Positions 1 to 34,831 of a stretch of 34,831 bases of DNA are shown in pieces. The position numbers and the translations under genes are program-made. Position 1 is the first letter of the stretch. Each line of letters starts with the position of its first letter. Origin of the DNA: Pseudomonadota bacterium (lineage in GTDB: Bacteria; Pseudomonadota; Gammaproteobacteria; Steroidobacterales; JBCBZW01); the NCBI GenBank assembly GCA_039815145.1, contig JBCBZW010000046.1, forward strand, positions 1 to 34,831. Reading direction: 5' to 3'. A model generated the notes under the pieces. It saw only the letters and a list, made by a program, of their open reading frames with translations. It was not told the origin of the DNA and ran no database searches.

Positions 1-619
1 CGCCGTCCGGCGTCATGGCGAGATCGGAGCAGCTCGTGGCCCCGTCGAGGTGGAGCACGTTCTCCCAGGTCTCACCGCCGTCGCGGGTGCGGAACACGCC
101 GCGGTCGCCGCCCGGCGCCCAGAGATGCCCCAGGGCGCAGACGTACGCGGTGTTGCCGTCCGTGGGATGCACCAGCAGCTCCGCGATGTGATCGCTGTTG
201 GGGAGGCCCACGTGCTTCCACTTCTTGCCGCCGTCCGTGGACTTGTACACGCCATCGCCCGGTGCCACGGTATTGCGCACCCAGCTCTCGCCGGTGCCGA
301 CCCAGACCGTCTCCGGGTTACTCGGGTCCACGCGCACGGCGCCGATCGCCTGCACGTGATCGTCGAACACCGGCTGGTAGACGATGCCGCCATCGTCGGA
401 CTTCCAGACACCGCCACTGGCGGTACCTACGTAGAGCGTTAGCGGCTCGCCCTCGCGGACCACGCCGTCGATGGCGGCGACGCGGCCGCTCATCACAGCG
501 GGGCCGAGGCTGCGCGCGCGCAGGCCGCCGAAGGTGGAGGAATTGACGTCGATGGCACCGTAGGCCGCCGTCGTCGTGGCGAGCGCGATCGCCGCCAGCA
601 CAGGCGTCGTTCGAATCAT
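1..619 (-). CDS. BNR/sortilin-type beta-propeller exported protein (5' part only)
   Basis: The gene reads leftward and runs off the window edge, so only the first 206 codons are present. The start ATG at 619-617 is preceded by GGGAG at good spacing. The product begins with a short signal peptide (about residues 1-21, ending TTAAYGA). Repeated Asp-box-like units follow: GGVWKSDDGG, GDGVYKSTDGGKKW and RGVFRTRDGGETW. These are typical of the sortilin/VPS10 N-terminal and WD40/YVTN/BNR-like propeller proteins (often called 'glycosyl hydrolase, BNR repeat'), which usually exceed 900 residues. Known members are secreted or periplasmic; substrates are mostly unknown and true glycosidase activity is not implied. 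The LolA-like gene lies 95 bp upstream on the same strand, so the two could be co-transcribed, although hairpins lie between them. The family is clear; the function is not. Confidence 0.85.
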   Translation of the reverse strand, partial: MIRTTPVLAAIALATTTAAYGAIDVNSSTFGGLRARSLGPAVMSGRVAAIDGVVREGEPLTLYVGTASGGVWKSDDGGIVYQPVFDDHVQAIGAVRVDPSNPETVWVGTGESWVRNTVAPGDGVYKSTDGGKKWKHVGLPNSDHIAELLVHPTDGNTAYVCALGHLWAPGGDRGVFRTRDGGETWENVLHLDGATSCSDLAMTPDG

Positions 620-680
620 GTTGGGTCTCCCAGGATGTCTAGGCACCGGCCGCGCCGGTGTGCGCGCGGCCGATGAGCAC

Positions 681-704
681 GCGCCGGGCGAGGCCGCCCG
701 GCGC
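681..704 (-). terminator. GC-rich hairpin between the LolA-like and BNR genes
   Basis: A perfect 10-bp inverted repeat (681-690 and 695-704) with a 4-nt loop lies 10 bp past the stop of the LolA-like gene. A second 7-bp hairpin is at 644-660. Neither is followed by a T-run, so they may attenuate or protect the transcript rather than terminate it fully. Confidence 0.4.
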
Positions 705-714
705 GCTGGGCGCT

Positions 715-1461
715 TTACTCGGCGCTTGCGGTGGCCTCGGGCATCTTGAAGCGATCGGCCGAGATGTCGTCGACGTTGAAGGTCGCCGCCTCGATGCTGA
801 TCACCTGCTGCGCCGGCGCTGAGCCCTCGCCCATGCTGGTGCTCATCGAATGGGCGATGACCAGATCGCCGACCGGCTTGTAGTCGCCGATCGACTGCGT
901 GAAGGCCATCTCGTTGCCCTGGATGTCACGCGTGCCCTTGGAGAGGAAGGGCAGGCAGTAGTCCGTGTCGAGGTAGAGGGTCGACTCATCCTCGGTCTCC
1001 GCGCGCACCACCTTCAACACGTAGGCTTCCGTGCCCTCGATCTCCTCGGTGCCGACGAGCTCCACCTTGTGGCCCTTCTTCTGCCAGTCCACGAGGGGGC
1101 CTTCCCACTCAGCCATTTCCTTGACCGACTTGAGCTGGTCTTCGGCCATCTCCTCGGCCTCGGTCTTGCCGAGGAACGGCATGATGGCCCAGCCGGTCTC
1201 CCCGTCGTAGGCCTGCACGGCGGTCATGCCCTGGATCTCGAACTCCATGCGCACCTTGTCCGGCGGCAGGAACTCGATCGTGAAGGGCGCCTGCATCGGG
1301 CCCATGGTCATGGTCCCGGTCATGCGGGCCGACTGCACCGAGCGAATGCTGTCCAGTCCACCCATCGTCTCGAAGTTGCAGGACAGCACCTCGTCGAGAT
1401 CGGCGGCGTTGGCGGTGCCCGCCAGGGCAAGCGCGGTGGATACGATCAGCAGTTGTTTCAT
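715..1461 (-). CDS. LolA-like outer-membrane-lipoprotein-sorting family protein
   Basis: A 248-residue exported protein. The signal peptide spans about residues 1-19 (MKQLLIVSTALALAGTANA, cleavage before ADLDE). AAGGA lies 6 nt before the start ATG. The mature part shows a LolA/LolB-like pattern: an early NFETMGGLDSIRSVQSARMTG stretch in which an averaged substrate property is 'measured', PPDKVRMEFEIQG, YDGETGW, and late beta-strands with YLDTDYCLPF and a 'VGDLVIAHS' segment. In this broad family, proteins of about 240-260 residues with this pattern are periplasmic lipoprotein-carrier-like folds of unknown cargo; they are not the housekeeping LolA. It stands alone apart from the downstream propeller gene. 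Family assignment is by pattern only. A specific ligand cannot be inferred. Confidence 0.6.
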   Translation of the reverse strand: MKQLLIVSTALALAGTANAADLDEVLSCNFETMGGLDSIRSVQSARMTGTMTMGPMQAPFTIEFLPPDKVRMEFEIQGMTAVQAYDGETGWAIMPFLGKTEAEEMAEDQLKSVKEMAEWEGPLVDWQKKGHKVELVGTEEIEGTEAYVLKVVRAETEDESTLYLDTDYCLPFLSKGTRDIQGNEMAFTQSIGDYKPVGDLVIAHSMSTSMGEGSAPAQQVISIEAATFNVDDISADRFKMPEATASAE

Positions 1462-1797
1462 CGTCGTTCCTTAGGTGTTGGCGAATCGCGGCACAGGCCG
1501 TCGCGTCGAGGTGCGCGGGTGGACCTTGTGTCGACGGCCGCTGTTCGCACACTTGTGGTGAAAGGAAAGTCCCCGTTGCCGTAGTTGCCCCTTCGCGCCA
1601 TTCGGTCGCACCGCAGGCGCGAGGGCTGGCTCCGAACGCGGCCCTCGCCAGCATCTGCCGATTCTGGTGCAGGGCAGGTGGGTAGTCGCTGGGGACGATG
1701 GATCATTACACCTGCAACAGCGATTCGCCGCAGTAGAGCGACTCGGGCGCGCGGCAATGGCGTACTATTGTCAGGTGTTCCAGGAACTTATCGCCAC
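1462..1797. other. Divergent intergenic region
   Basis: This 336-bp stretch separates the leftward LolA-like gene from the rightward DUF6702 gene. The rightward reading frame stays open from 1585, but the residues it encodes before 1798 are Arg-rich and would bury the signal peptide, so I do not count it as coding. AGGA at 1782-1785 lies 12 nt before the GTG start at 1798. I see no strong promoter match. Confidence 0.5.
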
Positions 1798-2325
1798 GTG
1801 ACTCGAAGAGCCGGAACGTGGGCAGTGCTACTGCTCGCCGTCGCCCTTACGTATCCCCTCGGGGCCGCGGCGCATCCGCTGCGCCTGTCCCTCTGCCAGG
1901 TCGAGTACTCCTCCGACGAGCAACTCCTCACCATCAGCCTGCGCCTCTTCGTCATGGACGTGAACGAGGCCATCGTCTTCGATCCCAACAGCACCGCCCT
2001 CTCCCTCGGCCTGCCCGACGAAGCCCCCAACGCTGAGAAGCTCCTGCTCTCCTACCTGAACAGCTTCTTCCGCGTGGATGCCAACGGAGCAACGGTGCCG
2101 CTGAAGATTGAGAGCAAGCGCTTGAAGGGCGAAGGCGACAACACGGCCCTCGCCCTGCTCTTCGAACATCGCCTGGCGCCGCCCCTGCGCTCGCTGGCAA
2201 TTCGCAACGCCGTCTTCACGGACCTGTTCTCCGACCAGAACAACATCGTCTACGTGCACGTGGATGATGACTCGAAGAGCCTGATGCTGAGCAAGAAGAC
2301 CCCAGAACACGAGCTGCACTTCTGA
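1798..2325 (+). CDS. DUF6702 family periplasmic protein
   Basis: A 175-residue protein if the GTG at 1798 is the start. I chose it because it places a clean signal peptide (TRR, then a Leu/Ala-rich core, LGAAA) at the N-terminus, while the longer open frame from 1585 is basic junk. Predicted cleavage after AAA leaves a mature protein beginning His-Pro-Leu, as in other DUF6702 proteins, followed by the family's SLCQVEYSSDEQLLTISLRLF strand and MDVNEAI. DUF6702 has no assigned biochemical role. The stop is 1 nt before the HupE/UreJ_2 gene, so the two are translationally linked, a pairing I associate with this family. An N-terminal His exposed by signal cleavage could bind metal, but that is inference. 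The start is less certain than the family. Confidence 0.7.
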   Translation: MTRRAGTWAVLLLAVALTYPLGAAAHPLRLSLCQVEYSSDEQLLTISLRLFVMDVNEAIVFDPNSTALSLGLPDEAPNAEKLLLSYLNSFFRVDANGATVPLKIESKRLKGEGDNTALALLFEHRLAPPLRSLAIRNAVFTDLFSDQNNIVYVHVDDDSKSLMLSKKTPEHELHF

Positions 2326-2326
2326 G

Positions 2327-2911
2327 ATGCACTCGTTCCCCTTCTACCTGCAGGTGGGCTTCAAGCACATCGCCGACCTCGCGGCCTACGACCACCTGCT
2401 TTTCCTGGTCGCCCTGTGCGCCATCTACCGCATCGAGCAATGGCGCAGCATCGCCATCCTCGTCACGGCCTTCACGATCGGCCACAGCATCACCCTGGCC
2501 TTGGCCGCCATCGACGTCGTGCGCATTCCCACGAACCTGATCGAGTTCCTCATCCCTACGACCATTCTCATCACCGCCCTGCACAACGTGGTGCGGGCAC
2601 CGAGTGAGTCCGTCAGGGTAAACATGGGCCCGAACTACGCCATGGCCCTCTTCTTCGGCCTGATCCACGGCATGGGCTTCTCGAACTATTTCCGAGCGTT
2701 GCTCATGGACGAGTCCTCGATCCTGGTGCCTCTGGTGGGCTTCAATGTCGGCATCGAGCTCGGACAGCTGATGATCGTTGCGGTAATCATCGGCCTTGCC
2801 TACCTGTGCCTGAACATCCTCAAGTTCAAGCACCGGGACTGGAACGTCTTCATCTCCGGGGGCGCGGCGGCTTTATCGCTGCAGATGATGGTCGAGAACA
2901 AGTTCTGGTAG
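2327..2911 (+). CDS. HupE/UreJ_2 family membrane protein
   Basis: A 194-residue polytopic inner-membrane protein with about six hydrophobic segments. It carries the family signature: FKHIADLAAYDHLLFL (H14, D22, H23), the T-x-x-H-S-x-T-L motif (TIGHSITLAL, H53), FGLIHGMGF, and a helix with FNVGIELGQ. HupE and UreJ relatives are nickel or cobalt permeases linked to hydrogenase and urease. The UreJ_2 branch sits beside DUF6702 genes and its substrate is unproven. No hydrogenase or urease gene is in the window, so a nickel role is not supported by context. The ATG follows the DUF6702 stop by one base. Conserved His/Asp residues in membrane helices suggest metal-ion handling. Confidence 0.8.
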   Translation: MHSFPFYLQVGFKHIADLAAYDHLLFLVALCAIYRIEQWRSIAILVTAFTIGHSITLALAAIDVVRIPTNLIEFLIPTTILITALHNVVRAPSESVRVNMGPNYAMALFFGLIHGMGFSNYFRALLMDESSILVPLVGFNVGIELGQLMIVAVIIGLAYLCLNILKFKHRDWNVFISGGAAALSLQMMVENKFW

Positions 2912-2996
2912 GGACCCGATCGCTCACCATTGGTGAAAGCCTGACGTCTGCGCCTATCATTGGGCGCCAACCCTCACTGAGGCTCGGGGGATCCTC

Positions 2997-4172
2997 ATGG
3001 AGCAGACGATTCGCTACGTGCGCACGGCGAGCGGCATCCGCCTCGCCTGCGCCACCTCAGGCGACGGTCCGCCGATCGTCAAAGCGGCCAATTGGCTCAA
3101 CCACCTGGAGTACGACTGGGAGAGCCCGGTGTGGCGCCATTGGCTACACCTGTTCTCCGCCGAACGCACGCTGGTGCGCTACGACGAGCGCGGCTGCGGC
3201 CTGTCCCAGCGCGACATCGACGGGCTCAGCTTCGAGGACTGCATCGAAGACCTCGAGACCGTAGTCGACGCCCTCGAGCTGGAGCGCTTCCCCCTCATCG
3301 GTATCTCCCAGGGTGGCGCCTTCGCCGTCGAGTACGCTGCCCGCCATCCGCAGCGCGTCAGTCACCTGATCCTCGCTGGCGCCTTCGCCCAGGGACGCCA
3401 GCGGCGAGACCAGGCGGCCAAGAGCCAGCAGCGCGCCATGATGGAGCTGATTCGCTACGGGTGGGCGCAGGATACGCCCGCCTTCCGGCAAGCCTTCGCG
3501 TCTATCTACCTGCCAGACGGCAGCGGCGAACAACTTCATTGGTTTGCAGAGCTCCAACGCCGCTCCGCCACCCCGGAGATGGCGGTGTCCGTTATGGAGA
3601 TGACCGGCACGATCGATGTGGCGGACCGGCTGGCGTCGTTGGAGGTGCCGACCTTGGTGGTGCACGCCAACGAAGATGCCGCCGTCCCTCAAACGCAGGG
3701 GGTGCTGCTTGCCAGCGAGATTCCCGGTGCCCAGTACCTGCCGCTGGAGAGTCGCAACCACCTCCTGCTGGAGAGCGAGGCGGCTTGGCCGCGGTTCTGT
3801 GATGTCGTGAGCGGCTTCCTCGGACTGCAGGGCGCAACGAAGTCCGCGGGCACGACGGTCCGATCTCAGACCTACTACGTCGGCGACTATCAGATCGATA
3901 CGGCGCGCCGTGAGGTGCGTCGCCAAGGTGAGCTGATCGGGTTAGAGCCCAAGGCGTACCAGCTGCTGACCTATCTGATCGAGCATCGCGATCGTGCCGT
4001 CGGCAAGGACGAGCTACAGGACGTGCTGTGGCCCAAGAGCATCGTCACGGAGTCTTCCCTCAGCCGCGTCATCATGAAGGCGCGCCGAGCGATCGGCGAT
4101 GACGATGCGCAGGACCCGATGATCCGCACGGTGCGCGGCCACGGCTACCGATTCGTGGCGCCCGTGGGGTGA
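2997..4172 (+). CDS. Alpha/beta-hydrolase fused to C-terminal OmpR-type winged helix
   Basis: A 391-residue two-domain protein. Residues about 5-276 form an alpha/beta-hydrolase: the nucleophile elbow is GISQGG (Ser104), the acid is Asp227 in NEDAAVP, and the base is His255 in SRNHLLL; all three are intact. Residues about 294-388 form a Trans_reg_C winged helix (LEPKAYQLLTYLIEHRDR, KDELQDVLWP, the recognition helix around SSLSRVIMKARRAI, and the terminal VRGHGYRF wing). There is no signal peptide or membrane segment, so it should be cytoplasmic. The usual order in such regulators is DNA-binding domain first; here it is last. It could be a regulator that senses or hydrolyses its own ester or lactone ligand. 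It is a lone gene, convergent with argE, with 85 bp upstream of its start. The domains are confident; the role is inferred. Confidence 0.85.
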   Translation: MEQTIRYVRTASGIRLACATSGDGPPIVKAANWLNHLEYDWESPVWRHWLHLFSAERTLVRYDERGCGLSQRDIDGLSFEDCIEDLETVVDALELERFPLIGISQGGAFAVEYAARHPQRVSHLILAGAFAQGRQRRDQAAKSQQRAMMELIRYGWAQDTPAFRQAFASIYLPDGSGEQLHWFAELQRRSATPEMAVSVMEMTGTIDVADRLASLEVPTLVVHANEDAAVPQTQGVLLASEIPGAQYLPLESRNHLLLESEAAWPRFCDVVSGFLGLQGATKSAGTTVRSQTYYVGDYQIDTARREVRRQGELIGLEPKAYQLLTYLIEHRDRAVGKDELQDVLWPKSIVTESSLSRVIMKARRAIGDDDAQDPMIRTVRGHGYRFVAPVG

Positions 4173-4203
4173 TACTCAGTGAGCGGCGACGCTGCCGACG
4201 ACC

Positions 4204-5370
4204 TCAGTGTCTGCGGCAGAGGTACGCGAACACATCATCGACCATCGCCTCACATCGCTTCAGCTCGGCAGGGTCTATGAATTCATTAGGTTGGTGGGCC
4301 TGATCGATCGAGCCAGGCCCGCAAACCACGGAGCTGACCCCGGCACGCTGGAAGCTCCCCGCCTCCGTCGCAAAGGACACGGCGCCGGAGCCCCCGTCGC
4401 GCACGCCGCCGAGAGAGCGCACCCAGGTCTCCGCCTTCGCTTCGGGATCCGGCACGAGTGGCGGCACCCGTGCGATCGGCGTCGTCTCCACCGAGGCCTC
4501 CGACGCGAACTCCTTGAGGTCTGGCTCCACTTCCTCGGCGATGAAGCGCTGCATCGCGGTGATGATCTGCTCGGGGTCCTCGCCCGGTAGCCCCCGATAC
4601 TCCCAGAGGAACTCGCAATGGCTGGGCAGGATGTTCACCGCCGTACCGCCCTGGATGGTGCCCACCTGCACGGTGGTCCACGGTGGCTCGCAGCCCGAGT
4701 CCGCCGCTTCGGCACGCTTGTGTCGGCCCAGGGTGTCCAGGTGCTCGATGATGCGTGCGGCGGCGAGAATGGCACCGGCGCCACGGTGCGGTTGGCTCGA
4801 GTGCGCCGCCTGCCCCGTGACCACCGTGCGGAACACGTTGATCGACTTGTGGGCGCGCACGATCTGCATGGTCGTCGGCTCGCCGATGATCGCGTAGTCG
4901 GGGCGCGCGAACTCGGCGAGGGCGTCGTCCACCATGCGATCGATGCCTAGGCAGCCCACCTCCTCGTCGTAGGAAAGAGCCAGGTACAGCGGGCGTTGCA
5001 GCGCCGAGCGATCGAGGTGGGCCAGGCGCGAGAGGAAGACGGCGGAGAAGCCCTTCATGTCCGAGCTGCCGCGGCCGTAGAGCAGGCCGTCTTGCTCGGT
5101 GAGCGTGAAGGGGTCCGTGTGCCAGTCCTGGCCGTCCACGGGCACCACATCCGTGTGGCCGGAGAGCACCACCCCGCCGGGAGCGTCCGGACCGATGGCG
5201 GCGTAGAGATTGGCCTTATCACCCGCCTCGTTCCAAGTGCGACGGCAGCGCGCATCGAAGGCGCCGAGGTAGTCCTCCACCCAATCGATCAGCGGCAGGT
5301 TGGAGTCGCGCGAAACCGTCGGGAAGGCCACCAGGCGCGCGAGCATGTCGATGGAATCGAGTGGGGACAT
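4204..5370 (-). CDS. argE: M20 metallodeacetylase, acetylornithine deacetylase type
   Basis: A 388-residue M20 peptidase/deacetylase, the normal ArgE length. Metal and catalytic residues are visible: H72 and D74 in SGHTDVVPV, D104 in GRGSSDMKG, the catalytic E136 and metal ligand E137 in SYDEEVGC, E164 in IGEPT, and a late His in the AHQPNEF motif. The dimerisation-domain motif GGTAVNILPS is present. ArgE removes acetate from N-acetyl-L-ornithine in arginine synthesis. The gene is the third in a tight operon after a sodium symporter (4-nt gap, GGAG 7 nt upstream inside the symporter's last codons). That context raises the alternative of a catabolic N-acyl amino acid deacetylase acting on whatever the symporter imports. 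It has no signal peptide and should be cytoplasmic. Confidence 0.85.
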   Translation of the reverse strand: MSPLDSIDMLARLVAFPTVSRDSNLPLIDWVEDYLGAFDARCRRTWNEAGDKANLYAAIGPDAPGGVVLSGHTDVVPVDGQDWHTDPFTLTEQDGLLYGRGSSDMKGFSAVFLSRLAHLDRSALQRPLYLALSYDEEVGCLGIDRMVDDALAEFARPDYAIIGEPTTMQIVRAHKSINVFRTVVTGQAAHSSQPHRGAGAILAAARIIEHLDTLGRHKRAEAADSGCEPPWTTVQVGTIQGGTAVNILPSHCEFLWEYRGLPGEDPEQIITAMQRFIAEEVEPDLKEFASEASVETTPIARVPPLVPDPEAKAETWVRSLGGVRDGGSGAVSFATEAGSFQRAGVSSVVCGPGSIDQAHQPNEFIDPAELKRCEAMVDDVFAYLCRRH

Positions 5371-5374
5371 GGGG

Positions 5375-6850
5375 CTACTCCGAGGGAGGGGGTGGGTTGA
5401 CGTAAGCCTCGACGCGCTCGGCGTCCTGCGCCGGCGTCGCCAGGGAGATCAGGATAAGGACTAGGACGTTCGCGATCAGCCCGAAAATCCCTTCGTGCAA
5501 TTCGATCGGCTTGAGCTCGGGGCGGAAATAGCACAGCAGCGCCGTCGCGCTCCCCGCCAGCAGGCCAGCGATCACGCCGGGCGTGGTGGCCCGCCGCCAG
5601 AAGAGCGCGGCCACCACCGGCGGCGAGAGCTGGGCGATCACCCCATAGGAGGTGAGCAGCAGCACGACGAGGGAGGTGCCTTCGGAGATCGCGAAGCCGT
5701 AGGCCACGGCGCCCACCACCACCACGAGGATACGGATCAGCAGGCGCTGCTGATCCCCACTGAGCTTGGTGAAGGGCCCCACGCCGTCCTCCACCGCCAC
5801 CGATGCCGTGGCGTGGAGAATCGCATCGCCGGTGGACATGGACGCGGAGAGCGCGCCGGCACAGAACAACCCCACCACGATCACCGGCAAGTCCACGTTC
5901 AGGATCAGGTGGGGCAGGATGAAATCCGGGCGGTCGAGGGAATCGACGAAGAGCACGCCCGCGAAGCCAATGAGGAACACGGGCACCAAAAACAATTGAA
6001 AGGTGGGAAACCACACCACCGTACGCTGGATGATGCGCTCATCGCGCGCGGTGAAGGCCTTCATAAACAGGTGCGGCCACATGGTGATGCCGACGGCGCT
6101 GATGATGATGGCGCTGCTGTAGCCCGCCCAGCTCCAGGGCTCACCGCTGGCAGTGAGGCCCGGCAACTCGAGAAGCTCCGGCCGTGCCTGCAGAATCGCT
6201 TCGAACATCGGCCCAATCCCTCCGTAGAGCGCATACGGGAGGTAGAGCCCGAGGGACCAGGCGATCACCAGCATGAAGATGCCCTGCAGCGTGTTGGTCC
6301 AGCCCACGGCTGCTACGCCGCTCACCAACACGTAGACGAGCACGATGCCGTAGGCGATGGCGGCGCCGAGCCACAGGGGCACGTGCCCCTCTGTCACCGC
6401 TTCGATCACGATGCCGGCGCCGCGGATCTGCAGCGTGATGTAGGGAATCAGGGCGACGATGCTGATCACGGCGATCAGCAATGATAGGCCGCGGGAGCGG
6501 AAGCGCCCGGTCAGAAACTGCGCCTGGGTGACCTGCCCCAGCTGGCGGCCGATGCGCGCGATCTTCGGCCCCATCACGTACCAGGGCATCATGCCGAGCA
6601 CGCCGTAGGACAGGATGTAGAAGGCCGCCGCCCCGCGCGAGTAGGCCCAGCCCGGGCCGCCAAGGAAGGCGAAGGCGGAGAACACGGAGGCGCCGGTGAC
6701 GAAGTACATCACCAGGAAGCCGAAGTTGCGATCGCCCGCGACGAAGCCATCGACCGTGCCCGAGGTGCCACGCCCGGCGCGCAGCCCTACCCACAGGGTG
6801 AGCACGAGGTAGGCCACGATCAGGGACGAGATCACTCCCCACTGCGGCAT
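5375..6850 (-). CDS. Sodium:solute symporter (SSS family)
   Basis: A 491-residue inner-membrane protein with about 13 hydrophobic helices. SSS hallmarks include the early GFVAGDRNFGFLVMYF segment with GASVFSAFAFLGGPGWAY, the Q-x-x-T-x-x-Q-F region (GQVTQAQFLTGRFRS), and the Na+-site helix ALSASMSTGDAILHATA. SSS proteins couple Na+ influx to uptake of organic solutes such as proline, acetate or pantothenate; the substrate here cannot be read from sequence. The start codon shares its A with the stop of the upstream DUF3311 gene (TGATG), and ArgE follows after 4 nt, so the three form one transcription unit. ArgE downstream hints at an acylated amino acid or a related carboxylate as substrate. 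This is inference. Confidence 0.88.
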   Translation of the reverse strand: MPQWGVISSLIVAYLVLTLWVGLRAGRGTSGTVDGFVAGDRNFGFLVMYFVTGASVFSAFAFLGGPGWAYSRGAAAFYILSYGVLGMMPWYVMGPKIARIGRQLGQVTQAQFLTGRFRSRGLSLLIAVISIVALIPYITLQIRGAGIVIEAVTEGHVPLWLGAAIAYGIVLVYVLVSGVAAVGWTNTLQGIFMLVIAWSLGLYLPYALYGGIGPMFEAILQARPELLELPGLTASGEPWSWAGYSSAIIISAVGITMWPHLFMKAFTARDERIIQRTVVWFPTFQLFLVPVFLIGFAGVLFVDSLDRPDFILPHLILNVDLPVIVVGLFCAGALSASMSTGDAILHATASVAVEDGVGPFTKLSGDQQRLLIRILVVVVGAVAYGFAISEGTSLVVLLLTSYGVIAQLSPPVVAALFWRRATTPGVIAGLLAGSATALLCYFRPELKPIELHEGIFGLIANVLVLILISLATPAQDAERVEAYVNPPPPSE

Positions 6851-7062
6851 CAGTCGGCGTCCTCTCGCGACTCGATGTGGTCCAGGCCGAGCAGGGCCAA
6901 CCAGCCGATGAAGATCCAGGCGATCGGCCAGAGCATGGACAGGGGAAAGCCGAACACCAGGGGCTGCGCCTCACGAAAGAGGGTGATCGCGGGCCAGGTC
7001 ACGGCGAGTACGTTGAGGACGAACACACCCACGGCCAGGCGACGGACCCAAAGTCGTTTCAC
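6850..7062 (-). CDS. DUF3311 small membrane protein, symporter partner
   Basis: A 70-residue protein starting at GTG 7062-7060, with GAGGAG 5 nt upstream. The longer open frame to 7233 lacks such a site and would add a Cys/Arg-rich leader, so I reject it. It has two hydrophobic helices (about residues 9-24, and 39-57 with MLWPIAWIFIGWLALLGL) separated by a short FREAQPLVFGFP loop, the pattern of DUF3311 proteins of about 60-80 residues. Such proteins are commonly encoded just before SSS symporters and are thought to be accessory subunits, much like YhdT beside PanF. Here its TGA overlaps the symporter ATG by one base, which implies coupled translation. Confidence 0.75.
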   Translation of the reverse strand: MKRLWVRRLAVGVFVLNVLAVTWPAITLFREAQPLVFGFPLSMLWPIAWIFIGWLALLGLDHIESREDAD

Positions 7063-7265
7063 GGCAGCTCCTCGGCAAGGTCGACGCCGACAGTATGGAC
7101 CGACCCCACCGAGGAGGCCCAGAGGTACGGCGCCGGCTCCCCTGGGCCACGCTGCCTCGCAACCCGTGAACCGTGACACCTCAAGCCCCGTTCGTCGTGC
7201 GTCGATACAGAATTCACAGCCGATGATACGCACATCCGTGTGTCGGCCTAAGAGGTTCTCCCCGC

Positions 7266-7874
7266 ATGCCCTTGCAGCTTCTGTACACGAGTGCCGCCTC
7301 GGCGCCGGTCACCGAGGCGGACGCCGCCCAGATACTCGCCACCTCGATCAGCAACAACCGTGAGCGCAACATCACCGGCGCGCTCTTGCACAGCGATCAT
7401 CACTTCGCCCAGCTGCTGGAGGGAGAGTTCGCCGAGGTGAACGCGCTCATGCGTCGAATCGCGGCGGATCCTCGCCACCACCGCTTCAAGCTCCTGCACT
7501 ACGCGACCGTGCCGACGCGCGCCTGTCGCGACTGGTCGATGCAGGACATCAACCACGACCCGGCCCTAAACCGGTTCCTCTTCGAGTGCAACGAACTGCT
7601 GGGCGACGGCGAGGCAGCAGCGCAAGCGCTGGGGCGTGTCCTGGTCGAAGCGCTGGCGCGACACGGTGCCGACCTCAGGCCGACCAAAGCCCTGGACCTC
7701 GGGGCGACGCCGGAGAGTGTGCGCCAGATCTTCAGGGCGGGAGGCGCCCCATACCCGTGGCGCGGTGGGGACGGGGCCGCGAGCGTCTCGCGGCCCCTGG
7801 TCCTTACATCTGGTAGTCGAGACCCAAGAACACGAAGCGACCGCGCGGGCTCACCGGGAAGGCAGCCTGGGTGA
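7266..7874 (+). CDS. BLUF-domain blue-light photoreceptor
   Basis: A 202-residue soluble protein; residues 1-95 are a BLUF domain that binds FAD. The photocycle residues align with AppA at constant offset: Tyr7 (AppA Y21), Asn31 (N45), Gln49 in FAQLLEG (Q63), Trp90 (W104) and Met92 (M106), so it should be photoactive. Residues about 96-150 are helical, as in stand-alone short BLUF proteins that act through partner proteins. The last 45 residues or so are low-complexity, rich in Gly, Arg and Ser, and are encoded across the terminator hairpin at 7773-7797 and 71 bp of the convergent TonB receptor gene. This tail may not be functionally important. AGAGG lies about 10 nt before the ATG. It stands alone; its output partner is not in the neighbourhood. 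Confidence 0.92.
   Translation: MPLQLLYTSAASAPVTEADAAQILATSISNNRERNITGALLHSDHHFAQLLEGEFAEVNALMRRIAADPRHHRFKLLHYATVPTRACRDWSMQDINHDPALNRFLFECNELLGDGEAAAQALGRVLVEALARHGADLRPTKALDLGATPESVRQIFRAGGAPYPWRGGDGAASVSRPLVLTSGSRDPRTRSDRAGSPGRQPG
7773..7797 (-). terminator. 11-bp hairpin downstream of the TonB receptor gene
   Basis: A perfect 11-bp GC-rich stem (7773-7783 with 7787-7797) with a 3-nt loop starts 6 bp past the stop of the leftward receptor gene. It lies inside the 3' coding end of the BLUF gene. There is no T-run on either strand, so efficiency as an intrinsic terminator is uncertain. Confidence 0.55.
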
Positions 7875-10800
7875 TGAAGGGATCTTCATCGAAGATGTTG
7901 CGCACGCCGCCGTAGACCCGAATGCTCTCGCTCGCGTTCCAAGCGGCCGACAGATCGTGGATCCACACGGGGTCACGGAAGATGTCCGGGCCGTAGAGGG
8001 ACTCGGCCGTCTCCACCTCGACGCCGCCCGGCAACTGCTCGCCGAGGTACTGCGTCTGCCAACCGAACTGGAAGTTCTCGAAGGCCCAGTTGAAGAAGAT
8101 GTTGCCCGAGAGCTCCGGCCGCTGGATCTCGCCGAGTTCCGGGTTCACCTGCGTGAGGTCCGCCGGGTTCTCGAAGAAGTCGATCTCGTTCACGTAGCTG
8201 CCCTGCAACCGAATGTTGAAGGCGTGGCGGCCAACGGCGAAGTCGTAGGAGCCCGAGAAGTCGAAGCCGCTGGTCTCGACCGCGGCGAAGTTCACCCGCG
8301 TGAGGTCCAGGGAGTTCAGGCCACCAAACTGCGCTGAGTTCGGATCATCGTTACGCGTGAACAGCGAGCAGAGCGTCGGGTTGCCCACGCCGGGGTAGCA
8401 CCCGTCCACCGTGTCCTGCGCCGTCGGCAGGGCCACCGCGTCCTCGATCGAGTAGTCCCAGTAGTCAAAGGTCAGGGTCAGACCCTCGGCGAAGCTCGGC
8501 TGGAACACGAAGCCCACGGTGAAGGAGTCAGAGGTCTCCTCCTGCAGATCCGGGTTACCTCGTGTCACACCGCCGAAGGAGGCCGAGAGGGGATCGCTGA
8601 AGGAGTACACGCCATTCTCGAAGGGATCCAGGCCGATCGACTGCAGGTCGATCACACAGTTGGCCTGCACCTCATCCGCGAGGCCCGGGTTGGTCTCGCG
8701 CAAGGCCGTGAGCTGAGCGGCGTCGCAGGGATCGTCCGGGCGGAAGGTCGTGCCAATCACCGGTGAGAACAGCTCCGTCACGTTCGGCGCACGCACGGCG
8801 CGACCGTAGGTACCGCGTACGGAGAAGGAGTCGACGGGGGCGTACACCACGTTACCGCTGTAGGTGAGCGTGTCACCGATCGTCGAGTAGCTCGAGTAGC
8901 GCACGGCGCCGCCGACGGTGAAGTCCTTCACCCCAGGGCGATCACGCACGAGCGGTGCCGAGGCCTCGAGGAAGACATCGGTCACATCGTAGGAGCCGGT
9001 CTCGTTACCCACCTGCAGCTGCGGTCGGAACACGAGGGAGGTGTTGTCCGAGATGTCGCCGATGAAGGTGCCGGCGCCGGCGGGCGAACCCTCGGGCAGC
9101 AGACCGAGCTGGAAGTTGTCGAAGGTGGCCTCGGAAGACTCGTCGCGATACTCCGCACCGAAGGCGAACTGAATCGGGCCGCCGGGCAAGGCGAAGCCGC
9201 CCGAGTCGCCCGTGAGGACCGCGGACACCACCACCTGCTCGATCACGAGGTCGGTGAAGATGTCAGTGGTGACGAAGTCCAGGGCCTCTTGGGTGAAGCC
9301 TGTCGCGCCGGCCCAGATGTTGAGCGGAACGCACTGGCCATCGCCCGGCGTGAAGGTGAAGTAGCCCTCTTCGTAGGCCGGGATCTGGAACGGCGTGTTG
9401 AGCGCCGGTGCGCCTGCGTCCACGGACGAGCGGCAAGCGGGCTGGCCCGTCGCCGGATCGATCACCGCGTCGATGGCCGCGAAGAAGCGGTCGTTGATCA
9501 CGCGGTTGGTGCCCTGGATGTTCTCCTCGTAGCGACCGTAGTTGACGGCAGCCTCGTAGCCCCAGCCGTTGGGCAGCTCACCCTCCACGCCCCCCACCAG
9601 GCGAATGGTCTCGCGGTCGATGCCGTTGCGTGACTGGAACGCAAGGGGATCGACGGTGGTCGCTACGCCCCCAGTGGCGTCCGCAATCGGCTGGATGAAG
9701 TCGGGCAGGAACGGGTTGTCCGCGGCGCCGAACAGAAGATCCCAGAAGGAGTTCGGATCAGCGGGCGTGGTCAGGTTCTGGGTGACGTACTTACCTTCGA
9801 AGAACAGGCTCGCGCTGGGGCTGATATCGAAGTGGCTCAGGAGGTTCACCGCGATGCGCTCATCGGGCGGCACCACATTGAAGTAATCCTGGTTGTAGAC
9901 ATCGAAAGACGACCCGCCGAAGCCCTGGAAGTCGCCCGCCACCTGGCCGTCCTGGACGACGGAGTAGTTGCCCGCTGCGTCCGATACCCAGCAGCCGCCG
10001 ACGACACCGAAGGAGGCGGCGCCGAACACTGAGTTGTAGCCGGTGAAGCTGTCGAGGCAATCAGGCGTGCCGTTGCCGTTCAGATCGATCGCCGTCTCAG
10101 GATCGAAGCCATCGAACGTGAAGGGGTTACCCGGGATGACATAGCCGTAGCCCGATGTGAAGGGGAACGTTAGCTCCGGAAGCACCGCGCGTTGAGGCGC
10201 ATTGGCGGCGCGATCGATGAGCGCGAGCTCCGCGTTGGTCAGCGTTGGCGCTGCGCCGAAGGTATCGGTGTAGTCGGCGATGAAGTCGTCCGCCGTGGGA
10301 ATGGGCAGACCGAAGTTGGTGAGGCCCGTCTCGGCGAAGTTAAAGAACTGCGCGAAGTTCGGCGTGCTCCCCGCGCTGATGTCGCCCTGCTGGAAGCGCA
10401 GGGCCGGGTTGACCCAGTCGCCGCCGGTGCCGCGCACGGCGTTCGGGCGGTCGCCGAACTGCAGGCCTTCGTCGCGTGCGTAGTCGAAGGAGAGAGTGAC
10501 GTTGCCACGACCGCTGGCGAAGTTCTTGCCGAACACCGCCTGCACCGTGGATTGCTGACCGTCGATCTCCGTGGAGGTGCCGAAGCGGCCGTCGATGCGG
10601 AAGCCCTCGAAGTCGTCCTTGAGGATGAAGTTGACCACGCCCGTCACGGCGTCAGCACCGTAGACGGCGGAGGCCCCGCCGGTGAGCACTTCTACGCGCT
10701 CCACCAACTGGGCCGGGATCGAGCCGATGTCCACGGCGGAGCTGCCCTGCACGCCGCCCACGTGGCGACGGCCGTTGACCAGGGTCAGGGTGCGATCGAT

Positions 10801-11148
10801 ACCAAGGCCACGCAAGTTTAGGACGTTACCGCCCGCCGTCACGCCCTGGGTGTCGTCCGCAGACTGCTCAGCTGTCACCGAAAACAGGAGCGCCGGCACG
10901 TCGTTCACCACATCGGCCAACGAGTACTCACCGGACAGCTGAATCGCTTCGCTGTCGATGGAGGTCACGGGCTGAGCGCCCTCGAGGTTCGGATCGCGCG
11001 CGAGGCGCGTGCCGGTGGCGACGACCTCCTCGATGTCCCCCGCGTCTTGTGCGAGCACCGCCGTGGCGCTGACCGCCAGCGCGGGCGCCGTCAGCGCAAG
11101 CAGGGCCCGTCGCAGTGCACGGCTCAGGTGAGCATTGGTGGTTGGCAT
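7804..11148 (-). CDS. TonB-dependent outer-membrane receptor
   Basis: A 1114-residue receptor, at the long end of the family. The signal peptide covers about residues 1-33 (cleavage VLA/QDAGD). A TonB box-like DIEEVVATGTR follows at 38-48. The plug (about 50-180) has SLADVVNDVPAL, LNLRGLGIDRTLTLVNGRR, DIGSIPAQLVERVEVLTGG and ASAVYGADAVTGVVNFI. The barrel follows, with VRGTYGRAVRAPNVTELFSP, the late NPDLQEETSDSFTVGF motif, NIFDEDP and the C-terminal strand GRFVFLGLDYQM. Around residues 358-375 an extracellular-loop segment DLNGNGTPDCLD resembles a type-3 thrombospondin calcium loop, with paired cysteines. Such 'NPxLxxE' receptors in gammaproteobacteria take up carbohydrates, peptides or siderophores; the ligand is unknown here. 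The gene is monocistronic with a 538-bp divergent upstream region and a GGGGGA site before the ATG. Confidence 0.92.
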   Translation of the reverse strand: MPTTNAHLSRALRRALLALTAPALAVSATAVLAQDAGDIEEVVATGTRLARDPNLEGAQPVTSIDSEAIQLSGEYSLADVVNDVPALLFSVTAEQSADDTQGVTAGGNVLNLRGLGIDRTLTLVNGRRHVGGVQGSSAVDIGSIPAQLVERVEVLTGGASAVYGADAVTGVVNFILKDDFEGFRIDGRFGTSTEIDGQQSTVQAVFGKNFASGRGNVTLSFDYARDEGLQFGDRPNAVRGTGGDWVNPALRFQQGDISAGSTPNFAQFFNFAETGLTNFGLPIPTADDFIADYTDTFGAAPTLTNAELALIDRAANAPQRAVLPELTFPFTSGYGYVIPGNPFTFDGFDPETAIDLNGNGTPDCLDSFTGYNSVFGAASFGVVGGCWVSDAAGNYSVVQDGQVAGDFQGFGGSSFDVYNQDYFNVVPPDERIAVNLLSHFDISPSASLFFEGKYVTQNLTTPADPNSFWDLLFGAADNPFLPDFIQPIADATGGVATTVDPLAFQSRNGIDRETIRLVGGVEGELPNGWGYEAAVNYGRYEENIQGTNRVINDRFFAAIDAVIDPATGQPACRSSVDAGAPALNTPFQIPAYEEGYFTFTPGDGQCVPLNIWAGATGFTQEALDFVTTDIFTDLVIEQVVVSAVLTGDSGGFALPGGPIQFAFGAEYRDESSEATFDNFQLGLLPEGSPAGAGTFIGDISDNTSLVFRPQLQVGNETGSYDVTDVFLEASAPLVRDRPGVKDFTVGGAVRYSSYSTIGDTLTYSGNVVYAPVDSFSVRGTYGRAVRAPNVTELFSPVIGTTFRPDDPCDAAQLTALRETNPGLADEVQANCVIDLQSIGLDPFENGVYSFSDPLSASFGGVTRGNPDLQEETSDSFTVGFVFQPSFAEGLTLTFDYWDYSIEDAVALPTAQDTVDGCYPGVGNPTLCSLFTRNDDPNSAQFGGLNSLDLTRVNFAAVETSGFDFSGSYDFAVGRHAFNIRLQGSYVNEIDFFENPADLTQVNPELGEIQRPELSGNIFFNWAFENFQFGWQTQYLGEQLPGGVEVETAESLYGPDIFRDPVWIHDLSAAWNASESIRVYGGVRNIFDEDPFITQAAFPVSPRGRFVFLGLDYQM

Positions 11149-11686
11149 ACAGATTATCCCCCGGGTTCGCTAATCGCAGATTCGTTCTAGTTCGGCCGCT
11201 GAATGGCCGTTCGCGGGCAAAAACCCGCGTCCCCCAACCGCATCATTGCGGCAACTTCGGGGAAAGCGCAACACGTAAGGGGGAGAAATGCGTCGATAAT
11301 GCTGGTTTGTTGCGCGATCGCGACGGCAGCGCTGCGGCGGTGCAGGCGCGCACCAACTTAGTGCGCAGGCGCGTTGGGCGCGCGCCCAGCGCCGTTTGGC
11401 GGGATCGAGCCCGCGCCTCGTTCCCCCCAAAGGACTGCCCGCAAAACCATGCGCCGAGATGGTGCATGGGCCCCTCCCAGTGCGCGACTGACATCGATAG
11501 CGTCATCGCCCTGATGCCGCTCCGATCGCGCTCGCTACGGCTTGCCCTGCAGCCTTTGCAACCCAAACCACAGCCTCCGCCGGTGAGAGCTTTCGCCAGA
11601 CGAGCACACCTGTTTCCCCGTGAGCCCTCTGCACGCCGTTGCAGGGGCCGTCGAGGCTGACTATCGGGGATTGAGAAGGAACAACA
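11149..11686. other. Long divergent intergenic region with hairpins
   Basis: This 538-bp region separates the leftward TonB receptor from the rightward acyltransferase gene and must hold both promoters. A hairpin at 11212-11229 (6-bp stem, A-rich loop) lies in the receptor's 5' leader. A 10-bp stem with one mismatch lies at 11371-11392. A short direct repeat (gcaggcgcg) occurs near 11342 and 11366. I recognise no riboswitch, tRNA or coding frame. AAGGA lies 7 nt before the acyltransferase ATG. Confidence 0.5.
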
Positions 11687-12286
11687 ATGCAGGTACGCGA
11701 AGCCACCACCGCAGCAGAACGTGAAGCCGTCTACCGCCTCCGCTACGAGGTGTACGTCAGCGAGATGGATCGACCGCAGCAATACGCCGACCACGAACGA
11801 CAACGGATCGCCGAACCGTTAGACGACACTGGCGTCGTCCTTTATGTGAGCACCGGCGAGAAGGTGGTGGGGACCGTACGGGGCAACTACTCCCGAGACG
11901 GCAGCCTGCGCGAGTACGAACTTCTATACCAAATGAAAAGAATAGCTTCTCATCCGAGCGACACCTCGATCACGACGAAGTTCATGGTGCATCCTGATCA
12001 CCGAGGAGGCCGTGCCGCCCTCGCACTGGCGACTGGCATCTACTGCTACGCGCTCCTCCATGGCATCCGCTTCAACGTGATGGACTGCAACCCACCGTTG
12101 GTGCGCTTCTTCGAAAGCCTCGGCTTCAAGACCTTCATCCCGGAGCTCGAGCACGAGGAGTACGGCAGCGTCGTCGGCATGATGCTCGACCTGCACGACG
12201 TGGAGCACTTCCGCGCGATCAGATCACCGTTTCTTTCACACTACGAGGCCTGGAGATCGAACCAGGCAAGCAAAGCCACCGCCTAA
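11687..12286 (+). CDS. FeeM-like GNAT acyltransferase (N-acyl amino acid synthase type)
   Basis: A 199-residue cytoplasmic protein in the group that links GNATs with autoinducer synthases. The N-terminal YRLRYEVYVSEMDRPQQYAD (residues 16-35) matches the R-x-R-Y-x-V-Y signature shared by FeeM N-acyltyrosine synthases, exosortase-associated acyltransferases and, loosely, LuxI. The GNAT acyl-donor loop is V101-x-P-x-x-R106-G-G-R-A, and the C-terminal strand-turn NPPLVRFFESLGF (135-147) is standard GNAT. Family members move a fatty acyl group from acyl-ACP or acyl-CoA to an amine. The next gene, a di-iron HDO enzyme, starts 14 nt or less after the stop, so they form one unit and likely one pathway. 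Other options are an acetyltransferase or an AHL-like signal synthase. No LuxR-type receptor is adjacent. Confidence 0.72.
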   Translation: MQVREATTAAEREAVYRLRYEVYVSEMDRPQQYADHERQRIAEPLDDTGVVLYVSTGEKVVGTVRGNYSRDGSLREYELLYQMKRIASHPSDTSITTKFMVHPDHRGGRAALALATGIYCYALLHGIRFNVMDCNPPLVRFFESLGFKTFIPELEHEEYGSVVGMMLDLHDVEHFRAIRSPFLSHYEAWRSNQASKATA

Positions 12287-12300
12287 GGGATATGATGACC

Positions 12301-13014
12301 ATGAGCTACCGACAACAACTCGAAGACGCTTTCTCCAACGTACTGGCCGAATTCAACGCCAGCCCCGGCATGCAGCGCCTGGCCAGCGGCGAGCTGGGCC
12401 TGGAGCACTACAAATCGTACCTGCGTCAGGTCTTTCATCACACCCGCGAGAACCCTCAACTCCAGGCGCTGGCCACCGTCTACTTCAAGGGTCATCAGCG
12501 CTCGGTGGTGAAGCGCTTCTTCAAGCACGCCACCTCGGAGATCGGCCACGATCAACTCGCCCTCAACGACATGGCAGCCCTCGGTGAGGACGTCGGCGCC
12601 ATCCCCGTCGAGAACCCCCTGCCTGCCACCAGCGCACTGCTCGCCTACGGCTTCTACCAGATCTACGTGAAGAACCCCGTGGGCTACCTGGGCTACCTGT
12701 ACTTCCTGGAGTTCACGCCGACGCAGAACGGCAGCGCCTACATGGGACAGCTGAGCGAACTCGGCGTGCCGACCGAGGCCCTGACCTTCCTCAAGGATCA
12801 CACCACGATCGATCAAGGCCACAACCGCCTCATGCACAGCTACCTGGACGATTTGGTCACGAGCAGCGATGACGTGCAGGTGATCGAGTACGCCATGCGC
12901 ACCACCGGTCACCTCTACGCGCGGATGGTCGAGGATGCCTTCCGCCACGCGGATGATCCGCGCAGCTACGGCGTGGCCGTCGACGAGCAGAAGTTCGCTC
13001 CGCCCACCGCCTGA
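12301..13014 (+). CDS. Heme-oxygenase-fold di-iron enzyme (HDO family)
   Basis: A 237-residue protein from the ATG at 12301. AAGGGA at 12285-12290 overlaps the previous stop and also allows ATG 12292 or 12295, which add two or three residues. It is all-helical with the HDO ligand set in order: E80-x2-H83 (SEIGHD), E137 (YFLEFTP), and H167-x3-D171-x2-H174 (DHTTIDQGH). The same Hx3Dx2H pattern and helix order occur in UndA, CADD and related 'iron-containing redox enzymes' that use Fe(II)/O2 to cleave or oxidise fatty acids, amino acids and aromatics. Lacking the proximal-His context for heme, it is probably non-heme. The tight link with the acyltransferase suggests it oxidises or fragments an acylated product or its precursor. 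The reaction is unknown. Confidence 0.8.
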   Translation: MSYRQQLEDAFSNVLAEFNASPGMQRLASGELGLEHYKSYLRQVFHHTRENPQLQALATVYFKGHQRSVVKRFFKHATSEIGHDQLALNDMAALGEDVGAIPVENPLPATSALLAYGFYQIYVKNPVGYLGYLYFLEFTPTQNGSAYMGQLSELGVPTEALTFLKDHTTIDQGHNRLMHSYLDDLVTSSDDVQVIEYAMRTTGHLYARMVEDAFRHADDPRSYGVAVDEQKFAPPTA

Positions 13015-13021
13015 GGGATGC

Positions 13022-13053
13022 GGGGAGGAGCCCAGACCTGAGGGCTCCTCCCC
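13022..13053 (+). terminator. 12-bp hairpin after the acyltransferase-HDO unit
   Basis: A perfect 12-bp inverted repeat (13022-13033 with 13042-13053) with an 8-nt loop begins 7 bp after the HDO stop. There is no good T-run after it, but position and stem strength make it the likely transcript end. It separates this unit from the S10 peptidase gene. Confidence 0.65.
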
Positions 13054-13151
13054 AGTTGGGTCACAGCGCAGGCCCACTGCCGACGCTCTACCCAGGCGGT
13101 AACGATCCCGCTACGCTGGGCTGCCCACCAGCTGCCTAGCGATACACCCGA

Positions 13152-14690
13152 ATGTCACGCCTCCCGCTCCCTTGCGCGCTGCTGCTGCTCGCCTCGCCGA
13201 TCAGCGTCATCGCCCAGACGCCCCAAACGACATCAACGCCGACGCCGGCGGCAGCAAAGGCTGCCAAGGAAATCCCGGAGCCCACACGCTTCGTCACCGA
13301 ACACACAGCCCGCTTCAACGGTCGCACCATCACCTTTGAGGCGATCGCCGGCGAGACCTACCTGCGCGACATGGACGGCAAGCCCCGCGCCGCCATCTTC
13401 GCCTTCTCCTACATCGCGAAGGACGCCTCCCCCACCCGCCCGGTCACCTTCATCTGGAACGGCGGCCCCGGCTCAGCCTCCACCTGGCTGCACATGGGCG
13501 CGTACGGACCGAAGCGCATCGTCGTGCCCTCGAACGCCAGCCATCCAGGCCCGCCGCCCTACCGCATCGAGGACGCGCCGGAGACGCTGCTCGACGTGAC
13601 CGATCTGGTCTTCGTCGACCCCGTCGGCACCGGTTACTCGAGGGCGCTGGGGGACACCAAACCCAAGGAGTTCTGGGGCCTGCCCGAAGACCCGAAGAGC
13701 ATCGCCGAGTTCATCCGCACCTGGCTCACGGAGCACAAGCGCTGGAACGCGCCCCGCTTCCTCCTCGGCGAGAGCTACGGCACCACCCGCGCCGCGGCCG
13801 TAGCGCACATCCTCGAGGACGAGATGGAGATCGCCGTCAACGGCATCGTGTTCATCTCCCAGGCGCTGGACTACGCCGGCTCCTCGCCGTACGTGCCCGA
13901 CAACCTGACCTCCTTCGTCACCTACCTGCCGACGCTCGCGGCCACCGCTCTCTACCACGGTCGGGTGACGCCCGAGGAACCCGATCAGGCCGCCTTCCTC
14001 GCCGCGGCGCGCCAATTCGCCATCGACGACTACCTGCCCGCGCTGTGGAAGGGCAGCCGCCTCAGCGAGGAGGAATATACGCAGGTCCGCGATCGCCTGA
14101 GCTACTTCACGGGCATCAGCCCCACCTACCTCGATCGGGTGAACCTGCGCCTGCGCGGCGATCGCTTCGCTAAGGAACTACTGAGGGAGAAGGGCCTCGC
14201 CGTCGGCCGCCTAGACAGCCGCTACGTGAAGGACGATATCGACGATGTGGCCACGAGCACGGAAGGCGACGCCGCTAGCACCGCTATTAGCCCCGCCTAC
14301 AAGGCCGCCTTCATGCAGTATCTACTGGAGGATCTACAGGTGGACTGGCATCGCCAGTACCTCTCGCCGTCGGACCCGAACCTCAGTAAGCAATGGGACT
14401 GGAACCCGACGAAGAATGCTGGCTGGGAGCCGCGCTACGTGAACACGGCGCATGCCCTATCGGCGGCGATGCGGATGAACCCGAAGCTGGAGTTGCTCGT
14501 GGCCTCCGGCTACTTCGATCTGGTCACGCCCTTCTTCGACGCCGAGTACACCCTGGGGCGCCACGAGATCGACGCCAGCCGCGTGCACTACGAGTACTAC
14601 CAGGGCGGGCACATGATGTACGTGCACGAGCCGGCGCGCGGACGCTTGCTGAACGACACACGCCAGTTCATCGCACGACTGGCGCCGTAG
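13152..14690 (+). CDS. Secreted S10 family serine carboxypeptidase
   Basis: A 512-residue exported protein. The signal peptide is about residues 1-21 (cleavage VIA/QTPQ), followed by a Thr/Pro/Ala linker. The S10 motifs are complete: WNGGPGSAS (102-110, oxyanion hole), the catalytic GESYGT (Ser208), Asp456 in ASGYFDLVTP and His487 in GGHMMYVH, with FVDPVGTGYS (154-163) before the nucleophile. S10 enzymes are carboxypeptidases that release single C-terminal residues, usually at acidic pH; bacterial members are periplasmic or secreted and are seen in proteobacteria that live on peptides. I see no clear Shine-Dalgarno site before the ATG. The gene is 137 bp past the HDO gene and separated from it by a hairpin, so it is probably an independent unit. 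It converges with the ankyrin gene. Confidence 0.92.
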   Translation: MSRLPLPCALLLLASPISVIAQTPQTTSTPTPAAAKAAKEIPEPTRFVTEHTARFNGRTITFEAIAGETYLRDMDGKPRAAIFAFSYIAKDASPTRPVTFIWNGGPGSASTWLHMGAYGPKRIVVPSNASHPGPPPYRIEDAPETLLDVTDLVFVDPVGTGYSRALGDTKPKEFWGLPEDPKSIAEFIRTWLTEHKRWNAPRFLLGESYGTTRAAAVAHILEDEMEIAVNGIVFISQALDYAGSSPYVPDNLTSFVTYLPTLAATALYHGRVTPEEPDQAAFLAAARQFAIDDYLPALWKGSRLSEEEYTQVRDRLSYFTGISPTYLDRVNLRLRGDRFAKELLREKGLAVGRLDSRYVKDDIDDVATSTEGDAASTAISPAYKAAFMQYLLEDLQVDWHRQYLSPSDPNLSKQWDWNPTKNAGWEPRYVNTAHALSAAMRMNPKLELLVASGYFDLVTPFFDAEYTLGRHEIDASRVHYEYYQGGHMMYVHEPARGRLLNDTRQFIARLAP

Positions 14691-14736
14691 TACCCGCGAC
14701 AGCTTCGACTGAAGCTAAGGTGCGGAGCCGGCCAGG

Positions 14737-15681
14737 CTACGGACTGACCGAAGACTCGAGCAGCGCGACGACCGCGGTGTGCCCACGCGCCCGCGCGACA
14801 TCCAGCGGGCTCAGGCCTCGACCGGTAACGGCGTTGCGATCCGCGCCGTGATCGAGCAGCAACTGCGTCAATGCCAGCTGCCCGCCCGCCGCGGCGATGA
14901 GCAGTGGCGTCCAGCCGCGGCTGGTGGTCGACTCCACGTCAGCACCAGCCTCCAACAGGTAGGCGACCGCGGCTACATGGTCACCCTCCGCGGCGTAGTG
15001 CACGGGGCGTTTGCCAGTCTTAGGGCTGGTCGCCGTGAGGTCCGCACCCGCTTGGCGAAGGGCGGCGAGGGTTTGCGCAAACCCTCGGCTTGCCACCAAG
15101 CACGCGGCCGGCAGTCCACTCGGAAAGGGCGTATCGGCCCTGGCGCCGGCGTTGGCGAGTTGGCGCACCAACGCGGCGTAATCGCGCTCGGCGGCGTACT
15201 GCAACGCGGTGCGACCCTCGCGATCCGGCGCATCCACGTCGGCGCCGGCCGCTACCAGCATCTCGATCATGGCGCTCTGCTCGGAGGTGACGGCGGGCGC
15301 GGGCAGGCCGATGAGTTCCAGCCGCGTGCCGAACCCCTCCTGCAGCACCCGCTCTGTCACCTCGTGACCCTGTGTCACGGCGAGCATGAGCGCGGAACGC
15401 CCAGCACCGTCGCGGGCGTTCGCGGACGCACCCGCCTCAAGTCCCGTGCGTACCTTGCCGACATCCCCGGCGAGGACCGCGGCGAGCAATGCCTCGTTGA
15501 GCTCGCGACGGGTCGGCACCGGCGAGAGCGTCGCTTCATTCGCCTCGCCGTTGACTGCCTCCAGATCGAGCGGCGGTCCCTCACCTGCACCCGCCACGAT
15601 TGGCATGAGCAGCACAGCCGCCACGGACAGGGTCGCCCTCACGAGCGACAGGCAACGAGCATTTCTGCGAGGCACGGTCAT
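14737..15681 (-). CDS. Exported ankyrin-repeat protein
   Basis: A 314-residue protein from the ATG at 15681-15679, chosen because GGAGAG lies 10 nt upstream and because it starts directly with a signal peptide (MTVPRRNARC, then a hydrophobic stretch to about residue 32, IVAGAGE). Longer readings from TTG 15708 or ATG 15699 add only up to nine residues. From about residue 60 to the end there are seven or so ankyrin repeats with recognisable G-x-T/S-A-L-x-x-A and A-G-A-D-V/x cores, such as GRTALQYAA, RGWTPLLIAA and GLSPLDVARARGHTAVV. Export of ankyrin proteins to the periplasm occurs in bacteria, for example the catalase-associated AnkB. The partner here is unknown; the neighbouring di-heme cytochrome is the closest exported candidate. 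Confidence 0.88.
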   Translation of the reverse strand: MTVPRRNARCLSLVRATLSVAAVLLMPIVAGAGEGPPLDLEAVNGEANEATLSPVPTRRELNEALLAAVLAGDVGKVRTGLEAGASANARDGAGRSALMLAVTQGHEVTERVLQEGFGTRLELIGLPAPAVTSEQSAMIEMLVAAGADVDAPDREGRTALQYAAERDYAALVRQLANAGARADTPFPSGLPAACLVASRGFAQTLAALRQAGADLTATSPKTGKRPVHYAAEGDHVAAVAYLLEAGADVESTTSRGWTPLLIAAAGGQLALTQLLLDHGADRNAVTGRGLSPLDVARARGHTAVVALLESSVSP

Positions 15682-15732
15682 CGGCGATTCGCTCTCCATA
15701 GGCGACAAGGAACTCGGGAGGTCGCAAAACGA

Positions 15733-15766
15733 AAGGGGCGGTGCCGACGCTCCGGCACCGCCCCTT
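15733..15766 (-). terminator. Intrinsic terminator of the di-heme oxidoreductase gene
   Basis: A perfect 14-bp stem (15733-15746 with 15753-15766) and 6-nt loop lies 45 bp past the cytochrome stop. Read leftward it is followed by TTTCGTTTTGC, a usable T-tract. It sits between the cytochrome gene and the ankyrin gene, which are on the same strand, so it separates them. Confidence 0.85.
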
Positions 15767-15811
15767 GCTGATCACTATCCTACCGCGACGAAGCCGCGGC
15801 GGTAGCCAGCA

Positions 15812-17275
15812 TCAATCGCGATTGTCCACGATCTGCAGCGACTTCAGGAACTCGATCACGTCCGCCTGACCGGCCGAAGAGATCGCGAAGAACGCATCAC
15901 GCGAGGCGCGACCGTCACCGCCGTGGGCATCGATCGCCTCGGTGATGGTGGTCAGGTCACCCACGTGGCCGTAGGGACCGCTGTTGCCCACGTCCCACAG
16001 ACGGCGGGAGAGGAACTGCTCGGTCGGCCGCGGCTCGTTGGGGACGGTGAAGCTCGCCGGATCGGCGAAGCCGGCCAGCGTGCCCTGGGCCACCTGCTCG
16101 TTGCAGAAGTGGTTGATCTCCTCGTCACAGAGGTTGTGACGCTTGAAATCCGTGAAGGCGGACACGAGCGCCGCATCATCGCCGAGCGGTCGCAGGTTGT
16201 TGCCCGGGATTTGGGTGGTCATGTCGAAGCTGAAGGTGTCAAAGTCGCCCACCTGTGCATTGCCCGGCGGGTTGTACGGGTTCGGCTCGGTGTAGAAGCG
16301 GCTCTGCAGCACCATGTTCGGGCGGTGGCAGCCGTCGCAACCCACGGTGCGGAAGGTCTCGGCACCGCGCACGATGGCCTGCTGGCGCTCGGGCTCGGGC
16401 GGGATCACCCGCGTCGGCACGGGCAGGGCGGCCTGGTAGATCGTGGTCGCGGTGACATCACCCACGGTCAGTTCGTTGGTCATGCCGTCGAGGTCCGGGT
16501 CGAGGTTCTCGCCGAAGCGCTCGGTGGTCTGCATGCCGTGGTGGTGGTTCATGGCGTTGTTGGTGAACTCACGCAGGGAGACCACCGCACCCTTCTGGTG
16601 GAAGGGCTTGATGATGAGGTCCCAGTCCACCCCTTCGATCTCCGTGGGGTCGACCAGGCCGTCGGCCTGCACGGTGATGTAGCCGAAGCTAACGCCCTTG
16701 GCGACGAGCTCGCGGCGCTGGGAGGCACCGGTATCGGCCGCCGTTGCTGCCGCCTCTTCACGAATGGCGATGAGGGCATCGCTCATCTCGCGGGCCAGCA
16801 TCTCGATGGCGCCGGCGCCGTGCATACCAACCGTGTTGCGGTTGTTGCTGAACTCGCCGGAGATGGAGTCGGTGACCGGGTCCAGGGCCTGGGCCAGCAC
16901 GAACACGTTCACCGAGAAGTCGCCGTTACCACCGTCCTTAGGATCGTTGTGGCAGGAGGCGCAGGAGTTCGCATCCGGTGCGGACACGCGGGTGAAGGCC
17001 GGCTCGTCGGGTACGCGATCCGCGCCCGTGCCGGTGGAGCCCGGACGGTCCTGGCCATCGAGGGCGTTGAAGCGCGCTTCGAAGAGAATGTCGCCAGCGT
17101 CGAAGACGTCGTTGAAGTTGAGCAAGCCAGCGTCGATGTCGGCCTGGTCGACGTGGTTCTCGATCACGGGACGCTCGCCGATGATGACATCGCCCTCCAT
17201 GACCGACTGAGCAGATACGGCAGCGGACACAGCAAGGGTGAGCGACCCGGCCGTGACCAAGATGGTTTTCGTCAT
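15812..17275 (-). CDS. Periplasmic di-heme oxidoreductase (DHOR-type, cytochrome c peroxidase-like)
   Basis: A 487-residue exported c-type cytochrome. I use the ATG at 17275-17273 because AGGGA lies 8 nt upstream and the signal peptide (MTKTILVTAGSLTLAVSA, cleavage near residue 22) then starts at once; the longer frame from 17290 adds five residues. Two heme sites are visible: C105-A-S-C-H109 and C313-D-G-C-H317. An EF-hand-like loop DPDLDGMTNE (259-268) lies between them, and a further Cys pair is at 383 and 391. The layout matches the 'putative thiol oxidoreductase/di-haem peroxidase' family, related to MauG and CcpA, rather than the shorter classic CcpA (about 330 residues). The likely role is peroxide reduction or oxidation of an unknown donor in the periplasm. 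It is monocistronic, ending in a clear terminator. Confidence 0.85.
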   Translation of the reverse strand: MTKTILVTAGSLTLAVSAAVSAQSVMEGDVIIGERPVIENHVDQADIDAGLLNFNDVFDAGDILFEARFNALDGQDRPGSTGTGADRVPDEPAFTRVSAPDANSCASCHNDPKDGGNGDFSVNVFVLAQALDPVTDSISGEFSNNRNTVGMHGAGAIEMLAREMSDALIAIREEAAATAADTGASQRRELVAKGVSFGYITVQADGLVDPTEIEGVDWDLIIKPFHQKGAVVSLREFTNNAMNHHHGMQTTERFGENLDPDLDGMTNELTVGDVTATTIYQAALPVPTRVIPPEPERQQAIVRGAETFRTVGCDGCHRPNMVLQSRFYTEPNPYNPPGNAQVGDFDTFSFDMTTQIPGNNLRPLGDDAALVSAFTDFKRHNLCDEEINHFCNEQVAQGTLAGFADPASFTVPNEPRPTEQFLSRRLWDVGNSGPYGHVGDLTTITEAIDAHGGDGRASRDAFFAISSAGQADVIEFLKSLQIVDNRD

Positions 17276-17844
17276 GATGATTCCCTGCATTTTGGCGGTT
17301 GTCTTGTCGTTTTACTTATGTGGTGGACGCCTTCTTCCGAGCGCTATCACCGACTTCGAGAGTAACAGAACTTTTTCCGGTTTCTAGAATCTTGACGCGT
17401 GGAGCGGGTGCAGCAATTCACGTAGCGCGCTGCCCTGGTGCTGCTCCGCGGCGAGGTGCCGTCTCTCTTTCCTTCAGCGTCACCCAACGCCCGGGTCCGT
17501 CACCTATCGTCGGGTCCGTCGTATTAGCCAAATGGATCAACGGGCTACCGCGCGCTTGAGACCTAGTCCAGAAAGGGCAGGGCCCGGCGGTCACATCAGA
17601 AGCACTGGGACGAGGAGTAGGCGCCTGCCCCCAGGTTGTCCGATTGCAGCTGCTGCGTGTCGGGTCCCGGGAAGGCGCCGGTCACCCAGTTTCGCGAGCA
17701 AATCGTGGAACGGCAGCGCGGTGGGATAGACCGGCCCGAGGACACGGTGGTCCAGCCGTTTGCGCGCCCATTGGCCCATTGCGAAGGGGCCCGTTTGGAG
17801 TAAAACGTGGGCCGACCCCAACCTCGAACGCACAAGGAGCGACC
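17276..17844. other. Intergenic region, possible gene remnant on the minus strand
   Basis: This 569-bp stretch holds the promoter regions of the leftward cytochrome gene and the rightward rhodanese gene. From about 17820 down to the stop at 17596, one minus-strand frame has strongly G/C-biased third positions, as expected for coding DNA here, and encodes a Ser/Gly/Gln-rich end. I see no start site or domain, so I do not call a gene. The AT-richer part near 17300-17400 is where the cytochrome promoter would lie. Confidence 0.4.
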
Positions 17845-18270
17845 ATGGCCAGTCCCGTCACCGCCACCCCCGCCGCCGACAGCGAGCGCGCCGCCGCGCA
17901 CTTCGCGAGCTTGCTCGCCTTCGAGACGGACTGCTGGGACACGCACGAGGCCATGCGCACGGGGCAACAGGACTTCGTGCTGCTCGACGTGCGCTCGCCC
18001 GCCATGTACCGCCGCAGCCACATTCCCGGCGCCATCAACCTCCCCCACGGCAAGCTCATCGAGAGCAAGCTGCGCGAATGGCCTGTAGATACGCTGTTCG
18101 TCGTGTACTGCGCGGGTCCCCACTGCAATGGTGCCGACAAGGCGGCGCTCAAGCTGGCCACCCTTGGGCGTCCGACCAAGAAGCTCGTCGGAGGCATGAC
18201 GGGCTGGGCCGATGAGGGCTTCGCGTATTTCGCCGGCGAAGCGCCTGGCAGCGTGGCAGAAGTCGAGTAG
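17845..18270 (+). CDS. Single-domain rhodanese-like protein
   Basis: A 141-residue cytoplasmic protein. The ATG at 17845 has AAGGAG 5 nt upstream; the longer open frame from 17644 is Arg-rich and lacks support. The rhodanese fold is clear: LLDVRSPAMYRRSHIPGAINLP (residues 47-67), the active-site loop YCAGPHCNGADKAA with catalytic Cys89, and VGGMTGWADEGF near the end. The active-site loop is longer and more neutral than that of typical thiosulfate sulfurtransferases and has a second Cys (94), as in some rhodanese-homology proteins that bind to or transfer sulfane sulfur. Substrate and partner are unknown. It is followed 81 bp later by a secreted hydrolase gene. Confidence 0.88.
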   Translation: MASPVTATPAADSERAAAHFASLLAFETDCWDTHEAMRTGQQDFVLLDVRSPAMYRRSHIPGAINLPHGKLIESKLREWPVDTLFVVYCAGPHCNGADKAALKLATLGRPTKKLVGGMTGWADEGFAYFAGEAPGSVAEVE

Positions 18271-18351
18271 CCGATCGGGGGCCACGAGCACCCGTGCCCG
18301 CACCGTTGCTATGGTGTGGACCTACGCTCGGACTTGAGGACCCACCCGGCC

Positions 18352-19275
18352 ATGCCCCGATCGATCCGCCAGCTCCTGACCTGCCTGGCCCTGGCCACCC
18401 TGGCGTTACCGTGCCTGGGTGCCACTGCCACGGCGCCGGTACGCCACACGGTCCGCGTCGATGCGCACCCCATCGCCGTGTGGGAGAAGTCCGCAGCGGA
18501 TGACGCTGATCGGGCGGTATTGCTGGTGCACGGGCGCACCTGGAGCGCGCGCCCCGATTTCGATCTGCAGGTGGAAGGGGAGCATCTCTCCCTAATGGAT
18601 GCGTTGGTCGAGGCAGGCTTCGCCGTGTACGCGATCGACCTGCGCGGCTACGGCGAGTCGCCGCGCGACAGCACCGGGTGGCTCACGCCCCAACGCGCCG
18701 CCGATGATGTGGTCGCCGTCCTGCGGTGGATTCACCAGCGTCACGGCGATGCGGAGCGACCGCATCTGTTCGGCTGGTCCATGGGATCGACGATCTCCCA
18801 ACTGGCCGCCCAGGGTCACCCGGACGCGATGGCCTCACTCACCCTGTACGGCTACTGGCACGATCCCGATGATCGCTTCCCGGAGGCGCCGACCGACCAG
18901 CCCCCGGCACGCCTCGAGAACACCGCGGAAGCGGCGGCGAGCGACTTCATCACGCCAGGGTCGATCTCGCAGCGAGCCATCGACGCCTTCGTCGAGGCCG
19001 CCCTCACCACGGACCCTGTGAAGACCGACATCCGCCGCCTCACCGATTACAACCGCTTGGATCCCGCCGAGGTGAGCGTGCCGACCTTGGTGATCGCGGG
19101 TGAGTTCGATCCCCTGGCGCCACAGGACCATCTCGCCAAGCTCTACGTGCGCCTCGGTACCGGCCACAAGCAATGGGTGAGCGTGCCCGGCGGCGACCAC
19201 GCCGCGCACCTCGAAGCGCCGCGCGAGTACTTCGTACGCGAGCTCGTCGCATTCATGCGCGGCGTACCGGACTGA
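18352..19275 (+). CDS. Exported alpha/beta-hydrolase
   Basis: A 307-residue protein from ATG 18352, where GAGGA lies about 11 nt upstream and a signal peptide (MPRSIRQLLT, then LALATLALPCLG) begins; the GTG at 18316 would add 12 residues. Hydrolase motifs are complete: oxyanion region LLVHGRTWS (57-65), DLRGYGESP (96-104), nucleophile elbow GWSMGS (Ser143), Asp253 in AGEFDPLAP and His283 in GGDHAAH. A Cys at residue 21 sits in a poor lipobox (ALPC), so I predict a soluble periplasmic protein. Its substrate is not evident; an esterase or lipase-like role fits. It converges with the peroxiredoxin gene at 19297 across 21 bp. Confidence 0.85.
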   Translation: MPRSIRQLLTCLALATLALPCLGATATAPVRHTVRVDAHPIAVWEKSAADDADRAVLLVHGRTWSARPDFDLQVEGEHLSLMDALVEAGFAVYAIDLRGYGESPRDSTGWLTPQRAADDVVAVLRWIHQRHGDAERPHLFGWSMGSTISQLAAQGHPDAMASLTLYGYWHDPDDRFPEAPTDQPPARLENTAEAAASDFITPGSISQRAIDAFVEAALTTDPVKTDIRRLTDYNRLDPAEVSVPTLVIAGEFDPLAPQDHLAKLYVRLGTGHKQWVSVPGGDHAAHLEAPREYFVRELVAFMRGVPD

Positions 19276-19296
19276 CGCGGACTCCGCGGTGTCCGT

Positions 19297-19878
19297 TCAG
19301 GCGCCCGCGTCCACCGCTGCCAACACCTCGTCGACCTCGGGCCGCTTGCGATAGCCCTTCTCCGCGAACTTCATGCGCAGCTCGCCCTCGGGGCCGAACA
19401 CCATGATGCCGGGGTGGGGAATGCCGTAGCCGGAGGACCCGGGTTTCTGCTTCTCGTTACGGATGCCGAAGGCGTCGATGATCTTGGAGTCGGGATCGGA
19501 GAGCAGGGTGAAGGCGATGTCGAAGCGCTGACTGAACTCGCTCAAGATCTCCGCGCTGTCGTAGCTCACCGACACCAGCGTGAGCCCTCGCGCCGCGAAA
19601 TCATCGTGTCGCTTGGACAGCTCGATCAGCTGGCGCTTGCAGAAGGGACACCAGTCGGCGCTGCGCACGAAGGCCACGACGAGGCCGTCGCCCTGCGCGG
19701 CCAGGTCCGTGAGGGCCACGGTGCTCCCGTCTGGCGCGACGGCGGTCAGTCCCTCGAGGAGCTTGGCACCTTCGGCAGGGCCCCAATCGTAGGCGGGGGC
19801 AGCCGCTGACAGGCCAGCCAGGGCCAGGGCGATGGTGGCGCTGACGAACGGATTGGTGAGAAAACGGGGGCGGCGCAT
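19297..19878 (-). CDS. Exported peroxiredoxin / AhpC-TSA family protein
   Basis: A 193-residue protein from the ATG at 19878-19876; GGAG lies 7 nt before it and the signal peptide (residues 1-29, ending AAAPAY) follows directly. The thioredoxin-fold motif VRSADWCPFC (71-80) gives Cys77 and Cys80, as in the 'redoxin' peroxiredoxin-like proteins with a W-C-P-F-C site. Downstream come SVSYDS, the long ISDPDSKI-like LLSDPDSKIIDAFGI stretch, and a terminal KFAEKGYRKRPEVDEVL. It should reduce peroxides or act as a thiol-disulfide protein in the periplasm. It precedes nothing in an obvious operon, though the NTF2-like gene lies 98 bp upstream on the same strand. Peroxidatic identity of Cys77 is inferred by family position. 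Confidence 0.88.
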   Translation of the reverse strand: MRRPRFLTNPFVSATIALALAGLSAAAPAYDWGPAEGAKLLEGLTAVAPDGSTVALTDLAAQGDGLVVAFVRSADWCPFCKRQLIELSKRHDDFAARGLTLVSVSYDSAEILSEFSQRFDIAFTLLSDPDSKIIDAFGIRNEKQKPGSSGYGIPHPGIMVFGPEGELRMKFAEKGYRKRPEVDEVLAAVDAGA

Positions 19879-19976
19879 GGCGTGACTCCACGGGCGGTTC
19901 AACACAGGAAGCCTGAGGAGGGTACGGCAAGCGCCGCGGCACTATCTAACGTTCCGCTAACATCGAAGCGGAGGCC

Positions 19977-20447
19977 TCACGGCAGGGGCTGGATCACCTC
20001 GCGCAGGGTCACCCAGCCGTAGGGCGCATCCTCGGACCTCACCATCACGATCATCGCCCGGCCGCGGGCGACGCCCCCAGGGTCGCCGTTCTTCGGCGTC
20101 CAGCCGATCGAGAAGCGGGTGATGGCGATCGCCGTGTCGCCGCAGATGGTCAGCGACTCGCGCACATTGTCAGGCCCCTCGCCGAAGGCCAGATCAACCG
20201 CGCTCAGGGTGTTGACGAGATCGGCCCTCAATGCGTCCTTGCCCTCGAAGTAGCGATCGGGACCGAGGGACTTGATCACCTCGTCGTGATGGAACAGGGC
20301 GATGCGCTCGATATCACCCGCCTTGAAGGCCGCGCGCACCTCGCGGTTGGTGGCGTCGATCTTCTCGAGATCTGGGGTTTGCTCGGCGGGGACACAATGC
20401 GCGACCGCGCCCGTCGCGAGCAGCATCAGCGTCGTGGCAAGTGGCAT
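19977..20447 (-). CDS. Exported NTF2-like (SnoaL/DUF4440-type) protein
   Basis: A 156-residue protein with a short N-terminal signal segment (MPLATTLMLLATGAVAHC). The rest follows the NTF2-like cone fold: a helix IDATNREVRAAFKAGDIERI, the HHDEVIKSLGPDRYFEGKDAL loop and strands ending WVTLREVIQPLP. Such proteins of about 130-160 residues are small ligand-binding or hydrolase-like domains, and function cannot be told from the fold. It lies 98 bp upstream of the peroxiredoxin on the same strand, so it may be its operon partner. There is no cluster of catalytic residues that I recognise. Confidence 0.78.
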   Translation of the reverse strand: MPLATTLMLLATGAVAHCVPAEQTPDLEKIDATNREVRAAFKAGDIERIALFHHDEVIKSLGPDRYFEGKDALRADLVNTLSAVDLAFGEGPDNVRESLTICGDTAIAITRFSIGWTPKNGDPGGVARGRAMIVMVRSEDAPYGWVTLREVIQPLP

Positions 20448-20610
20448 CAGGGTTCCTGTCTCGGAGTGGGACTGGACGAGCTGGAGGTGATCGCCGAGAT
20501 GGCACTCTAGCTAATGTCCTCGCTATGGTCGCGCACACGAAACGCCGTCAGCAAGCTGACGAGTGACCGCTGGCGGACATCGGTTGACGCCGATCGGGCG
20601 CTCAAACGAA

Positions 20611-20644
20611 AGCGGGGGTGCGCGCCCCTGCCCGCACCCCCGCT
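20611..20644 (-). terminator. Intrinsic terminator of the PEP-CTERM gene
   Basis: A perfect 12-bp stem (20611-20622 with 20633-20644) and 10-nt loop lies 19 bp past the PEP-CTERM stop. Read leftward it is followed by TTTCGTTTGAG. The stem and the T-containing tail resemble the terminator at 15733-15766. Confidence 0.8.
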
Positions 20645-20663
20645 CAGGAGACGTTGTGGCGTG

Positions 20664-21302
20664 TTACCGGCGTCGTTTGGCGAGCGACTCGCAGCGCCGG
20701 CGTGCGTAGGCGAGGCCCCTGAGACCGAACAGTACCAGCGGCATGGTCGCGGGCTCTGGGATCGCCATCTGGCCGATGTTGATCGTGAGTGCGAGGTGGC
20801 CGTAATCGCCGTACTCGGCCGTCGTGATGCTCACGGGGTTGCCGGCGAGGGAGATGTTGTTGATGTCGAGATCGACGATGAGCATCCCAGACCAACTCAC
20901 GAGGTCGCCATCGTCGAAGTGGAAGTCTCCACTGCCAGCGACACCGACGCCGAAGTCGTCCTGATCCGTGTTAGAGCCGTCGTTGTCGACGTAGGCCAGG
21001 TCGATGGCGCGGGTGGTGCCGGCGATGGTCAGCTCGGCGTCACCGGAGACGGAAGTGATTTCGAGATCACCGGCCGCCGTGTAGTTGATCAGGTCCTGCC
21101 AGGTGTCGTTGTTGCCGAGGTTGTTGCCGTCGTCGAAGAAGCCGCTGCCCGCGGCGCTGGTGGAGCCGGAGAAGGTCCACACCGTCTGGCCGCTGCCCGC
21201 ATCACCTGTGATATCGACCACCAGGCCCGCCTGGCTGGCGAGGGAGGTCAGGAGGAGCGCAGCGCCCAGGAGGCCGCTCAGCGCCGGGAAATTGCGATTC
21301 AT
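20664..21302 (-). CDS. PEP-CTERM sorting-domain protein
   Basis: A 212-residue extracellular protein. The ATG at 21302-21300 has AGGGA about 7 nt upstream and starts a signal peptide (to about residue 26, SLASQAG); the longer frame adds 42 unsupported residues. The mature domain is acidic and Gly/Asp-rich with beta-strand pattern (ITSVSGDAEL, YVDNDGSNTDQDD, DLDINNISL). The C-terminus is a classic sorting signal: P182-E183-P184, a hydrophobic helix (MPLVLFGLRGLAYA) and a basic tail. The tail (RRRCESLAKRRR) is longer than usual. Such proteins are cut by an exosortase (EpsH/Xrt) and are typically tied to exopolysaccharide and floc formation. The exosortase is not in the window. A sigma-54 promoter sits 103 bp upstream. 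Confidence 0.92.
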   Translation of the reverse strand: MNRNFPALSGLLGAALLLTSLASQAGLVVDITGDAGSGQTVWTFSGSTSAAGSGFFDDGNNLGNNDTWQDLINYTAAGDLEITSVSGDAELTIAGTTRAIDLAYVDNDGSNTDQDDFGVGVAGSGDFHFDDGDLVSWSGMLIVDLDINNISLAGNPVSITTAEYGDYGHLALTINIGQMAIPEPATMPLVLFGLRGLAYARRRCESLAKRRR

Positions 21303-21331
21303 CTTCACGTCCCTGTGAGTCGAGGTGAGGT

Positions 21332-21345
21332 CCGCGCTAGCGCGG
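21332..21345. repeat. 14-bp perfect palindrome in the PEP-CTERM 5' leader
   Basis: The palindrome ccgcgctagcgcgg lies between the sigma-54 promoter and the start codon, about 30 bp before the ATG. It could be a dimeric protein site or a short RNA hairpin near the ribosome site. Its role is unknown. Confidence 0.4.
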
Positions 21346-21404
21346 GGCTTGCGGTCGCCTCCGGCCGGCGGACTCTCTGTCATTGTCGCCGATTGGCTAC
21401 TGGA

Positions 21405-21420
21405 AGCAAAATCCAAGCCA
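21405..21420 (-). promoter_or_regulatory. Sigma-54 (RpoN) -24/-12 promoter for the PEP-CTERM gene
   Basis: Read leftward the site is TGGCTTGGATTTTGCT. It matches 10 of 12 fixed positions of TGGCACG-N4-TTGCW, with the invariant GG and GC exactly 10 nt apart. It lies 102 bp before the ATG of the PEP-CTERM gene. PEP-CTERM genes in exosortase A systems are known to be controlled by RpoN with the PrsK/PrsR two-component pair, so both the match and the context agree. Confidence 0.75.
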
Positions 21421-21584
21421 CTGACCACTTAATCCTTCAAGATCCGCCAGTTACAGAAAACCACTACTCCTCCCCTGAGAGATTCAGCAACGCCCTGTAA
21501 ACCAGATCGACAGCTTCTTGAGCGATCGGCTCCGCGCGCGATCCACCCGGTAGGACCGCCTGGCGGGCTTGCTTGCGATCACGG

Positions 21585-24356
21585 TCAGAGCGTCTCCATC
21601 AAGGCTTCCGCCTCGCCGCGCGCCTCGAACTGCCCGCCATCGGCCAGTGCCCGACGCAGCACCGTGCGCGCCTCGTCGCGGGCGCCGGCCCGGGCCAGCC
21701 CAGCGGCCAGGTGGTAGCCAATCTCGCCGGTCTCGGCTGCCTCCCACGCGTCGCGCAGGATCGAAATGCCGTTGTCCAACTGATCGTCCAGCACCAGCAT
21801 CCAGCCATAGGTGTCCTGGATCGTCGGGCTGCCCTTAGCGAGATCGAAGGCGCGCCGGGACGCCTCCAGTGCACGGAAGTCACCGAGGTCGGAGTAGGCC
21901 CACGCGAGGTTGTTCCACGCCACCACGTTCTCCCGGTTGAGGCGCAGCAGGCGCTCGTAGTCCGTCGCCGCGGTGACCAGGTCGCCGGCGGCGTGCGCAT
22001 GCGCTGCCGCGGCCATCAGCACGGTCTGATCCTCAGGGAAGGCATCGAGCCAATCGCGTAGCACCTGCTGCGGCAGCGCGTGCCCGTTGCGCTGACGCGC
22101 GCGGTACAGACGCATCACCAGGGCCGTGGACTGCTGCTGCGCGAACACGGCCTCGTAGGCCTGAACGGCCTTCTCATGTTGGCCTCGGACCATCGCGACA
22201 TCCCCCGTCAGCACCTGACTCAGGGCGCTGACGCCATCCGCCGCGATCAAGCGTTCGAGGTATCCGTCGGCCTCGTCGGCACGGCCTCGATCGACCGCCA
22301 CGCGGGTGGCCAGGTCCAGCCCCACCGTGTCCTCGGGATGCGCCCGCAGGAGTTGGTCGATGGTGCGGCTCGCCTGCACCAGGTTGCCGCTCGCGTACTC
22401 AGCTCGGGCGAGGTTTCTAAGAGGATCGCGGGCCGTGCCGTCGATGCGAAGGCCTGTGCGCAGGCTCTTCACGCCCTCCTCCAACTTGCCGAGACCGATC
22501 AGGGCGACGCCGAGGGCGTTGTGCGCACTGACGGCCGTCGGCTGTGCGGCGATCATCTCGCGCGCCACTTCCTCCGCTACGCGGTACTCCCCCACCCTGG
22601 CCAACAGATCCACTAGCTTGGCGCGTGGCGCGAGGGCCTCGGGGGCGGCGCGGCGGGCGCGCTCGAGGCTGGCACGGGCGCCGGCCAGGTCATCGGCGCG
22701 CAGCTGCAAGCGCGCCAGCGCATCCAAGGCCATGGCGTCGTCGGGGTAGGCCTCGACGAAGGCCGCCAGGCGTTTGGTGGCCGCGACCTCCTCGCCTGCG
22801 GCAGCCGCGAGATTCGCCAAATTGACCGCCGCGGTGCTGTAGCTCGGGTCGAGGTCGAGGGCCTGATCGAAGTAGCGCGCCGCCGCCGTGGGGTTGTCGC
22901 GCATCTCGACGAGCCCCTGCATGCTGCGCACCGATGCGGAGGCGGGAAACTGCTGCGCGGCGAGCGACGCCTTGCCGCGCGCGGCGTCCACATCCCGCTT
23001 CTGCAAGCTCAGCATCGCGTCGAGCACCGCGGCACGCTCGGCGTTGGCGGGATCGTCCCACTCGGCGCCTTCGAGGAGGGCGCTGGCGGCGTCGACGTCC
23101 TGGGTGAAGAGGTAGCCAGTAAGCAACTCGAGGCGCGTGTGCTCATCCTCGGGGTTCTCCTCGAGCACGCGTTCCCACAAATCGACGGCAGCGGTGTAGT
23201 CGCCCGTCTGCGCATTGGCCGCGCCGAGGAGCGACATCACCTCGCGCTGACTCAACGTCGTTGCGGCGCCAGCACCCGCCGGAGCCGCCTCGCCGCCGCG
23301 CCGCGCCGCGGTGAGGAGCGTGCGCACCTGGGGGTCGTTCGGCCGGATCACGGCCATGCGCTCGAGCAGCTCCTCGGCAAGGGTGTACTCACCGCGCACC
23401 AGGTAGATCGTAGCCTGCAGAATCTCCCCGGCCACGAAGCCCGGCACCTCCACCAGCACCCGCCCAACAAGATCATTCGCTACAGTCAGATCTCGACGCT
23501 CGAAGGCCGTTCGGGCGCGCAGGTACTTGACGAGCACGTGGTCGGCCTGCAGGTCGTTGAGATCGTCAATCGTCTCTTCCGCCGGGCCCAGCTTGCCCTG
23601 AGCGAGCTGCGCCTCGGCCAAGGCCAGGCTCAGCTCCCATCGCAGGGGGCGGTGCTCTTCCAAGAGCGGTTGCGCGAGCGCCAGGGCAAACTGCGCTTCG
23701 GCCTCCTCGGCGCGACCGAGCTCGTGCAGGAAGCGTCCGTAGTCCAGGCGGACGGTCGGCGAATCGCCGTGGGCCGCGACCGCCGCGTCGTAGGCGCGCT
23801 GGGCGCTGGCAAAATCGACCTTGCCCACCGCTGCCCGGGCGATCCCGAGCAGGGCGCGCTCCTCCTCGGGGTCCAGCGCCAGGGCGCGTTGGTAGGCGTC
23901 GATGGATCGGTCCGCCTCGCCTTGGGCTTCATAGGCGGCCGCGATGAGGGCGAGGACCTCGGCGCCCTGGGGTTGCGCTTGCGCGAGCTCGACGAGCGCC
24001 TCGTCCGGGCGACCCAGCAGCAGAAACGCCTCCGCCATCTTCGCGATGCTGGCCTGCAGATCAAATCCCAGCTCGCGCGCGCGGGCGAGCTCCTTCTCGG
24101 CCGTGGCGGCATCGCCGAGGGTCAGCGCCGCCGCGCCCAACTGGTAGCGGACCTCGGGATTACGCGGATCGACGGCCACGGCGTTGCGCAGTTCGATGAT
24201 CGCTTCGCGGTAGCGCCCGTACTCCTCCGCCTCGGTGGCCCGTGCCAGCTGTTCGAGCGCCCCGTCGTCTGCGCAGCTGGCCGCCAATGCCAGGATCGCC
24301 GCAGCCAGCAGCGTCCGGCCGGTGAGCTGCGTATTCCCTCGATCCGTGCCCATCAT
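21585..24356 (-). CDS. prsT: PrsT, PEP-CTERM/XrtA-system TPR-repeat lipoprotein
   Basis: A 923-residue protein, the usual PrsT length. The open frame continues to 25562, but the extra 402 codons lie antisense to the ABC1 gene. GAGGAG 9 nt before the ATG at 24356-24354 sets the start. A hydrophobic signal (residues 13-27) leads to Cys28 (LAASCAD), a plausible though imperfect lipobox. The rest is about 20 tetratricopeptide repeats, for example EYGRYREAIIELRNAVAVDP, GEADRSIDAYQRALALDP and NLAWAYSDLGDF. PrsT marks genomes with exosortase A and PEP-CTERM proteins and is thought to help exopolysaccharide or sorted-protein export at the periplasmic face. It is upstream of the PEP-CTERM gene (282-bp gap) on the same strand, and divergent from the ABC1 gene (198 bp). 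Confidence 0.88.
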   Translation of the reverse strand: MMGTDRGNTQLTGRTLLAAAILALAASCADDGALEQLARATEAEEYGRYREAIIELRNAVAVDPRNPEVRYQLGAAALTLGDAATAEKELARARELGFDLQASIAKMAEAFLLLGRPDEALVELAQAQPQGAEVLALIAAAYEAQGEADRSIDAYQRALALDPEEERALLGIARAAVGKVDFASAQRAYDAAVAAHGDSPTVRLDYGRFLHELGRAEEAEAQFALALAQPLLEEHRPLRWELSLALAEAQLAQGKLGPAEETIDDLNDLQADHVLVKYLRARTAFERRDLTVANDLVGRVLVEVPGFVAGEILQATIYLVRGEYTLAEELLERMAVIRPNDPQVRTLLTAARRGGEAAPAGAGAATTLSQREVMSLLGAANAQTGDYTAAVDLWERVLEENPEDEHTRLELLTGYLFTQDVDAASALLEGAEWDDPANAERAAVLDAMLSLQKRDVDAARGKASLAAQQFPASASVRSMQGLVEMRDNPTAAARYFDQALDLDPSYSTAAVNLANLAAAAGEEVAATKRLAAFVEAYPDDAMALDALARLQLRADDLAGARASLERARRAAPEALAPRAKLVDLLARVGEYRVAEEVAREMIAAQPTAVSAHNALGVALIGLGKLEEGVKSLRTGLRIDGTARDPLRNLARAEYASGNLVQASRTIDQLLRAHPEDTVGLDLATRVAVDRGRADEADGYLERLIAADGVSALSQVLTGDVAMVRGQHEKAVQAYEAVFAQQQSTALVMRLYRARQRNGHALPQQVLRDWLDAFPEDQTVLMAAAAHAHAAGDLVTAATDYERLLRLNRENVVAWNNLAWAYSDLGDFRALEASRRAFDLAKGSPTIQDTYGWMLVLDDQLDNGISILRDAWEAAETGEIGYHLAAGLARAGARDEARTVLRRALADGGQFEARGEAEALMETL

Positions 24357-24554
24357 CTCAGCGCTCTCCTCACCCGTTTGGCGTTTCAAGTCGCGAGATT
24401 GTGCACCAGAGCTCAATCGGGAGTGCGGCGTCGGTCCCAATCCTGGGCTCCCAGCCGCGATTCGCGTAGCGCTCATGCGCCGCCCAGGCCGCGTATGCGG
24501 TGGCACGTGGTGTGGAGCGCAGACAGGTGTATTCGCCTGCGGTAGCGTCGCCCC

Positions 24555-25877
24555 ATGCAAAACAACGCGACTCGACCGCTCACCACCTCGGCGCTCGGCC
24601 GACTCTTCCGCCTCGGCTCGGTCGCCACCCGAGTGTCCACCTCCCTCGCCGTGGAGAAGGCCCTCGGGTTCGCCCTGTCGAGCCCCGTCGCCCAGCTGCG
24701 CCGAACGGAGAACTTCGTCGCCAACGCCGTGCGCGTCTCCGAGGCGCTCGGCGAGATGAAGGGCGCGGCGATGAAGGTGGGGCAGATGCTCTCCGTGCAC
24801 GAAGGACTGCTGCCGCCGGAGGTGTGCGAAGTGCTCCAGGGCTTGCAGCGCGATGCCCCGCCGGTGCCCTTCGCTCGCATGCGCGCTGTGCTGGAGGCGG
24901 AGGTACCTGGGGGCCTGGCGCAGTTTGCAGAGCTCGCCAGCGAGCCGCTCGCCGCCGCCTCCATCGGCCAGGTCTACCGGGGACGGCTCACCGACGGCCG
25001 AGAGGTCGCCGTGAAGGTGCAGTATCCGGACATCGATCGCGTGGTTCAGGCGGACCTCAAGAACCTCAAGAAACTGGTAGGCGCGCTCGTCGCCATGGTG
25101 GTGGAGATCGAGTTCGAGCCCTTCTGGGTGGAACTGCGCGATCGCCTCCTCGAAGAGCTCGACTACGGCCAAGAAGCGAAGAACATCGCCCGCATGAGCG
25201 AGCTCTACGCGGACGATCCGACGATCATCGTGCCGAAAGTGATCGAAGAGGCCAGCAGCCAACGCGTGCTCACCATGGAGTACGAGCCGGGGATCGCCCC
25301 GGAGGCCGCCTGCTCCGAGCGCTACGATGCGGCGTTGCGCGATCAGTGGGGTGCACGGCACCTGGCGTTCGTGATGCGCGGACTGATCGAGCATCGGTTC
25401 CTGCATGCGGATCCGAACTTCGGCAACTTCGCCTTCCGCGAAGATGGCTCGATGATCGTGTACGACCATGGCTGCGTGGCGACGCTGACGCCCGCCGTGG
25501 CCCAAGGGTGCGCCCGCATCCTGAGTGACTGCATCGCCCAGGATCTTCCCGCCCTGCCCCACTCACTCCACGCGCTTGGCGTGTACGATCGCACGAGCGG
25601 CGCCCGCGTACCGGCGCACGTGGTGGATCCGATCGGGCAGGAACTACTGGATATCGTGGGGCCCGAACCCTACCGCTTCTCCAAGGCCACATCGCTCTAC
25701 GACACGGTGCTGGACCCCAGCGGCAACTTCCTGCGCGAGTTGAGCCGCCTGGAGCTGCCGCCAGAGCTGACTTTCGTCAACCGCACCCTGAGCGGCGTGT
25801 TCGGCAACCTCTGCCGCCTTCGCGCCCGCGGCCGTTGGGCGGAGCTGCTGGCACCCTACGAAAGCGCTCGCGTCTGA
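24555..25877 (+). CDS. ABC1/UbiB-family atypical kinase-like protein
   Basis: A 440-residue protein of the ABC1/ADCK/UbiB fold. Seen motifs: the KxGQ helix (MKVGQML, K74-Q77), the Ala-rich nucleotide loop AAASIGQVY (133-141), the lysine of VAVKVQYP (K154), EELDYGQEAKN (200-210), the catalytic HADPNFGN (284-291) and the metal-binding D304. The usual D-F-G is D-H-G here (VYDHGCV). Family members bind ATP and support ubiquinone biosynthesis or other lipid pathways; they are ATPases more than protein kinases. There is no long C-terminal transmembrane pair as in UbiB, so this is probably an accessory paralogue and not UbiB itself. No ubiquinone gene is nearby. It diverges from prsT. The ATG lacks a strong ribosome site. 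Confidence 0.88.
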   Translation: MQNNATRPLTTSALGRLFRLGSVATRVSTSLAVEKALGFALSSPVAQLRRTENFVANAVRVSEALGEMKGAAMKVGQMLSVHEGLLPPEVCEVLQGLQRDAPPVPFARMRAVLEAEVPGGLAQFAELASEPLAAASIGQVYRGRLTDGREVAVKVQYPDIDRVVQADLKNLKKLVGALVAMVVEIEFEPFWVELRDRLLEELDYGQEAKNIARMSELYADDPTIIVPKVIEEASSQRVLTMEYEPGIAPEAACSERYDAALRDQWGARHLAFVMRGLIEHRFLHADPNFGNFAFREDGSMIVYDHGCVATLTPAVAQGCARILSDCIAQDLPALPHSLHALGVYDRTSGARVPAHVVDPIGQELLDIVGPEPYRFSKATSLYDTVLDPSGNFLRELSRLELPPELTFVNRTLSGVFGNLCRLRARGRWAELLAPYESARV

Positions 25878-26014
25878 CGTAGGCGCCGAGACCCGCGAGG
25901 GCACGATCCTCAGCCCTGCCAGCTCGCACTTCGCATTGCGATCTGCAACGACCCGTTGCAATGGACAACCACCCGGCGACAGCACGGCACCTCCGGGATG
26001 CGCCGTAAACCTAA

Positions 26015-26020
26015 TATAAT
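26015..26020 (+). promoter_or_regulatory. Candidate -10 element of the glycosyltransferase gene
   Basis: A perfect TATAAT in a locally AT-rich patch lies 76 bp before the GT ATG, unusual in such GC-rich DNA. I see no good -35 hexamer at 16-18 bp, so this would be an activator-dependent promoter if real. Confidence 0.35.
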
Positions 26021-26096
26021 CAACCGCTTGATAGGTACCCCGGGCATTTGGCCCGCGCTTTGAAGTGGGCTCACTACACCTGCGTAGAGAGCCTTC

Positions 26097-27161
26097 ATGC
26101 CAAACGAACACCCACCCCCATCCAGAGTAGAACAACGCACCGTCTCGCCCCTGAGCAGATCACGCCTCGTCCACGTCTTCTCGGACGCCCCGTCAGGCGC
26201 TGTGGCCCGCATCGTCGAAGGACTGATGAACAACCGTTTGCTGGCGCGGTTCGATCAATATCCCCAGGTCACCAGCGACCCTGCTGATTGGCGTAGCGCC
26301 ACCGCAACCGCGGATGTGGCGGTGATTCACCTCTCCATGGGATGGCGCTACCTTCCCGCCCTGCTGAAGCTTCGATGGACGCGCCCGCGCTTGCGCATCG
26401 TGCTGGTCGAACACACCTACTGCGCCGGCTATGAATCACATAAGGTTCGGCATCGAGTACGGTTCCGTTCGATGTTGCGGCTCGCCTACGCGATGGCGCA
26501 CCAGGTGGTGACGGTGAGTCGTGCGCAGCGCGCGTGGATGCTCGACGCTCGCTTGGTATCCCCCAGCAAGCTCGTGCTGATCCCGCCGTACCTCGAGCAC
26601 CCCGTCCTACGTCGCTTGCCGCCTCCGGGGGTGGTCTCGCCGCTTCGCCTCGGCGCCCTAGGCCACCTCGGCAAGCGCAACGGCTTCGATCAGTTGCTGC
26701 AGGCGGTACGACTTCTGCCCCACGAGCACCTGGAGGTGGTCATCGGTGGCGACGGCCCCGACGCCGAGTCGCTTCGCCAGCAAGCCAGCGACCTGCCGCG
26801 GGTGCACTTCACCGGCCCCGTGGCCGACGCGAGCGCATTCCTCAGCGCCGTCGACGTGCTCGTGGTGCCCTCGCGCTACGACGCCTTCGGGGCTGTCGTC
26901 GCCGCCGCCCGGGCCGCGGGGCGACCGGTGCTCGTGGCCAATGCAGACGGCCTTCCCGAGCAGGTGTCGCCGGACACCGGTTGGGTGCTGGAGGACGATA
27001 GTGTCGGGGCGCTCACCGCCGCGCTACGCCGCTTGCCGCGAAGCGCCGCGATCGGTCGCATGGGCGCTGCCGCGAGACGGAGCGCGGAAAAGGGATTCAG
27101 GGAGTCGACCCAACGTTGGTCCGCACTGCTGTGGTCGTTGGCCCCGCCCGCGGGCCGCTAG
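26097..27161 (+). CDS. GT4-family glycosyltransferase
   Basis: A 354-residue cytoplasmic or membrane-associated GT-B enzyme. The C-terminal Rossmann domain is clear: RLGALGHLGKRNGFDQLLQAV (184-204), VVIGGDGPDAESL (214-226), VHFTGPVADASAFLSAVDVLVVPSRYDAFG (236-265) and AAGRPVLVANADGLPEQV. The N-terminal acceptor half is shorter, with VVTVSRAQRAWM (137-148). GT4 enzymes are retaining transferases using nucleotide sugars. The sugar-binding E-x7-E motif is altered: D262 for the first Glu and A270 for the second. Possible acceptors are a lipid-linked oligosaccharide or exopolysaccharide, in keeping with the nearby PEP-CTERM locus, but this is inference. Loss of the second Glu could change donor choice or activity. 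Confidence 0.82.
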   Translation: MPNEHPPPSRVEQRTVSPLSRSRLVHVFSDAPSGAVARIVEGLMNNRLLARFDQYPQVTSDPADWRSATATADVAVIHLSMGWRYLPALLKLRWTRPRLRIVLVEHTYCAGYESHKVRHRVRFRSMLRLAYAMAHQVVTVSRAQRAWMLDARLVSPSKLVLIPPYLEHPVLRRLPPPGVVSPLRLGALGHLGKRNGFDQLLQAVRLLPHEHLEVVIGGDGPDAESLRQQASDLPRVHFTGPVADASAFLSAVDVLVVPSRYDAFGAVVAAARAAGRPVLVANADGLPEQVSPDTGWVLEDDSVGALTAALRRLPRSAAIGRMGAAARRSAEKGFRESTQRWSALLWSLAPPAGR

Positions 27162-27279
27162 CGGCGCGACTGCGCCTGCCGTGAAAGACGTCGGCGCGAG
27201 CGTACCAGTCGCTCGCCCCCGTCGCGGAAATCCCGGACACTCCTACCGATGCAGCGACCTGAGCCACCCGGGAGCCTCC

Positions 27280-27588
27280 GTGAGAATCATCCACAAGCGC
27301 ACGAACACGCTCATCGCCGAAGGCAAGCGCGGTTGGGCCATCACGCCCTTCGAGGGCAACTTCTACATCTCCCGGTCAGCCCTGCGCACGCGGAACTTCA
27401 AGGTCAACTTCATGCCAGGACTGTGCGTGTACAAGCTGCTGTTCGTCTGGCTGGACTTCCACGCTAAAGACGGCGAGACGGACAAGCACCTGGGGTGGCT
27501 GTACTGGCTGGCGAATCCCCTGATGCCCTTCATCTGGTTCCGTGTCGCCGTGCCCGGCAACCATCCCGACCTCGTGATCGAGCCCTAG
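27280..27588 (+). CDS. Small conserved-looking protein of unknown function
   Basis: A 102-residue protein from the GTG at 27280, with GGGAG 5 nt upstream; the wider frame from 26746 is a shadow of the glycosyltransferase gene. It has no signal peptide. Seen features: an N-terminal RIIHKRTNTLIAEGKRGWAI beta-hairpin-like stretch, FEGNFYISR, VNFMPGLCVYKLLFVWLDF and a second aromatic segment GWLYWLANPLMPFIWFRV. The Trp/Phe/Tyr-rich C-terminal half could be a membrane-associated or amphipathic surface, but no clear transmembrane helix stands out. I do not recognise a family. It lies 118 bp after the glycosyltransferase on the same strand and converges with the isochorismatase-family gene across 26 bp. 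Confidence 0.65.
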   Translation: MRIIHKRTNTLIAEGKRGWAITPFEGNFYISRSALRTRNFKVNFMPGLCVYKLLFVWLDFHAKDGETDKHLGWLYWLANPLMPFIWFRVAVPGNHPDLVIEP

Positions 27589-27614
27589 CCTCCGACACGA
27601 ACCTAGCGAAATCG

Positions 27615-28217
27615 CTAGTCCGGCACGTCACCGGTGGTCGGCACCACCGCCGCGACCAGGTCGGCGAGCGACGCCAATGCGGCTTCCTGCACGGCCGTCG
27701 AGGCGATCGGCTCGCCCGTGGTGGAGGACGGCAGGGCGCGCGTTGCCGTCGCCGATGCGGCCACGGCCGCCGTGTAGCCCAGGGAGAATGCCCCGCGGGC
27801 CGTTGAGTTCACGCACATGTGGGTCATGAAGCCGACCAGAATCAAATTCTTGATCCCCTGGCGGGTGAGCAGGTCGTGCAGCTCCGTCTCCACGAAGGAG
27901 TTGGGATAGTTCTTGGTGATCACAGGCTCGCCATCGCGCGGCGCCAACGCATCCACGATCTGGCCGATATGGTCGTTGACGTCGTAGGGGCTGCCGGGGC
28001 CTGCGTCGTGGCGCACGTGGAAGATCGGTCTCCCGGCTGCACGAAAGCGCTCCAGCAGCAAGCGACACTCCTCGATCGCCGGGTCCACATGATCGAGCTT
28101 CATGATGCCCTCGCGATAGGTATTCTGCGCATCGATGATCACCAGCGCTGAATCGCTGATCGGCGGCGCCTTGTCTTCGAGGCCTACGATGTGGCGAATG
28201 GTCTTTAGCTCACTCAT
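27615..28217 (-). CDS. Isochorismatase-family cysteine hydrolase
   Basis: A 200-residue cytoplasmic protein from the ATG at 28217-28215, with GGAG 7 nt upstream; the longer frame to 28409 is unsupported. The catalytic triad is Asp29 (ALVIIDAQN), Lys102 (VITKNYPNSF) and Cys135 (THMCVNST). The cis-peptide region LVGFMTHMCV is as in the family. These enzymes cleave C-N or C-O bonds in amides, carbamates or enol ethers (nicotinamidase, N-carbamoylsarcosine amidohydrolase, isochorismatase). The motif near the metal site of nicotinamidases is not obvious, so an amidohydrolase of small substrates is the safe call. It is divergent (197 bp) from a BCCT transporter, which may supply its substrate. Confidence 0.88.
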   Translation of the reverse strand: MSELKTIRHIVGLEDKAPPISDSALVIIDAQNTYREGIMKLDHVDPAIEECRLLLERFRAAGRPIFHVRHDAGPGSPYDVNDHIGQIVDALAPRDGEPVITKNYPNSFVETELHDLLTRQGIKNLILVGFMTHMCVNSTARGAFSLGYTAAVAASATATRALPSSTTGEPIASTAVQEAALASLADLVAAVVPTTGDVPD

Positions 28218-28414
28218 GACTGTGCTCCAAACCCGGTGAAATGGCGTTGCAGGTGCAACGTCCGAATGCACTGAGGATATCAGCTTCCGGAAGCCATTCG
28301 CCGGCTTGCGCGCGAGCGCAAGGGATTCGACAAATCGTCGATCGGTGAGCGTCCTGCACCCGTCCAACCCGCCTCTCAGAAAAAAAACGGTCAGCACGTT
28401 ACACTGCACCGTCT

Positions 28415-30289
28415 ATGGATAGACCAGCTATCGAAGGCTTCTTTGGCCGCACCGCGCGCTTCACGAAGTTGCGCATCCGCACGGCCGACTCCGGGTTCTA
28501 CAAGGGTTACAGCATCCCGATCGCGGTGATCAGCAAGACGATCATGTCCTTGCTGGTGATCTGGGCGTTGGCGTTTCCGCTCAATGCGAACAACGCGCTG
28601 GGCCTCGTGAACGCCACGCTCCTGCAGTACTTCAACGCGTTCTACGTTGCCGTGGCCGGGGGATTTCTTCTCTTTCTCCTCGTGCTCGCGTTCCTGCCAG
28701 CGACGGGTCGGCGCAAGCTCGGGCGCGCCGAGGACAGGCCGGAGTTCTCCAATATCTCGTGGTTCTCGATGATGTTTGGCGCAGGGTTGGGCGTGGGTCT
28801 GATGGTCTACGCCACGGCAGAACCGCTCGGCCTGTGGGGCGCAAACCCCGTGTTGCTCGCCACGGAGGTGGAGCCCAACACGCGTGAAGCGGTGCGCTCT
28901 GCGATGCGCTACACCTTCCTCCACTACGGCTTCAACGCGTGGGCGATCTACGTGGTGAGCGGCCTGTGCCTGGCCTACTACGCGTACACGCGCGACATGC
29001 CGCTCACAGTACGCTCGGCGCTAACACCGATACTGGGCAAGGCAGCCAACGGTGCGATCGGACACGTCGTCGACATCCTCGGCGTCGTGGCCACAATCCT
29101 GGGCGTGTCCGTCACCATCGGCTTCGGCGTGAGCCAACTCGTCGAGGGCATCTACTCGGTGACGGACCTGGCGTGGTTGGTGCAAGACGGTAGCGAAGCG
29201 GGGCCGGCGCGGCCGAGCACCGTGGGACTCATCTCGGCGCTGCTGCTGATCATGACGCTGTCGGTGCTGTCGGCGGTGTCGGGCGTAGGGCGCGGCATCA
29301 AACACCTGTCGAACCTCAACCTCGCGCTGTCTAGCCTGCTATTGCTCGTGTTCGTGTTCTTCGGGTCCTTCACCTTCGCCATGTCCGAGTACGCGAGCAG
29401 CTTGTTCGACTACGTCGCGCACCTGCTGCCCCTGTCCTTCGAGTCCTTTGCGCCCCTCTCCCAAGCGGACCTCGAGACGGCGCTGCCGGCGGCCGTCGCG
29501 GCACTGCCGGCGGACGACTTGGCCGCCGTCTACGCCGCCAGCACCAATGCCTACGGCTCGCTCGCCGGGTTCAAGGAGGGTCTCCCCGCCGCGTTCAACG
29601 CGCTGGAGGGCGCTGACCAACTGGCCGTGGCGACCTACGAGGCCGCCCAGCAGGGGCGCCTCTTCAACTGGCAGTCAGGCTGGACGACCTTCTACTGGGC
29701 CTGGTGGATCGCCTTTTCGCCCTTCGTCGGGCTGTTCCTGGCGCGCATCTCCCGCGGTCGCACGGTGCGTGAGTTCATCATCGCCTGCGTATTCGTTCCC
29801 GCACTCGTCTGCTTCGCCTGGATGACGATCCTCGGCAGCACGGCGATCGATCTGGAACTCTCCGGCATCGCCGATGGCGCGATCATCAACGCCACCACCA
29901 CCAACAAGCTGTTCGCCGCCCTCGATCAGATGCTGAGCGGCGACTTCCTCTACGCCGTTACCGCCATGTGCGTGCTGCTGATCCTCACCTTCCTGGTGAC
30001 CTCGGCGGACTCAGGCATTCTGGTCATGAACACGATCATGTCCGGCGGTTCGATCGACACGGACATCAAGCACCGCATCGTGTGGGGCGTGATCCTAACG
30101 CTGGTGATCGGTGCGCTCATCGTGGCCGGGAGCAGTGGCGCGCAGTCGAACCCCTTCGACGCTCTACGCAACGCGATGATCATCGGTGCCCTGCCCTTCG
30201 CCCTGGTGATGGTGCTGATGTGCGTGTCGCTGGTGATCGCGGTGATCGCCGACGATCAGGCGGCGCGGGCAGCGAACCCTAGGCAGTAG
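28415..30289 (+). CDS. BCCT-family betaine/carnitine/choline transporter
   Basis: A 624-residue inner-membrane protein with about 12 helices. The family signatures are MFGAGLGVGLMVYATAEPL (120-138) and the highly conserved TTFYWAWWIAFSPFVG (424-439) followed by FLARISRGRTVREF (441-454). BCCT proteins import trimethylammonium compounds or analogous zwitterions using H+ or Na+. A polar stretch of about 75 residues (344-418; alanine-rich, with LPADDLAAVYAAST) before the conserved signature is longer than in BetP or BetT and may form an extra periplasmic loop. The ATG has no strong Shine-Dalgarno sequence. The divergent isochorismatase-family gene suggests a linked catabolic route. The substrate cannot be decided by sequence alone. 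Confidence 0.92.
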   Translation: MDRPAIEGFFGRTARFTKLRIRTADSGFYKGYSIPIAVISKTIMSLLVIWALAFPLNANNALGLVNATLLQYFNAFYVAVAGGFLLFLLVLAFLPATGRRKLGRAEDRPEFSNISWFSMMFGAGLGVGLMVYATAEPLGLWGANPVLLATEVEPNTREAVRSAMRYTFLHYGFNAWAIYVVSGLCLAYYAYTRDMPLTVRSALTPILGKAANGAIGHVVDILGVVATILGVSVTIGFGVSQLVEGIYSVTDLAWLVQDGSEAGPARPSTVGLISALLLIMTLSVLSAVSGVGRGIKHLSNLNLALSSLLLLVFVFFGSFTFAMSEYASSLFDYVAHLLPLSFESFAPLSQADLETALPAAVAALPADDLAAVYAASTNAYGSLAGFKEGLPAAFNALEGADQLAVATYEAAQQGRLFNWQSGWTTFYWAWWIAFSPFVGLFLARISRGRTVREFIIACVFVPALVCFAWMTILGSTAIDLELSGIADGAIINATTTNKLFAALDQMLSGDFLYAVTAMCVLLILTFLVTSADSGILVMNTIMSGGSIDTDIKHRIVWGVILTLVIGALIVAGSSGAQSNPFDALRNAMIIGALPFALVMVLMCVSLVIAVIADDQAARAANPRQ

Positions 30290-30559
30290 CGCATCCGCGA
30301 CGAACGTACCCGTGCCGTTATGTCGTCTTCGTCCGACACGACGCAACGGGCGCTTTGCACGCGAAGCGCAGATCCCACGGATCCCGCCGACAGCTCGTCG
30401 CGCTCTCGTCGAATCCGCGTATTGACGTAACCGGCGACCCACGTAGCAATACGCCGCAACCGATACGCGCGCGCGAGCACCAGTGCCGCCAATGCCGTGC
30501 AAGTCCTTTCGCCCCGGGCCGACACAGAGGGTTGGTGAAAGTGGGCAGGCCAAGGCACG

Positions 30560-32131
30560 GTGCAGAGCACGACACCTCAGCGAGACGCGCGGCCGCTGTC
30601 GCGACAGGAGACCTGGTTGGCGCTGGCGGCCTACGGCGTCACGTTATTCCTCGTCATCGTCTTGTCGTTTCAGGTCGGCTTCGCCACCAACTCGGTGGTG
30701 GCGGTGTGGCCGGCCTCCGGCATTGCCACCTGCGCCGCCCTGCAGTACGGCTGGCGGGCTTTCCTGCCCATCTTGCTGAGCGGTATGGCGTACTCCTTCC
30801 TCTTCTTGCCCGAAGTGCCCGCGGGGCTCTTCGTGTCGACCAGTGTGGGCAACGGGGTCGCCGTGTGCAGCGCCGTGGCGGCCTACCGGCTGCTGGGCGG
30901 GCCGGCCGCCCCGTTTTCGAACGTGGGCGCGGTGCTCCTGGTCATGGGCGTGCTGGCGGCAGGCCATAGCGTCATCGCTGCGTCGGTGGGAGCTGGCGCC
31001 GTCGGCGTGTACATGTGGCTGCCCTGGTCGGATACCTGGACGCTCTGGTGGCGTTGGTTCTTCTCCGACTTCACCGGCGTGGTGTTGGTGTTGCCCGCCG
31101 CCGTGGCGCTGGTGCCCCACGTGAGCGCACCTCTCAAGATGGTACGTCGCGCGTTTGCCGGCCGAGACCGCGCCCTGGCGCTGTTAGCCTCCGCTTCGAT
31201 GGCGGCGGTGCTGGTGGCGGCGGCCGAGCTGTTCCCGGGGCAGTCCAGTGCGTACACACTGGTGTTGCTCACGATGCCCTTGTGCACATGGCTGGCGTTT
31301 CGCGCGGATACCACCGGCGCGATGGTGCTCCTCTCCGCCACCATCACGGTGGCCCTGGTGCAGGCCCTGATGCGCGTGGGCACGCCAACCGACGAGGTGT
31401 TCCTCACGGTGCAGCTCTACGGCATGATCGTGATGTGCACCAGCCTGGTCATTCACGCCGGCGCCAACGAACGGCGCAAGGCAGTCCGCGCGTTAGCCCA
31501 GGAGCGCGCCAACCTGGAGGCCACCGTCGCCTCGCGCACGGCGGAGCTGCGCGACCAGGTCATCGCCTACCGCCAGATCAAGCGCGAACTGGAATCCCTG
31601 GTGAAGAAGGATCCGCTGACGGGCATCGCAAACCGGCGGGCGTTCCTGGAACGCGGCGAGCAGGAGGTGCGCCGTCACCAGCGCACCGGTGAGGCCCTCA
31701 GCCTGATCATGGTGGACATCGATCACTTCAAGAGCATCAACGACAGCTGCGGCCATGCGGTGGGCGATCAGGTGATCGTCAGTGTGGCCAAGTGTCTCGC
31801 CGAGACTTTGCGTGCCGGCACGGACATGGCGGCCAGGATCGGCGGCGAGGAGTTTGCGTGCCTGTTGGGCAACACCGATCGCACCGCCGCCCTGGCCACG
31901 GCCGAACGCCTGCGCGTCGCGGTGGAGGGCTTGGAAGTGCCTACGGATCGGCGCGTACTGCGCATCACGGCGAGCTTTGGCGCGTGCACGCTCAGCCGCT
32001 CGCGGGCCGACCTCGAGGGATTGCTGCTCGGCGCTGATGATGCGCTCTACGCCGCGAAGCGTGCCGGTCGCAACTGCGTCTACGACCTGCACGGTGGCGC
32101 CCCGACGGTGGAGCTGAAGGCAAGTCGCTAG
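30560..32131 (+). CDS. MASE1-GGDEF diguanylate cyclase
   Basis: A 523-residue inner-membrane protein. The start is a GTG with AAGG 4 nt upstream; there is no ATG until residue 76. Residues about 17-300 hold eight or so hydrophobic helices of a MASE1 sensor (WPASGIA near 50, WWRWFFSDFTGVVLVLP at 163-179). A coiled coil follows (about 303-348, ERANLEATVASRTAELRDQV). The GGDEF domain runs from KKDPLTGIANRRAF (349-362) to about 510, with the active site RIGGEEF (426-432) intact. The allosteric I-site is not a proper R-x-x-D: R418 is one residue too far from D422. It should make c-di-GMP with little product inhibition. The sensed signal is unknown. It converges with the TIR gene. Confidence 0.9.
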   Translation: MQSTTPQRDARPLSRQETWLALAAYGVTLFLVIVLSFQVGFATNSVVAVWPASGIATCAALQYGWRAFLPILLSGMAYSFLFLPEVPAGLFVSTSVGNGVAVCSAVAAYRLLGGPAAPFSNVGAVLLVMGVLAAGHSVIAASVGAGAVGVYMWLPWSDTWTLWWRWFFSDFTGVVLVLPAAVALVPHVSAPLKMVRRAFAGRDRALALLASASMAAVLVAAAELFPGQSSAYTLVLLTMPLCTWLAFRADTTGAMVLLSATITVALVQALMRVGTPTDEVFLTVQLYGMIVMCTSLVIHAGANERRKAVRALAQERANLEATVASRTAELRDQVIAYRQIKRELESLVKKDPLTGIANRRAFLERGEQEVRRHQRTGEALSLIMVDIDHFKSINDSCGHAVGDQVIVSVAKCLAETLRAGTDMAARIGGEEFACLLGNTDRTAALATAERLRVAVEGLEVPTDRRVLRITASFGACTLSRSRADLEGLLLGADDALYAAKRAGRNCVYDLHGGAPTVELKASR

Positions 32132-32172
32132 CGCGACGTGAACCCGGGGCCATGGGCTGGGAATCCAATGCG

Positions 32173-33105
32173 CTAGTCGTCCAGATCATCATCGATCTCG
32201 TGTAGAAACGGTCGCGCGCGTTGCAGCATCAGCGTCAAGCGTACGATGAGATCGTCGGCTCGCGTCCAGTCGAAGCGATCGCCCTGCGCCGTCGATATCA
32301 GATCGACGCCCCACCCGAGCGCGAACTGCCGTTCGATGAAGTACTCGCTGGTGATGAACGCCTGCACGTCGGGGTCATCGCTGGTGCTGAGCGTGAAACT
32401 CGGATCGACCCGAGCGAACATGGAGTGGCGCAGGAGCCACGACGGGTAGTCGCTCAGGTCGTACTCGTAGCGCCCGCCGCCGCGATGGCTCACGCGCCAG
32501 TCGAGGTCATCCTCCAGCATCTCATCCTCCAGGTCGAAGGACAGGTGCGCCGTCGCGCCCAGACGTTCGTCGAGAAGCCACAGGGTGACCGCCCCCTCGA
32601 AGAGCACGGAGGCGAGCATATCCGGGATCTCCTTCATCTTGACCACCGTGCTTCGACGACTGAGCTGAAACCTCCGCTCCTCGGCCAACCAGTCCAGCAG
32701 CGACCGCCCGAGGGCCGCCGTGTTGGGGCTCATCATCACGGTGACGTTGAGGGGCACCGGTCGTCCCTCGTCTAGGCGGAGTCCCTTTGCTCCCGGATCG
32801 TAGGCGAACACGTGGCGGCCGGTGCGGCGGGCGTAATCGCGCTCGAAGTTGACCCAGAGGGAGTCGGCTGACGCTCCTCGCTCGAGGTAGATCAGGCCGT
32901 CGCAAGCGAGAATTCTCTCGACGATACCGTTGCTAACGGCGGCATCAGGATCCGGCTCCTGGCGCGGAAAGACCTCGGGCCTCACATGCGGCGCACGCTC
33001 GTTCAGGGTAGCGACCAACGACGCCACCGTCTCCTCATCGGCGTACGCATGGGAGATGAATACTGACTGCGGTAAGGAGTTCCAATCGATGCCGAGCATT
33101 GCCAT
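32173..33105 (-). CDS. TIR-domain protein with uncharacterised C-terminus
   Basis: A 310-residue cytoplasmic protein from the ATG at 33105-33103, with AGGG 6 nt upstream; a second ATG two codons on is possible. Residues about 12-105 are a TIR_2-type domain: SVFISHAYADEE (14-25), a second strand EVFPRQEPDPDAA, ERILACDGLIYLERGASAD (63-81), and the W84-x3-E88 motif where the catalytic glutamate of NAD-cleaving TIRs sits. Residues about 150-310 are acidic, mixed alpha/beta, with WRVSHRGGGRYEYDLSDYPSW and a terminal helix ending EIDDDLDD; I recognise no domain there. Bacterial TIR proteins act as NADases in phage defence or as virulence factors. No partner defence gene is adjacent. It diverges from the SDR gene (249 bp). 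Confidence 0.75.
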   Translation of the reverse strand: MAMLGIDWNSLPQSVFISHAYADEETVASLVATLNERAPHVRPEVFPRQEPDPDAAVSNGIVERILACDGLIYLERGASADSLWVNFERDYARRTGRHVFAYDPGAKGLRLDEGRPVPLNVTVMMSPNTAALGRSLLDWLAEERRFQLSRRSTVVKMKEIPDMLASVLFEGAVTLWLLDERLGATAHLSFDLEDEMLEDDLDWRVSHRGGGRYEYDLSDYPSWLLRHSMFARVDPSFTLSTSDDPDVQAFITSEYFIERQFALGWGVDLISTAQGDRFDWTRADDLIVRLTLMLQRARPFLHEIDDDLDD

Positions 33106-33354
33106 CACGCACCCTACCGTGACCTGCCTCACGACGGTAGCCGCAGATCCCCAAAGTGAGCAAGTGCCGCCTCGGGCAGGCACCCCCTTGAAACCGCTGA
33201 CGGGCGGCCAGAACTCCCGCGGTCTACCCCGCCGTTACGCGTGGCAGCAATGGGATCGCGCCGCGGCGGTAACGTTTCTCGGCGAGGGGAAACAACACGT
33301 CATCTGGCCGTACAGCACAACCGCTCGGCCGTCAGTACTTTGAGGAATAAGCTA

Positions 33355-34101
33355 ATGGCTAACTTGAATATTAATGGCAAGACCGTCCTGGTCACAGGCG
33401 CCAACCGCGGCATCGGCAAGGCCATCGTCGAGACCCTGCTCGAACAGGGCGCCGCCAAGGTGTACGCCGCCGTGCGACGGCTGGACAGCGCCGCGCCGCT
33501 CGTCGAGCAGTACGGCGACCGGGTGGTGCCGGTGGCTTTCGATCTCACCGACGCGCAGACCATTCACGCCGCGGCCGAGGTGGCGAGCGACGTCGAGGTG
33601 GTGATCAGCAACGCCGGCGTACTGCGCCCGGCCGAGGCCCTCTCGGACGATGTGTTCGACGCGCTGAGTTTCGAGCTCGACAACAACGTCTACGGCCTCC
33701 TGCGCGTAGCGAAGGCCTTCGCACCGGTGCTCGAGCGCAACGGCGGCGGCGCCCTGGTGCAACTGAACTCGGTGGCATCGCTGAAGAACTTCCCCGCCTT
33801 CGCCACCTATTCGGCGTCTAAGGCAGCTGCCTACTCGCTGACGCAGGCCCTGCGGGCTCAACTCGCCGAGCAAGGCACCGCGGTGGTGAGCGTGCATCCG
33901 GGCCCGATCGCGACGGACATGGGCGATGCGGCGGGGCTAGGCGAGATTGCCGAACCGCCCTCCCTTGTGGCGCAGGCCATCATCGAGGCGCTGGCCGGTG
34001 GGGAATTCCACGCCTGGCCGGACAGCATGGCCAAGCAGTTCCAGGAGGCGTACGGGAGCTTCGCGAGCGGCGTGGTGGAAGCGGACCTGAGCGAAGGCTA
34101 A
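33355..34101 (+). CDS. Short-chain dehydrogenase/reductase (SDR)
   Basis: A 248-residue cytoplasmic NAD(P)-dependent oxidoreductase, normal for a classical SDR. The ATG at 33355 has GAGGA 9 nt upstream; the longer frame from 33241 is unsupported. Cofactor motif TGANRGIG (14-21), NAG (86-88), and the catalytic triad Ser139 (LNSVAS), Tyr152 and Lys156 (YSASK) are all visible. A basic pair R41-R42 (AAVRRLD) after beta-2 suggests NADPH preference. It converges with the DUF4386 gene. The substrate is not evident from sequence or context. Its C-terminal '[20 protein letters not shown]' segment is typical of the YciK/FabG-like wide group. Confidence 0.92.
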
Positions 34102-34147
34102 GGCCCGTGCTCGGCGTGCGGCGCGTCCCTTCCCGGGGCGCGTCGCA

Positions 34148-34831
34148 TCACCGCCCAGGGGCGCTTCGATCTTCCCCCTTGCGAAGCAACAGCACCGCAC
34201 CGACGCCGAGGAACCAGAGAATCTGCGTCAACCCGAAAACCGCGCCGAGCCCGCCTAGCGACGGCACGATGGTGGCAATGCCTGCCAGGCCAACGATCAA
34301 GCCAAGCCAGTTGACCCAACTCGGCAGCAGGATGCCAGCGCGCAGCGCAGCGGCGCTCACCAGCAACACCCAGAGCCCACCGACCACTTCGACGCCGCCG
34401 CCCAGGCCGTCCTGGACCACGCCGACGGCCGACCACAAGGACACCGCTTCGTCAGCAGCACCGTTGGCGTAAGCCCGGGACACGGCCGCCACGCCGACGT
34501 TGGCCACCATACCGCTGGCGATCACCAGCCCAGCCCAGATGAACCCGAAGGGCGTCGCGATACTCATCAAGAGCGTGTCGGGCACCGCCAGCAGGCGGTG
34601 GAGCGTGGCCGCGAGGGCGACCAGGGCGACCCCGAACACGACGTAGATAACGATGTTCCAGAGTTGAAACAGAGTCTCGCGCTCAAGAATGAATTCGAGC
34701 TTCTGGCGGGCGGACCATCCATCGACGTCGCCGGGATTCATGACGGTCGCGAGCATCACGAAGCCGACGACGTAGCACACGGCCTGCACCATCGCGGCGA
34801 CGCCCGCAAGGCGACTGCACGCACGAGACGC
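34148..34831 (-). CDS. DUF4386-type polytopic membrane protein (5' end missing)
   Basis: The leftward frame stays open to the window edge, giving 227 residues so far. An internal ATG at 34792 exists, but the residues before it (RLAGVAAMVQAVCYVVG) look like the usual DUF4386 N-terminal helix, so the true start is probably outside the window. There are about six hydrophobic segments, with a soluble loop containing LEFILERETLFQLWNIVIYVVFG, an SRAYANGAADEAVSLW stretch and a C-terminal RKGEDRSAPGR tail. DUF4386 proteins are integral membrane proteins of about 230 residues with no known activity. Context is only the convergent SDR gene. Confidence 0.7.
   Translation of the reverse strand, partial: ASRACSRLAGVAAMVQAVCYVVGFVMLATVMNPGDVDGWSARQKLEFILERETLFQLWNIVIYVVFGVALVALAATLHRLLAVPDTLLMSIATPFGFIWAGLVIASGMVANVGVAAVSRAYANGAADEAVSLWSAVGVVQDGLGGGVEVVGGLWVLLVSAAALRAGILLPSWVNWLGLIVGLAGIATIVPSLGGLGAVFGLTQILWFLGVGAVLLLRKGEDRSAPGR

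Follow-up and report, generated by a model that had tools for sequence, protein, structure and literature searches.

Conserved linkage of a FeeM-type acyltransferase gene and a heme-oxygenase-like di-iron enzyme gene in distantly related bacteria

Results

The window, by which we mean the whole stretch of 34,831 nucleotides analysed here (contig JBCBZW010000046.1 of a Pseudomonadota bacterium), carries a co-directional gene pair for an acyltransferase and a heme-oxygenase-like di-iron oxidase/oxygenase (HDO), followed by a hairpin:

11687..12286, + strand: FeeM-type GNAT acyltransferase (N-acyl amino acid synthase-like), 199 aa, assigned by PF21926, predicted model and Foldseek
12287..12291, + strand: intergenic junction of 5 nt, read from the sequence
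12292..13014, + strand: HDO, 240 aa, assigned by PF14518 and by sequence and fold matches
12526..12528, + strand: codon of His79 of the HDO, aligned with Tyr82 of MboA
12538..12549, + strand: HDO ligands E83 and H86 (E-x2-H), invariant in a 14-sequence alignment
12709..12711, + strand: HDO ligand E140, invariant in the same alignment
12799..12822, + strand: HDO ligands H170, D174 and H177 (H-x3-D-x2-H), likewise invariant
13022..13053, + strand: GC hairpin of 12 bp 3' of the HDO gene, shuffle test z -3.0

A DNA search revealed one copy of this locus in the 6.0-Mb genome. A preliminary description had portrayed it as a two-gene unit with a junction of at most 14 nt and a strong hairpin behind it, which agrees with our reading: the gap measures 5 nt, or 14 nt if the HDO starts at its third in-frame ATG (12301), and 8 nt separate the two genes in the sister species G375. 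The hairpin is real, its arms (13022-13033 with 13042-13053) pairing over 12 bp and its 66-nt region folding at z = -3.0 with none of 200 shuffles equally stable. A T-tract is absent and the hairpin was not called by the terminator scan; a terminator or an mRNA-stabilising element is possible. The HDO gene of G375 is also trailed by a similar GC-rich hairpin with an altered loop. Comparison of the two species shows purifying selection on both genes (dN 0.128 and dS 0.801 for the acyltransferase, dN 0.041 and dS 0.813 for the HDO).

The acyltransferase scored 51.5 bits against the Pfam FeeM family PF21926 (cut-off 27), in accordance with the GNAT/autoinducer-synthase-like, FeeM-like assignment made earlier. 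Its predicted model (pLDDT 92.5) retrieved the acyl-homoserine-lactone synthases BjaI, RpaI, MesI and TofI together with FeeM (2g0b) as top Foldseek matches, and in VIA-align the plain GNAT SACOL1063 (Z 18.3 over 142 residues) tied with FeeM (Z 17.5 over 167 residues) and TofI (Z 17.3 over 173 residues), although over fewer residues. A structure matching plain acetyl-CoA GNATs had been named in the preliminary description as contrary evidence; this tie counts against a FeeM-like enzyme, and the Foldseek ranking speaks for one. The protein shares profile and fold with FeeM, whereas identity in the structural alignment is only about 16%, and we know of no HDO in the fee cluster. Searching the PDB with a profile built from the acyltransferase alignment produced no convincing match (best E 0.0076), and PHROGs returned weak acetyltransferase matches for the acyltransferase and none for the HDO. 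At most loci described below, "FeeM-type" refers to our own family models and not to Pfam, by which one paired acyltransferase (L059) falls under the FeeM cut-off and two (L081, L125) have no FeeM match.

The HDO matched PF14518 (Haem_oxygenas_2) with 63.2 bits (cut-off 28.9) and possesses all six residues of the E-x2-H / E / Hx3Dx2H ligand set noted before. This 3-His/3-carboxylate set is invariant in 14 of 14 sequences (alignment A5) and aligns with E86/H89/E143/H172/D176/H181, the ligands given for MboA in the available excerpt of PMC13185094. All six ligands are intact in 28 of the 29 readable core paired HDOs (excluding L174, whose row was mis-extracted but whose HDO is intact by eye) and in 8/8 HDOs of the other two paired types. 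Two core copies have a broken ligand set; one of them (L175) has no adjoining acyltransferase, the other (L125) a weak match only. As to its nearest characterised relatives, the preliminary description had referred to enzymes of the UndA, CADD and BesC kind, and for UndA and CADD a relationship holds at the level of the fold: the predicted model (pLDDT 87.3) matched 3dde (Z 25.9), CADD (24.2), HrmI (21.3) and UndA (20.4), and UndA and CADD share the 3-His/3-carboxylate site (PMC13108848). By sequence, however, the best match to a characterised enzyme among solved structures is MboA (4.1e-6, with 3dde at 3.4e-21), the CADD model TIGR04305 gave 26.3 bits, well under its cut-off of 200, and UndA was absent from a profile search of the PDB with the HDO family at E <= 1, in which only 3dde (2.4e-28), MboA (2.9e-9) and weakly BesC (0.031) appeared among solved structures.

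Close HDO orthologues nearly always adjoin a FeeM-type gene. A genome-wide, pattern-based HDO scan yielded 14 loci with a FeeM-type gene adjacent in all 13 full-length ones, and among 62 Parvularculaceae genomes the HDO subfamily was present in 22, with a FeeM-type gene adjacent in 22/22; 11 of these carriers lay outside the query alignment and validate the result. The three distant HDOs in these genomes have no adjacent acyltransferase. In the window's order (97 genomes), the HDO adjoins all three acyltransferase matches, found in the window genome, the sister species and G372. The preliminary description had considered orthologues that rarely neighbour each other as an argument against a functional unit; such rarity was not found for close HDO orthologues, but the acyltransferase side is looser. 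Of 289 alphaproteobacterial genomes, 14 had the HDO and 18 a strong acyltransferase match (E <= 1e-10), five had both, compared with about 0.9 expected under independence, and in four the genes were adjacent, or in three without G464, the genome on which the sample was centred and which was chosen for having the pair. No HDO was seen in the 1.5-kb flanks of the acyltransferase gene in 14 of the 18, and one of these HDO-less acyltransferases adjoins a Rieske oxygenase. In the window's class, a clear HDO lies beside the gene in only two of 12 acyltransferase-match genomes (flanks inspected at 30 of 41 HDO places, the other 11 judged from match lists only). The HDO-like neighbour in a further genome (G114, L065) scores under the Pfam cut-off, lacks the D174 ligand and has Phe at position 79; it was not counted as a pair, yet it is a paired-group row in the trees.

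Taking the class and alphaproteobacterial surveys together and any subfamily, an acyltransferase is present at five of 43 HDO loci scanned, and all five group with the paired HDOs in the tree. Among 173 genomes of Bdellovibrionota, 58 had any match, and adjacency was inspected at 16 places (15 loci and G771 contig 57): HDOs with at least 254 bits had an acyltransferase at four of five places, one of them (G802) a weak match beside a ligand-broken HDO and the exception being the core copy on G771 contig 57; at 154-243 bits, four of six had a FeeM-type protein bearing a PilZ match; at 120 bits or below, there was none at five. An HDO match was found in two of 179 acidobacterial genomes, with no acyltransferase in the three loci given; the acidobacterial locus L060 shows an HDO fragment and no acyltransferase in view.

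The pair occurs in three arrangements (acyltransferase first, HDO first, convergent), at one locus (L059) with the two genes overlapping by 14 nt. Because the arrangement varies, the linkage is not one frozen insertion. Since both genes belong to large, common families, chance neighbourhood or hitch-hiking of unrelated genes was considered, but adjacency in 22/22 and 13/13 cases, in varied arrangements and, inside a single family, in two or more flanking contexts, as well as the placement of the five acyltransferase-bearing loci among the paired HDOs of the tree, makes this explanation barely conceivable, and we rejected it. The linkage of acyltransferase and HDO is conserved in distantly related bacteria. 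Searches of the open-licence PMC literature revealed no description of such a pair.

Paired HDOs differ from their relatives at position 79, which is His in 37/37 readable paired HDOs and Tyr in 34 of 36 HDO relatives without an acyltransferase. The His aligns with Tyr82 of MboA, the proposed catalytic base of that enzyme according to the available excerpt of PMC13185094. An AMP-ligase and/or SDR gene adjoins the HDO in 34 of the 36 relatives and in none of 34 paired loci (L175 being unpaired). All 34 HDOs in this context carry Tyr79, and the remaining two (L015, L017) have neither the Tyr nor the context. The 36 relatives comprise 28 loci of the class survey and eight of the alphaproteobacterial survey with flanks of about 1.5 kb, excluding the weak alphaproteobacterial matches L120 and L121 and the unpaired HDOs in L129, L131-L139 and L161-L163. 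An HDO tree with 21 rows of each group separated the two with a support of 97/93 from a bootstrap that had not settled; it included 21 of the 28 class loci (omitting L010, L014, L015, L017, L025, L027 and L028). The unnamed AMP-ligase / HDO / SDR operons hold the sister HDO group in the samples taken; they probably also activate a carboxylic acid near an HDO, but have no acyltransferase and carry Tyr at position 79. Plasmids yielded one weak acyltransferase match and 51 records with an HDO match; among the 20 of these records listed, an AMP-ligase and/or SDR feature was named under the match in eight. Viral contigs as an HDO source were discarded, as 73 pattern matches contained no HDO relative.

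Across 120 pairs of 16 loci, the HDOs had a median identity of 58% and the acyltransferases one of 33%, so that by sequence the HDO is the constant and the acyltransferase the variable part of the pair. In Parvularculaceae, the acyltransferases fall into two deeply divergent types linked to gene orientation (10 convergent, 12 co-directional). The fewest changes of type were one on the acyltransferase tree, four on the HDO tree, four on that of a kinase-like neighbour and six on that of FtsK, and a single clade was rejected by the AU test for the HDO (p 6e-13), the kinase-like protein (4e-4) and FtsK (3e-41). In this 22-locus test, FtsK was available from 16 loci, the trees of FtsK and the kinase-like protein were quick searches and L174 formed a long branch; a smaller test with 15 HDOs gave weaker rejection (AU p 0.037). 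By these trees, the acyltransferase types have repeatedly been exchanged or differentially lost beside the HDO. The kinase-like gene, a divergent membrane protein gene with an ATPase domain below the Pfam cut-off in three of four scanned, adjoins the HDO in 22/22 Parvularculaceae loci. It was dismissed as a type-specific product receptor, as its membrane part ignores the acyltransferase type (21 rows, three changes, one clade rejected by AU).

Domain fusions were found on several paired acyltransferases: a C-terminal cyclic-nucleotide-binding domain on five, and an N-terminal PilZ match on four (three above the Pfam cut-off, one below). Acyltransferases of the cyclic-nucleotide kind without an HDO had the same domain in 6/6 scanned, and this domain is therefore not specific to the pair.

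Discussion

The combination of acyltransferase and HDO is best read as an iron counterpart of the flavin-based OxzAB, TyzABC and TrzAS pathways. There, TyzA, TrzA or OxzA attaches an acyl group to an amino acid, and the acylated product is subsequently desaturated by a flavin oxidase (PMC10404671, PMC12856293). Like the pair described here, these are two- or three-gene units in which a FeeM/LuxI-fold acyltransferase, forming N-acyl amino acids, is encoded alongside an O2-dependent oxidase that desaturates them; unlike it, they employ a nitroreductase-type flavin enzyme and a ThiF cyclase in place of a di-iron HDO. Given this shared logic, the route of acylating an amine and then oxidising or fragmenting it, as suggested in the preliminary description, is plausible. 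No nitroreductase or ThiF gene was present among the window neighbours scanned (which include a TonB receptor gene upstream and an S10 peptidase gene downstream), and the only nitroreductase-family gene seen beside a pair, among the neighbours scanned, was SagB-like (L062).

We hypothesize here, with even chances in our estimation, that the pair is a conserved biosynthetic unit in which the acyltransferase produces an N-acyl amino acid whose amino-acid part is then oxidised by the HDO; substrate, product, step order and role are what we infer from the families of the two proteins and their relatives. As judged from its family, the FeeM-type acyltransferase would take a fatty acyl group from acyl-ACP or acyl-CoA and attach it to an amino acid, and the resulting N-acyl amino acid would have a free carboxylate. 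As judged from the closest HDOs, this carboxylate would be bound at Fe1 of the di-iron site, and O2 would serve either to strip the amino-acid part of two electrons and two protons (desaturation) or to split off the carboxylate with formation of an olefin (ene-amide). Neither a cyclising ThiF enzyme nor a dedicated reductase is encoded among the window neighbours scanned, which makes a linear, unsaturated N-acyl amino acid or an N-acyl ene-amide the probable product. The contrast between a constant HDO and a variable acyltransferase suggests a fixed head-group reaction that acts on molecules with differing acyl chains or amino acids.

For the second step, the mangotoxin-pathway enzyme MboA provides a precedent. 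In the available excerpt of PMC13185094, MboA desaturates a peptide at its C-terminal residue, which is N-blocked and whose free carboxylate is held on Fe1, and VarO is named as similar. MboA and the window HDO have the six ligands and the E-x2-H-D motif in common, and MboA is the best match by sequence to a characterised enzyme among solved structures, although this similarity is remote and the proposed base Tyr82 is replaced by His79 in the window HDO. Furthermore, in the same excerpt the substrate of MboA is a tripeptide from ATP-grasp ligases, MboB is its redox partner and none of the five enzymes described for the cluster is named as an acyltransferase.

The HDO could instead act on a free amino acid or on the acyl chain. 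Oxidation of a free amino acid, as by BesC, PolF and HrmI, followed by acylation would fit with the predominance of fatty and amino acids among the substrates of characterised HDOs (review PMC13108848), with BesC as weak third match of the family profile and with the HDO gene standing first at many loci. Gene order, however, does not show reaction order, because many loci are HDO-first or convergent, and given that MboA acts on an N-acylated residue and N-acylation comes first in the flavin analogues, we regard this order as unlikely but worth bearing in mind. Action on the acyl chain, which the HDO would provide or shorten in the manner of UndA, a fold relative acting on fatty acids, is improbable, since even the family profile did not detect UndA by sequence, and an HDO that stays constant while the acyltransferase varies is more in keeping with a constant head group. 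Even less credence is due to stress protection, with the HDO handling iron or reactive oxygen and the acyltransferase as lipid-repair partner: the HDO-domain protein DtpC limits desiccation-induced oxidative damage, but is co-transcribed with a catalase gene (available excerpt of PMC13232832), whereas the recurring neighbours annotated at our paired loci are the kinase-like gene, Coq4, FtsK and an ammonium transporter.

A role of the product as a cell-cell or intracellular signal, a quorum-type lipid under second-messenger tuning in some lineages, is compatible with the oxidation of an N-acyl amino acid, and we consider it possible, if tentatively so. Acyl-homoserine-lactone synthases lead the Foldseek matches, second-messenger domains are fused to several paired acyltransferases, the HDO stays constant next to two alternating acyltransferase types, and a divergent membrane kinase-like gene accompanies all Parvularculaceae loci. 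However, the membrane part of the latter does not track the acyltransferase type and its ATPase domain is mostly below cut-off, no LuxR-type or kinase gene was seen among the window neighbours scanned, and the cyclic-nucleotide domain occurs without an HDO as well. If the signal reading is true, the domain fusions would place messenger synthesis under second-messenger control. The alternating acyltransferase types may resemble idiomorphs or pherotypes; a diversifying system, in which the identity of an oxidised N-acyl amino acid messenger would be set by exchangeable acyltransferase types, nevertheless seems doubtful.

Conclusions

Only about a dozen of more than 10,000 HDO sequences have a known function (PMC13108848). 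The pair described here is a minimal unit of two genes that occurs in several related genomes; its metal site is intact and its acyltransferase belongs to a known type. It can be tested directly as a way to a new HDO reaction and to a new class of bacterial N-acyl lipids. A signalling role deserves testing in view of the alternating types and the fused second-messenger domains. The linkage suggests that a small lipid, perhaps a signal, is made in two steps by a route not described before, and, if the proposed pathway is true, the logic of acylating first and then oxidising with O2 would have arisen with iron as well as with flavin.

Results

The pair in the window and its distribution

The unit in the window consists of two genes, with a hairpin behind them.

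Features of the unit, with Pfam scores against the family cut-off
11687-12286, + strand: FeeM-type GNAT acyltransferase (PF21926 FeeM, 51.5 bits, cut-off 27)
12292-13014, + strand: heme-oxygenase-like di-iron enzyme (HDO; PF14518, 63.2 bits, cut-off 28.9)
13022-13053, 3' of the HDO gene: GC hairpin of 12 bp, z -3.0, T-tract absent

With both Pfam matches above their cut-offs and a gap of 5 nt, the two-gene unit proposed in the preliminary description, with a junction of at most 14 nt, was borne out, as was the strong hairpin behind the HDO gene. The pair is present once in the genome according to a DNA search. A TonB receptor gene lies upstream and an S10 peptidase gene is next downstream; among 22 loci compared, these flanks are common to the window and its sister species (G375) only, and both genes therefore probably lie outside the unit. 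The same contig also encodes a BLUF blue-light sensor (7266-7874), a MASE1-GGDEF diguanylate cyclase (30560-32131) and a protein with a TIR_2 match below the cut-off (32173-33183; 25 bits versus 28).

Adjacency of the two families was checked in a collection of 84,980 genomes, scanned with peptide patterns drawn from the HDO alignment. The scan yielded 14 loci, from Alphaproteobacteria, Bacteriovorax and, as a single fragment, Acidobacteria; each of the 13 full-length ones has a FeeM-type gene directly adjoining the HDO gene. The acyltransferase gene comes first in the window, G375, a further genome of the order (G372), L052 and L059; the HDO gene precedes it on the same strand in six loci, and five are convergent. 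As a check outside the model, 62 genomes of Parvularculaceae, the family of Amphiplicatus, were searched. The HDO subfamily (at least 317 bits) occurred in 22, 11 of them absent from the query alignment, and the acyltransferase was adjacent in 22/22; none of three distant HDOs (at most 69 bits) had this neighbour. In the window's order, the acyltransferase was found in 3/97 genomes (the window's own, G375 and G372), each time adjoining an HDO gene. Among 289 alphaproteobacterial genomes, 14 carried the HDO, 18 had strong acyltransferase matches (E <= 1e-10) and five had both, approximately 0.9 being expected under independence; the genes were adjacent in four, one of which (G464) is the centre of that sample. 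Within the window's class (369 genomes), 38 genomes matched in the HDO search and 12 in that for the acyltransferase; the genes clearly adjoin in two. The acyltransferase/HDO observation is confirmed, and its support is considerably greater than at the outset.

Two contexts of the HDO clan

The HDO model (pLDDT 87.3) matches the folds of 3dde (Z 25.9), CADD (24.2), HrmI (21.3) and UndA (20.4), and the sequence profile retrieved, among solved structures at E <= 1, only 3dde (2.4e-28), MboA of the mangotoxin pathway (2.9e-9) and, weakly, BesC (0.031). Foldseek ranked BjaI, RpaI, MesI, TofI and FeeM highest for the acyltransferase model (pLDDT 92.5). In VIA-align, the plain GNAT SACOL1063 (Z 18.3 over 142 residues) ties in Z with FeeM (17.5 over 167) and TofI (17.3 over 173), the signal-synthase type aligning over more residues.

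As a comparison set, 36 HDO relatives without acyltransferase (28 class and 8 alpha loci, flanks of about 1.5 kb) were used. An AMP-ligase neighbours 33, an SDR 34, and at least one of them 34 of these, versus 0/34 paired loci. A tree built from 21 paired HDOs and 21 others, which took 21 of the 28 class loci and left the odd L015 and L017 outside, split the groups with support 97/93. Given these contrasting neighbours and the split, members of the clan occur mainly in two settings, either AMP-ligase/HDO/SDR or FeeM-type acyltransferase/HDO. Residue 79 of the window HDO aligns with MboA Tyr82, the base proposed in PMC13185094. It is His in all 37 readable paired HDOs (a doubtful, uncounted pair in G114 has Phe) and Tyr in 34/36 relatives without acyltransferase, the exceptions L015 (His) and L017 (Asp) being the same two loci that lack the AMP-ligase/SDR context.

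All six ligands (E83, H86, E140, H170, D174, H177) are kept in 28 of 29 readable HDOs of the core paired subfamily and in 8/8 of the two other paired kinds. The exception, from Bdellovibrionota (G802), has a barely recognisable acyltransferase (54 bits with our own model) in a scanned stretch without Pfam match; the only core HDO that is unpaired (G771, contig 57) has three altered ligand positions. AMP-ligase/HDO/SDR groups whose HDO has a Tyr aligned with MboA Tyr82 were seen at L003-L014, L016, L018-L020, L022-L031, L110, L111, L113 and L115-L119, and some of them (L113, L118) can be read as a single long open frame together with the HDO.

Variation of the acyltransferase

In the 22 Parvularculaceae loci (L047-L051, L053-L058, L164-L174), two deeply divergent acyltransferase groups coincide fully with gene orientation (convergent in 10, co-directional in 12), and orientation changes once on the acyltransferase tree (support 91/93; L174 is a long branch). 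In eight loci, acyltransferases of one group share 46-87% identity and those of different groups 30-39%, a split that the HDO (54-85%) and the flanking FtsK (74-91%) do not show. At least four orientation changes are required on the HDO tree, four on that of a kinase-like gene and six on that of FtsK (16 loci), and a single clade is rejected (AU p 6e-13, 4e-4 and 3e-41, respectively). Beside a persisting HDO, the acyltransferase has thus undergone exchange or differential loss on several occasions. The divergent kinase-like gene neighbours the HDO in 22/22 loci; it does not track the acyltransferase type, which speaks against a role as type-specific receptor.

A C-terminal cyclic-nucleotide-binding domain is fused to five paired acyltransferases (L052, L063, L079, L081, L083) and likewise to 6/6 scanned relatives without HDO (L064, L080, L085, L087, L088, L091). 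In Bdellovibrionota (L176, L177, L178, L179), a FeeM-type protein of 462-497 aa with a PilZ match, below the Pfam cut-off in L178 and above it in the other three, lies immediately beside the HDO. These fusions suggest that second messengers may regulate the acyltransferase in the respective lineages, the PilZ-matching proteins being candidates for c-di-GMP control.

Other neighbours were also noted. The L091 acyltransferase has a Rieske ring-hydroxylating oxygenase as neighbour, and the two may form a further acylate-then-oxidise pair. At L068 (8793-10973, genome G004; large ORFs in the locus), a FeeM-type gene directly follows one with FabD-helical-insert and NMO matches, a combination compatible with a PfaD-like PKS-associated reductase. 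The G372 pair is preceded, at a distance of about 200 bp and on the same strand, by a SagB-like dehydrogenase gene (L062, 11383-12666; TIGR04511, above cut-off).

Discussion

Most likely, acylation comes first and the HDO then oxidises the amino-acid part, with substrate, order and product hypothetical. The acyltransferase would make an N-acyl amino acid, whose carboxylate would be bound by the HDO at Fe1, and the amino-acid part would undergo desaturation or oxidative decarboxylation. Fe1 is ligated by substrate in MboA, UndA, AetD, HrmI and PolF (PMC13108848, PMC13185094). In OxzAB/TyzABC/TrzAS, acylation precedes desaturation, with a flavin oxidase and a ThiF cyclase (PMC10404671, PMC12856293). 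The acylate-then-oxidise route of the preliminary description has good precedent in these flavin pathways, although its chemistry is still hypothetical. In the lipothrenin pathway, the di-iron enzyme proposed to hydroxylate an N-acyl threonine is AurF-like rather than an HDO (PMC10616846).

The pair was not described in titles or abstracts among the matches listed in open-licence PMC, and may be described in other literature; "acyltransferase" and "N-acyl" are both absent from the text of the HDO review PMC13108848. Median identity is 33% for the acyltransferase versus 58% for the HDO, the former being lower in 117/120 pairs. This faster evolution next to a conserved HDO points to products that vary in their acyl or amino-acid parts but undergo a constant oxidation. 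We hypothesize, with good precedent, that the pair is a di-iron counterpart of acyltransferase/oxidase lipid pathways such as OxzAB/TyzABC/TrzAS, which it would resemble in acylating and then oxidising, but with a di-iron HDO in place of their flavin oxidase.
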